From NCBI GenBank assembly GCA_031269465.1, contig JAISZB010000216.1:1-64000 (forward strand): a stretch of DNA of 64,000 nucleotides. The letters are read 5' to 3'. Under the pieces are notes generated by a model, which saw nothing but the letters and a program-made list of their open reading frames with translations, searched no databases and was not told the DNA's origin. Below, piece by piece: positions 1-64,000 of the stretch (the stretch's first letter is position 1; each line of letters opens with the position of its first letter). The position numbers and the translations under genes are program-made. The DNA comes from Clostridiales bacterium (lineage in GTDB: Bacteria; Bacillota; Clostridia; Lachnospirales; WQUN01).

Positions 1-217
1 GCCCTTCGCCAATGCTGTTCCAAGGTTTTGTATGCTTATAGCACCATCCCTTCCCCTAAGGACTGTTCAGCCACAGGCCGTAGAATCCGGAGCTGGAGCA
101 AACGCTCCGGAGTACCTATGTATTCTTGGATAACGTAGTCAGTTAAGACTTAGGCTAGTCAATCAGGACTTGCTAATGCAAGCCCCTAGCTTTTAGCTAT
201 GGGGTGATTGACGAGTA
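1..217 (+). mobile_element. Right end of an IS200/IS605-type (TnpB) element, remnant
   Basis: The segment AAGCCCCTAGC...GCTATGGGG at about 182-207 forms a GC-rich hairpin followed by TGATTGAC. This layout is typical of the right end (and guide-RNA tail) of IS200/IS605 or IS1341-type elements. The open frame from base 2 to about 130 (RTVQPQAVESGAGANAPEYL) could be the very end of a TnpB protein, but I cannot confirm that by family motifs because the zinc finger and RuvC parts would lie outside the window. Assignment rests mostly on the hairpin. Confidence 0.45.
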
Positions 218-793
218 AATCAATGCAGCTGAATTTTCAACTGAACGAGAGCAGAGAAACCTCTTGTTCTGTACTGATTTGAGAAGGAAGCTTCGATCTT
301 GGTTTCTTCAAGGCTTCAATGCGTAATCAGACCCAAAATCGCTGCATTTGATTGTTTCTAAGCTTGCGCTTAATTGAGATTTTTGTGCGCCGCTTGTTTT
401 ATTACTCAAAATGATAATTATACTCACTCTTCTGAGTGAAAAAGACGTTGAATCGAAATTCAACGCCTTTTCAAATGAAATTATATGTTGAATTGCAATC
501 GTTACTTTCCTGAGCAAATCAGTATAGTATAATAATGTTGCGTCAAATGGCCGATTTTTGCACTGCATTATACTTGAATGCTGGTTAGAAGTCGGATGTC
601 CCTGTGTTGAACTTGAGAGTCCACTGAAACCAAGCTTTAAACAGGCAGTTTTATAAGTGAGAAGTATAATCACTAGCTAAAACGAAAGTCAGTGTAGACT
701 CAACCCCTTAATCCTCAACTGCGAATAAGCTTTAAAATGCGGGTGAATGACGAAAAATTCCAGTAGTGGAAAAACAAGAGGATTAGGCTCTGA
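218..793. other. Intergenic, no gene recognised
   Basis: AT-rich stretch between the IS-like end and floA. A 121-codon open frame on the minus strand (308-673) has no visible RBS, no domain-like pattern and biased low-complexity composition, so I do not call it. No PAL-1 copy is evident here. Confidence 0.5.
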
Positions 794-1786
794 TCACTGA
801 GTGATTTTGCTTTGGATATTATCTAGCTTCAAGTTGCTTATTGAGTCGCGCATCTTTGTGTCAGCCTTTTTATTCTCCATTGTGTAATAGTCGAATACTC
901 CTAAGTTTCCAGAGCGAAGAGCATCTGAAATAGCTTTGGGGATCTCGGCTTCCGCGGCGACCAGATCAGCTCTTTTTCCTACAACAGCGGCTTTCATTTC
1001 CTGTTCCATCGCTATAGCAATAGCCCTGCGCTCTTCAGCTTTGGCCTGGGCTATCTGCTTGTCAGCTTCAGCCTGCTCGATCTGGAGGCTGGCTCCGATG
1101 TTGCGTCCGATGTCTATATCCGCTATGTCAATGCTCAAAATTTCGAAAGCCGTTCCGGAATCAAGTCCTTTGCTTAGAACCGTCTGGGATATGCGATCAG
1201 GATTTTCCAAAACTTCCTTGTGGCTGTGGGAAGAACCGACAGTCGTTACTATTCCTTCGCCGACGCGGGCTATGATCGTTTCTTCTCCTGCGCCTCCAAC
1301 CAACCTCTGCAGGTTTGTACGCACAGTGACGCGGGCAATGACCTTGACTTCAATTCCATTTATGGCTACGGCGGATATCCAAGGAGTCTCTATGATCTTT
1401 GGAGTGACGCTCATGCGTACGGCGTCGAACAAGTCGCGTCCAGCCAGATCGATGGCGGCGGCTCTTTCAAAGGTCAGCTCAAGATTAGCTCTTTCAGCCG
1501 CGATTAGAGCATCTACTACATTGTCAATGCGTCCGCCTGAAAGATAATGGCTCTCTAACTGGTTGATCGAAATATCGAGTCCTGCTTTGCTGGCTTTGAT
1601 GAGCGGGCGTATGATTCTTTCCGCGCGCACTCTTCTCAAGCGCATGCCGATGAGCGAGAAGATGCTGATGTGCACTCCGGCAGCCATAGCTGATATCCAA
1701 AGTCCAAGGGGAACAAAGGAAAAAAAGATGGCGAGGAACAGGATAAGCAATAGTACGACTGCGAAAAAACCAATGCTTTCAATCAT
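794..1786 (-). CDS. floA: Flotillin-like protein FloA
   Basis: 330 residues, the usual length for FloA (YqfA). An N-terminal hydrophobic hairpin (residues about 5-50) anchors the protein in the membrane. It is followed by an SPFH/band-7 region ([20 protein letters not shown] around 150) and a long Ala/Glu-rich coiled coil (about 235-290, [19 protein letters not shown]). Known role: scaffolds functional membrane microdomains in Firmicutes. The start ATG follows GGGAGG at about 8 bases. It lies 154 bp downstream of an NfeD-family gene on the same strand, the standard nfeD-floA pairing, so the two are probably co-transcribed. Confidence 0.93.
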
Positions 1787-1940
1787 TAGACAAACCTCCC
1801 TAGTAGTTAAGCAATTCGCGCCTTTGCGACTGCCTAAGCTTAGAAAACCTTTTTAGCTTTGACGATGCATTTCCGCTCTATTCACGGCATGAAACCGCGA
1901 AGCTTTGCGCAATCATGAAACCGACTTGGATTTGAGCCTG

Positions 1941-2420
1941 TCAATTGAAATTTTCAGGCAATTGCTTTACAATCACCTTGGATTTTGTAATTCCTATAAC
2001 CTTAATCTTGCTTTTTTGAGGAATTAAAGGCCCGTCCGAGGACACCTCAAATTGAACTCCATCAAATTCGGCAAAGCCGTAAGGCTTAAGAGTAGTTTTT
2101 GCCAATCCTATCTTGCCCAGCAAATAAGACAAGTCATCAATATCCGATTGCCCGTTTGAAAGCGTTTCGGAGAGCACAAACTTTCCTGCCAGCTGCTTTT
2201 TGAAGATGAAGCGCAAAGCCAGAAGGCTTCCCCCAGTCACTCCCAGAATCTCGAAAGCCACTAGGAAGAGTCCGAACGGGGTGTAAGCGACGGTGAACGC
2301 GGAAGCGACGGCAAGAAGAACAATGCCGATTATGCCGCATATGCCAAAGCCGGGCATGAGCATCTCCGCGAAGCAAAAAAGCAAAGATAAAATCAAAAGC
2401 GCAACGATGACGGCGATCAT
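1941..2420 (-). CDS. NfeD-family membrane protein (short form)
   Basis: 159 residues. Two or three transmembrane segments fill residues 1-70 (LLILSLLFCFAEMLMPGFG, then GIIGIVLLAVASAFTVAYT). The C-terminal 60 residues (LLGKIGLAKTTLKPYGFAEF... through KVIVKQ) match the OB-fold of NfeD proteins, which assist flotillin assemblies. The start follows GAAGGGGGATTACC. This is the short NfeD1b type without the ClpP-like protease domain. It precedes floA in the same direction. Confidence 0.88.
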   Translation of the reverse strand: MIAVIVALLILSLLFCFAEMLMPGFGICGIIGIVLLAVASAFTVAYTPFGLFLVAFEILGVTGGSLLALRFIFKKQLAGKFVLSETLSNGQSDIDDLSYLLGKIGLAKTTLKPYGFAEFDGVQFEVSSDGPLIPQKSKIKVIGITKSKVIVKQLPENFN

Positions 2421-2765
2421 GGTAATCCCCCTTCACAAAAATTTTTCCCCTTGGCATGAGCCAAGCGAGGCGGCGCTTGCAGGCGATATCCAGTCTAAGC
2501 CTTTACAATCAGCCTGATATGGGAATTAATCCTATACAAACATACGAAGCTTAATTCTTTTTGTCTTGAGGAAAACAGCCATGCTGAACTATTTCCTGAT
2601 CGAAGCGCGCAGGAAAATGGGTGTGGGAAAAGAAAGCTGGAATCCTAACGAGACTACCCCTTTATATTATACTTCATGCTGTCTTAATAGTCAAAAATAT
2701 ATTTATTTTATTTTATGGATATTTTGCAAAAAAGTTGCTCAGAGACGATTGGAATTGTGAATTGC

Positions 2766-2901
2766 ATATTAAAGCTCCAATTTGGAGCTTTAATATATGC
2801 TGATTTTCAGCTGAAAATACCTATTAGCGGTCGGATTTACCAATTGAGCCATTGTATATTCCAGATTTAAAATCGGAACTTTCCAGTTCAAATCAGCATG
2901 C
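2766..2901. repeat. PAL-1 copy (diverged) with compact 31-bp palindrome
   Basis: 2766-2796 is a palindrome with perfect 15-base arms around a single T (arm ATATTAAAGCTCCAA). It is followed by TGCTGATTTTCAG and, at the far end, AATCGGAACTTTCC...CAAATCAGCATGC, matching the two ends of the PAL-1 family. Confidence 0.7.
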
Positions 2902-3003
2902 AATGGCCCGGTGGAAAATCAAGTCCTAAAATCAACATAATGCATATGCGCAGCATATCAAGTCCTCCATGCTCCCCTTCAAGATCAAAGCAGGAACTAA
3001 AAA

Positions 3004-3062
3004 GAAAAGAGCGAGGCGCTGTATGCGACCTTTGGCTCGCAACAGCGCCCCGCTCTTTTCTT
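3004..3062. terminator. Bidirectional-looking intrinsic terminator
   Basis: Stem GAAAAGAGCGAGGCGCTG pairs almost perfectly with CAGCGCCCCGCTCTTTTC, with A and T runs on the outside. It sits just past the stop codon of the minus-strand gene at 3097-4140 and probably ends that transcript. Confidence 0.8.
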
Positions 3063-3096
3063 ATTTAACTTGAAGCAAAGGGAAGCGATAGGGAGA

Positions 3097-4140
3097 TCAA
3101 GCCTCAGCTTCCTGCTCTGCGCCATTTGAAACCACTCTAGTGTTTTTTATCTGTATTCCGGGCTTAACTCGCTCCTTTTCGACAGTCGAGACAGTGCCGT
3201 CCAAGTATTTGACTCTGTACTTGTTGTTTGCCTCGCTGTATTGCTCGAAAAGGCCTAGAGGACCCCCTGACAAGTCCTCTATCACGGCTACCGGCTCGCC
3301 ATTTTGGATGTCAAAGCCTTCGAAGAGGATGAAATGCATCCACTTTCCTGACCAAACATATTCTTCAAGAATGTCGCGATTCCTAATCAATTCAAAATCA
3401 GACTCAGGAGGCTCCGTTTCTTGGTTTGCGCTCCGGCTGAGGCTGTAATTTTGGTGAACCAGCACATGGATGATCGGGCTGTCTGCATTTTCCCAGATTA
3501 TGTCGCTTCGTCCGCTTACTTTTATCCAGATGGATTTGTTTGCGGGCTTGTTTTGATCCCACAGCTCATTGTGGTAGGCTTTGTAGCTCTCCCGCAGATC
3601 CAGGGCTGTGCGGAAACCGCCGTTGTCCCAGATGTAAGCGCGTATGTATATGCTTTCTTCAGAACCTTTAGGATTGTCAATGCGCTCTCTGGCGACTATG
3701 ACTCCGCTGGTCTCGTCTTTCATGGGCATGACCTGTATGTCCTTGAGCTCGTTGAAAATGCCTACAAGCCCGGAGAAGCTGTAAAAGCCGCTATTTTTCT
3801 CATACACGGCCGCAAGGATTTTTCCCTTGCCTCCATTTACAATTACAAGGGCGTCTTTTTGCCTGCCTTTGATTCTTTCAAGCCTTACATCCACTGATAG
3901 CCTTTCAGGTCTTCCCCAGGTGCTCCACTTGCCGCTGTTTATAAGCACTGAACGGGCAATCAGCTTCTTGAGGCTCTCTTTCTCCTGAGCGTTCCCGTTT
4001 ATATAAGCGTTCATAGCAGATTCTTTGATGCGAATAGTCTGGGTTAAAAATACAACGCAGGCCATTATTGCGCAAAGCATCAAGCCTCCGGCCAGACGGC
4101 CGAACAACTTGCCCTTTGCTATATCCCTGGTTTTAGCCAT
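3097..4140 (-). CDS. Membrane-anchored protein of unknown function
   Basis: 347 residues from the ATG at 4140, chosen because GGAGG lies 8 bases upstream. A positively charged N-terminus is followed by one hydrophobic segment (about residues 14-36, LAGGLMLCAIMACVVFL); the remaining ~300 residues are soluble and probably extracytoplasmic. I recognise no family. The middle part is rich in alternating beta-like stretches (IYIRAYIWDNGGFRTALDL), suggestive of a beta-rich fold, and the last 20 residues are acidic. The gene stands alone between PAL-1-containing gaps and has its own terminator at 3004-3062. Confidence 0.75.
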   Translation of the reverse strand: MAKTRDIAKGKLFGRLAGGLMLCAIMACVVFLTQTIRIKESAMNAYINGNAQEKESLKKLIARSVLINSGKWSTWGRPERLSVDVRLERIKGRQKDALVIVNGGKGKILAAVYEKNSGFYSFSGLVGIFNELKDIQVMPMKDETSGVIVARERIDNPKGSEESIYIRAYIWDNGGFRTALDLRESYKAYHNELWDQNKPANKSIWIKVSGRSDIIWENADSPIIHVLVHQNYSLSRSANQETEPPESDFELIRNRDILEEYVWSGKWMHFILFEGFDIQNGEPVAVIEDLSGGPLGLFEQYSEANNKYRVKYLDGTVSTVEKERVKPGIQIKNTRVVSNGAEQEAEA

Positions 4141-4248
4141 GAATTCTTCCTCCAAATGCCAAAAAAGCAGTTTCGGCCTGCAACGCGCCCGATCCGCCTG
4201 TAAGCTTATGATTTTCCGGCTGGCTTAAGTACAGATATGGGCAGTCAA

Positions 4249-4358
4249 TATACTGATTTTAGAGCTTGGCTGTCCACTGTCGCTGATATTCTTAAATGCA
4301 TGAATTCAGCGCTTTGCTGCCAAGCTAAAGTTAGCTTCCCTATGTGCGCCAGCATAAT
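4249..4358. repeat. PAL-1 copy carrying module B
   Basis: Starts TATACTGATTTTAGAGCTTGGC and ends GCGCCAGCATAAT. Its centre holds module B at 4281-4315 (GCTGATATTCTTAAATGCAT then GAATTCAGCGC), also found at 30461, 36208 and 49528. Confidence 0.75.
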
Positions 4359-4581
4359 AAAGCTCTAAGAAACCGAACGCGGGTCGGCGCCTTTTTAAGT
4401 GCAAGCTTTACCGCTACTAATTTATGTTTGACATGGAGAAAAAATAACACTGGGATTTGATTATACTGAAAATTGCAGCCTATGCGGCTTAAGCGGTTAG
4501 CTAAAATAGGAACTAAACGAGAAGCTCCTGCTTGATTTGATAAAGCCAGACGCTAAGATTCAATGTTCGGCAACTTGTATC

Positions 4582-4783
4582 CTCCTAATGTGCATTTTGA
4601 AAAATCACAAAATATCTACCAATATAAACGTGACTATTGAAATCAGACTTAAAATTAATTGTGAGAAATGTATAACAATCCAAGCAGCGAAGTCTGAATT
4701 ATAGTTGCAATTCAGTTCATTATACTTAAAAAGCATAGACTATTGAAAATATTTCTGCTAGATCTAAAAATGCACATTAGGAG
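4582..4783. repeat. ~200-bp AT-rich segment bounded by 17-bp inverted repeats
   Basis: CTCCTAATGTGCATTTT at about 4582-4598 recurs inverted at 4767-4783. The inside is AT-rich and non-coding. The shape is that of a MITE or another small mobile element, unrelated in sequence to PAL-1. I see no second copy in this window. Confidence 0.55.
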
Positions 4784-4938
4784 TTGCATCATTATCATTG
4801 GCGGTGAAGCTCAGCGCCATAGGGGTTCCCAAGCAAATCACGATAAGCTTTAGACATAGGAAGACATGCGGATTCGCAGTCGAATGCTCCTGTTATGTAT
4901 GTTGACAATCACCAATTGCAAAGCAGTATAAGATCAAA

Positions 4939-4995
4939 TTTCGGGGCTTGATTGTCTATGCCAACGCGAACAGGCATTCAAATCAAGCCCCGAAA
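4939..4995 (-). terminator. Strong hairpin downstream of yvyF
   Basis: TTTCGGGGCTTGATT (4939-4953) pairs exactly with AATCAAGCCCCGAAA (4981-4995) around a 27-base loop. It lies just beyond the yvyF stop codon; there is no clear U-run, so termination is inferred. Confidence 0.5.
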
Positions 4996-5029
4996 CCGGA
5001 AGAGCGTCTGGGGGCGCTTTGTTTTCCCC

Positions 5030-5419
5030 CTACAGAGTTTTTTTCGGAGCAGTGTACATTCTAGCGCCGGAATCATCGCTTTTAGAGGGGAACAACTCTC
5101 CGACGCGCTTGCTGATATCAAGTTTGCAGGAGGAGCAGTAGCGTCCGCTCAGAATAGGTTTGTTGCAAGACAGGCATCTGATATCTCCATTCATGCCGTT
5201 TGATGTCTCCAGCCGGCCTTCTCGAAGGTATCCCAGAATCTTTTTGGCGTTTACTTGAGTTCCCTCAGACAGCTCGCTTATATTGCAGTTAGGATGTTCA
5301 AACACGTATTCTTTAAGCCTCTGGAAGGTTTTCTCTTCTTCAGCTTGGCAAGCGGGGCAGTACGGGCTTTTTATCTTTGCGAATACCTTGCCGCAACGCG
5401 GGCAGTTGACTATTTCCAT
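5030..5419 (-). CDS. YvyF-like flagellar operon protein
   Basis: 129 residues from the ATG at 5419 (AAGGTG 10 bases upstream); a longer frame exists upstream but lacks support. The N-terminus NCPRCGKVFAKIKSPYCPAC is a zinc-ribbon, the middle (residues 35-70) looks like a small helix-turn-helix (ISELSEGTQVNAKKILGYLR), and CLSCNKPILSGRYCSSC forms a second zinc-binding pair. This matches the TIGR03826/YvyF family, found next to late flagellar genes. No other flagellar structural genes are in this window. Function in the family is unclear. Confidence 0.85.
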   Translation of the reverse strand: MEIVNCPRCGKVFAKIKSPYCPACQAEEEKTFQRLKEYVFEHPNCNISELSEGTQVNAKKILGYLREGRLETSNGMNGDIRCLSCNKPILSGRYCSSCKLDISKRVGELFPSKSDDSGARMYTAPKKTL

Positions 5420-5494
5420 AAAGATGAAATCACCTTCTTTTGCATGGGAAGCCAAAGATATGGCGCGGCGGCTGCGAAAATCTGGCGCCATGCT

Positions 5495-6010
5495 TTATGA
5501 CTCCCCGTTTTTGGCAGTTTTTATCTGGCCTAGCATGGACATCACTCGCTTGCTGCTCATGAGAACCCGGAACAGGGGATAGCCCAGGCAGGCGACAACG
5601 ACTATTTCACCTATCCATACAGTAAGTATATTGTAAAAGATGTTTGTATGAGTAGCATAGGCAATAAACAAAGCTACAGGAGTGTTTGCCAACATAGGCC
5701 AGAAAGAGGCGGCCAAGAGGTTTTTCGTCCTTGAGATGGCGAAAACGGCGGCGGCTGTGCATAGCGTTCCGATTGCAGCGTCAACCAAGCCGAAAGGGGA
5801 GAACATGTTGGAGATAAGGCAGCCCAATACGACTCCCGCGCCGTATATTGGATCTATAAATGCCATCAAGTTCATTATTTCCGCAATTCTAAACTGTATA
5901 CTTCCGAAACTGATAAATGACAGCCCCAGTGTAAGAGCCACATAGGCTGCAGCGGTGAGAGCAGCGACTGCAAGACGCAAAACCTGGCGTTGATTGTTTC
6001 TAAGACCCAT
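5495..6010 (-). CDS. queT: QueT-type queuosine precursor transporter
   Basis: 171 residues with five to six predicted membrane segments. The family signature is clear: GSIQFRIAEIMNLMAFIDP followed by YGAGVVLGCLISN, as in QueT S-components of ECF transporters. It should import a queuosine precursor (preQ0, preQ1 or queuine) together with a shared energising module encoded elsewhere. Start ATG follows GAGGGGGATGACAA. No preQ1 riboswitch is visible upstream; instead a PAL-1 copy begins 20 bases before the start codon. Confidence 0.88.
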   Translation of the reverse strand: MGLRNNQRQVLRLAVAALTAAAYVALTLGLSFISFGSIQFRIAEIMNLMAFIDPIYGAGVVLGCLISNMFSPFGLVDAAIGTLCTAAAVFAISRTKNLLAASFWPMLANTPVALFIAYATHTNIFYNILTVWIGEIVVVACLGYPLFRVLMSSKRVMSMLGQIKTAKNGES

Positions 6011-6029
6011 TTGTCATCCCCCTCTTAAT

Positions 6030-6159
6030 TATACTGATTTGCATGTAAGATTTCCCTGTTAAGCTTGCAAGTACAGCGAGTGCGATTGACATCGGCATTT
6101 CGTACCGCTCAATGTACAGTCAAGCTCCAAAAAAGGAACATTTGATGAAAATCGGTATA
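6030..6159. repeat. PAL-1 copy
   Basis: Near-complete copy: TATACTGATTTGCATG at one end, the core GCGATTGACATCGGCATTTC, and CCAAAAAAGGAACATTTGAT then AAATCGGTATA at the other. A partial repeat of the end (CTGCAAATCGGCATA) follows to 6175. Lies between trpS and queT. Confidence 0.9.
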
Positions 6160-6328
6160 ACTGCAAATCGGCATATCGAGCTATACTGACGCGCAACTAA
6201 ACGCAATGATTTTATGGCCTGATTATCCGTCGAGCGTTTCATAATCCAAGGATAGAACTGAAACTTTAGAATGCGGTCATATGCAGAATTCATGCTTAGA
6301 TTGAAGCGCTTGTCAAGAACCGCGGCCA

Positions 6329-7333
6329 TTATGCGAAAAATCCTACTTTCCTCTTCACCTTCACAATCATTTTGCGAGCCGCTTCATTGGCTCTTTCGCC
6401 GTTTTTTCTGATTACATCGTCAATGTAGGCCTTGTCTTCGCTGAGGTCTTTGAATTTCTTCTGTATAGGCCGAAGCTCTTCTACAACAGCTTCTCCAACC
6501 TGAGTTTTGAAGCTTCCATATCCAGAGCCGGAAAAATCCACTTCAGCCTGCTCTATGGACTTGCCAGTCACGGCGCAGTAAATTGAGAGCAGATTCGTTA
6601 TGCCGGGCTTTTCAGGGGAGGCTTTGATTTCGCTTCCAGAATCGGTGACGGCTTTTTTGAACTTGCTCAGCACAACTTCCGGCTTGTCTAAAAGGGATAC
6701 TAAGTTGCCTTCACTAGCCATTTCCGATTTCGACATTTTTTTAGACGGTTCCTGGAGGCCCATCACCCTTGTTCCTGTTTTGCCGTAGTAAGCGTCGGGT
6801 ATTACGAACACATCGCCGTAAATGGAGTTGAACCTAATGGCGATGTCCCTGCACAGTTCCAAATGCTGCTTCTGGTCATCCCCAATCGGGACCAAGTGCG
6901 CTCCGTATAGCAGTATATCAGCCGCCATAAGCACAGGATAGCTGAAGAGCCCGGCATTTATGTTGTCCGCGTGCTTCAGAGACTTTTCTTTGAACTGCGT
7001 CATCCTGTTCAACTCGCCCATGTAGGTGTAGCAGTTGAGTATCCAAGAGAGCTCTGCGTGGGCAGGCACTTGAGATTGGTAATAGATCAAGGTTTTTTCC
7101 GGATCCAAGCCAAGCGCGATGTAAAGAGCCAGCAGATCCCTGCAGCGCTTTCTAAGCTCAGCCGGATTCTGCCTGACTGTAATGGAGTGCATGTCGACTA
7201 CGCAGTATATGGTGTTGCACTCTTCCGACTCCTGCAGAGAGACCCAATTCTTCAAAGCGCCCAAGTAGTTGCCTAAGTGCGGCAAGCCAGTCGGCTGCAT
7301 CCCGCTGAAAATAATCTTTTTAGAATCCAACAC
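6329..7333 (-). CDS. trpS: Tryptophanyl-tRNA synthetase
   Basis: 334 residues, normal for bacterial TrpRS. Class I signatures are intact: PTGLPHLGNYLG (HIGH-equivalent, about residues 14-25) and KKMSKSE (about 200). It charges tRNA-Trp in the cytoplasm. The start ATG follows AGGAGTG. A promoter is visible upstream at 7402-7430 and the short leader shows no T-box. Single-gene transcript by appearance, with a PAL-1 copy downstream. Confidence 0.96.
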   Translation of the reverse strand: MLDSKKIIFSGMQPTGLPHLGNYLGALKNWVSLQESEECNTIYCVVDMHSITVRQNPAELRKRCRDLLALYIALGLDPEKTLIYYQSQVPAHAELSWILNCYTYMGELNRMTQFKEKSLKHADNINAGLFSYPVLMAADILLYGAHLVPIGDDQKQHLELCRDIAIRFNSIYGDVFVIPDAYYGKTGTRVMGLQEPSKKMSKSEMASEGNLVSLLDKPEVVLSKFKKAVTDSGSEIKASPEKPGITNLLSIYCAVTGKSIEQAEVDFSGSGYGSFKTQVGEAVVEELRPIQKKFKDLSEDKAYIDDVIRKNGERANEAARKMIVKVKRKVGFFA

Positions 7334-7401
7334 TTCACTCCTATCGTTATTTGGTTAAATAGCTTTTTATGCTTGCTGTCAAGCGCATATCAATCTATAG
7401 A

Positions 7402-7430
7402 AGGATAGCACACTTGAGCGATAATCGCAA
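7402..7430 (-). promoter_or_regulatory. Probable sigma-A promoter of trpS
   Basis: On the minus strand TTGCGA, a 17-base spacer, then TATCCT. Placed about 70 bases upstream of the trpS start. Confidence 0.55.
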
Positions 7431-7808
7431 GCTGCAAGCAAAGGAGAAAAAGAGGCGTTTCACATCTCTCGAATGGCTTGCGGGGGAGACAGGCGGCGTT
7501 GCGCTATGCTGATTTGCAATCATATTAAAATCAGCATGATTAAATGCTTCAGGGGTGTTTTCTGCGGTGCTTGCAAATGTGTTAAGCGTGTGGCAAGTGA
7601 AAGCCGCCGCGCTTCGGGCCGATCGGGCCGGCGCATTCAAGCGCTTCGCGGCAACGGGCGCGTTTCAAGCGATATGCGGGTTAATGCGAATCAGCATAAT
7701 CGCGTTGATATAATTATTTTGCCTTCTCGCGATAAGCCAAAGGGCAAGCCCTTGCCGCAATGGATTTAAGAGCGCAAAAAAAGATGAAGCTCAAAGAATA
7801 TTTTGTGA
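7431..7808. other. Intergenic between divergent trpS and rplS; no gene
   Basis: No convincing gene or PAL-1 copy. GC-rich patches around 7600-7680 and short open frames on both strands have no ribosome-binding sites or recognisable domains. Confidence 0.5.
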
Positions 7809-7837
7809 TTGCAAATCGAATAAATATATGTTATAGT
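7809..7837 (+). promoter_or_regulatory. Promoter of rplS
   Basis: TTGCAA, 17-base spacer, TATAGT. It would give a leader of about 190 bases before rplS. Confidence 0.65.
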
Positions 7838-7844
7838 TTTCTTT

Positions 7845-8033
7845 AAAATGCCGCGCTGGCATTCCCGTCAAGCAACTTCGCATAAGCGGCTTAAGCAGGC
7901 CGAAGGCGTTAGATTAGCGCTGGAGTTCATAAGCGGACAAGCGCCCAGAATTGCTCGTTGGGAAGGAAGCTTCTCCGCGCCAATGCGAATGCCAAGGGGA
8001 TTCTGTCTGCCGCATTAGAAAAGGAGGATTTAT
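7845..8033 (+). promoter_or_regulatory. Long rplS 5' leader (possible L19 autoregulatory leader)
   Basis: About 190 bases separate the predicted start of transcription from the rplS ATG. Firmicutes often carry a structured L19 leader here, but I cannot verify its secondary structure by eye. The AAAGGAGG ribosome-binding site lies at its end. Confidence 0.3.
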
Positions 8034-8405
8034 ATGAGCGAAATTATTCGTGAAATCGAACAAGAGCAATTAAAAGACAATATTACGCAGTTTAAAATAG
8101 GAGACACCATTCGCGTATTCGCAAAGATCATTGAAGGCTCCAAGGAGAGGATTCAGGTTTTTGAAGGCGTAGTCATGAAGAGGCAGAATGGCGGATCAAG
8201 AGAGACTTTTACAGTCAGGAGAATTTCCTACGGGGTTGGAGTAGAAAAAACCTGGCCCCTTCACTCCCCAAGAATCGATCATATCGAAGTTGTTAGAAGA
8301 GGCGTCGTAAGAAGAGCTAAGCTGTTTTATCTTCGCGGGCGCATAGGCAAAGCTTCAAAGGTCAAGGAAGAAATCTTGAAAAGAGGCGCGCATTCAAAGG
8401 CTTAA
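8034..8405 (+). CDS. rplS: 50S ribosomal protein L19
   Basis: 123 residues. Typical L19 pattern: [40 protein letters not shown], and [16 protein letters not shown]. Located at the 30S-50S interface of the ribosome. AAAGGAGGATTTAT precedes the ATG. It is followed at 237 bp by rbgA, a ribosome-assembly GTPase, a common linkage in Firmicutes; lepB, often between them, is absent. Confidence 0.97.
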
Positions 8406-8642
8406 GCTGTTGAAGGCAACACATGGTGCGGGATTGCAAGCGTTTGAGGCGCAGCTGCCTTTAGTGGCTTTGCAGCTGGCGTCGACTGAGCTTCGGTGAA
8501 AAGCGATAGGGAGGCATATTCGCTTTTGCCGAAAAAGATTCGGATGTAGGGCTTAATTCGGCTGAGCCGTTTAGCTTGATCCGATTCTATGCTTGGTTGG
8601 CGCTTTTTGCATATGCGCTCTAAAGCGCTGGAAGAGGTGAAT

Positions 8643-9494
8643 ATGAACATTAACTGGTATCCGGGGCATATGGCCAAGTCCATCAGGATGATGGAGGAGA
8701 GCCTGAAGCTGGTGGACGTGGTTGTAGAGCTGCTAGACGCGAGAATTCCCTGCGCCAGCAAAAATCCGGACATTGACAGGCTGGCAAAGGGCAAGAAGCG
8801 CGTAGTAGTGCTTAATAAGGCCGATTTGGCTGACGACTCGCAAACGGAGGCATGGAAAAAGTTCTATTCATCTTCGGGTTGGTTCGTGCTGGCGTTGGAT
8901 TCGCTTTCCGGAAAGGGGATAGACAGGATCGAAAGCGCTTGCAGGGAACTCATGAAAGAGAAGATAGAGCGCCAGATGAGCCGGGGACGCATCTTCGTCC
9001 CAATTCGCGCCATGATAGTCGGAGTGCCGAATGTCGGAAAATCCACCCTCATCAACAGCTATTCGGGAAAATCAATAGCCAAGACCGCTGACAGGCCCGG
9101 CGTGACTAGAGGCAAGCAGTGGATAAGGCTGAAGAAGGATCTGGAGCTTCTGGACACGCCCGGAATCCTCTGGCCTAAAATCGAAGATAATCAAGCTGCC
9201 ATTTGCCTGGCCGCAACCGGAGCAATCCAGGATGCAATCCTCGATATGACGGGGCTGAGCCTCAAGCTTATAAATATCATCAGGCAGTTTTATCCCGGAT
9301 TCGCGGGAAACCGATATCAGATATCTGAGGAAGGCACTGATATTGAGATTCTTTCAAGAATAGGAAAAGCGCGAGGCTTTCTGCTAAAAGGGGCTGAAAT
9401 AGACATTGACAGGGCGGGCATCGTCGTTTTGGATGAGTTTAGAGGCGGAAAGCTAGGGAAGATAACGTTGGAGAGGCCTAAACCAAAGGATTGA
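8643..9494 (+). CDS. rbgA: Ribosome biogenesis GTPase RbgA (YlqF)
   Basis: 283 residues from the ATG at 8643 (AGAGGTGAAT upstream; family members begin INWYPGHMAK). Circularly permuted GTPase: the G4 motif NKAD comes first (about residue 60), then G1 GVPNVGKST (about 124-132) and G3 DTPG (about 170). Known role: late assembly of the 50S subunit. The C-terminal ANTAR-like helical region (KARGFLLKGAEIDIDRAG) is present. rnhB, which often follows, is not here. Confidence 0.95.
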   Translation: MNINWYPGHMAKSIRMMEESLKLVDVVVELLDARIPCASKNPDIDRLAKGKKRVVVLNKADLADDSQTEAWKKFYSSSGWFVLALDSLSGKGIDRIESACRELMKEKIERQMSRGRIFVPIRAMIVGVPNVGKSTLINSYSGKSIAKTADRPGVTRGKQWIRLKKDLELLDTPGILWPKIEDNQAAICLAATGAIQDAILDMTGLSLKLINIIRQFYPGFAGNRYQISEEGTDIEILSRIGKARGFLLKGAEIDIDRAGIVVLDEFRGGKLGKITLERPKPKD

Positions 9495-9521
9495 GGGCTG
9501 TATTTTTTCAGGAAAGAAAGG

Positions 9522-10115
9522 ATGGATAGCATGGGAGCCGTGCCTTCCAGAACCGAAGCTTACGAAATGCTCCTAAGGTACAATAAAAACCCGGCGCTGA
9601 TAAAGCATGCGCTTGCGGTTGAGGCGGTAATGCGCCGCTTCGCCAGAAATCTTGGCGAAGACGAGGAAAAATGGGGCGTGGTAGGACTTCTTCATGATAT
9701 TGACTATGAATTGCACCCTGACCAGCACTGCGTCAAGGCAGTCGAGATTTTAAGGGGCGAAGGCGTGGGGGAAGAAGTGATACATGCGGTGTGCTCGCAT
9801 GGGTATGGAATCTGCACAGATGTCGAACCTGTTCATGTGATGGAGAAGGTGCTTTTTACCATAGACGAGCTTACGGGATTGATAAACGCCGCCGCTATAA
9901 TGAGGCCGTCAAAGAGCGTCATGGATCTTGAATGCAAGTCTGTGATGAAGAAATACAAGTCCCCGAATTTCGCCGCGGGCGTAGACAGAAGCATTATTGA
10001 AAAAGGCGCTGGGTGGCTGGGATATGATTTGAAGCATGTCATTGACGAAACCATTCTAGGCATGAGGGACGCAGCTGAGGAGATTGGGCTTAAAGGAAGA
10101 GTCGAGGCGGTTTGA
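9522..10115 (+). CDS. HD-domain hydrolase
   Basis: 197 residues. Metal-binding HD signature: H at KHALAVE (about 30), HDIDYELHP (about 58-66), H in HAVCSHGYG (about 91-95). This matches the HDIG-type predicted phosphohydrolases often encoded beside housekeeping genes; the substrate is unknown. Start could also be the ATG at 9531, which has a better-spaced GAAAGGA. Co-directional with rbgA, 27 bp away, so probably same operon. Confidence 0.85.
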   Translation: MDSMGAVPSRTEAYEMLLRYNKNPALIKHALAVEAVMRRFARNLGEDEEKWGVVGLLHDIDYELHPDQHCVKAVEILRGEGVGEEVIHAVCSHGYGICTDVEPVHVMEKVLFTIDELTGLINAAAIMRPSKSVMDLECKSVMKKYKSPNFAAGVDRSIIEKGAGWLGYDLKHVIDETILGMRDAAEEIGLKGRVEAV

Positions 10116-10158
10116 ACGATGCTGGCTTTTTGCGGCTTGAGGCAGGGAGGTGGCTGCA

Positions 10159-11103
10159 ATGAAGGAAAAGGAGATTTCATTCCCCGCGTCGAACGGGGAG
10201 CACGATATTCGCGCGCTGATCTGGAGTCCGGATCGCGCGTCAGATGTTAAGGCGGTGTACCAGCTGTCTCATGGCATGTGCGAATACAGCGAGCGATACC
10301 GGGAATTCGGAGAATATCTAACAAAAAACGGATTTGTTGTAGCTATAAACGATCATGCGGGACATGGCAAGTCCGTCAAGGACGCATTCGGATACTTCGG
10401 AAAAGGCGGATGCTTCTCAATGGTTGAAGACATGAGGAAGCTTTACGTTCTGATGAAGCAGGATCATCCGCGTTCCGCGCATTTCCTCCTGGGGCACAGC
10501 ATGGGTTCTTTCCTCGCCCGAATGTACGCGGCAAAGCATGGCGCCGATTTGGACGGCGCCGTCTTTTCCGGAACAGGAAGCGCTCCCGCGATTCTACCCA
10601 TTGGCTACGCGATTAGCAGGCTGCTGGTAAAAACGAATGGCGCTAAGGCGCCAGGCGCTTTTTTGCACCGCCTGTCTGCCGGATCGTACAACAAGCGGTT
10701 CGCTCCGATTAGAACCGAGTCGGATTGGCTCAGCAGGGACAATGAGCTGGTGGATCTCTTCATAAGCGATGAGAGAAGCCGATTTTTTTTCACCAATAGC
10801 GGCTATAGGGACATGTTTCGGATCTTTCTGGAAATAAGCAGGCCGCAGTGGGCGAAATCCCTTCCCAAGACGCTTCCCATCCTGCTTTTTTCGGGAAGCG
10901 AGGATCCGGTCGGCGGATATGGAAGCGGCGTATTCAAAGTATTTAGAAGCCTTGCGGACGCAGGGGTATCTGATGTTGAAATGAAGCTCTACGGCCAAGG
11001 GCGGCATGAAATGCTAAACGAAATTAATAGGGCTGAAGTCTACGAGGACGTTCTGAATTGGACTGATGCCAGGATTAAGAGGAAGAAAAACGCTCCTCAG
11101 TGA
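10159..11103 (+). CDS. Alpha/beta hydrolase, monoacylglycerol-lipase-like
   Basis: 314 residues from the ATG at 10159 (GGGAGG 8 bases upstream). Serine hydrolase 'Hydrolase_4' fold: oxyanion region QLSHGMCEYSERY (about 37), DHAGHGKS (about 71), nucleophile elbow GHSMGS (about 116-121), acid in SGSEDPVGG, and catalytic His in YGQGRHEMLNE near the C-terminus. Likely cleaves lipid or ester substrates in the cytoplasm. Third gene of the rbgA cluster; a terminator follows at 11275. Confidence 0.88.
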   Translation: MKEKEISFPASNGEHDIRALIWSPDRASDVKAVYQLSHGMCEYSERYREFGEYLTKNGFVVAINDHAGHGKSVKDAFGYFGKGGCFSMVEDMRKLYVLMKQDHPRSAHFLLGHSMGSFLARMYAAKHGADLDGAVFSGTGSAPAILPIGYAISRLLVKTNGAKAPGAFLHRLSAGSYNKRFAPIRTESDWLSRDNELVDLFISDERSRFFFTNSGYRDMFRIFLEISRPQWAKSLPKTLPILLFSGSEDPVGGYGSGVFKVFRSLADAGVSDVEMKLYGQGRHEMLNEINRAEVYEDVLNWTDARIKRKKNAPQ

Positions 11104-11274
11104 TTTGCCGGATATTTCAGCGGAGTATTGCCAAGCTTTTTTCAGGCCAGTGGATTTTTTGCAGGATTGCACAAAAAAGTGGCAAGGAGTTTGTCGCTCC
11201 CGCCATTTATACATCGGTATAGCATAGTCATTGCGCTGCTGCATTCTATCCAGCGCTGCGGCTTGAGAGCCAAG

Positions 11275-11310
11275 AAAGGCTGGCAAGGAAACGCCTTGCC
11301 AGCCTTTCAT
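11275..11310. terminator. Terminator between convergent genes
   Basis: AAAGGCTGGCAAGG pairs exactly with CCTTGCCAGCCTTT around AAACG. It lies between the hydrolase gene (plus) and the unknown gene at 11345 (minus), and can serve both. Confidence 0.75.
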
Positions 11311-11344
11311 TGCCTCGGCGCGGATGCGCGCCGGAATAAATGGG

Positions 11345-12718
11345 TTAATAGCAGATATTTCCGCAACCATTTATGTCTTCGAATAGTGAGGAGATATTGT
11401 CCATGAACTGCGTCTTCTGCTTCTCATCCCAGCTGCCGTACGCCTTTTCAAAGAAAGAGTCGAAATCTTTGCCTTCAAACGGCCAGGGAAGCAGGCGGCA
11501 TGCGTAAGATTTGACGATTTCCCGCTTGGAAGGCCGCATTGAGGATAATACATCAAGAGCATCTTCCGCAAAGCTTTCGATTGCATCCCGCGCGTCAATT
11601 CCGCTTGAGGGCGCAAGTATTGAAAAAGGCTTGTACTTTTCATCTGGAGCATCGTAAAACAGCGCGGATACAGCCGTGAAAAGCGCGTGCGCCCGCTTTG
11701 CGGGAGCGCTGAAAGACTCGACTTCCAAAGGGTTGTAGAATAAGCCGTGATCCATTTCATCCATGAGCCGCTCAGCTTCCGCAGAGCACAAATCAACTAA
11801 AGACTCCCCGAACAGCTCTAGCTCGCCATCTTCCATCTTCTCAGAAAATGCGAAGAAGATGTCCCTGTGCATGCGATCTTCCAATAACTCATCCATTCCT
11901 AGAGCATGCTTTGCCAATATCATGAGGCAGCTCAGCGTTTCAAAGATTTTGCCGCTAATCGCCTCGACATAATCAAGCGGATTTATAAATTCGTGGAACA
12001 TGAACGCCTCCAAGTTATCCAGCTCTTTTTCTGAGTCCATTAAGAGCGCTTCATCCAACATTTCATCCAGGGATGGTATGAAACCCGGAAAGGTATTCTC
12101 CATCTGCCGATCGAACCAGGGAAACATCTGTTCCATAAGCCATTTCACATAGCTTGGGATGACTTCCGCTTCAAGGCTTTCCAGAGAGCTTTTGAGGAAA
12201 TCTGCAAACTCGCTATCCGTCATGGCGGAAGGCATGACGCTCATTATAAATGGAAGGCGCTGGCGCTCGTCCTCGCAGTAAATGTTTAGCGCATGAATGG
12301 CGTACTCAAGCGCGTCATGCGCGGGGAGGGTTTCATGAACCATTCGCTTCAAGCTGCTTTTTGTTGAAATTATTGCAAATATGACAAGTCCGATGTAAGA
12401 TTTGAAATTCGCCAAGGTTTGATGCAACGACTTGCATCTTGCATCCAACTCTTCAATGCCTGCCAGAAACGCCTCCCTCTCTCCGGCCTCTCCGGAAATC
12501 TTTTTGAGATCTGCCATGAGGAGGGGGATTTCATCTATAAAAGGAGCGAGGCGTTCCAAAAGCCCCGCGAATTTTACATCTGACAAATTCGGCTCGGATT
12601 CAAGCAATTCCCCTAATGCTTGAAGTTCTATGCTGTTATGGACTCCTATTATAAGCGAAGCCTTCAGCTTCAAATCCGTCTCCTTCAAAGCCGCCTCTAT
12701 ATACGCCTGCTCGTTCAC
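11345..12718 (-). CDS. Large acidic helical protein of unknown function
   Basis: 457 residues starting at the GTG at 12718, which has a strong GAGAGGAGG eight bases upstream; the longer frame back to a TTG at 12784 lacks a site. The sequence is very acidic and rich in Leu, Glu, Met and Ala, looking almost entirely alpha-helical, with no signal peptide and only one mildly hydrophobic stretch (IGLVIFAIIST, about residue 110). I recognise no family. Stands alone, with a shared terminator downstream. Confidence 0.72.
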   Translation of the reverse strand: MNEQAYIEAALKETDLKLKASLIIGVHNSIELQALGELLESEPNLSDVKFAGLLERLAPFIDEIPLLMADLKKISGEAGEREAFLAGIEELDARCKSLHQTLANFKSYIGLVIFAIISTKSSLKRMVHETLPAHDALEYAIHALNIYCEDERQRLPFIMSVMPSAMTDSEFADFLKSSLESLEAEVIPSYVKWLMEQMFPWFDRQMENTFPGFIPSLDEMLDEALLMDSEKELDNLEAFMFHEFINPLDYVEAISGKIFETLSCLMILAKHALGMDELLEDRMHRDIFFAFSEKMEDGELELFGESLVDLCSAEAERLMDEMDHGLFYNPLEVESFSAPAKRAHALFTAVSALFYDAPDEKYKPFSILAPSSGIDARDAIESFAEDALDVLSSMRPSKREIVKSYACRLLPWPFEGKDFDSFFEKAYGSWDEKQKTQFMDNISSLFEDINGCGNICY

Positions 12719-12784
12719 TGCATGCGCCTCCTCTCGTGGAAGCCGTCGCATTCCATGCTTTCCTGGAATAATATGGCCTGACAA

Positions 12785-13036
12785 TTATATCACTTTACAC
12801 AGAGTATATCAATAAGAACGTGCGGCGGAAAAGTAAGCGCTGAGCATTGGAAAGATCTGATTTTGGATGCAGCTTTCAAGGGATGAAGAATATGCTTGAT
12901 CGCTCATCTGCATATTGAGCCGGGCTTTAATAATGTCAGGGAATATGAGCATACTATACCGATGAACTCTTGTATATAATTCAGTTCCAAAGCCGACGGG
13001 AGTTTTTGTTCGCGTTGGCACGCCTTAAGGCCTGAA
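12785..13036. other. Intergenic between divergent genes
   Basis: Holds the control regions of the unknown gene and of the response regulator. No PAL-1 copy and no clear promoter match seen. Confidence 0.4.
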
Positions 13037-13051
13037 GCGGGAGTGATGAGG

Positions 13052-14671
13052 ATGATAAATGTACTTTTGGCAGATTCAGATCAAGACACTGTAAAAAACA
13101 TAAAAACCTATATCAGAAGCGCATTCCCTGAGCTTAAGGTGATAGGGAACGCAAGCGGCAAGGAGCTTTCAGAGCTGGAGGCCGATCTGTTAATCGCCGA
13201 CGTGAGATTTTTCGGGGCTTCAGGATACGTAATGATTAGGGACATACATGAGCGGTATCCAAAGAGCCGCATCATTTTGTACGGAGCATACAATGAGGGA
13301 GAGATAATGGTCAAATCCATGGAGTTCGGAGTTTTGGACTACATGTACAAGCCCATAAGGCCCGCGGAGCTTTCGCGCTGCATCAACAGCGCCCTCAAGC
13401 ATTTCGAGCAGGAGGATTTGTCCAGAAGGGAAGAGAAGAATTTCTCTGAAAAGTACGATGAGCATTTGCACTTCTTCAAAGAGATGTTTATGAAAAATCT
13501 GATGTGCGGGGCGATAGGAAGCGACGAGGAGGCCCGCTCATCCTTTGAGTACTTCGGCATGCCCTTTGACAAAGGGTTCACTGTTTTCATCATGCGCATA
13601 GATCAGTTCAAAAAGCTGATCTTGGTCTTGAATGAAAAGGAGAAGCACCTCCTAGGCTTGAAAATATGCTTTTTTACAAGAGAGATGCTAAAAGGACTGC
13701 CTGTTGAAGGTTCAATCATGAACTTCAACGCGGTGGCATGCATAATAGGCGGATTTGAAGCTCTTGAGAAGCTGATAGAGCTTTTAGAGGCGTTGAAGGA
13801 AGAAATCTATAAAAGGATGAACATCAGAGTTACAATTGGCATTGGGAGGACTTATGAAAGCCCCTCGGACATTTCAGTCTCGTACAGAGAGGCTGAATCG
13901 GCGCTCAGGTACCGCTTCCATGTAGGATACAACACAGTGGTGCCTATACACTATATGGAGCCCTCAAACACCATAACCTACCGATATCCGTTTGAGAAGG
14001 AGGATAGGCTGGTATTCACCGCAGTCATTGGGGAGTACAATTACTGCAAGGTTCTTCTTGGAGAGATTTTCGACAGCCTGAAGGAATGCGAGCCGCTTCC
14101 GGACAAGTTTTTATCCAAGCTCGTCATGAATGTCATTATCTCCATAAACCGTTATCTGAGCGAGCAGAACATACCCATCCAATCCAACTTCATGACATTC
14201 TTCCCGTCCAAGGACGCCTTGGAGCTAAGAGACATTGATTCTGCCCGCAGGTATCTCGACAAAACTCTCAAAAGCTTCTGCGACTTCATACTGGAATATC
14301 ATACCGCGCTAAACGCCAAGCTTATAGAATCAGCCAAGAAGATATGCGAAGACAGGTTCTATGAGACGTTTTCCCTGCCAAAGATTGCGTCTTCTCTTGG
14401 AACAACGCCTGAGTACCTTAACAGGCTGTTTATGGACAAGGAAAAGCACTCGGTCTTTGACTTTGCGGTGAAGGCCCGCATAAATGAAGCCAAGAGGCTG
14501 ATGCGCGAAAGCGACATGAATGACGACATGGTGGCGGTGAAAGTCGGATATGATGATGGCAGGCATTTCCGAAGCGTTTTCAGGAAATACGAAGGCGTGA
14601 ACACTTCCGACTATCGCGCGCAGTACAAAGCGCTCTCAAGCCGCCTGTACGCCGCCAGGCGGGAGACTTGA
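13052..14671 (+). CDS. YesN-like response regulator with AraC-type DNA-binding domain
   Basis: About 539 residues; GGGAG sits 9 bases before the ATG at 13052, though GTG 13043 and ATG 13046 are in frame. Receiver domain at residues 1-120: acidic pocket DSDQD, phospho-acceptor Asp about 50 (LLIADVRFFG), and the conserved YKP. A middle region (about 150-390) resembles the degenerate cyclase-like domain common in this class. Two helix-turn-helix units of AraC type lie at 435-530 (FSLPKIASSLGTTPEYLNRL and MVAVKVGYDDGRHFRSVFRK). No histidine kinase partner is adjacent. Confidence 0.9.
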   Translation: MINVLLADSDQDTVKNIKTYIRSAFPELKVIGNASGKELSELEADLLIADVRFFGASGYVMIRDIHERYPKSRIILYGAYNEGEIMVKSMEFGVLDYMYKPIRPAELSRCINSALKHFEQEDLSRREEKNFSEKYDEHLHFFKEMFMKNLMCGAIGSDEEARSSFEYFGMPFDKGFTVFIMRIDQFKKLILVLNEKEKHLLGLKICFFTREMLKGLPVEGSIMNFNAVACIIGGFEALEKLIELLEALKEEIYKRMNIRVTIGIGRTYESPSDISVSYREAESALRYRFHVGYNTVVPIHYMEPSNTITYRYPFEKEDRLVFTAVIGEYNYCKVLLGEIFDSLKECEPLPDKFLSKLVMNVIISINRYLSEQNIPIQSNFMTFFPSKDALELRDIDSARRYLDKTLKSFCDFILEYHTALNAKLIESAKKICEDRFYETFSLPKIASSLGTTPEYLNRLFMDKEKHSVFDFAVKARINEAKRLMRESDMNDDMVAVKVGYDDGRHFRSVFRKYEGVNTSDYRAQYKALSSRLYAARRET

Positions 14672-14865
14672 CGCATGGCGAATATGCTTAAGCGCAGTCA
14701 TAAATCAATTTTGAAGCTTGGATGTCCGCCTTAGCTTCTCGTAATTCAGCCCGAATTCTATTTACAATATGTATCAGCATATCTCTAGAAGTTTTATCAG
14801 AAAAAATCTCGATTTTTTTCTTGACATTTATAGAAATAAGGAGTAAGATTGCATTACGAGGAGTT

Positions 14866-14996
14866 TTGATTTGCATATGAAAGCTCCTGCCTTGAGACTT
14901 GGCTGCATATCAAGAGCAAAATGCCTGTATTTGCATTTTCAACTTGAACGTGGACAGTCAAGCTAAAATAGGCCTGTATGCCTGTAAATCGGCATG
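14866..14996. repeat. PAL-1 copy upstream of the T-box
   Basis: TGATTTGCATATGAAAGCTC at one end and GTGGACAGTCAAGCTAAAAT, then CTGTAAATCGGCAT at the other. It abuts the leuA leader. Confidence 0.7.
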
Positions 14997-15009
14997 TCAT
15001 ATCCTCTAT

Positions 15010-15304
15010 TAATAATGACAACACTGTGATAAGGAATAGTAAGCTTTTAAAGGATTTCAGAGAGCCGTTGGCTGATGCGAAACGGCATCCAAAGAAAGCT
15101 GAACTCACCTTGGAGTGGCTGACTGAACAAGATCGACTTATTTAGAGCCTCGATCTAGTAGGTTGCGCCGGGAGCCCGCCGTTACAAGGGCGGGATATTC
15201 GCGTCAAGCGAGCATCCGCAGAGTGTATCCCCCAATGGGGATAAAATGGAGTGGTACCGCGAAAATCAGCCTTTCGTCTCTTTATGAGACGAAAGGCTTT
15301 TTGT
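15010..15304 (+). promoter_or_regulatory. T-box riboswitch, probable leucine specifier (CUC)
   Basis: The T-box antiterminator sequence GGAGTGGTACCGCG is at 15248-15261, followed by a terminator hairpin. Stem I features GATAAGGAATAGTAA (about 15028) and a candidate specifier loop GAACTCACC (15101-15109), where CTC at 15104-15106 is a leucine codon. The leader would sense uncharged tRNA-Leu and allow transcription of leuA when leucine is short. Leucine assignment agrees with the downstream gene. Confidence 0.88.
15267..15304 (+). terminator. T-box terminator hairpin
   Basis: AGCCTTTCGTCTC pairs with GAGACGAAAGGCT, then TTTT. Alternative structure to the antiterminator containing the T-box sequence. 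Confidence 0.85.
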
Positions 15305-15416
15305 TGTCCAAAATCGTCCTCCAAGCTGGAGCATAGAATAAAAGAGGATGGATCCTTCAGACATGCTTATGAGCAAATTAGCGCCTTATAGAGAAGCTTG
15401 TTTGAATTAGGGACTC

Positions 15417-15538
15417 TATACTGATGATCTGCAGCCGCAAATGCATCGATTAAATCGGAACTTTCCAATGCAAGCGATAATTTTGCTGACGCCAATATGA
15501 AAGCTCCGAAACCGGCGCATTTTGAATTGGCATAATAT
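15417..15538. repeat. PAL-1 copy between T-box and leuA
   Basis: TATACTGATGATCTGCAG at the start, AATCGGAACTTTCCAATGCA and AAAGCTCC inside, and GCATAATA at the end. A diverged copy that lengthens the gap between the T-box terminator and leuA. Confidence 0.65.
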
Positions 15539-15582
15539 GCGTTCCCAAGGCGAGAATCAAAAATCTATTTAGGGGTGAGATC

Positions 15583-17238
15583 ATGAACTATGCCAAGTAC
15601 CGCCCAATTGAATCTGTGGAGCTGGCTGATCGCAGGTGGCCTGGAAACCGGATAGCTTGCGCGCCGATATGGTGCAGCGTCGATCTAAGAGATGGCAACC
15701 AGGCGCTAGAGATTCCTATGACTCTGAATCAGAAGCTGGAATTCTTCAAATTTCTCGCGGACACGGGATTTAAGCAAATCGAGATTGGATTCCCTGCCGC
15801 CTCTGAAACTGAGTTCAGCTTCACAAGAGCGCTCATAGAAGGAGGACTCATACCTGACGACGTCGTTATTCAGGTATTGACCCAATCAAGGGAGCACATC
15901 ATCAAAAGAACGTTCGATGCGGTGGCCGGAGCTTCTAAAGCCATCATTCACCTCTACAATTCAACTTCAACTCTTCAAAGAGAAGTGGTTTTTGAGAAGA
16001 GCAGGCAAGAGATAATAGGCCTGGCCGTTGAAGGCGCGAAACTGGTCGAAAAGCTGGCGGAAGAGCGGGGCAGGGAGCATTTCATCTTCGAGTACTCTCC
16101 GGAAAGCTTTTCAGGCACCGAGATGGACTACGCTGTAGAGGTTTGCGACGCGGTGCTTGATGTGTGGAAGCCGACTCCGCAGCGCAAAGCCATAATAAAC
16201 CTGCCTAATACCGTAGAGATGGCTACGCCCAATGTCTATGCCGACCAGATAGAATATGCTCACAGGCATATAAAAAGAAGGGACTCTATAATTATAAGCC
16301 TTCACACGCATAATGACAGGGGGACGGCAGTGGCGTGCACGGAGCTTGCGCTTCTCGCGGGAGCTGACAGAGTTGAGGGCACTTTATTCGGAAACGGCGA
16401 GCGAACAGGAAACGCCGACATCATGAATATAGCTATGAATATGTACGCCAACGGGATCGATCCCCGCCTGGACTTCTCCCATATAGATGAAATGATATCT
16501 GTCTATGAGAAATCCACGAACCTGTATGTGCACCCTCGCCACCCGTATGCAGGCTCGCTGGTGTACACAGCCTTCTCCGGCTCTCACCAGGACGCTATAA
16601 ACAAGGGGATGCAGAAGATGAAGACGCATCCGGATCTCTGGGCGGTTCCTTACCTGACAATTGATCCCAAAGACGTCGGACGGACTTACGATCCAATCAT
16701 AAGAATAAACAGCCAGTCAGGAAAAGGCGGGGTTGCCTATATATTGGAAAACAGCTACGGCATTAAGATGCCCAAATCCATGCAGCAGCACTTCGGAGCC
16801 GTTGCCACCCAGGTTTCCGACGAAGGCAGCAAAGAGTTGCTTCCGGAAGAGCTATACAAGCTTTTTGACAAGGAATACGTAAACATAGAGGCTCCTATCT
16901 GCTTGGTCAAATACAATGAAACCGCCAATGGAGAGACTTCCGTTGACGCGAAGATAACAGACAGAGGCGAGCCGAGGCTGATAAGCGGAATCGGGGACGG
17001 AATCCTGGACGCCTTCTGCAAAGGCATAAGATCGAACCTTGGAGTGGATTTTGAAATTATAAGCTACAGCGAGCATTCGCTGGAGTATAGCTCGAAATCG
17101 CGCGCCATAACTTACGTTGAGATAAGCGATGCAAGCGGAAGAAAGTTCTTTGGCGCAGGCATCAGCAGCAGCATAAGCAAATCCTCCCTTAGGGCTGTTG
17201 TAAGCGCGGTGAACAAGATTTTGAGATCTGACGGCTGA
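15583..17238 (+). CDS. leuA: 2-isopropylmalate synthase (long form)
   Basis: 551 residues, matching the long LeuA type-2 group. DLRDGNQA (about 33-40) holds the first metal ligand and catalytic residues; SLHTHNDRG (about 239) supplies the His pair. The C-terminal regulatory LeuA dimer domain (about 425-550, GDGILDAFCKGIRSNLGVD) normally binds leucine for feedback inhibition. It condenses 2-oxoisovalerate with acetyl-CoA, the first committed step of leucine synthesis. AGGGGTGAGATC precedes the ATG. Controlled by the leucine T-box upstream; a terminator follows at 17309. Confidence 0.95.
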   Translation: MNYAKYRPIESVELADRRWPGNRIACAPIWCSVDLRDGNQALEIPMTLNQKLEFFKFLADTGFKQIEIGFPAASETEFSFTRALIEGGLIPDDVVIQVLTQSREHIIKRTFDAVAGASKAIIHLYNSTSTLQREVVFEKSRQEIIGLAVEGAKLVEKLAEERGREHFIFEYSPESFSGTEMDYAVEVCDAVLDVWKPTPQRKAIINLPNTVEMATPNVYADQIEYAHRHIKRRDSIIISLHTHNDRGTAVACTELALLAGADRVEGTLFGNGERTGNADIMNIAMNMYANGIDPRLDFSHIDEMISVYEKSTNLYVHPRHPYAGSLVYTAFSGSHQDAINKGMQKMKTHPDLWAVPYLTIDPKDVGRTYDPIIRINSQSGKGGVAYILENSYGIKMPKSMQQHFGAVATQVSDEGSKELLPEELYKLFDKEYVNIEAPICLVKYNETANGETSVDAKITDRGEPRLISGIGDGILDAFCKGIRSNLGVDFEIISYSEHSLEYSSKSRAITYVEISDASGRKFFGAGISSSISKSSLRAVVSAVNKILRSDG

Positions 17239-17308
17239 GTTCAGGCAAATGCGCCGATAAGGATTATGAACCCAATCGGAAAAAATGCCCGTGAATGCTG
17301 TCGCTTGG

Positions 17309-17348
17309 AAATGAGTCCCGCAAACGTTGCGCTAGGACTCATTTTTTT
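17309..17348 (+). terminator. leuA terminator
   Basis: AAATGAGTCC and GGACTCATTT flank a 16-base loop, followed by a run of Ts. Confidence 0.8.
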
Positions 17349-17391
17349 GCCTTGGATAGAATTATGCCATGCGCAGTTCAAGGCATGCGGG

Positions 17392-17453
17392 ACTTCAGCC
17401 ATAGGAGCATCAGTATATGCTTAAGCATATACTGATGCTCCTATGGCTGAAGT
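17392..17453. repeat. Perfect 62-bp palindrome
   Basis: Arms of 31 bases with no mismatch and no loop, centred on TTAA at 17421-17424. The inner part reads CAGTATATGC/GCATATACTG, the PAL-1 end sequence, so it looks like two PAL-1 ends fused head to head. The arm begins ACTTCAGCCATAGGAGCATC. Confidence 0.95.
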
Positions 17454-17927
17454 ATATCCTAAAGCATTTGCTTGCGCAGCGGAAAGCTTCAGATTTTGAG
17501 GGACTTATACAATTAGTGGTGAGAAATGCAGATATCTAAAGTGGATAATCAGATCTTAAAAACTGTGATAATAGTTTCAAATCAGGATATCATTCCCAAA
17601 TAAAAGCAAACGTCATTTAACCTCTCTTTGATGAGTGAACGAATTGTTAATTAATTGTGAACAATTTTCGACCAAATCCAACTCGCTGAAAAAGGCAGGA
17701 AAATCAAGGAGTTTCAAGCAAAAGCCATGCAGTAAAGGAGACATTTGATAGCGAAATCTCATTTAGGGGTTGCGCAGATATTAGGATTTAAAGTAAAATA
17801 TATGAAGACATATACAAGAAATGAGCGTATAATAAAATAAAGACTCAAAAAATAGACGACGCAGCTAAAAAGCGGCAGGCTGCATGCATGAGAAATTATA
17901 AATGAAGCCCAGTCGGATATGATTTGT
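17454..17927. other. AT-rich intergenic with decayed repeat
   Basis: 17499-17595 looks like a worn PAL-1 copy (CTTATACAATTAG, GAGAAATGC, GTGGATAATCAGA). The rest shows no gene; short inverted repeat AATTGTT/AACAATT at 17642-17666. Confidence 0.4.
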
Positions 17928-18060
17928 TACACTGATTTGCACTTAAAGGTTCCTTTTTTGGACTCGAATATTATACAATGAGTGCGAAATGCCGATATCA
18001 ATCCCACATTGAAAGTGGACAATTCGACTCTAAATAGGTGCATTTGATTGCAAATCAGCA
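17928..18060. repeat. PAL-1 copy
   Basis: TACACTGATTTGCACTTAAA start, GTGCGAAATGCCGATATCA core, and GGTGCATTTGATTGCAAATC end. Confidence 0.85.
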
Positions 18061-18198
18061 TTTTTGAAAGATATTAAAATATTCTCCGGCTAGGAATGCC
18101 TAAAAGAAACAAAGCAAACAGCCCCATGGTTGAATAACAATACGATTGATTTAGGAATCAATCTTTAAAATAATGAATGCTTAAGAAATTCCGTTGTT

Positions 18199-18298
18199 TA
18201 TATGCTGATTTGCAGTCGAATGCATCTATTTTGGAGCATGATTATCCAAGACGATGCACTGTCATGCAAAAAAAGGATTTCATAAGCAAATCAGTATA
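18199..18298. repeat. PAL-1 copy, first of a tandem cluster
   Basis: TATATGCTGATTTGCAGTCG start and CATAAGCAAATCAGTATA end, with ATTTTGGAGCATGATTATCC inside. Confidence 0.85.
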
Positions 18299-18470
18299 TT
18301 TTCAGATAAATGCGCCTGCTTTGGAGCTTGGCTATACCTATGCCGATTTTTCATTCAATGTTTATGGAGCTCGATTATCCTTTGAGCGCTGCGATATGCC
18401 GATATCGACATATCGCGCCCACTGTAAAATCAAGTTCCAAAAAAGGCAATCTTCTATGAAAATCAGTATA
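18299..18470. repeat. PAL-1 copies, nested pair
   Basis: A half copy (TTTGGAGCTTGGCTATACC) runs into a complete one from about 18340 (GCCGATTTTTCATT) through GCCGATATCGACATATCGC to GAAAATCAGTATA. Confidence 0.75.
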
Positions 18471-18660
18471 TTTGAAGCCAAATGCAGAGATTTTGAGGCT
18501 TGCAAGGTGAGAAATGCCAATACCGGCATTACGCACTGCCTCTGTATAATTAATCTCCAAAATAGGTGCTTTCATGCAAATCAGCATATCTATAGAGGCC
18601 GCTGTACAGCAATGCTCCAAAACAGGAAATTTCATATGCTAGTCAGCAAGATATGCTGAA
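18471..18660. repeat. PAL-1 copy and partial copy
   Basis: One copy to 18588 (GAGAAATGCCAATACCGGCA; end TGCAAATCAGCATA), then a partial end (CTCCAAAACAGGAAATTTCA) to 18660, just before the tmcAL stop codon. Confidence 0.75.
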
Positions 18661-18669
18661 GAATTAGTA

Positions 18670-19884
18670 TTATATTATGACAATCGGCTTGCGCCTCTCC
18701 TGCCCTTTCATGACTGACTTTCCGCTCTTGCATGAAAGGTAGTAAATATCTGAGCTTGACAAGTCCTGCTCAAGCATGGAACGTCCCGGCTCAGGCAAAT
18801 CTGATGAGTTTTTCAAATTAAGCACTATAGGAAGCTTCGCTTTTTCCTTGATGTCTCGAAGAAGGGGAGCCGCGTTCTTTTTAAAGCCCAGAATGCGGAT
18901 GTACTGAGGTCCTCCGGCCTTCTTGAACTCTTCAAAATCCCTGCGCTTCATGCCGAGAACTAGATGCAGGGCGGCTCTTTGGAGCCTTGAGTAGGGGTAC
19001 CGCTTCGTATTCGCGGCTTTAAGCGCATCGCTTATAAGCGGGTTTTCTGCGGCGCATCTAGTCAATCGGTTTTCAAGGCCTTCATTTATGTCCATAATCT
19101 CGTCCAGATCCGGTTTTGTCAGCAGAAGGTACCTGAAAGCTTTGCTGAAGCCGTCCAGAGATGCTGCGCCGTTTGCGCTCAAGGCCTTTAAAAGGCTGAA
19201 AAAAGCTGATTCGGGCATTGCTTGCGCGACGGCGGGGTAGTTTTTATCAAGTATCAGCCTTCTGATTTTAGAAGCCGGTAAGAAGCTCCTTCCGTCTGGC
19301 AGGAAGCTTTCAGGAAAGCGCTTGGCTGTCAAGGGTATTATGCTTGAATTTAAGCGCTTTAATGCCTTTAAGTATTCTATCGCTAGGATATGGTTAGGTT
19401 GGCTGATAAAATCTCGATCTATGCGCAAAATATACATAAGGGCTCTTTCACATGCGCTAAAATATGGAAGGCCTTTTTCAAGGCTCTCTTTTATCTTTTC
19501 TTGATATTCAGGAAGGGTTTGCGCATGTAGAATAGATGAAGCCGCATCCATGAGCTTTTTAAGATCTCCGCTTTCCGAGCCGAAGCTTAAATGGGTAACT
19601 ACTCCCAAGCAGTCCATAAGCTTTACCGCAGCGGAAGCGAAATGCTCCGCGCTTGCGGTTGCGAAACAGGCAGGAAGCTCTACGACTATATCTACGCCGT
19701 TTTTCAGCGCCATGGCGGTTCTGGCGTATTTGTCGCAGATCGCGGGTTCTCCGCGCTGCACGAACTGGCCGCTCATCACCGCGATGACGAAGCTTTCTCC
19801 AGCAGCCTCCCTGGAGGTTGACAAGTGGTGCAGATGTCCGTTGTGAAAAGGATTGTACTCTGCAATGACTCCTAAAACAGGCAA
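18670..19884 (-). CDS. tmcAL: tRNA(Met) cytidine acetate ligase TmcAL
   Basis: 404 residues. The N-terminus GVIAEYNPFHNGHL is the HIGH-type nucleotidyltransferase motif; SGQFVQRGEPA, NGVDIVVELP and TKRYPYSRLQRA (about 295) are characteristic of YlbM/TmcAL. Known role: ATP-dependent formation of N4-acetylcytidine at the wobble position of elongator tRNA-Met, using acetate. The ATG follows AAGGAGATGGCAACTTG. Its stop codon lies directly beside the PAL-1 tandem cluster. Confidence 0.93.
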   Translation of the reverse strand: MPVLGVIAEYNPFHNGHLHHLSTSREAAGESFVIAVMSGQFVQRGEPAICDKYARTAMALKNGVDIVVELPACFATASAEHFASAAVKLMDCLGVVTHLSFGSESGDLKKLMDAASSILHAQTLPEYQEKIKESLEKGLPYFSACERALMYILRIDRDFISQPNHILAIEYLKALKRLNSSIIPLTAKRFPESFLPDGRSFLPASKIRRLILDKNYPAVAQAMPESAFFSLLKALSANGAASLDGFSKAFRYLLLTKPDLDEIMDINEGLENRLTRCAAENPLISDALKAANTKRYPYSRLQRAALHLVLGMKRRDFEEFKKAGGPQYIRILGFKKNAAPLLRDIKEKAKLPIVLNLKNSSDLPEPGRSMLEQDLSSSDIYYLSCKSGKSVMKGQERRKPIVII

Positions 19885-19918
19885 GTTGCCATCTCCTTTA
19901 TAAGGTCGCAGTCAAAAA

Positions 19919-20100
19919 ACGCCGATTTGCAATCAAATGCGCATATATATATTGATTTCATAGAAACCCCTATGAAGCTTCGCTTCACCACTAAGGATGA
20001 AAATATTAAGCCATTTGTGTGTTTGAGGCATGGACAAATGTCCACAAAATATATTTTCGTACTAAACTGCCTAAAGGAACATTTGATGAAAATCGGTATA
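19919..20100. repeat. PAL-1 copy with module C inserted
   Basis: PAL-1 ends (GCCGATTTGCAATCAAATGC and GGAACATTTGATGAAAATCG) enclose about 98 bases of unrelated sequence (19969-20066; begins CCTATGAAGCTTCGCTTCAC). The same insert is at 57182-57280. Confidence 0.85.
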
Positions 20101-20258
20101 CCGCGTATCGGCTATGCCCATTTAATGTTTTTCAGGCGCTTTAATTGTACGAGCTTTCACTGGCAAATTCAAGGAGAAAAGCGTTGAGCGTATTTTAAAA
20201 TGATTTTGCCAGGCTGCCTTCATGCGGGGCGGAAGGAAATATTAAAGGCGGCGGTGAA

Positions 20259-21077
20259 TTGAAAGAAATTACAGACAGCGAGTATCATCTAATCCGCGAC
20301 TATATCAAAAAGAATTTCGGAATCAACCTTGGCTCTGAGAAGAGGGCGCTAATCTACACCAGATTGCGCACGACTCTTCAAGACAACGGATTCGATGATT
20401 TCTCACAATACTTCGCCTACCTGCAAAAAGACGCTTCCGGCGAGGTGGTGAGCCAATTCATCGACAAGATCACTACCAACCACACCTTTTTCATGAGGGA
20501 GATCGATCATTTCGATTACCTGCGCGAGAAAGTTCTTCCATACATTGAAAGCAAGCACTGCAAAGAAAGGGATGTAAGGCTTTGGTGCGCGGGATGCTCT
20601 ACGGGAGAGGAGCCGTACGCTCTTGAAATGATCCTCCAAGACTATTTCGGCCGCAAAGAAGAAAGCTGGAATACTCAGATACTGGCGACAGACATATCTA
20701 CGGGAGTTCTGAAAAAGGCGGCGGCTGGGATGTATCCGAATGAAAGCTTGAAGGCTCTTCCCTCCAAATGGAGGTCTGAATATTTCAAGAAGGTCGACGA
20801 CTCTTTCAGCGTCGTGGAGGATAAAGTTAAAAAACAGATAGTTTACCGGAAATTTAATCTCATGGAGGATAAATTTCCGTTTAAGAAGAATATGCAAATT
20901 ATTTTTTGCCGGAACGTGATGATCTATTTCGACAATCAGACTCGCGACAAGCTGGTTGAGAAGTTCTATGATCTGACCGAATCGGGAGGGTACCTTTTTA
21001 TCGGGCACTCAGAGTCGCTAAATCACACGTGCGCCGAATACAAGTATTTGATGCCTGCTGTGTACAGAAAAGAGTAG
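20259..21077 (+). CDS. cheR: Chemotaxis methyltransferase CheR
   Basis: 272 residues beginning at TTG 20259 (GGCGGTGAA upstream). N-terminal CheR helical domain (residues 1-75), then a SAM-dependent methyltransferase domain with LWCAGCSTGEEPYALEM (about 110-126), ILATDIS (about 145) and FCRNVMIYFD (about 225). It methylates glutamates on chemoreceptors for adaptation. First of cheR-cheA-cheW; no cheB, cheY or receptor gene is in this window. Confidence 0.95.
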   Translation: MKEITDSEYHLIRDYIKKNFGINLGSEKRALIYTRLRTTLQDNGFDDFSQYFAYLQKDASGEVVSQFIDKITTNHTFFMREIDHFDYLREKVLPYIESKHCKERDVRLWCAGCSTGEEPYALEMILQDYFGRKEESWNTQILATDISTGVLKKAAAGMYPNESLKALPSKWRSEYFKKVDDSFSVVEDKVKKQIVYRKFNLMEDKFPFKKNMQIIFCRNVMIYFDNQTRDKLVEKFYDLTESGGYLFIGHSESLNHTCAEYKYLMPAVYRKE

Positions 21078-21098
21078 AAAAGACGAGGTGAAGACAGT

Positions 21099-23438
21099 TT
21101 GGCTGATTTTGACAGAGAATCTATGATGGAAATGTTTTCTTTTGAGATGGGGCAGCTGATTGAGCAGCTGGAGCAGAACATAATCCAGAGCGAATCAGGC
21201 TACTCCATGGACCAGATCAATGAAATATTCAGAATAATGCATACAATAAAAGGTTCCGCCGCCATGATGCTCTTTGACAACATCTCCACGACGGCGCACT
21301 CCGTGGAGGACTTGTTCTTCTACCTTCGCGAGGAGAACCCGCAGAATGTGGATTATCACAGGCTGACGGATCTGGTCTTGGCCGGGATGGATTTCATCAA
21401 GGTGGAGCTGAACAAGGCGGAGGCCGGACAGACTTTAGACGGCGACGGAAGCGCCATTATCGCCTCGATAAAGCAGTTCCTGGCGGAAATCAAGGGCGAG
21501 GCCGCCCCGGAGCCTCTGGCGCAGGAAGAAGCCCCCGCAGCCCACTACTACAAAGCGATTGTATTCTATGAAGATGGATGCGAAATGGAAAACATCAGAG
21601 CATTCACTCTTCTTCAGAATCTGAATAAAAGCGCTGCTGTAATTTCACATGAACCGGCGGATGTAATCAACGAGGAGTCTGTCGAGGCCATACGCAAAAA
21701 GGGCTTTACGCTGCTTTTCTCAAGCAGCCAGCCGTATGCTGAAATCTACAAGCATCTGGCTTCTACCGTGTACCTTAAGAAGCTGCTCCTTGAGGAGCTG
21801 GAAAGCAGGCAGGCTGAAGTCAAAGCGCCTAAAAGCTATTCAGTCAAAATCAAATTTAATGAAGACTCTGAAATGGAAAATGTCAGGGCGTACGCTCTCA
21901 TTCATCGCCTGAATGAAGTTTTGGAAGGCGTCGAGCACTTGCCTGTGGATCTCATGGATGACGCGTCTCTTGAAATTGTTCGCCATGAAGGCCTGCGCAT
22001 CAATATAGAAACAGTCAAGCCCAAAAGCGAACTCTTGGACATACTGGAATCTACGGTATATCTGAAGGAGCTTGAAGTCGAAGAGTTAAAAAGCGAAGGC
22101 GATTCTTTGAATGAGCCGGATCCAGAGGTTGCGCCGGCTCATGAAAACGCCCCGAATGCCGACTCTGCGCCAAATGAGGCTGCTCCGGCTGAAGAAAAGG
22201 GCGAAGAGCCGCAAAAGATCCAAGCCCCTCCGGCGCAGCAGCATAAGGCGGATGATCCCTTGGCGCAGAAGAAGGCGCCGACGCAGCATGTTATCAGCGT
22301 AAATGTCAGCAAGCTCGATCAGCTCCTGAATCTCATGGGCGAGCTTGTAATCTCAGAGGCGATGGTGACGCAGAATCCGGAGCTTGAGAATTTGGAACTC
22401 GAAAGCTTTCACAAGGAGGCTAGGCAGCTTCGCAAGATCATAAAGGATCTTCAAGAGACTGTCATGTCCATGCGCATGGTTCCTCTAAGCACTACCTTCT
22501 TCAAAATGCACAGGATCGTGCGGGATATGTGCCGCCAGCTTGGCAAGGACGTGCAGTTCGAGGTCATAGGCGAGGATACTGAAGTAGATAAGAATATCAT
22601 CGAGCACATCTCGGATCCGCTCATGCACATAATAAGAAACTCCGTGGATCACGGCATAGAAATGCCGGATGTCCGCGTTGCCTCGGGAAAGAGCGAAAAG
22701 GGTTCGGTTACTCTGGAAGCGAAGAACTCCGGAGGGGATGTACTCATAATCGTAAAAGACGACGGCAAAGGGCTGGATCGCGAGAAGATATTGAAAAAAG
22801 CCAAAAACAACGGACTTTTGAAAAAGCCCGAAAGCGAGTACAGCGACAAGGAGGTACAGCAGTTCATTTTTCTTCCGGGCTTCTCGACGAACGAGCAGGT
22901 GACGTCATATTCTGGCAGGGGCGTGGGGATGGATGTGGTCTCCACCAACTTGGAAATTGTCGGAGGTTCTGTCATCGTAGACTCTGTTCCAGGGCAGGGA
23001 AGCGCATTCACGCTCAAAATTCCGCTGACGCTTGCAATCATCGACGGGATGACCGTCAAGATGGGAGGCGCGAAATATACCATACCGATTGTATCCATAA
23101 AACAGTCGTTCAAGGCGTCGGGCAAGGACATATTCACCGACCCGAACGGCAATGAGATGATCTCAACGAGAGGCGAGATATACAATGTCGTCCGCCTGCA
23201 TGAGTTCTTCGGCGTCGAGACAGCTGTAAAAAATATTGAGGAGGGAATCCTCATCATGCTTGAAAATGGAGATCAGACTATCTGCCTTCTGGCGGATGAA
23301 CTGGTCGGGGAGCAGCAGGTTGTCGTAAAGTCAATCCCCAAGTACTTCAAAAAGACTCGGGGGATAAGCGGATGCACATTGCTTGGCAATGGGGACATCA
23401 GCCTTATAATAGACGTTGCGGGATTTTTCGATAAATAG
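21099..23438 (+). CDS. cheA: Chemotaxis histidine kinase CheA with two P2-like domains
   Basis: 779 residues from TTG 21099 (GAGGTGA upstream). P1: phospho-acceptor His48 in MHTIKGSA. Two homologous P2-type domains at about 149-234 and 247-329: each has an (F)xEDxEMENxRA motif and ends STVYLKxLxxEEL. A Pro/Ala/Glu-rich linker (335-395) precedes P3 dimerisation (about 396-460). P4 ATPase shows HIIRNSVDHGIE (N box, about 509), DDGKGLD (G1) and GRGVGMDVV (G2). P5 (about 640-779) couples to CheW and receptors. It autophosphorylates in response to receptor state and passes phosphate to CheY. Confidence 0.95.
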   Translation: MADFDRESMMEMFSFEMGQLIEQLEQNIIQSESGYSMDQINEIFRIMHTIKGSAAMMLFDNISTTAHSVEDLFFYLREENPQNVDYHRLTDLVLAGMDFIKVELNKAEAGQTLDGDGSAIIASIKQFLAEIKGEAAPEPLAQEEAPAAHYYKAIVFYEDGCEMENIRAFTLLQNLNKSAAVISHEPADVINEESVEAIRKKGFTLLFSSSQPYAEIYKHLASTVYLKKLLLEELESRQAEVKAPKSYSVKIKFNEDSEMENVRAYALIHRLNEVLEGVEHLPVDLMDDASLEIVRHEGLRINIETVKPKSELLDILESTVYLKELEVEELKSEGDSLNEPDPEVAPAHENAPNADSAPNEAAPAEEKGEEPQKIQAPPAQQHKADDPLAQKKAPTQHVISVNVSKLDQLLNLMGELVISEAMVTQNPELENLELESFHKEARQLRKIIKDLQETVMSMRMVPLSTTFFKMHRIVRDMCRQLGKDVQFEVIGEDTEVDKNIIEHISDPLMHIIRNSVDHGIEMPDVRVASGKSEKGSVTLEAKNSGGDVLIIVKDDGKGLDREKILKKAKNNGLLKKPESEYSDKEVQQFIFLPGFSTNEQVTSYSGRGVGMDVVSTNLEIVGGSVIVDSVPGQGSAFTLKIPLTLAIIDGMTVKMGGAKYTIPIVSIKQSFKASGKDIFTDPNGNEMISTRGEIYNVVRLHEFFGVETAVKNIEEGILIMLENGDQTICLLADELVGEQQVVVKSIPKYFKKTRGISGCTLLGNGDISLIIDVAGFFDK

Positions 23439-23470
23439 CTTTTCAGGAGCATTCAGGAAAGGGGAGCGAA

Positions 23471-23941
23471 ATGTCAAGCGATAACAGCACAGAGCAGCTG
23501 GAAAATGACGTGGAAGATACTACAAAGGATCGGTATATGACTTTCAATATCGAATCTGAAAAGTACGGGCTGGAGATAGCGTTTGTAAAGGAAATAATTG
23601 AAATGATCCCGATAACCCGCGTGCCTGGATCTCCTGAGTATGTGGAGGGAATCATAAACCTGCGCGGCGATATCATAGGAGTTGTTGATGTCAGAAAGCG
23701 CTTTGGAAAGCAGCCGAAGGCTTATGACGAGCAAACCTGCATTATTGTGGTAGAGTATCAGGAGTATGTATTGGGATTGATTGTGGACAGCGTTAATGAA
23801 GTTATGACAATCGAGGAGGAAAGAGTTCAGGCGCCTCCAAGCGCGAAGCTCAGCCAGCTCAACCAGTACATCCGAAATATTGGGCAGCTTGGCGACGGGG
23901 TTGTGCTGCTGCTGGATCTAGAAAGGCTGCTGCAAGGCTGA
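23471..23941 (+). CDS. cheW: Chemotaxis coupling protein CheW
   Basis: 156 residues, single CheW domain: YMTFNIESEKYGLEIAFVKE, then VEGIINLRGDIIGVVDVRKR (about 56-76) and LGLIVDSVNEVM. It bridges receptors and the P5 domain of CheA at the membrane array. GAAAGGGGAGCGAA precedes the ATG. Third gene of the cluster; terminator at 23985. Confidence 0.95.
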   Translation: MSSDNSTEQLENDVEDTTKDRYMTFNIESEKYGLEIAFVKEIIEMIPITRVPGSPEYVEGIINLRGDIIGVVDVRKRFGKQPKAYDEQTCIIVVEYQEYVLGLIVDSVNEVMTIEEERVQAPPSAKLSQLNQYIRNIGQLGDGVVLLLDLERLLQG

Positions 23942-23984
23942 GAGGCCTTCGCGAGAGCGAAGTATTCTTCGCCCAGCAAGAAGA

Positions 23985-24047
23985 AAAATCGGCATCATTT
24001 GCCGGGACGTCCAGCGACGCGGACGTTTCAGCAAAGTTGCCGATTTT
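23985..24047 (+). terminator. Terminator after cheW
   Basis: AAAAATCGGCA pairs with TGCCGATTTTTT across a structured loop that contains a second small hairpin (GGACGTCC / GGACGTTTC). Confidence 0.75.
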
Positions 24048-24048
24048 T

Positions 24049-24184
24049 TATGCCGATTTGCAGTCAAACGTACCGATTTCGCAGCTTGACAGCCCACTTT
24101 CAAGGCGCGATTGATATCGGCATTTCGCACCATTCAATGGATAATCAAGCTCCAAAAAAGGAACATTTGATGAAAAGCTGTATA
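24049..24184. repeat. PAL-1 copy
   Basis: TATGCCGATTTGCAGTCAAA start, GCGATTGATATCGGCATTTC core, CAATGGATAATCAAGCTCCA and GCTGTATA end. Nearly full palindrome. Confidence 0.9.
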
Positions 24185-24394
24185 TGAGCTTTCGCATGCG
24201 AATCAGCCGGCTTATAATAAGGCGTCGCAGCTTGATTCAGGGAATGCGGCGAGTTCGTTAAGAGGCCTCCTCCTGAAGATCCTTTGAGAATGCCTTGGCA
24301 ATGATATTTCCGAACAAAAAAGGCTGGAGCGGATTAAAGCGCTATTGAAGAACAGAAAAATTCAAGGCGAAAGCTTGTCGGCTGCTATTTTTTA

Positions 24395-24423
24395 TTGCTT
24401 TCGGAATAAATTAAGTATATACT
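24395..24423 (+). promoter_or_regulatory. Probable promoter of liv operon
   Basis: TTGCTT, 17-base spacer, TATACT, about 135 bases before the livJ start. The leader holds a small hairpin near 24445-24475 (GGCGGCCCC/GGGCCTCC). Confidence 0.6.
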
Positions 24424-24559
24424 TTTTCGAAGAAGAGGCTTTGCATCACGCTGGCGGCCCCTTTGATCAGGGCCTCCAAAGAAGGCGCTCTCAAAGGAAA
24501 CCGCGAAACGCGAAAATCTAAGGCGAGTTTCTTTTAGATTTGTCAGGGGGGAAGAGAAA

Positions 24560-25684
24560 ATGTTCAAAAGATTTTTGCCGGTTGTCCTGGCCGCTCTGAA
24601 CCTGCTTGCTTTGTCAAGCTGCTCAGGCGGAAGCTCCGCAAACAAAATCGTCATTGGAGGCATAGGGCCTCTTACGGGGGATCTATCGATTTACGGCACC
24701 GCGGCGATGGACGGGGCGGCGCTGGCCTTTGAAGAAGCTGGCACGGCTTTGGGAAAGACCATTGACTTCCAGATTCTAGACGACAAGGGCGAGGTTACCG
24801 AGGCGGGAAACGCCTACAACAAACTGGCGAGCAATTCAAAGGCAATCGCCATAATCGGGAGCGTTACCTCGACTCCGGCCGCAAATGTGGCGGTGTTGTC
24901 CCAGAAAGACGGCATACCGGTAATAACGCCTACAGGCACTGCGGTTGATGTCACTACATACGGCCCGAATGTCTACAGAGCGTGCTTCATCGATCCGTTC
25001 CAAGGCCAAGTAATGGCCAAGTTTTCAACTGACAAGCTCAATGCGAAAACAGCGGCGGTTCTTTACAACAATGGAAGCGATTATTCAATCGGCCTTGCCG
25101 AATCGTTCGAAAAGACCTTTACGGAGTCTGGCGGCCAGCTTGTCGGTTATGAAGGGTACGGCGACGGGGATGTGGACTTTAAAAGCCAGCTGATAAAAAT
25201 CGCTGAGGGTTCTCCCGAGGTTCTTTTCCTGCCAGACTACTATAAAGTAGTGGCTCTTATCGCAAAGCAGGCAAGCGACATCGGCATAGATTCCATACTC
25301 CTCGGAGCGGACGGCTGGGATGGAGTGCTGGAATCCATAAGCAACAAAGACTATATCGAAGGCGGTTATTTCTGCAACCATTATTCCAATGACGTCCCAG
25401 ATCCTGTAATACAGGAATTTGTGGAAAACTACAGCTCGAAATACGGGAAAGTTCCCAACGCCTTCGCGGCTCTGGGATATGACGCAGCAAAGATTCTTCT
25501 CGCAGCGATCGAAAAGGCTCAAGACACCGATAAAGACAAACTGATAGAAGCTTTAAACGCAACTGACATAAACTCAGTTACAGGGAACATAACATTCGAT
25601 CAGGACCGGAATCCTATAAAGAGCGCCGCGATTATGAAAATTGAAGGCGGGAACGCCGTGGCAGTAGAGATGTTCACTCCCTGA
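24560..25684 (+). CDS. livJ: Branched-chain amino-acid ABC transporter, substrate-binding lipoprotein
   Basis: 374 residues. Lipoprotein signal peptide with lipobox LLALSSC (Cys about 21). The body is a type I periplasmic-binding fold of the LivJ/BraC group: IVIGGIGPLTGDLSIYGTAA, then GSVTSTPAANVAVLSQKDGI and ALGYDAAKILLAA. It captures leucine, isoleucine or valine (or a related amino acid) outside the cell. CAGGGGGGAAGAGAAA precedes the ATG. First gene of livJHMGF; a PAL-1 copy begins 2 bases after its stop codon and separates it from livH. Confidence 0.93.
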   Translation: MFKRFLPVVLAALNLLALSSCSGGSSANKIVIGGIGPLTGDLSIYGTAAMDGAALAFEEAGTALGKTIDFQILDDKGEVTEAGNAYNKLASNSKAIAIIGSVTSTPAANVAVLSQKDGIPVITPTGTAVDVTTYGPNVYRACFIDPFQGQVMAKFSTDKLNAKTAAVLYNNGSDYSIGLAESFEKTFTESGGQLVGYEGYGDGDVDFKSQLIKIAEGSPEVLFLPDYYKVVALIAKQASDIGIDSILLGADGWDGVLESISNKDYIEGGYFCNHYSNDVPDPVIQEFVENYSSKYGKVPNAFAALGYDAAKILLAAIEKAQDTDKDKLIEALNATDINSVTGNITFDQDRNPIKSAAIMKIEGGNAVAVEMFTP

Positions 25685-25686
25685 TT

Positions 25687-25860
25687 TATACCGCTTCGCA
25701 GTCAAAGAGCCTGTCATGGAGGTTGACTGTCCACCTGCAAGGCTCGATTGATATCGGCATTTCGCACCACTCAATGGATAATCAAGCTTCAAAAAAGGAA
25801 CATTTGATGAAAATCCGTATAACCTCCAAAATAAGCGGTTTCATATTCAAATCAGCATGC
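25687..25860. repeat. PAL-1 copy plus partial end, in the livJ-livH gap
   Basis: TATACCGCTTCGCAGTCAAA to AAAATCCGTATA (25821), then a stray end ACCTCCAAAATAAGCGG...CAAATCAGCATGC to 25860. Confidence 0.85.
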
Positions 25861-25990
25861 ACGCGCTTCTTATGCCGATTCGCGTGGCAAATTTCCGGTT
25901 TTGCAGCTTTATGTGCAGCGCGAAGAAAACAGCTGCAAATAAAGCGCATCGGCATGTGTCGGCGCGCGTCAGTCCAGAAAACTTGCATAG

Positions 25991-26028
25991 GTCGAGATTC
26001 TGCGAAGAATTCGCGAGCAATCTCGACT
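25991..26028. repeat. Hairpin between livJ and livH
   Basis: GTCGAGATT and AATCTCGAC flank an inner inverted repeat (GCGAAGAATTCGCG). No U-run, so not an ordinary terminator; purpose unknown. Confidence 0.5.
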
Positions 26029-26211
26029 TATGCCAAGCATAAATGTGAAAGGAGAGGCTGCTTCTCAATCGACGCGCCAGGCGGAAAGATTTCCATGGAA
26101 ACCCGGCCGCCAAGCGCCTATGTTGAAGAGAAAGCGTGACTCGCCATTCCTTTGGCTTTAGGGTGCGGAAACTGTCCCCATCCTTTGTCACCGCAGGCAG
26201 CGAAAGCTTAA

Positions 26212-27246
26212 ATGGTACTATTGCAGCAGGTAATAAGCGGTTTGAGCATTGGAAGCGTCTACGCATTGGTGGCTTTGGGCTATACGATGGTGTACGGAAT
26301 CGTGCAACTCATAAACTTCGCACATGGAGACATAATAATGGTGGGTTCCTATGCGGTATTTTTCGCCATCAATCAGCTGGGCGCTCCGTTTTGGCTCGCT
26401 ATCCTGGCATCAATGCTATTTTGCGCCGCGATAGGCGTGCTGATGGAGAAGGTTGCTTACAAGCCTTTGAGAAATCCGCCTTCCAGGCGCGCCCTGGCAT
26501 TTGCGGCGGGATTGATTGCATTCATGCTGTTGCTCATGTTTGTGATCTCAATAGCTATTGCTCTTATGGCGGCGCTGTGCGTGTGCGTTGCAGCCCTATT
26601 TCTGACGAAGAGGATAGGCTGGAGTCCGAAGGGCGGCGCTCCTCGTATTTCAGCCCTAATAACGGCAATCGGCGTGAGCCTGTTTCTTCAAAACATCTTC
26701 ATGCTGGCATTTTCTCCTGATCCCAAGCCATTTCCAAGCGTTATGGAGGGGACTCTCAAATACGGAGGCCGTTACAGCATATCCTACGGGGCGTTGGCAA
26801 CTATGGCCATATCAGTCGGACTTATGGCTGCTCTAAGCATTTTCATAAGCAGGACCAAGATGGGGCGCGCTATGCGCGCCGTATCGGAAGATGCAGGGGC
26901 TGCGGTTCTTATGGGTGTAAACGTAAATTCCACCATTTCTGCAACCTTTGCGATAGGCTCAGCTTTGGCGGCGGTAGGAGGCGCGCTTTACAGCGCTTCG
27001 TATCCGCAGATAGATCCTTTTATGGGTTCGCAGTTCGGCCTTAAGGCCTTTATCGCAGCGGTTCTTGGCGGCATAGGCGTAGTGCCGGGAGCAATGCTTG
27101 GGGGATTTGCAATGGGAGTTGCCGAAAGCCTTACAAAGGCGGTTGATTCCAGATGGTCTGACGCAGTAGTGTTTTTAATTCTGATTATAGTGCTTCTTTT
27201 CAAGCCTTCTGGAGTGCTGGGGAAAAACACGAAAGAGAAAGTGTAG
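26212..27246 (+). CDS. livH: Branched-chain amino-acid ABC permease LivH, long variant
   Basis: 344 residues, about 50 longer than usual LivH. Family motifs present: QQVISGLSIGSVYALVALGY, YGIVQLINFAHGD, ISALITAIGVSLFLQN, MRAVSEDAGAAVLMGV (coupling loop), VLGGIGVVPGAMLGG. The extra length is a hydrophobic block at about 95-140 (AGLIAFMLLLMFVISIAIAL) between YKPLRNPPSRR and APRISALIT, which would add one or two membrane segments. Forms the channel with LivM. The RBS before the ATG is weak. Confidence 0.92.
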   Translation: MVLLQQVISGLSIGSVYALVALGYTMVYGIVQLINFAHGDIIMVGSYAVFFAINQLGAPFWLAILASMLFCAAIGVLMEKVAYKPLRNPPSRRALAFAAGLIAFMLLLMFVISIAIALMAALCVCVAALFLTKRIGWSPKGGAPRISALITAIGVSLFLQNIFMLAFSPDPKPFPSVMEGTLKYGGRYSISYGALATMAISVGLMAALSIFISRTKMGRAMRAVSEDAGAAVLMGVNVNSTISATFAIGSALAAVGGALYSASYPQIDPFMGSQFGLKAFIAAVLGGIGVVPGAMLGGFAMGVAESLTKAVDSRWSDAVVFLILIIVLLFKPSGVLGKNTKEKV

Positions 27247-27259
27247 CACTAAAGGCGGA

Positions 27260-27527
27260 AAGAGGATGCTGAATCAAGCTCCCACATGTGCATGGCTATC
27301 AGCTGTTCGGCAGGACATGCATGCCGGATTGACGAAAAGGATTCATTTTCGGGAGGCGGCCAAGATGAAGCTTCGGCGTGCGGACGCTGGACGGAGACAA
27401 GTTGCCTGCGGGAAGCAGCTGCAAAAAACTCAAGCCTTTGGAGAGGCTCAAAACAATATTAACAGAAAGGGGCGTGCGGCTTCCTCCCCATGCCTGAAGG
27501 CAGGGGCGCCCGCCGCATAACAACCTG
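27260..27527 (+). mobile_element. Possible remnant of an IS605/IS1341-type right end
   Basis: A 280-bp gap interrupts the otherwise tight liv operon. It ends with GCGGCTTCCTCCCCATGCCT followed by GAAGGCAGGGGCGCCCGCCG: a hairpin (CCCC-GCCT/AGGC-GGGG) in the TTCCTCCCC...GGGG context typical of IS200/IS605-type right ends. A 40-codon open frame (VRTLDGDKLPAGSSCKKL) leads into it and could be a transposase tail. Tentative. Confidence 0.35.
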
Positions 27528-28496
27528 ATGGAGGAAATAAGGAAGAAGCATTTTCGCTCATTCGCCATCAACTTCTTGTTGCTGGCGGCGCTTTACGCCA
27601 TTTTTCTCGCTTCATTCAAATCAGGCATCCTGAACAACTACTATCAAGGGCTGATTTGCTACATGCTTATAAACATAATGCTTACAGTGAGCCTCAACCT
27701 TACAACGGGCTTTCTTGGACAGCTTCCGCTTGGCCATGCGGGATTCATGGCTGTCGGAGCTTACGCCTCCGGCATATTTACAAAGACGGTTCTTCTACCG
27801 CCGGCTGTTTCTCTTGCGCTGGCGCTAGCCATTTCCTCCCTTATGGCATTCGCCTGCGGAATAGCGATAGGCGTTCCTGCGCTTAGGCTAAAGGGCGATT
27901 ATCTTGCGATAATCACGCTCGGCTTTGGAGAGATAATACGAAATGTCATCTTGAACCTGAAAATAACTGGTGGAACAAGCTACAGGGGCATACCTCAGCA
28001 CGCAGGCTTTACGTCGATTTTCTGGATTACGGCGGCCTGCGTCTACATTATTTCCGCATTGATATCGTCCAGGCACGGCCGCGCAATACTCTCCATAAGA
28101 GAAGACGAAATAGCGGCTGAAGCATGCGGCATAAACACCACATTCTACAAGCTTTTCGCGTTCTCGCTCTCCGCTGCCGCAGCTGGCGCCGCAGGCGCTC
28201 TCTATGCCAGCTATCAGACTGTTTTGACTCCGGCCAGCTTCACATACAATCAATCTATTGAAATGACGATAATGGTCGTCTTAGGAGGGATGGGCTCTAT
28301 CACTGGCTCCATAGCATCCGCTGCGGTTCTCACCCTTCTTCCGGCTTTTCTGAGCGATCTGGCTAAATACAGGATGCTCATCTATTCCATTTTGCTTATC
28401 GTCATAATGATTTTCAAGCCTGCCGGGCTTCTTGGGTCGCGTGAATTCTCAATGAGAAGATTGATAGCCAAGCTTCGAAGGAGGGAGGCGAATTGA
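27528..28496 (+). CDS. livM: Branched-chain amino-acid ABC permease LivM
   Basis: 322 residues with about nine membrane segments. LivM motifs: LNLTTGFLGQLPLGHAGFMA (about 62), PALRLKGDYLAIITLGFGEI (about 117), SIREDEIAAEACGIN (about 187), VVLGGMGSITGSI. Pairs with LivH to form the membrane pore. No clear RBS precedes the ATG, which fits an inserted sequence just upstream. The stop codon TGA overlaps the livG ATG. Confidence 0.92.
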   Translation: MEEIRKKHFRSFAINFLLLAALYAIFLASFKSGILNNYYQGLICYMLINIMLTVSLNLTTGFLGQLPLGHAGFMAVGAYASGIFTKTVLLPPAVSLALALAISSLMAFACGIAIGVPALRLKGDYLAIITLGFGEIIRNVILNLKITGGTSYRGIPQHAGFTSIFWITAACVYIISALISSRHGRAILSIREDEIAAEACGINTTFYKLFAFSLSAAAAGAAGALYASYQTVLTPASFTYNQSIEMTIMVVLGGMGSITGSIASAAVLTLLPAFLSDLAKYRMLIYSILLIVIMIFKPAGLLGSREFSMRRLIAKLRRREAN

Positions 28497-29254
28497 TGCC
28501 GTTTCTATCCGTCAAAAATCTGGGAGTGAGCTTTGGAGGGCTAAAAGCCGTAGACGGCTTTAGCCTTGAGATGGGCAAGGATGAGCTTCTGGGCCTCATA
28601 GGTCCTAACGGAGCAGGAAAAACCACTGTCTTCAACCTATTGACGGGCGTATACGCGCCGTCTCAGGGGAGCGTCTCATTCAACGGCAAAATCATATCCA
28701 AGCTCAGAACCAGCGCCATAAATGATGCGGGGATTGCCAGGACATTTCAGAACATAAGGCTTTTTAAAAATCTTTCCGTCATGGACAATGTAAGAATAGC
28801 TTTGCATGGATCCATGAGGTACAGTCCGCTGACTGGAATTCTTCGCTTGAGAGAGTACTGGGAGCAAGAAGAGGAAACTGACAGGAGGGCTGTGGAGATT
28901 CTTGAAGTGTTCGGATTAAGCGACGCGAAAGACGAAAAAGCTTCAAGCCTCCCTTACGGGAGGCAGCGAAAGCTTGAAATCGCGAGAGCCTTGGGTTCAA
29001 GCCCCAAGCTCCTGCTTCTGGATGAGCCGGCGGCTGGCATGAATCACAGCGAGACATCCGAGCTGATGGATACGATAAGCTTCGTCAGAAAAAAGTTCAG
29101 CGTGGCGATTCTTCTGATAGAGCACGACATGCAGCTAGTAATGGGAATCTGCGAACGCATAGTAGTAATGGACTATGGAACTGTCATCGCCAGCGGTTCT
29201 CCAGAGGAGATAAAGAGCAGCAAAGTGGTTATAGCCGCTTATCTGGGGGAGTGA
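28496..29254 (+). CDS. livG: Branched-chain amino-acid ABC ATPase LivG
   Basis: 252 residues from the ATG at 28496 (GGAGGGAGG upstream). Walker A GPNGAGKTT (about 35), GIARTFQNIRLF Q-loop region, signature LPYGRQRKLEIARA (about 153), Walker B LLLLDEPAAGMN, and a C-terminal LivG-type tail (GSPEEIKSSKVVIAAYLGE). Energises the LivHM permease in the cytoplasm. Confidence 0.95.
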   Translation: MPFLSVKNLGVSFGGLKAVDGFSLEMGKDELLGLIGPNGAGKTTVFNLLTGVYAPSQGSVSFNGKIISKLRTSAINDAGIARTFQNIRLFKNLSVMDNVRIALHGSMRYSPLTGILRLREYWEQEEETDRRAVEILEVFGLSDAKDEKASSLPYGRQRKLEIARALGSSPKLLLLDEPAAGMNHSETSELMDTISFVRKKFSVAILLIEHDMQLVMGICERIVVMDYGTVIASGSPEEIKSSKVVIAAYLGE

Positions 29255-29259
29255 CGCCG

Positions 29260-29964
29260 ATGCTTGAGGTTAAGGATTTACATGTGCATTATGGAGCCAT
29301 ACATGCAATAAAGGGCATAAGCTTCCATGTGGGCGAGGGAGAGATAGTATCCCTTATAGGCGCGAACGGAGCGGGCAAAACTACGACTCTTCAAGCAATG
29401 TCCGGACTGAAGAAGATATCTGGCGGCTTCGTCGCATTTATGGGCAATGATCTGGCAAAGATAAAGCCGGAGAAGATACTGCGGCTTGGAATGGCGCATG
29501 TTCCTGAAGGGCGGCGCATATTTTCCAGGATGAGCGTTCAGGAGAATCTCGAGATGAGCGCTTACATCGTAAAAAGCAAAGAGCAGGTTCAGGAGGAGTT
29601 CAAGCATGTGCTCGAGCTGTTTCCCAGGCTTGGCGAGAGGCTCAAGCAAAGAGCCGGAACCTTGAGCGGAGGGGAGCAGCAGATGCTGGCTATAAGCCGC
29701 GCCCTTATGTCAAGGCCAAAGATGATCCTCATGGATGAGCCGTCAATGGGGCTTTCTCCGATACTTGTCAAGGAAATTTTCCGCATTGTCGCGCAGTGCA
29801 AAAAGGACGGGATGACTATTCTTCTGGTGGAGCAGAACGCCAGCATAGCATTGTCGATATCGGACAGGGCATATGTGCTTGAAACCGGAAGAATTGCCTT
29901 GGAAGGAAACTCATCCGAGCTGATGGGAAATGTCGAGGTCAAAAAGGCATACCTCGGCGGATGA
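29260..29964 (+). CDS. livF: Branched-chain amino-acid ABC ATPase LivF
   Basis: 234 residues from the ATG at 29260 (GGGGGAG upstream); a GTG at 29251 overlapping the livG stop is an alternative. Walker A GANGAGKTT, LivF-specific HVPEGRRIFSRMSVQENLEM, signature LSGGEQQML, Walker B ILMDEPSMGLSP. Acts as a heterodimer with LivG. The stop codon is separated from the next PAL-1 copy by one base. Confidence 0.95.
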   Translation: MLEVKDLHVHYGAIHAIKGISFHVGEGEIVSLIGANGAGKTTTLQAMSGLKKISGGFVAFMGNDLAKIKPEKILRLGMAHVPEGRRIFSRMSVQENLEMSAYIVKSKEQVQEEFKHVLELFPRLGERLKQRAGTLSGGEQQMLAISRALMSRPKMILMDEPSMGLSPILVKEIFRIVAQCKKDGMTILLVEQNASIALSISDRAYVLETGRIALEGNSSELMGNVEVKKAYLGG

Positions 29965-29965
29965 A

Positions 29966-30134
29966 TATACTGATTTGCAGCCAAATGCACTTATTTTGCA
30001 GCCTGACTGCGCAGCGAGAGCGAAATGACGATATCAATCGCGCCTTGAAAGTGGACAGTCTAATTGCATAACAGGCATGCTGATTTTCATAGGAAATTGC
30101 TTTCTTAAAGAAACATTTGATGTAAATCGGCACA
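29966..30134. repeat. PAL-1 copy directly after the livF stop codon
   Basis: TATACTGATTTGCAGCCAAA start; core GAGCGAAATGACGATATCAA; then a second end ATGCTGATTTTCATAGGAAA to TGTAAATCGGCAC. Possibly one copy followed by a half copy. Confidence 0.85.
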
Positions 30135-30155
30135 TATTGACTGCAAGCCGCCAAT

Positions 30156-30196
30156 AAAAGCAAAAGCCGGAGAAGAAGCTCCGGCTTTTGCTTTTA
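30156..30196 (+). terminator. liv operon terminator
   Basis: AAAAGCAAAAGCCGGAG pairs with CTCCGGCTTTTGCTTTT around AAGAAG: a 17-base perfect stem. Confidence 0.85.
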
Positions 30197-30237
30197 TAAT
30201 GAATAGGGCTATTTCTTCTTCCATGCCTAGCGTAAGT

Positions 30238-30350
30238 TTCTGATTTCGCAGCCTGACCCTGAAGCGAGTGAGAAATGCCGATATCAATCGCACCTTGGAA
30301 GTGGACAGTCAGGCTCTTATCTTAGGTTCATTTGGAGGCGCATCGGCACG
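30238..30350. repeat. PAL-1 copy
   Basis: TTTCTGATTTCGCAGCCTGA start, GAGAAATGCCGATATCAATC core, TGGACAGTCAGGCT, decaying towards CATCGGCAC. Confidence 0.65.
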
Positions 30351-30383
30351 CAACTAGAAAATGGATTATTAGGCCTTAAAAGC

Positions 30384-30608
30384 GGAGCTTTGGCTGTATA
30401 TGTCGGGCATATGAAATTTCATTTTTGATTTTGGCTGTAGATATTGGCATTTAGAGGCGTGAAAGCGCTGAATTCATGCATTTAAGAATGCCAGCGCAGG
30501 AGGCCTTCCGCTCCAAAATAGGCACGCTGATTTTCATAGGAGAAATTACCTTGAAAAGAACATTTCAATGAAAATCAGTATGCATTTGGTTGCAAATCAT
30601 CGACATAT
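30384..30608. repeat. PAL-1 composite with reversed module B
   Basis: Contains module B in the opposite orientation at 30461-30496 (GCGCTGAATTCATGCATTTA), then CTCCAAAATAGGCACGCTGA, a half copy ending AAAATCAGTATG and a last end TTGCAAATCATCG. Confidence 0.7.
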
Positions 30609-30620
30609 GGGGAAATAATC

Positions 30621-32243
30621 CTATTTCTTCTTTGCTCTCTCGATGTTTATTTTCTTTCCCTTAATCTTCTTGTTTTTCATCCCGTTTATTATATCTTTTA
30701 CGTATTCCTTTGGAACGTCAACGAAGGTGAATTCCTCATAAATGTCGATGTGCCCGATTACGCGGCCGGGGATGCCGGTTTCTCCGGCCACTGCGCCGAC
30801 GATGTCATTGGGTTTGACCTTCTCCTTTTTGCCGATCGTAATGAACAAGCGAGCCATGTTCTCTTCAGTGGAGTCGTGGCTTCCCTTCTTTCGGTAGCCG
30901 GAACCCCTGGACTGATCTGCCGGCTCTATGTCAAGATCCAGCTCCTCTGCGTCCGCGTCATACAGGTTGTGCTTCATTAATGCCGCAGCTATGTCCAAAG
31001 CGGAATAGTCCTCTGTTATGATGCTTTCCACGATGTTGATGTACTTGGTCAGATGTCCTTCATCCATGATGGATTTGATCTTGTCGACGAAGTACCTTGT
31101 TTTGTTCTCTTCGATGTCTCCGAGGCTTGGAAGCTTCTTAAGGAATATTTTCGCTTTTGTAAGCTTCATGATCTCGCGGAGCTTGTAGATTTCCTTGCCT
31201 ACAACGAAGGTGTAGGCCCTGCCGGACTTTCCGGCGCGCCCGGTCCTTCCTACGCGGTGGATGTAGTATTCTTCGTCCTGAGGGATGTCATAGTTGAAGA
31301 CGATGTCAATGTCATCCACATCTATTCCACGGGCGGCGACGTCGGTAGCAACCAGAATTTCAATCGTGCGGTTCCTGAACTTTTTCATGACCAGATCACG
31401 CATGCTCTGCTTCATGTCGCCGTGGAGCCCTTCAGCAAAGTAGCCGCGCCCCTGTAGCTGCTCAACCAGCTCGTCGACGAGCTTTTTTGTATTGCAGAAT
31501 ATCAGGGAGAGGCCCGGATTGTCCATGTCAATCAAGCGGCACAGAGCGTCGAGCTTTATCTTCTCTTTGACCTCGAAGTAAACCTGGTCAATGGAAGGCA
31601 CAGTAAGCTCTTTGTGAACGACCATCACATGCTCAGGGTCTTTCTGATAGCGGTGGGTCAGCTCCAGGATCTCTTTGGGCATGGTGGCTGAAAAAAGCAT
31701 CGTTTGGCGATTTGTTGGTATTTTGTCAAGAATGGTTTCAATGTCGTCCCGAAATCCCATGTCGAGCATTTCATCCGCTTCATCTAAAACGACCAGTTGC
31801 ACAGTCTCCATTTTGAGCGTGCGCCTGTTCATGTGATCCATGACGCGTCCGGGAGTTCCTATGATGACCTGGGCTCCTTTTCTAAGGGCGATGATCTGCC
31901 GGTCTATCGGCTGGCCGCCGTAGATTGGGATTACCTTTATGTTTTCACGGTATTTGAGAAGCTTTCTGAACTCTTCGCTAATCTGTATGGCCAGCTCGCG
32001 GGTGGGGCAGAGAATTACGGCCTGAAGCCTTTTGTCATACTGGTTTATCTTTTCGAGAAGAGGTATGCCAAAGGCTGCGGTCTTGCCGGTTCCTGTCTGG
32101 GATTGGCCGATTACGTCGCGCCCGGACATGATTATTTCTATTGACTGGGACTGTATCGGAGTCGCCTCCTCAAATCCCATGTCTGATATGGCGTGCAATG
32201 TTTCTGGAGATAGATTCATTTCTTCAAACTTTAAATAGTTCAT
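30621..32243 (-). CDS. DEAD-box RNA helicase with DbpA-type RNA-binding domain
   Basis: 540 residues. Q motif (FEEMNLSPETLHAISDMGFEE), motif I SQTGTGKT (about 47-54), PTRELA, TPGR, DEAD (about 154), SAT, and VI HRVGRTGR. The C-terminal 75 residues (ARLFITIGKKEKVKPNDIVG) form a DbpA/CsdA RNA-binding domain, ending in a lysine-rich tail. Resembles CshA/DeaD proteins active in ribosome assembly, RNA decay and cold growth. Start ATG follows AAAGGAACAACTC. A 1-kb upstream gap may include a long leader. Confidence 0.94.
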   Translation of the reverse strand: MNYLKFEEMNLSPETLHAISDMGFEEATPIQSQSIEIIMSGRDVIGQSQTGTGKTAAFGIPLLEKINQYDKRLQAVILCPTRELAIQISEEFRKLLKYRENIKVIPIYGGQPIDRQIIALRKGAQVIIGTPGRVMDHMNRRTLKMETVQLVVLDEADEMLDMGFRDDIETILDKIPTNRQTMLFSATMPKEILELTHRYQKDPEHVMVVHKELTVPSIDQVYFEVKEKIKLDALCRLIDMDNPGLSLIFCNTKKLVDELVEQLQGRGYFAEGLHGDMKQSMRDLVMKKFRNRTIEILVATDVAARGIDVDDIDIVFNYDIPQDEEYYIHRVGRTGRAGKSGRAYTFVVGKEIYKLREIMKLTKAKIFLKKLPSLGDIEENKTRYFVDKIKSIMDEGHLTKYINIVESIITEDYSALDIAAALMKHNLYDADAEELDLDIEPADQSRGSGYRKKGSHDSTEENMARLFITIGKKEKVKPNDIVGAVAGETGIPGRVIGHIDIYEEFTFVDVPKEYVKDIINGMKNKKIKGKKINIERAKKK

Positions 32244-32687
32244 GAGTTGTTCCTTTCATTCGCCCGCGTTTAGCGAGCCTGCATTTGTCTGATTCCATCC
32301 GCGGCAGAATCGGCGCGGTTTCCCTGATGAAAGCGGCTTTACAGCCCTTCCCGTAATGGTCAAGCATTATTTTTCACCCCGACCTGCGCGGCCTCTGCAT
32401 ATAGAGGGCGTTCCCGCGCAAAAGGATGCGCCCTCAAAGAGGCTGCGCGCCGAATCCTCGCATAATCTCAAAAGCCGCATGAATTTTTAAGCATGCCCAG
32501 GGCTCGGAAGGAAAAATAATGCTTGAACACGGCGCAATTGCGCAGCTGCATCTGCTTCAATAATGAAATCACTGCCTTTAGCGCTTCCCCCTGCTTGGTG
32601 CATCTATAGTATTGCTGGATTTTTTTAACTTTAATCAACATCAGCTAAAAAAATCCAATAAAGCCCAAGGCATCGTTTGAATCTATG
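32244..32687. other. Upstream region of the helicase gene
   Basis: No gene seen. Could hold a long 5' leader as in cold-inducible helicases, but I could not place a promoter with confidence. Confidence 0.3.
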
Positions 32688-32795
32688 TATACTGATTTGC
32701 ATGTGAAACTGCCTATATATCGATTTACATAAATTCCTATTGCGGCTCTATATAATTAAGCTTGCAATAGATGCATTTGACTGCAAATCGGCGCG
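32688..32795. repeat. PAL-1 copy (short, diverged)
   Basis: TATACTGATTTGCATGTGAA start, a second internal start-like end CGATTTACATAAATTCC, and GCATTTGACTGCAAATCGGC at the other end. Confidence 0.75.
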
Positions 32796-32886
32796 CATTG
32801 GATATTTCAACCGCTTTGCATTCATTCTTAAAAGGGCTTTAAACGGCTCGCAGAGCTGCGAAACCTTATGCTAAATCACTCGCCGC

Positions 32887-32921
32887 GAAAAAAGCCGGAA
32901 AAGGTTATCCTTTATCCGGCT
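32887..32921 (-). terminator. rpmB terminator
   Basis: On the minus strand GCCGGATAAAGG pairs with CCTTTTCCGGC followed by TTTTTTC. Confidence 0.8.
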
Positions 32922-32946
32922 CCTATTGGCTAAAGTGCTTGAATGA

Positions 32947-33085
32947 TACACCGATTTGCAGTCAAATGCACCGATTTTGGAGCTTGATTATCCATTGAAT
33001 GGTGCGAAATGCCGAAATCGTCATTTCGCACCATTCAATGGATAATCAAGATCCAAAATCGGAACTTTCAATGCAACTCAGTATA
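32947..33085. repeat. PAL-1 copy, best-preserved palindrome
   Basis: Arms of 41 bases (32971-33011 and 33022-33062) pair with a single mismatch around a 10-base loop. Each arm holds CCATTGAATGGTGCGAAATG. Outer ends TACACCGATTTGCAGTCAAA and CAACTCAGTATA. Confidence 0.95.
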
Positions 33086-33216
33086 ATTGTTATCCCGGAC
33101 GATTTCCAATATCCGCCCTAAGTCGCAAGCTAGGCTGAAGCACTATAAAAGAATAAATTTAGCCGGTTATGTCCGCAATAAAGGGACAGCTAACGCTTGT
33201 GATATGGCGATGCTTC

Positions 33217-33288
33217 ATATGCGCCGGTTTTGGAGCTTGGCTATCATCTGAGAAGCCGCATAGCCAAGTTCCATATGGGCGCCAGCAT
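33217..33288. repeat. PAL-1 short derivative beside the rpmB stop
   Basis: CATATGCGCCGGTTTTGGAG and GCCAAGTTCCATATGGGCGC form a shortened hairpin of the family. Confidence 0.6.
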
Positions 33289-33289
33289 G

Positions 33290-33490
33290 TCATATGGCTC
33301 GAGTTACCTTGTTTGATCTAAGGCATCTTGTACAGATGTGAATGCTTTTTACCGTGCCGTTTTCAATTATCTGCAACTTTTTGATGTTTGGCTTCCATTT
33401 GCGGTTGGCCCGCCTGGAAACCTGGCTGCGAGTGATGCTGATTCTGTGGCCTGTTTGAATGGATTTATCGCAGATATCGCATTTTGCCAT
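33290..33490 (-). CDS. rpmB: 50S ribosomal protein L28
   Basis: 66 residues. MAKCDICDKSIQTGHRISIT and SQVSRRANRKWKPNIKKLQ are characteristic; CDIC and CTRC pairs mark the zinc-binding (C+) form. Part of the large subunit. The ATG follows AAGGAGGTGTAAT. Own promoter at 33597 and terminator at 32887, so monocistronic. Confidence 0.96.
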   Translation of the reverse strand: MAKCDICDKSIQTGHRISITRSQVSRRANRKWKPNIKKLQIIENGTVKSIHICTRCLRSNKVTRAI

Positions 33491-33596
33491 ATTACACCTC
33501 CTTGAATATTTCCCTTAAGCGGCAACCTCTAAATTCCACGGAAGGCAGAGGGATTTTTTGGCGCCGCACGCAAAGCTTAAAAATTCACATTGAACT

Positions 33597-33625
33597 ACTA
33601 TATCATAAGAATTTAATAAATGCAA
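33597..33625 (-). promoter_or_regulatory. rpmB promoter
   Basis: On the minus strand TTGCAT, 17-base spacer, TATAGT, about 107 bases upstream of the rpmB start. Confidence 0.6.
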
Positions 33626-33801
33626 ATGTTTTTCTGTTTTCATGCATTTCAATCACTGTTTGCCAAAAAGCGCCATCCATGGCTGCATATCGCATGGGGG
33701 CGATATAGCCCGTAATGCTGCCGCGAGGCAAACGCGCAGGATTGACGGATTATCCATTGAAGAGTTGCATTGACAGGGAGTGTTCTATGAGGTAAAATCA
33801 A

Positions 33802-33938
33802 TATACTGATTTGCATATGAAACTACTTGTTAGTAGACTGATTTACAGTCATATGTATACCGATAAGCGGCCGGATGTTCCTATATTGAAGCATGACTGT
33901 CCACATTCAAGGTGCGATTGATATCGGCATTTCGCCTA
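33802..33938. repeat. PAL-1 copy upstream of truA
   Basis: TATACTGATTTGCATATGAA start, internal end TGATTTACAGTCATATG, then CAAGGTGCGATTGATATCGG; truncated at the truA side. Its reading frame joins truA's, giving a false 24-residue N-terminal extension. Confidence 0.8.
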
Positions 33939-33964
33939 GCTCTGCAGCCGGAGAATTTAAGAAA

Positions 33965-34699
33965 ATGCAAATATTGTTAACGCTTGCTTATGACGGCACC
34001 AATTATGGAGGCTGGCAGAGGCAGAAAAATGCTGTAACTGTCCAGCAGAGGCTGGAGGAAGCGCTAGAGTCGATATTCGGCGATCCAATAAGAGCCGCAG
34101 GAGCAAGCAGGACGGATGCCGGAGTGCATGCTCTGGGGCAGCGGGCTTCTTTTTTTATAGAAGAAAACAGGATACCGATGGGAAAGCTTCCAATTGTCAT
34201 AAATTCATATCTTCCATCAGACATCGCCGTTTCTTGCGCGCAGCAAGTTCCCGACGCTTTCAACCCCAGATTCGACGCAAAGGAGAAGACCTACGAGTAC
34301 AGGATATGGTACGCCAAATTTCCGAATCCTCTCCAGAGGATTACATCTTTATTCCATCCCTATGAACTGGATGTAGGGGAAATGAAGAAAGCGGCTTCGG
34401 CCTTTGTAGGAGAGCATGACTTCTCTGCATTCTGTTCGGCGGGAACGCTCGTAAAGTCGAGAGTCAGGAAAGTTTTCGAATGCAGGGTTGACGAGGCGGC
34501 GCCGATTTTAACCTTTACTGTTCGCGGAGACGGCTTCCTTTACAATATGGTTCGCATTATAGCGGGGACTCTTTTGTATGTGGGACAGGGCAAGATAAAA
34601 GCTGAAGACGCCCCTTATATCATAGAGTCCAGAAATCGCGCGCTGGCGGGAAAAACCGCTCCTCCTCAAGGCTTGACACTGCTTGAAATAAAATATTGA
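33965..34699 (+). CDS. truA: tRNA pseudouridine(38-40) synthase TruA
   Basis: 244 residues from the ATG at 33965 (GGAG 11 bases upstream); upstream in-frame codons come from a PAL-1 repeat and are not part of the family sequence. LTLAYDGTNYGGWQRQ opens the protein, the catalytic Asp is in RTDAGVHALGQ (about 50), and FLYNMVRIIAGTLL sits near 205. It modifies the anticodon stem-loop of tRNAs. The stop codon TGA lies inside the -35 box of the rplM promoter. Confidence 0.95.
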   Translation: MQILLTLAYDGTNYGGWQRQKNAVTVQQRLEEALESIFGDPIRAAGASRTDAGVHALGQRASFFIEENRIPMGKLPIVINSYLPSDIAVSCAQQVPDAFNPRFDAKEKTYEYRIWYAKFPNPLQRITSLFHPYELDVGEMKKAASAFVGEHDFSAFCSAGTLVKSRVRKVFECRVDEAAPILTFTVRGDGFLYNMVRIIAGTLLYVGQGKIKAEDAPYIIESRNRALAGKTAPPQGLTLLEIKY

Positions 34700-34724
34700 C
34701 AAAGCTAGAAATTAAGTCTAATAT
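34696..34724 (+). promoter_or_regulatory. rplM-rpsI promoter overlapping the truA stop
   Basis: TTGACA, exactly 17 bases, TAATAT: near-consensus sigma-A promoter. Its -35 box overlaps the truA stop codon. Confidence 0.8.
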
Positions 34725-34730
34725 AAGTAA

Positions 34731-34834
34731 GTATGCTAAACGACACTATCAGACTTGATCCGTAGCCCCGGGTTCAGCATAAATAGTGAATATGGAAATC
34801 AGCGCTTGGGCGCTGTGAAACATGGAGGAAGACA
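34731..34834 (+). promoter_or_regulatory. rplM leader, possible L13 autoregulatory RNA
   Basis: The leader starts near TATGCTAAACGACACTATCA and closes with AGCATAAATAGTG: TATGCT/AGCATA and CACTAT/ATAGTG can pair, which suits the structured L13 leader known from Firmicutes. Fold not verified by computation. GGAGGAAGACA precedes the rplM ATG. Confidence 0.45.
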
Positions 34835-35272
34835 ATGAGAAGCACTACGATAGTAAAAGCATCGGATATTACGCGCAAATGGCATCTTGTCGACGCTTCA
34901 GGCCACACATTGGGCCGTTTGTCCTCAGAGATCGCCAAAGTGCTCCGTGGCAAGCACAAGCCGATCTACAGCACTTTCCTTGATACGGGGGATTACGTCA
35001 TCGTCGTAAATTGCGAAAAGATCACAGTTACCGGCAAAAAGCTCGATCAAAAAATCTACAAGAGATATTCCGGATGGGTTGGCGGACTGAAGCAGACCAC
35101 CCTTCGAGAGAAACTTGCCAAGAAGCCGGAAGACGTAATATACCATGCAGTCAAGGGCATGCTGCCAAAAAACGCGCTGGGCGCGCAAATGCTTAAAAAG
35201 CTTCACGTGTACGCCGGACCTAATCACAAAAATCAGGCTCAGATGCCGGAAGCATTGGAGATAACCTATTGA
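34835..35272 (+). CDS. rplM: 50S ribosomal protein L13
   Basis: 145 residues. Typical motifs: [60 protein letters not shown], and [11 protein letters not shown]. An early-assembly protein of the large subunit. First of the rplM-rpsI operon, 98 bp before rpsI. Confidence 0.97.
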
Positions 35273-35370
35273 TTGGAAAGCCTGCTCTCGAGCGATGCTT
35301 TAAACTCCATTAAGGAGCCGGCGAACGCCCCTAAATTTATAATAGCCGCAAGTTTGAAAGGAGTCATTAT

Positions 35371-35766
35371 ATGGCAGGCGCTGCATCGTATTATGGAACC
35401 GGAAGAAGGAAAAGCTCGGTGGCCAGAGTTTATATTCTTCCAGGAAACGGCAAAATAACTGTGAATAAAAGAGATATAGATCAATACTTCGGCCTTGAGA
35501 CGCTGAAGCTTATCATCAGGCAGCCTCTCGAGGTGACGGGATCGCTCGGAAAGTTCGATGTGAAAGTTAATGTGTTCGGAGGAGGCTATACAGGACAGGC
35601 TGGCGCCATAAGGCACGGCATCTCCAGGGCTCTTTTGCTTGCGGACGCGGATTTCAGGCCTGTTTTGAAAAAGGCTGGCTTCCTGACCAGAGACCCTCGA
35701 ATGAAGGAAAGAAAGAAATACGGTTTGAAAGGCGCAAGGCGCGCGCCTCAGTTCTCCAAGCGCTAA
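35371..35766 (+). CDS. rpsI: 30S ribosomal protein S9
   Basis: 131 residues. [20 protein letters not shown] at the start and the basic tail [14 protein letters not shown], which reaches the P-site tRNA, are intact. GAAAGGAGTCATTAT precedes the ATG. Ends the operon; terminator at 36047. Confidence 0.97.
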
Positions 35767-35901
35767 GTTTTTTGCTTTGGCGCATGCGCGCATAGCTTGG
35801 GGCTTTGAGTTCGAGGTTTATATTTCTGTAAGAAGAGGTTCAGCCTCAAAGACGAGGCGGAGGCCATTGAATTGGACGGCTCATTTCATTGGTTTTTTGC
35901 T

Positions 35902-35999
35902 TGCTGATTTTCATAGAAATTCACCTTTTTTGGAGCTTGATTAGTGCTTCAATGGATAATCAAGCTCCAAAAAAGGAACATTGAATGAAAATCGGTATG
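35902..35999. repeat. PAL-1 short copy
   Basis: TTGCTGATTTTCATAGAAAT start, TTTTTTGGAGCTTGATTAG, and the mirror TAATCAAGCTCCAAAAAAGG with AAAATCGGTATGT end. The central GCGAAATGCCG part is deleted, as in the sigma-gene copy. Confidence 0.9.
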
Positions 36000-36046
36000 T
36001 CTCGGAGCTTTAGCTTCTAAAGCGCTTAAAGGATATCATGCCGTTT

Positions 36047-36080
36047 AAAAGGGATACGAAAATACTCGTATCCCTTTTTA
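36047..36080 (+). terminator. rplM-rpsI terminator
   Basis: AAAAGGGATACGA pairs exactly with TCGTATCCCTTTT around AAATAC. Confidence 0.85.
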
Positions 36081-36156
36081 TATATCGGTTCGTTGATGGC
36101 ATCCCCTTAATCAGGATTGCAATTGACATTTATGCGCTGCTCCTTTAAGATTAAGT

Positions 36157-36290
36157 TATATCGATTTGCACTCAAATGCACCTTTTTTGGAGTTTGGCCT
36201 TCCGCTGGCGCTGATATTCTTAAATGCATGAATTCAGCGCTTTCAAGCTTCACGCAGCTAAGCCAAGCTTAAAAGCCGATTTAATATGCG
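36157..36290. repeat. PAL-1 copy carrying module B
   Basis: TATATCGATTTGCACTCAAA start; module B at 36208-36243; AGCCAAGCTTAAAAGCCGAT toward the end. Confidence 0.8.
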
Positions 36291-36435
36291 CTTTCATGCA
36301 TTCTTTGATGAGGCAGGCTTGGAATTCCATAAATTTGACAGTATTTTAGCACTGGCGTTTCGACTATTGCAAGCCTATAATATAAAGGCGCGAAATGCGC
36401 AATCCAGCATGACGATTTTTGCGATGGCTGACCGC

Positions 36436-36566
36436 TATACTGATTTTCATAGAAAATTATCTTTTTTTGAGCTTGATATGCAGCGAGTGCGATTGATATC
36501 GGCATTTCGCACTACTCAATGGATAATAAAGCATCAAAAAAGGAGCATTTGATGAAAATCGATATA
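36436..36566. repeat. PAL-1 copy
   Basis: TATACTGATTTTCATAGAAA start, GCGATTGATATCGGCATTTC core, AAAAAAGGAGCATTTGATGA then ATCGATATA end. Confidence 0.9.
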
Positions 36567-36596
36567 TGTTGATGCGCGGCCTGATTTAAATTTTGA

Positions 36597-36681
36597 TATA
36601 CTGATTTGCAGTATGACGCATCTGTTTTGGATCCTGATTATCTATAGAGACATAGGATTTTCATAAGCAAATCAGCATAAT
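36597..36681. repeat. PAL-1 short copy
   Basis: TATACTGATTTGCAGTATGA start, TTTTGGATCCTGATTATC, CATAAGCAAATCAGCATAAT end. Confidence 0.85.
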
Positions 36682-36885
36682 ATACTCAATGCGCAGTAAA
36701 TGCGCCAAGAGCCTGTATAATTCGCCTTAATCGCTTGCAGGTTGAGAGCTTGTCCGCAAATGGGAGGAAAGGTTATTTCAAACTGTAATTTCAAAGAATC
36801 CTTAATTCTCGTCACTGAGCCTTATTAACGGATAAGCTCTAAGATAATGCCAAAACACCGAAAGGAGGCGCGCTGATGCCCGCGC

Positions 36886-36986
36886 TATGCCTATTTGCAA
36901 TAAATGCGCCTATTTTGGAGCTTGATTGTACATTTAAGGAGCTGTACATCAAGCTAAAATAGGAATTTTTCTGCAAATCAGCATTA
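36886..36986. repeat. PAL-1 copy 25 bp upstream of the glutamate synthase start
   Basis: TATGCCTATTTGCAATAAAT start, CTATTTTGGAGCTTGATTGT, mirror CATCAAGCTAAAATAGG, end TGCAAATCAGCATTA. It interrupts a GC-rich dyad: GGCGCGC lies on one side and GCGCGC on the other. Confidence 0.85.
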
Positions 36987-37011
36987 ATGCGCAGGCGCGC
37001 GAACTGACATG

Positions 37012-38100
37012 ATGCGTGAAGGACAAGTTAGGATTCCATCGGGTTGCGCGATATCGGGAATATTTTCTAAGTCAGGAATGAAATTCAGCGGGAAAGACAT
37101 CGTAAAGTCGATTGGAGTCATGCATGATCGCTCAAACGGCCTTGGAGGCGGTTTCGCTGGATATGGAATCTATCCTGAGTATAAGGATTACTACGCTTTC
37201 CATTTGTTTTACGACAGCATTCAAGCTAAAAAAGACTGCGAAGAGTTTCTGAACCGCCACTTTGAAATAGCGCACTGCTCGGAAATTCCAACGAAAAGGA
37301 CGGATGGGGTAGACAATGCGCCGTTGATATGGCGCTACTTCATTTCGCCGCACACCACGAAGCTGAGCGCAAGCCAATTGGATGAGCGCGAATACGTAGT
37401 AAAATGCGTATTCCGCATAAATGCCAAGATAGACGGCTGCTACGTATTCTCCAGCGGGAAGGACATGGGCGTTTTCAAAGGCGTTGGGTTTCCGGAGGAC
37501 ATAGCCAAGTTTTATATGATTGAAGACTATGAGGGATACTCGTTCACCGCCCACGGAAGATACCCAACAAACACTCCCGGATGGTGGGGAGGTGCGCATC
37601 CATTCGGACTCTTGGACTATTCAGTGGTCCACAACGGAGAGATATCCTCCTATGACGCCAATCGCAGGGCTATTGAGATGTACGGCTACGAATGCAAGCT
37701 TTTGACTGACACTGAAGTCATAACATATATAATTGACTACCTGCACAGGAAAAAAGGGCTTACTTACCAAGAGATCTCATGGGTGGCAGCCGCGCCGTTC
37801 TGGCAGACAATCGAGGATATGCCGGACGGGGACAGGCAGATTCATGAATACCTGCGAAACGTTTTCTCAGCGCAGCTTATAACAGGGCCGTTTTCTATAA
37901 TAGCCGGGTTTGAGGGCGGCATGATGGCCCTGAATGACAGGCTGAAGCTCAGAAGCATGGTAGTGGGCGAAAAGGGCGATAAAGTCTACATCTCCAGCGA
38001 AGAGGCCGCGATAAGGATAATTGAGCCTGATCTAGAAAAGATCTGGTCGCCGAGAGGCGGGGAAGCGGTAATAGTCACTTTGGATGGAGGCGGTGCTTGA
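37012..38100 (+). CDS. Glutamate synthase, glutamine amidotransferase subunit (split, archaeal type)
   Basis: 362 residues. Class II (Ntn) glutaminase domain: IPSGCAISGIFSKSG puts the likely nucleophile Cys at about residue 11 after a short leader that would be removed. FTAHGRYPTNTPGWWGGAHP, YSVVHNGEISSY and DTEVITYIIDYL are class II GATase signatures. It releases ammonia from glutamine for the FMN subunit. ATG 37009 or 37012 lacks a good RBS because a PAL-1 copy ends 25 bases upstream. The stop overlaps the next start. Confidence 0.9.
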   Translation: MREGQVRIPSGCAISGIFSKSGMKFSGKDIVKSIGVMHDRSNGLGGGFAGYGIYPEYKDYYAFHLFYDSIQAKKDCEEFLNRHFEIAHCSEIPTKRTDGVDNAPLIWRYFISPHTTKLSASQLDEREYVVKCVFRINAKIDGCYVFSSGKDMGVFKGVGFPEDIAKFYMIEDYEGYSFTAHGRYPTNTPGWWGGAHPFGLLDYSVVHNGEISSYDANRRAIEMYGYECKLLTDTEVITYIIDYLHRKKGLTYQEISWVAAAPFWQTIEDMPDGDRQIHEYLRNVFSAQLITGPFSIIAGFEGGMMALNDRLKLRSMVVGEKGDKVYISSEEAAIRIIEPDLEKIWSPRGGEAVIVTLDGGGA

Positions 38101-39605
38101 TGGGCTCTTTCGACTTAATGCCGGACTACGAGGTAGCAAGGAATTATGACAGATGCATTGCCTGCAGGGTCTGCGAGAGGCAGTGCTCGAACTTGGTTCA
38201 CGAGTATTCGGAAGAAATCGGCAGAATGACGGCGGATGACTCCAAGTGCGTCAACTGCCACAGATGCGTATCGCTGTGCCCCACAAGGGCGCTTAAAATC
38301 GTCCAGTCTGACAATACATACAAGCTCAACTGCAACTGGACGTCAAAATCGATAAAGGAAATTTTCACCCAGGCATCTACAGGAAGCGTCCTGCTCTCCA
38401 GCATGGGAAATCCCGAAGACTACCCTGTTTACTTTGACAAAATGACAATAAATGCCTCCCAGGTCACAAACCCGTCCATTGATCCGCTGAGGGAGCCGAT
38501 GGAAACCCGCGTTTTCCTGGGCGCCAAGCCAGAAAAAATCGAACGGGACGCAAATGGAAAGATTAAGTGCAATCTGTCGCCTCAGCTTAAGCTCGCCATG
38601 CCGATGATGTTTTCCGCCATGAGCTATGGCTCAATCAGCTACAATGCGCATGAGTCCCTGGCAAGAGCGGCGGAAGAGCTGGACATATATTACAACACCG
38701 GCGAGGGCGGGCTGAACGAGGATTTTTACAAGTTTGGAAATAATACCATAGTCCAGGTGGCATCCGGGCGCTTTGGCGTTCATAGAAAGTACCTGAATCA
38801 AGGCGCCGCTGTTGAGATAAAAATGGGACAGGGCGCCAAGCCTGGAATTGGCGGGCATTTGCCAGGAAAAAAGATAGATTCGGACATCTCCAGAACCCGC
38901 ATGACCCCGGAAGGTTCGGATGCCATTTCTCCAGCCCCCCACCACGACATCTATTCCATTGAGGATTTGCGCCAGCTGGTGTATTCCCTCAAAGAGGCCA
39001 CAGACTACAAACTCCCGATAATAGTCAAGATAGCGGCAGTGCACAATGTGGCGGCAATTGCAAGCGGCATAGCCAGAAGCGGAGCCGACGTGATATCGAT
39101 AGACGGCTTTAGAGGCGGCACGGGCGCAGCTCCTACAAGAATAAGAGACTGCGTGGGAATACCCATAGAACTCGCTCTGGCCAGCGTCGATACCAGGCTC
39201 AGGAAAGAAGGCATACGCGACAGGGTGTCTATTGTTGCGGGCGGAGGCATAAGAAGCAGCACCGACATCGTCAAATCCATAGCTTTGGGGGCGGATTGCG
39301 TATACTTGGGCACTTCAGCGCTTCTGGCATTGGGATGCCACCTTTGCAGATCATGCCAAGCGGGAAAGTGCAATTGGGGCATAGCCACTCAGGAGCCGGA
39401 GCTTGTTAGGCGGCTTAATCCGGATATCGGGTACAAGCGGCTTGTAAATCTCATGCGCGCGTGGCAGCATGAAATAGAAGAGATAATGGGCGGCATGGGA
39501 ATAAACTCCATAGAAGCGCTGAGAGGCAACCGGCTGATGCTTAGAGGGGTTGGCCTGAATGAGAAGGAGCTTGGCATCTTGGGCATCTTGCATGCTGGCG
39601 AATGA
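38100..39605 (+). CDS. Glutamate synthase, FMN/ferredoxin synthase subunit
   Basis: 501 residues. Two [4Fe-4S] motifs at the N-terminus (CIACRVCERQC, about 18; CVNCHRCVSLCP, about 49), then the FMN-binding (beta/alpha)8 synthase domain: MFSAMSYGSISYNAHESLA, GEGGLNEDFYKFG, GQGAKPGIGGHLPG, GFRGGTGAAP and the Cys cluster GCHLCRSCQAGKCNWG (about 412). It transfers ammonia to 2-oxoglutarate to form glutamate. The ATG overlaps the previous TGA; GGAGG is 9 bases upstream. Confidence 0.93.
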   Translation: MGSFDLMPDYEVARNYDRCIACRVCERQCSNLVHEYSEEIGRMTADDSKCVNCHRCVSLCPTRALKIVQSDNTYKLNCNWTSKSIKEIFTQASTGSVLLSSMGNPEDYPVYFDKMTINASQVTNPSIDPLREPMETRVFLGAKPEKIERDANGKIKCNLSPQLKLAMPMMFSAMSYGSISYNAHESLARAAEELDIYYNTGEGGLNEDFYKFGNNTIVQVASGRFGVHRKYLNQGAAVEIKMGQGAKPGIGGHLPGKKIDSDISRTRMTPEGSDAISPAPHHDIYSIEDLRQLVYSLKEATDYKLPIIVKIAAVHNVAAIASGIARSGADVISIDGFRGGTGAAPTRIRDCVGIPIELALASVDTRLRKEGIRDRVSIVAGGGIRSSTDIVKSIALGADCVYLGTSALLALGCHLCRSCQAGKCNWGIATQEPELVRRLNPDIGYKRLVNLMRAWQHEIEEIMGGMGINSIEALRGNRLMLRGVGLNEKELGILGILHAGE

Positions 39606-39667
39606 GTAGATTAAGCGGCATATGCCTTATCAAAAAAAGGCTGCCGCTTTGGCAGGGGAGGATGTCA

Positions 39668-40102
39668 TTGAAGCGCGTTTATGTGAATGAAAAATGGTGT
39701 CTTGGCTGTCATCTATGCGAATACTACTGCGCATTCGCGCAGACGAATAAAAAAGATATGGCCTGGGCCTTGAAAGACAAAAAGATATTCCCTAATATAA
39801 GAGTTGAAGACGACGGCGCAATACATTTCGCGGTCTCATGCAGGCACTGCGCGGAGCCAATATGCGTAAAGAGCTGCATTTCAGGCGCCTTGTCCATAGT
39901 GGACGGCGTGATAGAGATAGACAAGGACAAATGCATAGGATGCTTCACATGCATTCTGACATGCCCATATGGCGCGATAACGCCTGCCGAAAACGGGCAG
40001 GCGATCCAAAAATGCGAGCTTTGCGTGCGAACCGCTGAAGGGACGCCTCAATGCGCCGCCCATTGCCCGAATGCGGCCATAGTGTATGAGGACAGGGGGT
40101 GA
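39668..40102 (+). CDS. Four-cluster ferredoxin-type electron transfer subunit
   Basis: 144 residues from TTG 39668 (GGGGAGG six bases upstream); a longer frame back to 39602 is less likely. Four cysteine groups, CLGCHLCEYYC, CRHCAEPICVKSC, CIGCFTCILTC and CELCVRTAEGTPQCAAHC, as in DMSO-reductase/HycB-type iron-sulfur subunits. It probably carries electrons between the FAD subunit and the FMN subunit of the glutamate synthase complex. Confidence 0.88.
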   Translation: MKRVYVNEKWCLGCHLCEYYCAFAQTNKKDMAWALKDKKIFPNIRVEDDGAIHFAVSCRHCAEPICVKSCISGALSIVDGVIEIDKDKCIGCFTCILTCPYGAITPAENGQAIQKCELCVRTAEGTPQCAAHCPNAAIVYEDRG

Positions 40103-40107
40103 ACCGG

Positions 40108-41337
40108 TTGAGATATGTTTGCATCGGAAATTCAGCGGGCGCTGTAGGCGCTGCGGAAGCCATAAGGAAATATGGGGGGCAAGGCGAAATAGTCTTTATA
40201 TCAGATGAGCCCCACCACACATATTCCAGGCCTTTAATATCATATCTTCTGCTAGGCAGGACTACTGAGGAGAGGATGAGATACAGAGGCGCCTCGTTCT
40301 ACGACGATTTGGGAATCGAGCTCAAGGCTCCGGTGAAGGCGGTTGCCATAGATTTGCCCAAGAAGAGAGTCATCCTTGAGGGCGGTGAGGAAGAGCCGTA
40401 CGACAAGCTTCTGGTAGCGACAGGTTCGCTACCCTTCATTCCCGCGGCGGAAGGCCTGAACAGGGTGAAGAAGGTCTTTTCCTTCATGAGCTTGGATGAT
40501 GCGAAAGCCCTGGAAAAAGCGATATGCCCGGAGTCGCGGGTGCTAATCATAGGGGCCGGGCTTATTGGCCTCAAGTGCGCCGAAAGCCTGCTTGAAAGAG
40601 TCAAGGGCATAGATGTGGTTGATTTGGCGCCAAGGATACTTTCTTCGATTCTTGATGAAGAAGGGGCGCTGATAGTTCAAAGGCATCTTGCGGATAAAGG
40701 CGTCGCTTTCCATTTGGCGCAGAGCGCGTCAAGCTTTGAGGAAGGCCGCGCGATCCTCTCGGGCGGACGGACGCTGGATTTTGACATCCTGGTCATGGCC
40801 GTAGGCGTAAAGCCGAATGTCGATCTCGCGAAAGCCGCGGGGCTGGAGGTTGGAAGGGGAATCATAGTAAACAGCAGGATGGAAACGTCCGCGCCTGATG
40901 TGTATGCGGCGGGAGACTGCACCCAGTCGGTTGATGCGTCATCCGGAGTTTCAAAGATCATGGCGCTTCTCCCCAACGCCTACATGCAGGGAGAATGCGC
41001 CGGCGCGAACATGGCGGGAGAAAAGGCTTCCTTTACAAAGGCAATTTCCATGAATGCCATCGGCTTTTTCGGCCTGCATATTCTTACAGCGGGAACTTAC
41101 GCGGGGGATTCCTACTTGGAATCAGATGGAAATAGATATAAAAAGCTGTTTTATTCTGGCAACCGCTTAAACGGATTCATTTTGATAGGAAGCGAAGACC
41201 GGGCAGGGGTCTATACAAGCCTGATAAGAGATCAGACTCCGCTCGACGAGGTGGATTTCGACTTATTGTGCAGGCAGCCTAGCCTGGCCGCTTTCGCGCG
41301 GCAGGCCAGAGCCGCTAAGCTTGGAGGTGCGCAGTGA
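40108..41337 (+). CDS. FAD-dependent pyridine nucleotide-disulfide oxidoreductase
   Basis: 409 residues from TTG 40108 (AGGGGGTGA upstream; GTG 40099 is an alternative). First dinucleotide motif YVCIGNSAGAVGAAEAI, second VLIIGAGLIGLKCAE (about 145), and the FAD-closing VYAAGDCTQSV (about 267). Matches the NADH oxidase/rubredoxin reductase-like group found in split glutamate synthases. Likely feeds electrons from NAD(P)H to the iron-sulfur partner. Confidence 0.9.
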   Translation: MRYVCIGNSAGAVGAAEAIRKYGGQGEIVFISDEPHHTYSRPLISYLLLGRTTEERMRYRGASFYDDLGIELKAPVKAVAIDLPKKRVILEGGEEEPYDKLLVATGSLPFIPAAEGLNRVKKVFSFMSLDDAKALEKAICPESRVLIIGAGLIGLKCAESLLERVKGIDVVDLAPRILSSILDEEGALIVQRHLADKGVAFHLAQSASSFEEGRAILSGGRTLDFDILVMAVGVKPNVDLAKAAGLEVGRGIIVNSRMETSAPDVYAAGDCTQSVDASSGVSKIMALLPNAYMQGECAGANMAGEKASFTKAISMNAIGFFGLHILTAGTYAGDSYLESDGNRYKKLFYSGNRLNGFILIGSEDRAGVYTSLIRDQTPLDEVDFDLLCRQPSLAAFARQARAAKLGGAQ

Positions 41338-42071
41338 TGTCTGAATTGGAGATAACCGCGGGCCTGATGGATTTTAAAGAGTTAAATCGCATGGTAAAGA
41401 GCCATGACGGCGACGTGCTTATAGACAAATGCTACGGCCAGCGCTACATTGGAGCGGGTCTAGGCGGGAAATCCATAAGGATAAACGGAACTCCCGGAAA
41501 CGCGATGGGCGCTTATCTGGATGGAGCTTCAATCATTGTAAGAGGAAATGCGCAAGATGCCGTAGGAGACACTATGAATGACGGCGAGATTATAATACAT
41601 GGCAACGCTGGGGACGCCCTGGGATATGGAATGCGCGGAGGCTCCATATTTGTAAAGGGGAATTCCGGATATCGCACAGGGATACACATGAAGGAATATC
41701 AGGACAGAAAGCCGCTTATAATAGTAGGCGGCAGAGTCGGGAGCTTTCTCGGGGAATATATGGCTGGAGGGCTTGCGATTGTGCTTGGAATCGGCGCAGG
41801 AGGCGCGCTTCCGGTCGGAAATTTCACCGGCACAGGAATGCACGGAGGCTCAATGTTTATAAGATCCGATGTAGAGCCTGCCCGCCTTCCCAAGCAGGTG
41901 ACAATTGAAACAGCCCAGGATGAGGACATTTTAAGCATAGCTCCTCATGTGAGCCGCTTCGCGGCTATATTCGGATTCGACGGAAAAGAGCTTTTAAAAG
42001 GGAACTTCTTTCTGCTCAGACCCAATGCCAAAAACCCGTATCATACCCTTTACACTCCGAATCTACGGTAA
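41337..42071 (+). CDS. Glutamate synthase GXGXG domain subunit
   Basis: 244 residues. Repeated right-handed beta-helix turns: GQRYIGAGLGGKSIRING, GAYLDGASIIVRGNAQDAVG, GEIIIHGNAGDALGYGMRGG. This is the GXGXG (alpha-subunit C-terminal) domain as a separate protein, structural in the synthase complex. Start ATG 41337 overlaps the previous stop region; GGAGGTG upstream. Confidence 0.92.
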   Translation: MSELEITAGLMDFKELNRMVKSHDGDVLIDKCYGQRYIGAGLGGKSIRINGTPGNAMGAYLDGASIIVRGNAQDAVGDTMNDGEIIIHGNAGDALGYGMRGGSIFVKGNSGYRTGIHMKEYQDRKPLIIVGGRVGSFLGEYMAGGLAIVLGIGAGGALPVGNFTGTGMHGGSMFIRSDVEPARLPKQVTIETAQDEDILSIAPHVSRFAAIFGFDGKELLKGNFFLLRPNAKNPYHTLYTPNLR

Positions 42072-42084
42072 GGAGGCAAAACCA

Positions 42085-43398
42085 ATGCCAAGCATCACAG
42101 TTCGTGAGGCGATGGCCTATGTACAGAAGAATGATGTGAAATTCATCAGGCTGGCTTTCTGCGATTTATTCGGCGCGCAGAAAAACCTGTCGATAATGCC
42201 CAATGAGCTCCCGAAGGCGTTTGAAAGCGGCGTATCGCTAGACGCATCCGGAATCAAGGGTTTTTCTGATGTTACAAGCTCTGATTTGTCTTTATTTCCA
42301 GATCCTGACACCTTGGGCGCGTTGCCATGGCGTCCGGGTCCCGGCAGAGTAGCGCGCTTCTTCTGCGACATCAGGCATCCCGATGGGACGCCATTTTCAG
42401 GAGATTGCAGGAATGTCCTTAAAAATGCGGTTATGCACGCCCAACGTTTGAAGCTTGAAAGCAAGATAGGGGTTGAATGCGAGTTCTATCTCTTCAAGAC
42501 GGACGAAAACGGAGAGCCTGTGGATCAAACCTTGGATCGCGGAGGCTACCTGGACATAGCTCCTCTGGACAGAGGCGAAGACATACGCCGAGAAATCTGC
42601 TTGAATCTTCAAGAAATGGGCCTTTCCCCTGAACGCTCCCACCACAAGCAGGGTCCGGGACAAAACGAAATAGATTTCAAGTTCAGCGACGTTATGACCT
42701 CGGCTGACAACCTTCTGGCTTTTAAGGCTCTAGTGAAAGCTATCGCTTCAAGGAACGGGCTGTTCGCCTCGTTCATGCCGAAGCCGCTTATAGGCAAGAG
42801 CGGAAACGGATTGCATGTGAATCTGTCGCTCACATCCGGCGGCGAGAACATATTTCGCAGGAAAGATCTGGCAGGTTCTGCGGGCAGGTTCATAGCCGGG
42901 GTTTTGGCAAGGGTTCCTGAAGCCTCCGTGTTTTTGAATCCGCTTGCAAACTCTTACGAACGATTCGGAAGCTTTGAAGCGCCGAAATATGTTTCTTGGT
43001 CATTTCAGAACCTTTCGCAACTCTTGCGCGTGCCGGCCAGGCAAAGCGAAAATGCGAGGATGGAGCTTAGATCAACTGATCCTTCGATAAACCCGTATTT
43101 GGCGTTCGCGCTTATCTTGGAAGCTGGCCTTGAGGGAATAGAAAAAGGCTTGGAGCTGCCGCCTCCGCTGGACGAAGATCTTTGCAGCAATGAATCGGCT
43201 GCAAAAGGCCTTGCGATGCTTCCTCTGTCTCTGGAAGAAGCGCTTAAGCTGGCTCAGGAGAGCGAGTTCATAAAAAAATCCCTGCCTGAGCAAATAAGGG
43301 TCAATTACTTGAAGCTAAAGAAAGTAGAGGCGGCTGAGTTCGCAGCTGTTGCAAATAAAGAAGCGTTTTACAAGCATGCCTATTTCGGAGCAGTGTAA
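42085..43398 (+). CDS. glnA: Glutamine synthetase
   Basis: 437 residues from the ATG at 42085 (AAGGAGG, 8 bases). GS beta-grasp at the N-terminus (FIRLAFCDLFGAQKNL), then EIDFKFSDVMTSADNLLAFK, GNGLHVNLSL, NSYERFGSFEAPKY and the ATP-site RVPARQSENARMELRSTDP. GSI-like, somewhat shorter than enteric GlnA. It makes glutamine from glutamate and ammonium, completing the GS-GOGAT cycle with the genes upstream. Confidence 0.94.
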   Translation: MPSITVREAMAYVQKNDVKFIRLAFCDLFGAQKNLSIMPNELPKAFESGVSLDASGIKGFSDVTSSDLSLFPDPDTLGALPWRPGPGRVARFFCDIRHPDGTPFSGDCRNVLKNAVMHAQRLKLESKIGVECEFYLFKTDENGEPVDQTLDRGGYLDIAPLDRGEDIRREICLNLQEMGLSPERSHHKQGPGQNEIDFKFSDVMTSADNLLAFKALVKAIASRNGLFASFMPKPLIGKSGNGLHVNLSLTSGGENIFRRKDLAGSAGRFIAGVLARVPEASVFLNPLANSYERFGSFEAPKYVSWSFQNLSQLLRVPARQSENARMELRSTDPSINPYLAFALILEAGLEGIEKGLELPPPLDEDLCSNESAAKGLAMLPLSLEEALKLAQESEFIKKSLPEQIRVNYLKLKKVEAAEFAAVANKEAFYKHAYFGAV

Positions 43399-43533
43399 GG
43401 ACGCGGTTATGCGGCTTGAGGCGAAAACGCCTCATGCCGCAAAAACAAGCATGACTTGCCCTGTGCCGCCGGAGCCAGGAGACATAATAATTGCTGGAAT
43501 GGCGGCCATTTCGTCCGAAAGGAGCGGATTATA

Positions 43534-44103
43534 TTGGAAAGCGCTTTAATTGTATCCACTTCCGAAAAATCAATCGCTTTTTTTACTGAAATGCTTAAGG
43601 CTGCTTCCTGCGACAAGGTAGTCACGGTTCCTACATGCGGACAGGCGAGAAGGAGCATCATGGATCGCGATTTTGACATGTGCATTATTAACGCCCCGTT
43701 AAAGGACGAATCTGGGGAAAGCCTTTCTGTAAATATAGCGTCAAGAGGGTTTTGCCAAGTGCTTCTCGCGGTGAAGGCGGAATACTTTGACGAAGTGTCC
43801 GCACATGTAGAGGACTCAGGCGTAATAACTGTGGCTAAGCCGATAAACAGAGCCCTTTTTTGGAATGCTATAAAGCTTGCGAAGGCAGCTCAGACGAAAG
43901 TTCGAATTCTGCAAAGCGAGAACTCAAAGTTAATCCAAAGAATTGAGGACATCCGTGTCATAGATCGGGCAAAATGCATACTTATCAGCTATCTTGCGAT
44001 GTCGGAGCCTGAAGCCCATAAGTACATCGAAAAGCAGGCCATGGATATGCGCAAGCCAAAAAGGGCAATAGCGGAAGGAATTCTGAAAACTTATGAAAGT
44101 TGA
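43534..44103 (+). CDS. ANTAR-domain response regulator
   Basis: 189 residues from TTG 43534 (AAAGGAG upstream). Receiver-like N-terminal domain (ALIVSTSEKSIAFFTEMLKA; putative acceptor region DFDMCIINAP, which lacks an obvious Asp at the usual spot), a short coiled coil (QSENSKLIQRIED), and a C-terminal ANTAR domain (VIDRAKCILISYLAMSEPEA, YIEKQAMDMRKPKRAIAEGI). ANTAR proteins bind paired hairpins in nascent RNA to prevent termination. Placed beside glnA, it probably regulates nitrogen genes. Confidence 0.87.
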   Translation: MESALIVSTSEKSIAFFTEMLKAASCDKVVTVPTCGQARRSIMDRDFDMCIINAPLKDESGESLSVNIASRGFCQVLLAVKAEYFDEVSAHVEDSGVITVAKPINRALFWNAIKLAKAAQTKVRILQSENSKLIQRIEDIRVIDRAKCILISYLAMSEPEAHKYIEKQAMDMRKPKRAIAEGILKTYES

Positions 44104-45541
44104 CAGCATGAATGAAATCGCTGAAAACAAACCGCGAGAAGAATGCGCTGTTTTCGGGGTCAGCCTCAAGGAGATGGAGGAAGCGGCGGGGATAACCTAC
44201 AACGGCTTGCTATCGCTTCAGCACAGAGGACAGGAGGCGGCTGGGATTGCGGTTCTCTGCGGCAATGACATGATATGCCAAAAAGGCATGGGGCTGGTAA
44301 ATGAAGTCTTTACAGGAGATACCCTTGACAAGCTTCCTCGCAGCACCATGGCAACAGGCCATACCCGCTACTCCACCACCGGAAGCAACACCCTGGAAAA
44401 CGGGCAGCCCTTCATCACGGAATTCCTTACAGGAAGAATAGCCACATCGCACAACGGCAACATTATAAACGCCAGGCAAATAAGAGAGCGTCTACTCGGA
44501 TACGGCTTGAACTTCAAAGCTACGTCTGACAGTGAAGTCATCTCGTCTTTGATAGCATACTATACTGTTAAAACCGGAAGCATTGAGAAGGGCGCCGTGA
44601 AGGCCGCCAGCCTTCTAAGAGGCGCCTTTTCCCTTGTTGTGCTTGCAAGCGGCGGAAAGCTGATAGCCATACGCGATCCCAGCGGCTTCCGCCCCCTGTG
44701 CATAGGAAAAAGCTCAATGGGGGTCGCCGTCGCTTCAGAAAGCTGCGCGCTTGAAAGCTGCAGCTTCGATTTCATTCGGGATGTCTATCCCGGGGAAATT
44801 GTAATTATGGAAAAAGGTGAAATCACCTTTGAAGAGATTGTCCTGACCGATAAAGATCCGGATTCCGGACTTTGCATCTTCGAGTACGTGTATTTTGCCA
44901 GGCCGGATTCATGCATTGATTCTTTAAGCGTATACGAAGCCAGATACAGAATGGGGAAGATCCTCTCAAAAGAGTATCCGGTAGAGGCGGACGCGGTATG
45001 CGGCGTGCCCGACAGCGGCTTGGAGGCCGCAATCGGCTACAGCGCCGCAACTGGCATACCTCTGGTATCTGGCTTTGTGAAGAATCGGTACATAGGAAGA
45101 AGCTTCATCTACCCCATCCAGTCCCAGCGCGAAAGCGCGGTCAGGCTGAAGCTGAATCCTCTTAGGGCTAATGTAAACGGCAAAAGGATAGTTCTGGTGG
45201 ACGACTCGATAGTGCGCGGAACCACAAGCGCAAGCATTGTAAAGTCTCTGAAGGGCGCGGGCGCGGCCGAGGTTCATATGAGGATATCCTCGCCGCCGTT
45301 TATGTACACATGCCATTACGGCACTGACATAGACAATGAGGAGAATCTCATAGCGAACCAGATGGGCATTGAAAGGATTACCAAGGCGATAGGGGCTGAC
45401 AGCTTAGGCTATATAAGCATCAAGGGCCTGAAAAACGCCTGCAGGAATAGCAGCATGAAGTTTTGCACTAAGTGCTTCACTGGAGATGCAGCGAGAGCGG
45501 AAAGCGGGAAGTTTGATCTGGAGAAGGCGCAGCTTTCTTGA
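44093..45541 (+). CDS. purF: Amidophosphoribosyltransferase
   Basis: 482 residues. A short propeptide precedes catalytic Cys in EECAVFGVS; GLLSLQHRGQEAAG is the class II glutaminase region, and VLVDDSIVRGTTSASIV is the PRPP-binding loop (about 363). Cysteines in LCIFEYVYFARPD, YTCHYGTD and FCTKCFTG correspond to the [4Fe-4S] type of B. subtilis. It starts purine synthesis from PRPP and glutamine. Overlaps the ANTAR gene; GTG/ATG alternatives at 44093 and 44108. Confidence 0.95.
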   Translation: MKVDSMNEIAENKPREECAVFGVSLKEMEEAAGITYNGLLSLQHRGQEAAGIAVLCGNDMICQKGMGLVNEVFTGDTLDKLPRSTMATGHTRYSTTGSNTLENGQPFITEFLTGRIATSHNGNIINARQIRERLLGYGLNFKATSDSEVISSLIAYYTVKTGSIEKGAVKAASLLRGAFSLVVLASGGKLIAIRDPSGFRPLCIGKSSMGVAVASESCALESCSFDFIRDVYPGEIVIMEKGEITFEEIVLTDKDPDSGLCIFEYVYFARPDSCIDSLSVYEARYRMGKILSKEYPVEADAVCGVPDSGLEAAIGYSAATGIPLVSGFVKNRYIGRSFIYPIQSQRESAVRLKLNPLRANVNGKRIVLVDDSIVRGTTSASIVKSLKGAGAAEVHMRISSPPFMYTCHYGTDIDNEENLIANQMGIERITKAIGADSLGYISIKGLKNACRNSSMKFCTKCFTGDAARAESGKFDLEKAQLS

Positions 45542-45593
45542 AGCGTTGCCGGCGGATGCTATAAATCCGCAGGCGCTGGGAGGTTCGTATATT

Positions 45594-46517
45594 TTGAAAT
45601 TGTCTTTTGTGAAGATGCAGGGATGCGGCAACGACTACATCTATTTCGACTGCTTCAAGCAGGCTGTTAACGAGCCTGAAAAATTGGCCGTCACTCTATC
45701 AGACAGGCATTTCGGCATAGGAGGGGATGGGTTGGTTCTGATCCTGCCTTCAGATTGCGCAGACGCAAAGATGAGGATGTTCAATATCGACGGAAGCGAA
45801 GGAAAGATGTGCGGGAACGCAATACGTTGCGTTGCCAAATACCTGTATGAAAGCGGCTTGGCCCAAAGATCCGAACTGATGATAGAGACGCTGAGCGGCG
45901 TGAAGAGAATAGCGCTTCAGACGCTAGACGACGCTGAAAGGAAAATATGCGTCCGCGCTAAAGTTGACATGGGCGCGGCCATATTTGAGGCGGGGTTGAT
46001 CCCTACTATTCTTGAGCCAAATAAAGTCTTTCTCTCAAGGCGCGCGGTTCTGGACAAACCATTCGAGATCGGCGGGGACGATTTTCGCGTCACATGCGTT
46101 TCAATGGGAAATCCGCATGCCGTCGTATTCATGCAGAACATAAAAAAAGCGCCTCTCATAGATTCTAATGCGAAACTTTGCCTTGCAAATCTGGATCTCC
46201 TTGACATTGGGCCGAAGTTTGAGAAAAATCCCGCTTTTCCAGAGTCTGTGAATACGGAGTTCGTTGAAGTTATAAGCGTCAAGGAGCTGAGCATGAGGGT
46301 TTGGGAGCGGGGCAGCGGAGAGACTCTTGCCTGCGGAACCGGCGCGTGCGCTGCTGTCGCCGCCGCAGTTGCGTGTTCATATTGCAAGGAAGGCGATGAT
46401 ATAACTGTGCACCTTAAAGGCGGAGATCTTGCCGTCAACTTTTCGGCAAGCCGGGTGATGATGACAGGCGGCTGTGAGAAGGCATTCGAGGGAGTGGTTG
46501 ACATTGTGCAATACTAA
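45594..46517 (+). CDS. dapF: Diaminopimelate epimerase
   Basis: 307 residues from TTG 45594 (GGGAGG 10 bases upstream); a longer frame overlapping purF lacks family similarity. [14 protein letters not shown] opens the protein. The two catalytic cysteines lie in [10 protein letters not shown] (about 76) and [10 protein letters not shown] (about 250). Converts LL-DAP to meso-DAP for lysine and peptidoglycan. Its end overlaps pyrG. Confidence 0.95.
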
Positions 46518-48123
46518 GCACATCTTTGTGACAGGAGGTGTAGTCTCAGGACTGGGAAAGGGCATTACAGTCGCGTCGCTGGGGCGGCTCCTGAAGGCCA
46601 GAGGCTTGAAGGTGGCGGCGCAGAAGCTGGATCCTTACATGAATGTGGATCCGGGGACGATGAATCCCTACCAGCATGGGGAGGTATTTGTGACGGACGA
46701 CGGCGCGGAGACCGATCTGGATTTGGGGCATTATGAAAGATTTATAGATGAAAATCTTACCAAGTATTCAAATCTCACATCTGGAAGGGTTTATTTCAAC
46801 GTCCTTTCAAAGGAGCGGATCGGCGGCTATTTGGGTCAAACCGTTCAGGTTATCCCGCATATTACAGATGAAATTAAAAATTTCATATATCAGGGCGGGG
46901 AAGGCGCGGACATCCTTATAACCGAGATAGGGGGCACGGTCGGAGACATAGAGGGGCAGCCCTTCCTTGAGGCCATCCGTCAGATTTCCCTGGAAAAAGG
47001 CCATGAGAACTGCCTGTTCATACATCTGGCTTTAATTCCGTATCTGCGAGGATCGGAAGAGCATAAATCAAAGCCCGCCCAGCACTCCGTCAAGGAGTTG
47101 CGCGCAATGGGGATTTCTCCTGATATCATAGTAGCTCGCTCCGACGAGAGCTTGAACAGTGAGATACTGGCGAAGCTCTCGCTTTTTTGCAATGTCAAGC
47201 CTGACTGCGTCATAGAAAACGTGACTTTAGGCTGTCTGTACGAAGCGCCGCTTATGCTGTATAAAAACGGCTTGGACAAGATGGTCTGCAGAGAGCTTTC
47301 GCTTCATACACCTGAGCCGGACATGGCGGATTGGAAGGCTATGATAGACAGAATCAAGGCCAGAGGCCAGACTGTCACTATAGCCATGGTCGGAAAGTAC
47401 GTGAGGCTTCACGACGCGTATCTCTCAGTAATAGAGGCGCTAAGCCACGCGGGTTTTGAAAGGGGCGCGAATATCGACATCGTTTGGCTCGACAGCGAGC
47501 AGGTAAACCGAAGGAATGTGTCGTCGCTTCTTCATAATGTGCAAGGCATACTGGTTCCCGGAGGCTTTGGAGACAGAGGAATAGAGGGCATGGTCATTGC
47601 GTGCCAGTACGCCAGGGAGAACAGGATTCCCTACCTCGGACTCTGTTTGGGCATGCATATTGCAGTCATTGACTTTGCCAGAAACATATGCGGCCTTGAT
47701 ATGGCAAACTCCAGTGAATTCTCATGTGAGGGGGATCAGTCTGTCATAGATCTCATGGAAGATCAAAACAATGTGCAAAGCAAGGGCGGAACCATGCGCT
47801 TAGGAGCGTATCCTTGCAAAGTGAAGCCGGGAACCACCTTAGCCAAGGTATACGGAACAGATCTGATAAGCGAGCGCCATAGGCACCGCTATGAATTCAA
47901 CAATGATTTCAGGGACAGGCTCAGCGAAGCCGGCCTTGTAATTTCGGGAATCTCGCCTGACGGAGTGCTGGTTGAGGCGATTGAGCTTGAGGACAGTCCG
48001 TTCTTTGTAGGGGTGCAGTTTCACCCCGAGTTCAAGAGCAGGCCAAACAAGCCCCATCCATTGTTTCTGGAGTTCATTGCTTCGGCGCAAAACCGCAATA
48101 TGTCAATAGTGGAGAGACTTTGA
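46504..48123 (+). CDS. pyrG: CTP synthase
   Basis: 539 residues from TTG 46504 (GGAG nine bases upstream, inside dapF). Amidoligase domain: [47 protein letters not shown]. Class I glutaminase: [10 protein letters not shown], nucleophile Cys in [11 protein letters not shown] (about 384), and HPEF. Makes CTP from UTP with glutamine nitrogen. Confidence 0.97.
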
Positions 48124-48250
48124 GCCTTAAAATTGCTCTTTATGCCAATGCAGAGCGCGTCCCGATGGACTTTATCAAGCGCCTAAAAGAGGATTATGCC
48201 AGGCGGCGCGATTTTTTCTTTAAGCCCTGGCTTTTACAATGGAGGAAAAC

Positions 48251-49438
48251 ATGCTTCTAAACAAAGATTTCTTGAAATTGCAGGACAGCTATCTATTTAT
48301 AACAATTGATCAAAAAGTGAAAGCCTTCATGGCCGATAACCCGAATGCGAAGCTAATAAAGCTCGGAATCGGAGATGTAACCCTTCCTCTAGCGCCGGCT
48401 GTCATCCAGGCGATGCACAAGGCGGTGGAGGATATGTCCAAAGCTGAAACTTTTAAAGGATACAGTTCTGATCAGGGCTATCCGTTCCTTCAGGAGGCCA
48501 TTTTAGGCTACTACGCAAAAAAAGGCGTAGAGTTGGAGTTGGATGACATTTTTATTGGAGACGGGGCGAAGAGCGATATCAGCAATATGCTGGACATCTT
48601 CGACAAAGGCAGTGTAGCCTTGGTTCCAGATCCGGTATATCCTGTTTATGTAGATACGAACATAATGTGCGGAAGAGAGCTTAAGTATCTTTCGGGAAAC
48701 CAGGCCAACTCTTTTCTTCCGCTGCCGGATAGCAAAATGAAGGCTGATATAATCTACCTTTGCTCTCCGAACAACCCGACAGGGTCGGTGTACACGAAAG
48801 ACCAGCTAAAGTGCTGGGTGGACTACGCATTATCAATGGACGCCTTGATTCTATTTGACAGCGCGTATGAGATATTCATTGACGACTGCAACCTTCCAAG
48901 CAGCATCTATCAGATTCCTGGCGCTAAGCAGTGCGCGATTGAAATCTGCTCCTTCTCAAAGACGGCGGGATTTACAGGGGTTAGATGCGGATATACGATA
49001 GTTCCGAAAGAGCTTGTCAAAAAAGCGGGGGAGAATGAGTCGAGCGTAAACGCGTTTTGGAAAAGAAGGCAGAATACCAAGTTCAACGGAGTCTCCTACA
49101 TAACGCAGCGAGGAGCGGAAGCTGCGCTTTCTGATGAGGGATTCGCGCAGATAAAGGAGAATGCGGCATACTACAAGCAGAATGCCAAGATAATCTCCGA
49201 TGTTTTGACAGAACTTGGAATTTGGTATACCGGAGGCGAAAACTCCCCGTATGTCTGGCTAAAATGCCCCGGAGGCAAATCATCTTGGGAGTTCTTTGAT
49301 CAATTGCTTCGCGAAGCCCACGTGGTCGGAACTCCGGGTTCTGGCTTTGGAATGAACGGAGACGGCTATTTTCGCCTGACAGCTTTTGGAGCCAGGGAAA
49401 ACGTAGAAAATGCCGCCAAGAGGCTTCGCCATTTGTAG
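48251..49438 (+). CDS. dapL: LL-diaminopimelate aminotransferase
   Basis: 395 residues from the ATG at 48251 (GGAGG five bases upstream); an ATG at 48239 is in frame but has no RBS. KLGIGDVTLPLAPAVIQAMH, SSDQGYPFLQEAI, LCSPNNPTGSVYT, and SFSKTAGFTGVRCGY with the PLP lysine. It turns tetrahydrodipicolinate into LL-DAP in one step; together with DapF this is the aminotransferase lysine route. Confidence 0.95.
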   Translation: MLLNKDFLKLQDSYLFITIDQKVKAFMADNPNAKLIKLGIGDVTLPLAPAVIQAMHKAVEDMSKAETFKGYSSDQGYPFLQEAILGYYAKKGVELELDDIFIGDGAKSDISNMLDIFDKGSVALVPDPVYPVYVDTNIMCGRELKYLSGNQANSFLPLPDSKMKADIIYLCSPNNPTGSVYTKDQLKCWVDYALSMDALILFDSAYEIFIDDCNLPSSIYQIPGAKQCAIEICSFSKTAGFTGVRCGYTIVPKELVKKAGENESSVNAFWKRRQNTKFNGVSYITQRGAEAALSDEGFAQIKENAAYYKQNAKIISDVLTELGIWYTGGENSPYVWLKCPGGKSSWEFFDQLLREAHVVGTPGSGFGMNGDGYFRLTAFGARENVENAAKRLRHL

Positions 49439-49465
49439 CCGTATGATCATGAAGATTTTTGGGGC

Positions 49466-49713
49466 TGGCCTGATTCGCAGTCCATTTGCATTAAAATGCA
49501 ACTATAATCGGAGCTTGACTGTCCACTGGCGCTGATATTCTTAAATGCATGAATTCAGCGCTTTCAAGGTGCGAAATGCCGATATCGGCATTTCGCACTC
49601 GTTGTATAGTCAAGCTAAAAGAGGGACTTTTGACTGCAAATCGGTCGGTATTTGTTATACAGCGTGAAATGGACATCCATGCTCCAAAAAAGGCATATTT
49701 GGCTGCAAATCAC
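49466..49713. repeat. PAL-1 copy with module B, plus half copy
   Basis: CCTGATTCGCAGTCCATTTG start; module B 49528-49564; perfect inner dyad GCGAAATGCCGATATCGGCA then TTTCGCAC; end TGACTGCAAATCGGTCGGTA; a half copy (CATGCTCCAAAAAAGGCATA, GGCTGCAAATCACC) reaches to 49713, 23 bases before the next start. Confidence 0.9.
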
Positions 49714-49735
49714 CACTAACAGAAGGGGGCAGTTT

Positions 49736-50722
49736 ATGAACTCGAAAGATTTTGGATGGTGCTTCATAGGCTCTGGCAGAATCACTGACCGCGTCTTGAA
49801 TGACCTGCTGCCGTACGCAAATGGCAGCTATCCTGCAGCCGTTTATTCAAAGACCTATGAAAACGCTCTGAGATTTGCCCGAACGCATGGCGCCAAAGCC
49901 TATGCCTCGGCTGATGCCGCCATGTCTGATCCAGATGTGAAGGCAGTTTATATATGCACTACCAACCCATCCCATAAAGATTATGCTATAATGGCGCTAA
50001 GGCGCGGCTTGCCAGTGCTTTGCGAAAAGCCGGCAGCTTTAAGCTTGGATGATGCGAGGCGGATTATTGCCGCGTCAAAGGACAGCGATGCCTATTTCAT
50101 GGAAGGCATGTGGACGCGCCACAATCCTGTGATAAAACGGGTTTTGTCCTGGATCGAAGAAGGCCGCATCGGAAAAGTAAGGTCTCTTTCCGCATCCTTT
50201 TCATTCTGGCATGACTACAATCCGAATTCGAGGCTTTTCGATCCTGCGCAAGGAGGTGGAGCCCTCTATGACGTTGGGATATATGTCATTGCTTTGTCAA
50301 GATTCGTCTTTAACGAAATGCCTGAATCCGTGAAAGCGTTTGCAGACTTTGCCCCGTCGGGAGTAGACAGTCTTGCGGCGATGATTTTCAAATACCCCGG
50401 AGGGGGGATATCGAGGCTTTTTGCCGGGGTGAGCGCGGATGAACCGGATGACGCCGTAATATCCGGTGAAAAGGGATATATACGCATCCCGCATTTCTGG
50501 GCGCCAAAGACTTCAAGGCTTGTTCTAAAGAAGCCGGATGGCGATTTGGGACTCGAAGAGCATTATACGCCAGGATTTCCTGGGGAGGGCTTCCAGTTTG
50601 AGTTCAATGCCGTCAAAGATGATGTTCTTGCAGGAAGAAAAGAAAACTCCTTGATGACGCGCGAACTTACACTTTCAATGGCCGAGCTGATGGAAGCTGC
50701 AGAGAAGAGCTTTAAGGCCTAG
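49736..50722 (+). CDS. Gfo/Idh/MocA-family oxidoreductase
   Basis: 328 residues from the ATG at 49736 (AGAAGGGGG upstream). N-terminal Rossmann fold (GWCFIGSGRITDRV), family motif CEKPAALSLDDARRII (about 98, the EKP motif), FMEGMWTRHNP, and a C-terminal substrate domain with GGALYDVGIYVIAL. An NAD(P)-dependent sugar or dihydrodiol dehydrogenase-like enzyme; substrate unknown. Upstream in-frame codons belong to a PAL-1 repeat. Confidence 0.9.
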   Translation: MNSKDFGWCFIGSGRITDRVLNDLLPYANGSYPAAVYSKTYENALRFARTHGAKAYASADAAMSDPDVKAVYICTTNPSHKDYAIMALRRGLPVLCEKPAALSLDDARRIIAASKDSDAYFMEGMWTRHNPVIKRVLSWIEEGRIGKVRSLSASFSFWHDYNPNSRLFDPAQGGGALYDVGIYVIALSRFVFNEMPESVKAFADFAPSGVDSLAAMIFKYPGGGISRLFAGVSADEPDDAVISGEKGYIRIPHFWAPKTSRLVLKKPDGDLGLEEHYTPGFPGEGFQFEFNAVKDDVLAGRKENSLMTRELTLSMAELMEAAEKSFKA

Positions 50723-50725
50723 GCG

Positions 50726-50785
50726 CTATTAGTGGATAATCAAGCTCCAAAATCGGTGCATTTGCCTGAAAATCGGTTTATCACG
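50726..50785. repeat. PAL-1 half copy
   Basis: AGTGGATAATCAAGCTCCAA then GCATTTGCCTGAAAATCGGT: one arm only. It supplies a misleading in-frame start (MDNQAPK) to the next gene. Confidence 0.8.
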
Positions 50786-50797
50786 GGAGGTGTAGGA

Positions 50798-51841
50798 ATG
50801 AAAAAGATTGCCATGGGATTCATAGCAGGCGTTATTATAGGCATGGCAATACCGGCGTATAGCTCGCAGGCGGTGAGCGCTTTTCTGGCGGACTATCCCA
50901 TTTTGATCAACGATGAGCTGTATGAAAATAGCGCGCTTCCGGCTTTAAACTACTTGAATGCGACTTACCTGCCGATTGCTGCGCTATCTGAGCTGAATAT
51001 AGATTATAAATGGAACGAAACAAAAAGAGAAGTTGAAATCAATGGAAAGGAAGCGGAGATTGACCTCGAAGAGGAGCATGGCGGCGAGGCTGAGATTGTC
51101 ATAGAAGCGGGGGATGGCGGCGAGGCTGAAAATGCAGGCGAAACCGAATGGACGGAGGCGGCGCAGGAAACTTTCTCCATCAAAGAAACTGAAATCTCCT
51201 CCGCTTCAGACAATGATGAGGTGTTGACCTCCGAAGGAGCGATAGATGTCTTAAGGCTCAAAGCTGCCTCAAGCTATGGCAGGCTGGTGCTGGTTGTGGG
51301 CAGAGCTTCTGCTGTCAGGGCTGATGTTTACGCTTACCAAAAAGATAAAGGCGTTTTTAGGGAAGTTATTGCCGCTGCGGGCTTTGTGGGTTCTCAGGGC
51401 ATAACGGACAACATGAGCGAATGGGTTTCAAAAACCCCAACAGGATTGTACTCCTTTGGAATGGCATTTGGAAACGCTCCTGATCCTGGAGCGATAAAGC
51501 CCTATACCAGACTGTCCAGCCAAGATTTTTGGGTGGATGATCCAAACTCAAAGTATTACAATCAATTCGTAAAATCCACTTACCCTGACAAAGACTGGAA
51601 CTCTGCTGAGAATTTATCTAAAATCAGCGCTTATAAGTATGCAGTGGCGATAAACTACAACTATCCAAATCCCGTAAGCGGAGCTGGTTCGGCCATTTTC
51701 CTCCACTGCTCCAACGGCGCTCCAACTGCGGGTTGCGTTTCAGTTTCAGAGTCTGATATGATAAGCTTTCTGAAGTTCATAGACGAAGACACAATGATTG
51801 TCATTGCCAAGTCTTTGGATGATCTTTACGCTAGGTTTTAG
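50798..51841 (+). CDS. Secreted L,D-transpeptidase-like protein
   Basis: 347 residues from the ATG at 50798 (GGGAGGTG upstream). Signal peptide or membrane anchor (MKKIAMGFIAGVIIGMA). Residues 30-85 look like a copper-amine-oxidase-N-type domain (LPIAALSELNIDYKWNETKR). A very acidic, Glu/Gly-rich spacer (about 90-145) leads to a YkuD catalytic domain with His in IFLHCSNG and Cys in TAGCVSVSE near the end. Likely crosslinks or edits peptidoglycan outside the membrane. Confidence 0.85.
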   Translation: MKKIAMGFIAGVIIGMAIPAYSSQAVSAFLADYPILINDELYENSALPALNYLNATYLPIAALSELNIDYKWNETKREVEINGKEAEIDLEEEHGGEAEIVIEAGDGGEAENAGETEWTEAAQETFSIKETEISSASDNDEVLTSEGAIDVLRLKAASSYGRLVLVVGRASAVRADVYAYQKDKGVFREVIAAAGFVGSQGITDNMSEWVSKTPTGLYSFGMAFGNAPDPGAIKPYTRLSSQDFWVDDPNSKYYNQFVKSTYPDKDWNSAENLSKISAYKYAVAINYNYPNPVSGAGSAIFLHCSNGAPTAGCVSVSESDMISFLKFIDEDTMIVIAKSLDDLYARF

Positions 51842-52038
51842 GCTGTCTCGCACGCTTCGGATGCAAAGAGGGTTTTCATAGCAGGAGCCGGCGACCTGGA
51901 ACAAGCATGAAATACATAAGGCTGAGCGGGCTTCCCGCCTTAGGCGCCAGGAGCATGCCGCCTTAGGCGGCGTGGCGCACTCGGTTCCAAGTAACTTTAG
52001 GGTTATAGCATAATTCAATAGACTTGTATTGCCAGACC
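51842..52038. other. Intergenic with GC-rich inverted repeats
   Basis: GCCGCCTTAGGCGGC (51969-51983) is a tight hairpin; CCGCCTTAGGCG occurs just before as well (51934-51945, one mismatch). Possible terminator region for the transpeptidase gene without a clear U-run. Confidence 0.4.
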
Positions 52039-52170
52039 TATACTGATTTTCATAGAAAATTGCCTTTTTTGGAGCTTGATTATACAGCGTGTGCGATTGA
52101 TATCGGCATTTCGCACCACTCAATGTACATTCAAGCTCCAAAAAAGGAACATTTGATGAAAATCTGCATA
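52039..52170. repeat. PAL-1 copy (near consensus)
   Basis: TATACTGATTTTCATAGAAA start, TTGGAGCTTGATTATACAGC, GCGATTGATATCGGCATTTC, CAAGCTCCAAAAAAGGAACA, AAATCTGCATA end. Confidence 0.95.
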
Positions 52171-52207
52171 GCAGCGACCTTGGCATGAGTTTCTCAATAG
52201 CCGATGA

Positions 52208-52339
52208 TATAGTGATTTGCATATGAAGCCCCTGTTTTGGAGCTTGATTATACAGCAAGTGCGATTGATATCGGCATTTCGCACCGCTCAATGGATAATC
52301 AAGCTTAAAAATAGGGGCATTTGACTGCAAATCGGCATA
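52208..52339. repeat. PAL-1 copy (near consensus)
   Basis: TATAGTGATTTGCATATGAA start, GCGATTGATATCGGCATTTC core, CATTTGACTGCAAATCGGCA end. It lies 38 bases from the previous copy. Confidence 0.95.
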
Positions 52340-52578
52340 AAACCAGCTGTGGGGTTTCGTAGGACGTCTCGGGTTAGGCCATGTCCAAGCTCATAGCCTT
52401 CAAAACAAAATAAAAGCCAGGGAAAAAAAGCAGGCCTTTTCCCAAACCGCCGCCTGACTGGTTTACATATTACCAGAGTTGCTTAAGAACTAAACTTTTC
52501 AAAAAGTCTTATTTCCTTCATCTAATTAGGTTAGACGTCAATTGATGGCCTCTTTTTCTATGCTGGTTTGCTTTGGAG

Positions 52579-52700
52579 CATACTGATTTTTGGGGACGGA
52601 TTATACAATTAGCGCGAAAGTGGATATAGTCATTTCGCACCCTTCAGTTCAGTGGATAATCCGACCTCAATATCGGTTCATTTGACTGCAAATTAGTTAA
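52579..52700. repeat. PAL-1 copy (diverged)
   Basis: CATACTGATTTTTGGGGACG start, AGCGCGAAAGTGGATATAG core, GGATAATCCGACCTCAATAT, end TTGACTGCAAATTAGTT. Confidence 0.75.
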
Positions 52701-52762
52701 AGGGCGCTCTCTCCAGCGCATGACTCTTTTTTCAGGGTGTAGCTCAGCAAAAGCGCTAAATG

Positions 52763-52794
52763 AAACATCCGGGGATATCTGTCCCCGGATGTTT
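52763..52794. terminator. Isolated hairpin in a long gene-free stretch
   Basis: AAACATCCGGGGA pairs exactly with TCCCCGGATGTTT. No gene ends nearby; it could close a small RNA or be a relic. Confidence 0.5.
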
Positions 52795-53362
52795 ATGATC
52801 CTTTCTCAAACTCTCACTCTTGAAATCAGCAAGTCTGCACAAAGACAAAAACTGGAGCAGCATGTCATCGTACAAGCTTTGCCATGGCGCGCAAAAGTAT
52901 TTTCTTGGAGGGCAAGGAATTCTGCGTCGCAAAGATGGAAACTCGGAATGAATGCACAAATAATCACAATTCAACCTAAACCATAAATCGTTTCCTTGCA
53001 GGTTTCTGCGATGTTTGCTTCTGAAAACCAGGCTTTTTGCACCCCAATAAAAACTTAAAGCTAAACTGACGACTATCAATGGCAAAAAAAGCTTTGTGTC
53101 TCATGCTTCTTTAAAATATAGGCCTGGCCTTGTAGGTTCCAATCAAACTACTGGGCTTTTAGACTTCTATTTAGCCAAATGAGCCTATGTTAGCTTGAGC
53201 GTCTTTAGAGAAGAGCTAAATGCCTATGAAAAACCTTGTAAAATAAGCATTTCAGTCCGTGGACGCATAGCGATCCCTGCTAGAAGCCAAAGCCGTAAAA
53301 TACTTTCCATGCTTGACCGAGCGTATTTTGTAGAAATATATAGATTTTATTTGAAAATTGCT
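52795..53362. other. Gene-free stretch
   Basis: Short frames on both strands show no RBS or recognisable pattern. I see nothing I can name here. Confidence 0.4.
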
Positions 53363-53692
53363 TTATACTGGTATAAGAGCTATTGCGTTTATTACTGGTT
53401 CTTCATAAGGATGCGCTTTCTTTACAGCTTTTACCGTTTCGCTAAGATTTTCTGATGAACATGTTGCTTCAATTTTGCATTCGTCTGCTTCCTGAAGCTT
53501 TCCGATCTCCCCATCATAAGGATTTGCGCCTGGAAGCGCCCGCCAGCGCCCTTTTACGGGGCTGAAGCATAAAGTGCTCTCATAGTGGCCTATTCTTCCC
53601 GCTCCAGATTCCTGAAGCGCGTTGCAGATCTCATTTAAATGGGAAAAGGGGACGAAAATCTCAAGTTTTATCATTGACGGTGAAGCGGACAT
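53363..53692 (-). CDS. NIF3/YqfO-insert-like (CutA/PII-fold) small protein
   Basis: 109 residues from the ATG at 53692 (AAAGGAAG upstream). KLEIFVPFSHLNEICNALQE, then GAGRIGHYESTLCFSPVKG (about 31) and the tail VKKAHPYEEPVINAIAL match the stand-alone version of the PII-like insert of YqfO/NIF3 proteins. Function unknown; the fold suggests a trimeric or metal-linked role. Confidence 0.8.
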   Translation of the reverse strand: MSASPSMIKLEIFVPFSHLNEICNALQESGAGRIGHYESTLCFSPVKGRWRALPGANPYDGEIGKLQEADECKIEATCSSENLSETVKAVKKAHPYEEPVINAIALIPV

Positions 53693-54350
53693 AGACATCT
53701 TCCTTTCTTTCTGATTTACTTTAAAAATGAAATCATGCTTATTTTAGGCTGATGATACTAAAGGTGGCTTTCATGCGTCCAATCCTCTCAGATTACTGTA
53801 GCATGAAGGCTTGAAATGCTGATTCGATCGCTTGAATAAAAGCTTAAATCCCCTCGAGCTTTATCAGGCGTCTTATCATATCGCAAGCAGGAAGCGGATG
53901 CAATAGTTTCAAGGGAAATGAAAAAGACAGAGAGAAATTCATGTCTGCAAGCGCCTGGAGGAAAAATAATTCCGGTCAAGATCTTTGCGCCTAAGAAGCC
54001 TGGATTATGCCTGGGGCATTTGCGGATGAAAGAATTCGGACGTTGGCAGAGACTGGTGGCTCTAATCTCAGCCATAGGAGGAGTTGCTTTGAGTTGCGCC
54101 TTTGCTATAGCCGTAATGTTTGCTAAGCGCTAAAGAGTGGATTCGACAGGATGTTTACTGCCGGTTCTGGATCAGCGGCTTTAGTTGCGACCTTGGCTTC
54201 GAGTTGCGTCTACGGCAAATGCGGCGCCAATTTTTTGGCTTTCCTTGATGAAACGGAGCCTAATAAAAGTTATGGCGCTTTACCGCCATATCAGGCCTGT
54301 TTTTCGAAGCAAGCTTTAGAGGCAGTATTAAAGAAAATGGAGGCTTTTCT
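53693..54350. other. Intergenic; doubtful small frames
   Basis: A 71-codon frame at 53918-54133 (plus) ends in one hydrophobic segment (LVALISAIGGVALSCAFAIA) preceded by AAGGGAA; it could be a small membrane protein but has no other support. A second frame at 54151-54354 is weaker. No PAL-1 copy. Confidence 0.3.
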
Positions 54351-55253
54351 ATGAAAATGAAAAAAATAGCAGCTGTAGCATTGTTTTTGCTTGCGCTTAG
54401 CGCAATCGCCGTGCTGGCGGCTGACAGCAACGCCACATTGATCCAAAAGGCGGAAGTCGATGGCAAAGCCATTGAATTTGAAGCTGTAAACATAAGTGGA
54501 TACAACTATATAAAGGCTATAGATTTCGCAAGGATGCTGGATATTGATATATCCTACAACGCAAAGAACAATACTACATACTATGACAAGACAAAGCCGT
54601 TTACCGGACTGAAGCTGATAGATGAAGACGCTGGCGAGACTTTGGATATTGATGATGAAGCGGAGCTTCAGGAAGACGGGCTTTTGACTGAAGAGCCGGA
54701 TGCGACTCCTGCGCCTACGCCTACCCCTACGCCTGCAGTCGTTCGGGATTATTCCAATCTCGTCAATTTGACTCAAATGACTTGGAGCTTTGTCTATGAC
54801 AATAAAGGCAAAAGCTCTGTTGCCGAGAAGCTGGAGTCTGGTTTCACGTTTGAGTTTTCGAATGCGTCGACCAAAAATGCGGTGGACTTTGAACTTATTG
54901 ACTATCAAGGGGAATATAAGGCGATTGATTCAGTTAAGATTACAAATGATATCATCAGCTTCAAACTTGGAGAGTCGGAAGCTGATGCGGTAAGCTTGCT
55001 AAAAGATCTGGATGAAGCCGCCAACTTGGATTACAATACAAGGATTCACGACAACACGAAGGCCAGAATCGAGTCCCTTGGAAATATAGTTAAGGTATAC
55101 ATTAACGGCGAGCTGGCAGTTGGAGAGCTTTCCCGCTCGACAGTTACAAACTCTTCAGAGTACGGATTCATTTTCAATAGATCTTATGCTCTCGGTGAAA
55201 TAAAGACGCTCAGACTGGAAGTCGGCGGCAAGCAGAGCGAGGAAGCAGAATAA
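54351..55253 (+). CDS. Secreted protein with copper-amine-oxidase-N-like domain
   Basis: 300 residues; GGAGG seven bases before the ATG. Signal peptide (KKIAAVALFLLALSAIAVLA), then a stretch like the amine-oxidase N-terminal domain (IEFEAVNISGYNYIKAIDFA), an acidic part, a Thr-Pro linker (about 120-130, TPAPTPTPTPA), and a C-terminal domain of about 160 residues of unknown type. Exported; function unknown. Terminator follows. Confidence 0.8.
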   Translation: MKMKKIAAVALFLLALSAIAVLAADSNATLIQKAEVDGKAIEFEAVNISGYNYIKAIDFARMLDIDISYNAKNNTTYYDKTKPFTGLKLIDEDAGETLDIDDEAELQEDGLLTEEPDATPAPTPTPTPAVVRDYSNLVNLTQMTWSFVYDNKGKSSVAEKLESGFTFEFSNASTKNAVDFELIDYQGEYKAIDSVKITNDIISFKLGESEADAVSLLKDLDEAANLDYNTRIHDNTKARIESLGNIVKVYINGELAVGELSRSTVTNSSEYGFIFNRSYALGEIKTLRLEVGGKQSEEAE

Positions 55254-55316
55254 TAATAAGGTTCAGGTTAAAGAGTAAGAGAATTGGCTGGAAACTGGAA
55301 TTGCAGCCCTGCATAT

Positions 55317-55358
55317 AATAGTAAAGCCCCCTGTTTAGAAGCAGGGGGCTTTACTATT
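55317..55358 (+). terminator. Terminator
   Basis: AATAGTAAAGCCCCCTG pairs exactly with CAGGGGGCTTTACTATT around TTTAGAAG: a very stable stem with flanking A/T pairs. Confidence 0.85.
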
Positions 55359-55385
55359 GTATGCTTTGTTGAATGACATCGAATT

Positions 55386-55480
55386 TGCACGGATTCGCAG
55401 GCAATTGCATCTAATATTCAGATTGGCTGCATATTGATGAGCGTATAATCAAGCTCCCAAATAGGCAGTTTCATATTGCC
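55386..55480. repeat. PAL-1 copy (worn)
   Basis: CACGGATTCGCAGGCAATTG start, GCGTATAATCAAGCTCCCAA and AGGCAGTTTCATATTG end. Confidence 0.55.
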
Positions 55481-55752
55481 TGGGATTGAGGAATCTAAAA
55501 TATACGCCGCAAAAACTGCAGTAATTGATGCCCATTGCATAAAGTTGGAGAGCAAAATAAAAATGCCTGATGAATTTTATATATGCATATATTTCTTGAA
55601 AGGTTGTCACCAAACAAACAAATGGCTTAAAGTCAAGGGATTTTGAAAAGTATTATAGGCTTTTTCAATTTTGGCCCTGTATAAACTTTTTTCATAACAT
55701 GCCCCTCTTCGTCATATATATACCATGTAATAAAACAAGGGAGGGCCTTTTC

Positions 55753-56031
55753 TTGAAGACTTATATAGAAGAAAGAGCCGTTGAAGTAGCCAACTTCATC
55801 ATCAGCAGCAACGCTACAGTCAGAGAAACAGCTAAAAAATTCGGCATCAGCAAATCGACAGTACATAAGGACGTGACGGAACGGTTAATCAAGATAAACC
55901 CCACGTTGGCTAGCGAAGCTCGGCGGGTGCTGGAGATCAACAAATCTGAGAGGCACATAAGAGGCGGTTTAGCCACTAAAGAGAAATACATGACACTTAC
56001 TGGCCATGCCAGACTGAAAAATTTCAAATAA
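55753..56031 (+). CDS. spoIIID: Sporulation transcription factor SpoIIID
   Basis: 92 residues from TTG 55753 (AAGGGAGGG seven bases upstream). YIEERAVEVANFIISSNATV, VRETAKKFGISKSTVHKDVT (helix-turn-helix, about 24-43), and RHIRGGLATKEKYM (C-terminal DNA-contact segment) are close to the B. subtilis protein. Known role: mother-cell regulator after sigma-E. Strong sign of a spore former. Terminator at 56039. Confidence 0.95.
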   Translation: MKTYIEERAVEVANFIISSNATVRETAKKFGISKSTVHKDVTERLIKINPTLASEARRVLEINKSERHIRGGLATKEKYMTLTGHARLKNFK

Positions 56032-56038
56032 GCCGCTA

Positions 56039-56070
56039 GAAAAGGCTGGGAGCGATCCCGGCCTTTTTTA
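56039..56070 (+). terminator. spoIIID terminator
   Basis: AAAAGGCTGGGA and TCCCGGCCTTTTTT around GCGA. Confidence 0.8.
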
Positions 56071-56179
56071 TGAAATTGCTGATAATAGATATGAAAAATA
56101 ATGCTAAATAAGCGAATTTATGAATTAATCCTTTTAACGCCTGATGATTTATCAGATAACGACTTTGATAGACTTTGAT

Positions 56180-56478
56180 GCAAGGTGGAATATTTATTTG
56201 TTGAAATATTCTACTGGAAATGTGGTTGGCTGGCCTTTTTAAAATCCATACGAAAAGAATTGATCAAGGAGTTGGCAGACTAAAGCCATGGCTTGAATCG
56301 AATAGAAGTAAGAAGCGCTTTTTCGGACTCTCACTTGGGTCATGTTTTCAACGATGGGCAAAAAGAGCCGGGTGGCCTTAGTACTGCATCAACAGCGCGT
56401 CCCTGTGATTTATACCGGCTGATAAGCTTGCTGAGGAAGGATGTTCGGAGTGGCTTGAGAAAATCCCCGATTGACGAG
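56180..56478 (+). pseudogene. msrB: Methionine sulfoxide reductase B, decayed
   Basis: Conserved MsrB pieces appear in order but in broken frames: STGN..CGW, then [20 protein letters not shown] followed by VFNDG, and after a frame shift YCINSASL[15 protein letters not shown]. One stop falls before SHG (…ELADK has TAA), one inside SASLxF. The segment between the start region and CGWxxF is shortened. In life MsrB reduces methionine-R-sulfoxide; this copy cannot make a full protein. Confidence 0.85.
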
Positions 56479-56604
56479 GGTTATCCACGCCGGGCCCTTC
56501 CACGAAAGCGCCTTGATCTCCCCGCGCTCGAATGGCGGCAGGCGTTGAAACGCGCGGCCTTCTGTGGTACACTTGCATTGATCCACAGGGATCCGCTTCT
56601 TCAT
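56470..56604 (-). pseudogene. Possible IS30-type transposase N-terminal remnant
   Basis: Minus-strand frame [20 protein letters not shown] then IKALSWKG resembles the helix-turn-helix start of IS30-family transposases (pattern LxPFERGxIxAL), then loses similarity. GC content differs from its surroundings. It starts where the msrB remnant ends, so an insertion-deletion may have damaged msrB. Tentative. Confidence 0.35.
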
Positions 56605-56683
56605 TTTTGTTCTCGCAAACTAAATGATGCCGTGTTTCCCTATGAATTTCTACGGATGTATCTGCTGCATTTCATTTTACAAT

Positions 56684-56774
56684 GAACCACTGCCTATTTT
56701 TGAGCTTGATACACAGCTTCTCAGTGGGCAATCAATCTCAAAAATAGGCGCATATTACTGCCAATCAGTATATC
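56684..56774. repeat. PAL-1 short copy
   Basis: CTGCCTATTTTTGAGCTTGA and its mirror CAATCTCAAAAATAGGCGCA, end CCAATCAGTATA. Confidence 0.8.
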
Positions 56775-56842
56775 TTAGATTGCGTTATCTGCATTTTAAT
56801 ATGCTGATGCGCATAATGTTCAATTAATGAGGAGGAATTTAA

Positions 56843-57157
56843 GTGATTCTTGCAACTACAGACGGAATTCCGGGAAAAAGCTATGATCTCCTGGGGCTAG
56901 TAAAGGGCAGCATGGTTCAGTCAAAGCACATCGGCAAAGATATTATGGCCGGCTTCAAGACTGTTATCGGAGGAGAGATCAAAGGTTACACGGAGATGAT
57001 GAATGAAGCGCGCGAAATGGCGACTAAGCGCATGATAGCCGAGGCCGAGGCGCTTGGGGCGGATGCGGTGGTAGCTACGAGATATTCTTCATCATCTATC
57101 ATGCAGGGATGCGCAGAGGTCATAGCATTTGGCACAGCTGTTAAGTTCAAGCAGTAG
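56843..57157 (+). CDS. YbjQ-family protein
   Basis: 104 residues from GTG 56843 (GAGGAGGAATTTAA upstream). TTDGIPGKSYDLLGLVKGSM, then IMAGFKTVIGGEIKGYTEMM and ALGADAVVATRYSSSSI are diagnostic of the YbjQ/UPF0145 family (PF01906), which forms pentameric rings; function is not established. A PAL-1 copy starts one base after its stop codon. Confidence 0.93.
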   Translation: MILATTDGIPGKSYDLLGLVKGSMVQSKHIGKDIMAGFKTVIGGEIKGYTEMMNEAREMATKRMIAEAEALGADAVVATRYSSSSIMQGCAEVIAFGTAVKFKQ

Positions 57158-57158
57158 A

Positions 57159-57384
57159 TATACTGCTTTTCATATAAACTCCCTATGAAGCTTCGCTTCA
57201 CCGGCAATGATGAAAATATTAAGTCAATTGTGTGTTTGAGGCATGGACAAGTGTCCACAAAATGTATTTTCGTACTAAATTACCTTTTTTGAGCTTGATT
57301 ATACAGCGAGTGCGAAATGCCGACATCAATCGAACCACTCAATGGATAATCAACAAAAAAGGGAATATTTGATGAAAAGCGGCA
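57159..57384. repeat. PAL-1 copy with module C inserted
   Basis: TATACTGCTTTTCATATAAA start, module C at 57182-57280, then TTTTTTGAGCTTGATTATAC, GTGCGAAATGCCGACATCAA and GAAAAGCGGCAT end. Confidence 0.9.
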
Positions 57385-57443
57385 TCTTCATTCATTTTTG
57401 CCGAAGAACCAGGCGGGAGGCATTTCCTGCCGATTCCTCGCGT

Positions 57444-58139
57444 TTAACGCTGCGGCGTATATTTCACCGAAACATTTCCTATCATGTGCCGTTCGCCTTG
57501 GCCATCTCCGATGTACTCCGCCTGCGGCTGCGTTTCTTGGGCGTCGGATCCGAGCGCAATCAAAGCTGTGTACGATACGCGATCTTCTTGCCTGAGCGTT
57601 GCTTCAAGGCGTATATAGTAGACTCCAGCTGAAACGGGATGTCCTTCATCATCGCTTAAATCCCATGTGAAAGCCAGATCACCGGAGGCGGGCGTAGCGC
57701 TGGAAACAGCGTCAATCCAGGCTTCGCCCCTGCTCTTTAGATCAGAGGCCTCAACCCATATCGGAATTGAGTTTTCACGGTATGACCAACCGCCAGTTGC
57801 TGTGAAGCTGGTAGCGAAAATGGTTTTTATATAATTTCCTTCTGAATCTTCGACCCAAACGGCAAACTGGTTGCTGCCGCTGCCACTTTGCCTTTCGTAT
57901 TTAAAAGAGATTTCCAATGCGCCTCTGGCATCGCCTTCAGGTTGCGCTGTCTCATCATTGATAGCATCTCCAGCGGTTTCTTCTGGCTGCCCTAAATCAT
58001 CCAGCGGTATTGAAGAACTTTCAGATATAGTTTCTGAAGGAAAGCTTTGGGAGGAATTCGCGTCGGTTCCTCGGTCACAGCCTGAAAGCAGAATGAGGAT
58101 AAATAAAAACGCTAAAGCCTTAGCTTTTGCCTGTTCCAT
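57444..58139 (-). CDS. Lipoprotein with DUF2271-like domain
   Basis: 231 residues from the ATG at 58139 (AAAAGGAGGCGTTTT upstream). Lipobox LLSGC (Cys about 20). After a Ser/Glu-rich linker, YERQSGSGSNQFAVWVEDSE, TIFATSFTATGGWSYRENSI and WDLSDDEGHPVSAGVYYIRL match the DUF2271/FlgD-Ig-like group of exported proteins, often tied to flavin-based redox proteins. No partner gene is nearby. Confidence 0.82.
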   Translation of the reverse strand: MEQAKAKALAFLFILILLSGCDRGTDANSSQSFPSETISESSSIPLDDLGQPEETAGDAINDETAQPEGDARGALEISFKYERQSGSGSNQFAVWVEDSEGNYIKTIFATSFTATGGWSYRENSIPIWVEASDLKSRGEAWIDAVSSATPASGDLAFTWDLSDDEGHPVSAGVYYIRLEATLRQEDRVSYTALIALGSDAQETQPQAEYIGDGQGERHMIGNVSVKYTPQR

Positions 58140-58268
58140 AAAACGCCTCCTTTTCTTAGGTTTTTTGCCTGGATTCAACAATGTTTTTTCATTTGAAGAA
58201 GACTTGAGGTACCATGGCTCTTTTCTATACTGGCGCGCATAGGAGAGTTCCGATTTTTAGTCTGGTTA

Positions 58269-58386
58269 TATACTGATTTGCATATGAAACTGCCTTGGAG
58301 CTTGGCTATACAACGAGTGCGATTGATATCGGCACTTGACGCCTTGAAAGGTGGGCAATCAGAACATTTGACTGCGCACCAGTATA
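58269..58386. repeat. PAL-1 copy
   Basis: TATACTGATTTGCATATGAA start, GAGTGCGATTGATATCGGCA core, CATTTGACTGCGCACCAGTA end. Confidence 0.88.
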
Positions 58387-58522
58387 TCTCTGAATGATTA
58401 AGCCGCCGTTCAGATCAATTGTATCATAACTGGCACTTAAACCTCAAGTGGCAAGAAGTCAATGTAGAACTGCAGGAAGAACTTCTAGTTGCAAGGTCTG
58501 CAGCCTGGCGTTTGCCGCACTG

Positions 58523-58639
58523 CGAATCTGCATTCCCTGTTTTTAGCCGTTATCCATTGAGTAGCGCGAAATGCCGATCAATCGCACTCGCTGTGTAATC
58601 AAGCTCCCCAAAAGGCAATTTTCTATGAAGATCAGTATA
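58523..58639. repeat. PAL-1 copy (diverged)
   Basis: GCGAATCTGCATTCCC start, GCGCGAAATGCCGATCAATC core, AATCAAGCTCCCCAAAAGGC, and GATCAGTATA end. Confidence 0.75.
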
Positions 58640-58659
58640 TTTGCACATAGTCTTTTAAG

Positions 58660-59500
58660 TGACTGGCCGTATGCATGCGTTCCAATTCAAAGCGGCGCTT
58701 ATGGGCGCGACATTCATGGTCGAGCGCGGCAGCGGCGAGAAAATCGGGACGTACAAAACCGCGCCTTGACCGTCCCGAAAAACAGGGCAAAGCTCGTGAC
58801 GTACTCGTCGTTGACAAGCCCCAGCGAGGCGTTGCGGCAGTCTATGGCGTTGTTGTGCGTCGTACAATCAATCGCTGAAATACAAAATCCTCGTCACAAC
58901 CAATAAGGGCGATACTAAAATCATCGCGGACAATGATTGTATGTGCCCCTCACGATTTTGTTCAGGCGCACCGCGTTTGTGGGTATAACGTCGCGCCAGT
59001 AGAAGTCGGTAAGCGACACGGCGGAGGTTTTCTGCAACACTTTGATGTCATAGCGGATAGGATTTGTACACCCGTGTTCGCAGAGTAGTTTAGGAAGTCG
59101 TGCTTGATGATTTGTGTGGCGAACTCGATTTCGTTTGTCCATCGCTTCGGCAGAGATTTTGTGTCGTCGCATCTAAGCTTCGTGATTTTGATTTGCCCTG
59201 GGTTCGCAAAGGTTGAAACGCCGCAGGTTTACGCCACAGTGAACAAAGGTCTGGAGAACGGCTACAAGTTCGCCAACAGGGTGATTGGGCGGGAAATATG
59301 GCTCGGAATGGGTCGTGGGAGCAAATTGCTGGGTGACTGCCTTGCTTTCGACACCTGCTCGGTTTCCGCGCACGGGTTGCTGAACAAAGGTGAGACGTGG
59401 AGCGGTTTATCTGACCCACGTCTCACTGACATTTATGCAAACGCAATCCGTAGACTACGAAACATCATGCAAGGCAGTTAATAGCGTTCGATCGATGTCG
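58660..59500. pseudogene. Mosaic of unidentified gene remnants
   Basis: GC-richer than its surroundings and full of protein-like but interrupted frames. Minus strand 58921-59172 reads VSLTDFYWRDVIPTNAVRLN and IVRGTYNHC; plus strand 59200-59481 reads ETPQVYATVNKGLENGYKFA and LLGDCLAFDTCSVSAHGLLN up to a natural stop. I recognise neither. Pieces appear truncated at both ends and on opposite strands, as in a decayed imported segment. Confidence 0.5.
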
Positions 59501-60002
59501 TATGCCCGATAAAGAAGACGACGCTCGCAACCATAGCGAACGGGTTTTTCAGCCACACAGATACGCAGAGGCAATAAAGCGGCACAGGCGAGAACTATGA
59601 TTAAGCCTTTGGAGAAGCCCAAAAAGCAACAAACCCAGCAGACGCAATACTCAGCAAGAAGCATTACAGCAGCAATAAATGCCGCGCCCTTGAAATTCGG
59701 CTTGTTAAAGCCGCTGACAAAGGCAACGGAAACGCCGCCCTCCGACTTCTCGTGAAAACTGCGGGTATAATCCTTGCGGATTACGAGTATCAGCAACGCC
59801 ACGGTCAGACTGACGCCGACCATTTCCAGTACGCCAAGCAGCGGCGCTGCGGGCGCGTTATCAGCGAGAGGATTGACTTGCGGCGGCATCAGCATATACG
59901 GCAAATACGGAAGTTCTTGCAAGCACCCGCCGTAAAACGGAGGCAAAGGAAAAGCGAGCAAGTATAACGCGAACTCGCTTTTCCGCTTTATTCTCCTCCG
60001 CA
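59455..60002 (-). pseudogene. Truncated membrane protein downstream of merR
   Basis: A continuous frame runs from inside the end of the MerR gene to 59455. Three hydrophobic segments: GVLEMVGVSLTVALLILVIR, GAAFIAAVMLLAEYCVCWVC, and GLIIVLACAALLPLRI. Its RBS is poor and its C-terminus ends among remnants, so I treat it as a fragment, perhaps of an exporter controlled by the MerR protein. Family unknown. Confidence 0.4.
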
Positions 60003-60749
60003 ATGTATCTTCACCGCGTCGCGCAGGAACACAGCGCATCCGGGCGCGATTTTGTCGTAGTAAGCCATGAAGCGTGGGTCATCGACGTACATCTGCGCCA
60101 CACCGAGATGGGCTTCCTTGGTGTAATTGTCCCAATAGAAACAGAGCCAGCGTTTGTGCAGCTCTGCGACTTTCTGCGCGAGTCCGCTTGCCGGATCGCC
60201 TTGCTCAAACGCCGCTTTAAGCGTGTCATTCAGTTCAGCCGCGAGCCGCTCCATTTCGGCGTATTGCTCTTTGGTCGCGCCTTTGAGCTTGGCGTTGGAG
60301 AGATTCACCATGTCATCGCCGTATTTGGCTCGAATTTCTTCGCCATACTGCTTTTCGTTGTCGTCTATGAGCTTCTGCTTAAAGCCCACGAATTTTTCTT
60401 CGTCTGTCATATTGAGTTCCCCTTTCATTGAGCGAATGCTCTTTTCCACATTGGCAATCAGCCTGTCAAGCTGCTCCCGGCGTGATTTGAGCGCTGCCAG
60501 GTGGCTTTCAAGAGCCTGCCGCCCGTCAAAACTATTGCTTGCCAATATCCTGCCAATCTCAGCGAGTTCCACGCCTAACTCGCGGTAAAAAAGGATCTGT
60601 TGCAAGCGGTCAACCTCAGTTTCGCCGTAAATGCGATAGCCGTTGCTGCGGATTACCTTGGGTTTGAGCAACCCGCACTCGTCGTAATAGCGGAGCGTTC
60701 GGGCGCTGACACCCGCGAGCTTCGCCAGTTTGTTTATTGTGTACTCCAT
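59988..60749 (-). CDS. MerR-family regulator with TipAS-type effector domain
   Basis: 253 residues. N-terminal MerR winged helix-turn-helix: YTINKLAKLAGVSARTLRYY, DECGLLKPKVIRSNGYRIYG, then a dimerisation coiled coil (ALKSRREQLDRLIANVEKSI, about 85-105). The C-terminal half (EQYGEEIRAKYGD; YAEMERLAAELNDTLKAAFE; LCFYWDNYTKEAHLGVAQMY) is a TipAS domain, which binds drug-like peptides in known members. GGAGGCGCGCCTA precedes the ATG. Promoter with 19-base spacing just upstream, so probably autoregulated. Confidence 0.92.
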   Translation of the reverse strand: MEYTINKLAKLAGVSARTLRYYDECGLLKPKVIRSNGYRIYGETEVDRLQQILFYRELGVELAEIGRILASNSFDGRQALESHLAALKSRREQLDRLIANVEKSIRSMKGELNMTDEEKFVGFKQKLIDDNEKQYGEEIRAKYGDDMVNLSNAKLKGATKEQYAEMERLAAELNDTLKAAFEQGDPASGLAQKVAELHKRWLCFYWDNYTKEAHLGVAQMYVDDPRFMAYYDKIAPGCAVFLRDAVKIHCGGE

Positions 60750-60773
60750 TAGGCGCGCCTCCTGACAACGGAT

Positions 60774-60804
60774 ATTATAAACCTTTCCGTAACGTCAATG
60801 TCAA
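60774..60804 (-). promoter_or_regulatory. MerR-type promoter/operator of the TipA-like gene
   Basis: On the minus strand TTGACA, a 19-base spacer, TATAAT. The over-long spacer is the hallmark of MerR-activated promoters. An imperfect dyad (GACGTTAC ... GGAAAGGTT) occupies the spacer. Confidence 0.75.
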
Positions 60805-60831
60805 TAGCCCAATAAAGCTTTTTCAGAAAAG

Positions 60832-61065
60832 GACGGTGATTTTACGCAGTTAATCTTCAGTGAAAAGCCCTCGCAGGCTAAATCTTACGCCGCTGTACTC
60901 TGCGAGACCGCCGCAAAAGACGGTAACGTTGAGGGCGACGGTTATATTGCGACGTGGTGTTTTGGGCATCTGCTCGAACTGGCTGCGCCTGACGCTGGCA
61001 ACTGGCAGGCAGATCTTTCAAGGGCGTGTACTCTTTCCATGACATTGGTTATTCTCTTGCCATAG
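60832..61065 (+). pseudogene. DNA topoisomerase III N-terminal fragment
   Basis: LIFSEKPSQAKSYAAVLCET, then GNVEGDGYIATWCFGHLLEL and AAPD match the Toprim start of TopB-type topoisomerase III. The start codon region is frame-shifted (GTG at 60836 is in another frame), and similarity ends at about residue 65. Another unrelated frame (YSFHDIGYSLAIGESHTFTP, ...DWLADLLTPERYRIV) follows to 61157. TopB is typical cargo of integrative conjugative elements, so this may be a relic of one. Confidence 0.7.
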
Positions 61066-61338
61066 GTGAAAGCCACACATTCACGCCAGATATTGATTGG
61101 CTGGCAGATCTATTGACTCCCGAACGTTATCGCATTGTGACAAGTATATTCTATTGAATTGAAGCGCCCAAAGAAAAACTGGAGTACAAAGTCCAGTTTG
61201 ACGTGAGTGAATGAGGCTTTCATTTTTTTTCACAACCAGCGCGATATCGAGCGAAATTTCCTGTCTATATAAGTAGAGGCGGGAGAAGCCGCGCGGCGTC
61301 TGAAAGCTTAAATCCGAAGCGTTGCAGGAGGACACTTG
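61066..61338. other. Gene-tail remnant and sigma-gene upstream region
   Basis: Contains the 61020-61157 tail fragment noted with the topoisomerase relic, then about 180 bases of leader. GCAGGAGGACACTTG gives the ribosome-binding site for the sigma gene. Confidence 0.4.
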
Positions 61339-61982
61339 ATGGACGATGAACGGATTTTAGGTTTGTTCTGGCTGCGGTCGGATGACGCTTTGACTGCTGT
61401 GGCAGAGAGATTCGGCGCGTACTGCCGCAAAATCGCCGTAAATATACTGCTTTTCATATAAAATAATCTTTTTTGGAGCTTGATTATACAGGCTTCAATG
61501 GATAATCAAGCTCCAAAAAAGAAACATTTGATGAAAAGCGGTATATCTTGCGTGACGACGGCGACAGCGACGAGTGCGTGAACGAGACATGGCTTAGGGC
61601 TTGGAACTCTATCCCACCTGCCCGTCCGTCACGGCTTGACGCATTCCTCGGCAAGATAACGCGAAACATCGCGCTGAACCGCTATGAGGCGGCGCATACG
61701 GCAAAGCGTGGCGGCGGAGCTGTGGAAATCGCCCTTGACGAGCTTGCCGCCATACCTGTGCCGGAATCCGCCGACGAGGGTGAAATCACGAGGGTGATAA
61801 ATTCGTTTCTGCTCGCTGAGCCTGCTGAACAAGCCGACATATTCGTCAAGCGCTACTTCTACCTCCGGAGCGTCAAGGAAATCGCCGCAGAGTACAGCTA
61901 CAAGGAAAGCAAAGTCGCTTCCACCCTGTTTCGTATGCGCACCAGGCTCAAAGCTCAGCTTGAAAGCGAGGGTCTAATGTGA
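61339..61982 (+). pseudogene. ECF-type RNA polymerase sigma factor, split by PAL-1
   Basis: The first 35 codons (61339-61443) encode MDDERILGLFWLRSDDALTA through YCRKIAVN; the reading frame then hits TAA inside a PAL-1 copy. After the repeat, LRDDGDSDECVNETWLRAWN (region 2) and SVKEIAAEYSYKESKVASTL (region 4 helix-turn-helix) continue to a normal stop. Deleting 101 bp (61443-61543) rejoins AAT-ATC-TTG-CGT-GAC in one frame of about 180 residues, normal for this sigma class. The stop overlaps the start of the next gene, the usual sigma/anti-sigma arrangement. Translation could restart at TTG 61548, but region 2 would be incomplete. Confidence 0.93.
61443..61545. repeat. PAL-1 copy inserted in the sigma gene, flanked by TA
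   Basis: 99-bp element TACTGCTTTTCATATAAAAT ... AAGCGGTA (61445-61543) between TA at 61443-61444 and TA at 61544-61545. Inner arms TTTTTTGGAGCTTGATTAT and mirror ATAATCAAGCTCCAAAAAA. Same short form (central part deleted) as the copy at 35902-35999. Confidence 0.95.
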
Positions 61983-63427
61983 AAAACGATAAGATATTAA
62001 AAGCGATGAGCGGTATTGATTATGAACTGGTCAGCCGCGCCGCCGCTCCGGTAAAGAAAGAAAACGAAAAGCGCGTTAACTTCGCGCTGTGGCTCAAATG
62101 GGCTATGCCTGTGGCGGCTTGTCTGGTACTTGCCATTGGCCTGTTCTCCATGCACGGCGTGTTGTTCCCGTCAATAAGCGGTACGGGCGGATCAAACAAC
62201 GTCCCACAAGCCGCCGCAGGTGGTGGTTCAGAAAATGGCGGCAGCGTTGACAGTGCATTGGCTGGAGGTATTGAAGGCGCAAGCCCGGCGGTTGCGCCTC
62301 CTGCCTCTAAACCACAACCTGTTTTGCGGATTGGAAAAACAACTTTTATGAGGCCTTTTTCATCTGATGTTATGAACGGCTTTGAGATGAGTCTGACGGA
62401 AGAACAGATAAAGCAGATAGTGCCGGGACTTAGCTTGACACTCGGCGGCAGCGGTCAATACCAGATGGATGGCTCGTTATATAGGCTGGCGCTCATTGAA
62501 ACCGAAAAGCCTGCAAGGACTGATTTGCCTGCTTATCATGGCGAATACTACTACCGTACAGCCATTGAAATTTCTCCATTAGGCGATGTCCGCTCTGATA
62601 GTGTCCTCGAAGGGAATGGTTCCAAAGTCACCAATATGAACGGCATAGAAGTATCGTCTTTCAAGTTTATTGGTAACGATAAGAACATTGTCTATTACCA
62701 GTCCGATTTCAAAATCGTAGGTATTGGCTACAGGGTCTCCATATACGACAGCGCCAACAAGATAAATCAAGGCGATGAAAAAGGCGCGGTACGGCTTACT
62801 GAGATTGTTTCCGGCATAATCAACAGCAGATCAGCCGATTTGTCAGACGTGCTGACCGCTGACTATCCTGATTTACGCTCCGACGAATTGACGCTGGAAC
62901 AGGCTTATGAGGAATCAGACTTCGGCGCGTATATCCCTAATGGCATACCGAACGAGTTTGAGTTTTCAACCAGCTATCGCGTTAACAAACCAAACCAGAA
63001 CGATTTGTCCGTCCATTGGGCAACGGGCTGCAAGTATATTGAGATTACCGCAGGCGATGCGGCACTGAACGGTGATTTGTACGACGACGAAGTATACGGC
63101 TACAGCGGCACATTGGTTCACGCGAATGAAACCGAGAAATATGATTTATCGCTGTATCCTGTTCCGAGAGCCGACTCCGTGCCGGATGAACTCCGTCTGG
63201 TCGTTGACAGTCCTGTATTCTATGCGGACGAGATGACGATTGATGTTATCGGAAAGCGTATCTACACGCTTGGTGAAACAGGGGAGAATGAAATTAACGT
63301 TCCCAGAGCTGATTTCAGCGTACTGTATGGCGATGTACTTGTCAATTTCATGTCCAAAGGCTTATCCGCCGAACAGATTTGGACGATGGTTCAGGAAGTC
63401 GGAAACAACAATGGAGGTGTCAGATGA
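61979..63427 (+). CDS. Anti-sigma-factor-like membrane protein
   Basis: 482 residues from GTG 61979, overlapping the sigma gene stop. A short cytoplasmic part (residues 1-40), one transmembrane segment (LKWAMPVAACLVLAIGLFSM, about 38-57), a Gly/Ser/Pro-rich linker, and a large external region (about 120-480) without a family I can name. Position and layout fit a sigma-regulator anchored in the membrane and sensing the outside. With the sigma gene broken it has no obvious partner. The stop overlaps the next ATG (ATGA). Confidence 0.8.
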   Translation: MKNDKILKAMSGIDYELVSRAAAPVKKENEKRVNFALWLKWAMPVAACLVLAIGLFSMHGVLFPSISGTGGSNNVPQAAAGGGSENGGSVDSALAGGIEGASPAVAPPASKPQPVLRIGKTTFMRPFSSDVMNGFEMSLTEEQIKQIVPGLSLTLGGSGQYQMDGSLYRLALIETEKPARTDLPAYHGEYYYRTAIEISPLGDVRSDSVLEGNGSKVTNMNGIEVSSFKFIGNDKNIVYYQSDFKIVGIGYRVSIYDSANKINQGDEKGAVRLTEIVSGIINSRSADLSDVLTADYPDLRSDELTLEQAYEESDFGAYIPNGIPNEFEFSTSYRVNKPNQNDLSVHWATGCKYIEITAGDAALNGDLYDDEVYGYSGTLVHANETEKYDLSLYPVPRADSVPDELRLVVDSPVFYADEMTIDVIGKRIYTLGETGENEINVPRADFSVLYGDVLVNFMSKGLSAEQIWTMVQEVGNNNGGVR

Positions 63428-64000
63428 ATAGCAGAATCACCAGAATCATCTCAGCTGTAATCGCTGTAATAACAACCGCAGCCATCTTAGCGGGCTGTGC
63501 GGGAAACGAGGTGGTTAATACGAAAGCAGTCCGCCAGGTCAAAACAGAAGCACACGCTATGCAAGTGAACTATGAGGCCATGCAAGCCCCGATAAACGAG
63601 GCGGACTTCGCCTTCAACCTTGGCAACAAGCTGATAGCCGATGTCAGAGACACCGACAACTTTGTATGCTCGCCGCTCTCGGTGTGGCTGCCCCTTGCAG
63701 CGCTGGTGAATGCCACGGACGCTGAGCATAAGCCCGCTTTGCTTGACGCTCTCGGCGCTGCGGGCGTGACTGAGCAGCAGATAAACGACTATTCGCAAAT
63801 GCTCCTGTACCGCGTAACCGGCGAGGGCAACAAGAAATACGAAAAGAATTATATCAGCCCGCTGAAAATCGCCAACGCCCTGTTTGTGAGCCAAAACGAA
63901 ACCATCCGGCAGTCTTTCGCCCAGACCTTTGCGGATAATTACCTCGGCGCTATGTTCAATGTGGACTTCTCGTCCAAGCAAGCCGTGGACGCGATAAACG
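63424..64000 (+). CDS. Serpin-family protease inhibitor, lipoprotein (truncated by window end)
   Basis: 192 residues visible; continues beyond the window. GGAGGTGTC precedes the ATG. Signal peptide with lipobox ILAGC (Cys about 25). Serpin fold signatures: NEADFAFNLGNKLIADVRD, NFVCSPLSVWLPLAALVNAT (helix B/FSPxSIxxAL motif), ALGAAGVTEQQIN, ISPLKIANALFVSQNETIRQ, FAQTFADNYLGAMFNVDFSS and QAVDAIN. Serpins are suicide inhibitors of serine or cysteine proteases; a surface lipoprotein form could protect the cell envelope. The reactive-centre loop is outside the window. Confidence 0.88.
   Translation, partial: MNSRITRIISAVIAVITTAAILAGCAGNEVVNTKAVRQVKTEAHAMQVNYEAMQAPINEADFAFNLGNKLIADVRDTDNFVCSPLSVWLPLAALVNATDAEHKPALLDALGAAGVTEQQINDYSQMLLYRVTGEGNKKYEKNYISPLKIANALFVSQNETIRQSFAQTFADNYLGAMFNVDFSSKQAVDAIN

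Follow-up and report, generated by a model that had tools for sequence, protein, structure and literature searches.

Among described bacterial MITEs, RUP is a palindromic element of 107 bp with 108-110 copies in pneumococcus, ends like those of IS630-Spn1 and TA targets, and it sometimes lies within genes (PMC2229807, PMC3049150). Correia elements of Neisseria (NEMIS/CREE) are hairpin MITEs with TA ends that fall into two classes, of 107 bp and 155 bp, set apart by an internal segment (PMC2229807), and more than 120 have been counted (PMC10969869). ERIC is a palindromic MITE of ~127 bp with TA ends (PMC2229807, PMC3049150), which reaches as many as 711 copies in Photorhabdus (PMC10969869). Overall, prokaryotic MITE families were given 20 to 711 copies per genome in a 2024 review (PMC10969869).

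Here, we analysed a window of 64,000 nucleotides, the whole stretch examined, from a 7.7-Mb, Oscillospiraceae-type genome of a gut-type bacterium, which is assembled in 391 contigs and holds many repeats. In this window, a 99-bp element interrupts the gene of an ECF sigma factor (61339-61982). The locus is a clean in-sequence record of transposition from an uncultured clostridial lineage, with the target, its duplication, the element ends and a broken regulatory gene all preserved. The element belongs to the IS630-type MITEs, like RUP and Correia elements: it is shorter than ~500 bp, has no transposase gene, ends in terminal inverted repeats with a target-site duplication backed by empty sites, and belongs to a dispersed multicopy family with unrelated flanks. 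As in IS630-type (RUP-like) MITEs, the target is TA, and the host genome holds an IS630-family element with matching ends.

By analogy, RUP is the closest known system in structure and proposed mechanism. Both are short palindromes with IS630-like ends, TA insertion and many copies, some of them genic; this likeness is drawn from descriptions. RUP has 108-110 copies, compared to ~2,500 by extrapolation here when fragments are counted in, and its partner IS is common whereas that of the 99-bp family is mostly degraded. Correia elements likewise have two size classes that differ by an internal segment (107/155 bp against 99/132 bp), but their reported terminal inverted repeats are 24 bp compared to 13-16 bp here, and this copy of the element differs in having no detected promoter-like site. 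ERIC is by its description also palindromic with TA ends, but it comes from another host group and has fewer reported copies. Autonomous IS630/Tc1-mariner elements have the TA target, the TA duplication and the DDE_3 domain also seen in the IS630-type group of the host genome, whereas the 99-bp element is noncoding. A REP/RAYT-type palindrome (IS200/IS605-like, with no target-site duplication) was ruled out by the clear TA duplication.

The split sigma factor gene

A sequence-only reading of the window had claimed that the sigma frame stops inside a repeat and resumes after it, and that removal of the repeat plus one TA restores the protein. Its coordinates, the ends TACTGC/GCGGTA and its arithmetic all proved correct on direct reading (Table 1). 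The frame starts with ATG at 61339 and runs for 40 codons before it meets a TAA (61459-61461) within the element. When 101 bp were taken out (the 99-bp element and one TA), a joined frame of 180 aa was obtained, MDDERILG...VNILRDDGDSDECVNETWLRAWN...SEGLM*, which ends at the TGA at 61980-61982. The joined protein matched Sigma70_r2 in Pfam (E = 2.8e-8), with weaker matches to Sigma70_ECF and region 4. With its frame shifted and codon 41 turned into a stop, the disrupted gene is very probably inactive, a loss of sigma function that is predicted from the reading frame.

Table 1. Positions of the features at the interrupted sigma factor gene, in window coordinates
Feature	Position	Strand	Basis or remark
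Sigma gene, 5' part	61339..61444	+	Last two bases are the left duplicated TA; joined translation, ungapped homologues
Left TA of the target-site duplication	61443..61444	.	Direct reading; sister-copy empty-site test
99-bp MITE, ends TACTGC/GCGGTA	61445..61543	+	TA flanks, restored frame, ~40 near-identical genome copies
Left terminal inverted repeat TACTGCTTTTCAT	61445..61457	+	Same sequence as one end of the IS630-type element (1,444 bp) on G000:C254
Inner hairpin left arm TCTTTTTTGGAGCTTGATTATACA	61467..61490	+	Inverted-repeat search; DNA fold
Inner hairpin right arm	61499..61522	-	Inverted-repeat search; DNA fold
Right terminal inverted repeat TACCGCTTTTCAT	61531..61543	-	One mismatch compared to the left end
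Right TA of the target-site duplication (extra copy)	61544..61545	.	Direct reading; sister-copy empty-site test
Sigma gene, 3' part	61546..61982	+	Frame differs from that of the 5' part; reading, Pfam
Downstream ORF	61979..63427	+	Overlaps the sigma stop codon; one membrane-like segment

The alignment to uninterrupted homologues, which the same reading had put forward as a check, agreed with it. Five intact homologues with 64-72% identity were used: two from named Oscillospiraceae MAGs (L031 from Glo450_bin21 and L032 from Ct408_bin61), two from genomes of the same family (G030 and G024), and C38, a paralogue from the host genome itself (70%). The joined protein aligned to all five with zero gaps over the junction, as in GAYCRKIAVNILRDDGDSDECVNET compared to GGYCRRIAVNILRNREDADECVNET of L032. 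At the DNA level, the junction is AAC AT(A/T) (C/T)TG in L031, L032 and C38, and AAT ATC TTG in the joined window; a match to the inner arm of the element was absent from the L031 and L032 loci. Since the homologues are free of gaps at the junction, the interrupted state is derived and the join is exact. An error of assembly or binning, by which a repeat was joined into an intact gene, might be suspected in a repeat-rich assembly of 391 contigs. We give this next to no credence, since the element is short (99 bp), its flanks join perfectly with a TA duplication, an outcome not expected from misassembly, and both halves of the sigma gene are free of further lesions.

The ORF downstream of the split gene has counterparts with 31.7-33% identity in L035/L034 (tblastn), which adjoin the sigma gene there, its place beside sigma being conserved in G030 and G024; no Pfam match was found for it. 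We infer that it may encode an anti-sigma factor or another sigma partner. Elsewhere around the locus, a MerR regulator with a TipAS domain lies upstream of the split gene (59988-60749, minus strand), and at 63424 on the plus strand begins a gene for a serpin, a protease inhibitor whose N-terminus is lipoprotein-like (63424-63999); the gene continues past the window end.

The element and its TA target

The element reads TACTGCTTTTCATATAAAATAATC...GATGAAAAGCGGTA. Its ends form an inverted repeat of 16 bp (94%, with the TA flanks counted in) and its inner arms one of 24 bp (96%), and its single-strand DNA fold has a z of -11.8 compared to shuffled sequences. Matches to the inner arm were found 25 times within the window, compared to 0.06 expected. 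Neither the 99-bp form nor a longer form of ~132 bp contains a coding frame of note or a transposase gene. An Rfam scan of the window returned only T-box and HEARO RNA and nothing at the element. The T-box leader is located at 15017-15284 (plus strand, 129 bits).

The sequence-only reading had also named TA as the duplicated target. We compared TIR-paired insertions with paralogous element-free sites in the same genome (at least 80% identity), which yielded nine cases. When exactly one TA was removed, the junction was free of gaps in eight of these nine, some of which are insertions into repeats of the same family, so that not all are independent loci in unique sequence. In contrast, a gap-free junction was obtained in 1/8 when both TAs were kept, in 0/8 when both were removed and in 0/8 when four bases were removed. 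For example, the insertion at L117:19230-19359 is identical to L188 at every base around the junction, and the one at L199:379-477 matches L188 with 90% identity over 300 bp. These results show that a single TA is duplicated upon insertion, as had been claimed. The sequence around the TA has a palindromic preference compared to local TA sites, with A at -5 in 51% against a background of 25% (p = 8e-25) and G at -4 in 35% against 19% (p = 4e-9). The target in the sigma gene, AAATATCT, conforms to this preference.

A presumed IS630-type partner in the same genome

A genome search for an IS630-type transposase with matching ends had been suggested as a further check, and it returned a group with DDE_3 domains (PF13358, E = 6e-21 in the C347 copy) whose copies are nearly all broken. 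The C254 copy is complete as an element of 1,444 bp with TA on both flanks and the ends TACTGCTTTTCAGACATAA... and TACTGCTTTTCATTGGTAA...; given as TACTGCTTTTCAG/TACTGCTTTTCAT, the second end equals bases 1-13 of the MITE, and TACTGCTTTTCA(T/G) is present at both ends. The MITE end sequence is borne by the C254, C127 and C233 copies, and it is preceded by TA in C254 and C127. The genome thus holds a DDE_3 element whose 12-13 terminal bp agree with those of the MITE and which is flanked by TA, in keeping with the IS630/Tc1-mariner-type affinity proposed from the window. The similarity between the MITE and the IS is restricted to these 12-13 terminal bases. As a separate matter, an origin of the MITE from the 1,444-bp IS by plain loss of its interior was rejected, with matches beyond the terminal bases at chance level.

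The N-terminal half of the transposase has 28 matching stretches in the genome, most of them with stops or frameshifts, and no intact transposase with matching ends was found in the assembly. In the two best copies, C254 and C127 (L082 and L178), the reading frame shifts after GRKRHD(V/A)PGP, and a TAA follows further downstream; because both carry these lesions, the copy from which they descend would already have been defective, unless their translation relies on an unproven frameshift. The C127 and C233 copies run off contig ends inside the IS630-type element, where an intact repeated copy would drop from the assembly. As nearly all known copies are broken and these two end inside the element, the source of the autonomous transposase is either unassembled or extinct. 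Relatives of the group in other genomes of the order are distant (47% at best).

We are highly confident that the locus is best explained by a non-autonomous MITE of the IS630/Tc1-mariner type, which would have been mobilised in trans into a TA of the sigma gene with duplication of that TA. Mobilisation in trans is probable from the matching termini, and the enzyme would presumably be the transposase of an IS630-type element with the same terminus, TACTGCTTTTCAT. By a presumed cut-and-paste chemistry, the MITE would leave its donor site and enter the TA within AAATATCT, repair would duplicate the target TA, and the insertion would shift the sigma frame and bring in the stop at codon 41. Alternatively, a different transposase, from another IS630 group or from an unrelated IS with convergent ends, may have moved the MITE in place of the C254/C127 group. 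The short stretch of common terminal sequence and the almost entirely broken state of the C254/C127 group would agree with this, and one IS630-type gene, C49, is open (362 aa, DDE_3 and HTH_32). However, no matching ends were present in the 2.6 kb examined around C49, the MITE end sequence sits on copies of the C254 group, with TA preceding two of them, and an intact copy of that group may merely be unassembled at the contig ends where C127 and C233 stop. We therefore regard another transposase as unlikely, and retain the C254/C127 group as the presumed source of mobilisation.

Copy number, two forms and distribution

Of the genomic places that were scored, 40 are near-full copies of the 99-bp form (95-100% identity), with a mutual identity of ~96% (95.9%). 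All 30 copies that were inspected together with their flanks share the same ends, lie between two TAs and are surrounded by DNA that is unrelated from copy to copy, and 57 of the 63 copies of 120-137 bp are TA-flanked on both sides. In a sample of 1.31 Mb, which was not selected for hits and includes the window, the end sequence occurred as an inverted pair with a spacing of 40-500 bp in 74 cases, 61 of them with TA on both sides; the reversed-sequence control gave 0. A search of the same sample with a profile made from these elements returned 434 non-overlapping copies or fragments, and 0 in the shuffled control. This density of ~330/Mb extrapolates to ~2,540 (roughly 2,500) per 7.7 Mb, or 3.6% of bases, with old and partial copies included. 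The 99-bp class amounts to ~40 copies both by direct search and by extrapolation of the 7 found in the sample. The element type is a known one, and its copy number is unusual, above any that we found reported for a bacterial MITE; a literature search of incomplete coverage returned no report of a bacterial MITE family in the thousands.

The 63 longer copies have 73% mutual identity compared to 95.9% for the 99-bp copies. Apart from an additional palindrome in the middle (around GTGCGAAATGCCGATATCGGCATTTCGCAC, a net difference of 33 bp), their consensus is the same as that of the 99-bp copies, and folded as RNA the ~132-bp form pairs into a hairpin over nearly its whole length (-73.9 kcal/mol). 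Most simply, the 99-bp form would be a shortened version of the older ~132-bp form that lost the central palindrome and then spread recently to ~40 sites. Variants at the two ends co-vary over the copies (pair 6-127 is C-G in 30, A-T in 26 and mixed in 7), as would follow from recognition of both ends by a single protein.

The family was absent from all 60 relatives searched, namely the genus-mate G001 (8.8 Mb) and 59 others, and a single 27-base match, in G051, was found among 391 other genomes of the order. As far as the searched collections show, the expansion appears private to the host lineage. The 132-bp consensus had no match among plasmids, and two core patterns of the family had no exact match among viral contigs; spread on plasmids or viruses was rejected on these empty searches. 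The two genomes of the genus (G000, the host, and G001) are 7.7-8.8 Mb, compared to 1.7-3.7 Mb in 36 other genomes of the family. It is conceivable, although we would sooner doubt it than assert it, that the expansion of this single family (~2,500 copies or fragments, ~3.6% of the bases) is a record for a bacterium and helped to enlarge the genomes of the genus, with the founding transposase now largely extinct in the host genome. Tolerance of a high load of small transposons is a question mostly posed in plants. The host genome is a natural setting for how bacteria tolerate such heavy loads, confine them to intergenic DNA and lose them.

After joining, 12% of the family insertions lie within frames of 150 aa or more, compared to 63% of random TA sites. 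The insertions thus avoid genes, and therefore the one in a regulatory gene belongs to a minority. A structural RNA or a regulatory palindrome (REP/BOX-like) with a host function, lying in the sigma gene by chance, would likewise be found mostly outside long ORFs, and the very stable hairpin and some compensated changes from arm to arm in old copies (100 cells compared to 58 expected on shuffling) point the same way. However, selection against gene disruption predicts the scarcity in long ORFs equally well, the TA duplications and empty sites make transposition evident, the element has no Rfam family, this copy has no promoter-like or terminator-like site, and the genus-mate lacks the family. 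A host-functional palindrome is thus very improbable compared to the mobile IS630-type MITE.

Neighbouring MITE copies are in places clustered in twos and threes, some of them truncated (window 18205-18584 and 52041-52335). At L170:14104-14235, a 132-bp MITE lies inside a repeat family that also matches the HEARO region of the window (115-212), so that repeats are nested there. HEARO RNAs (RF02033) occur at 2-212 of the window (minus strand) and in at least 46 places of the host genome; because many of these are located less than 1 kb from a contig end, this suggests that the HEARO host elements break the assembly.
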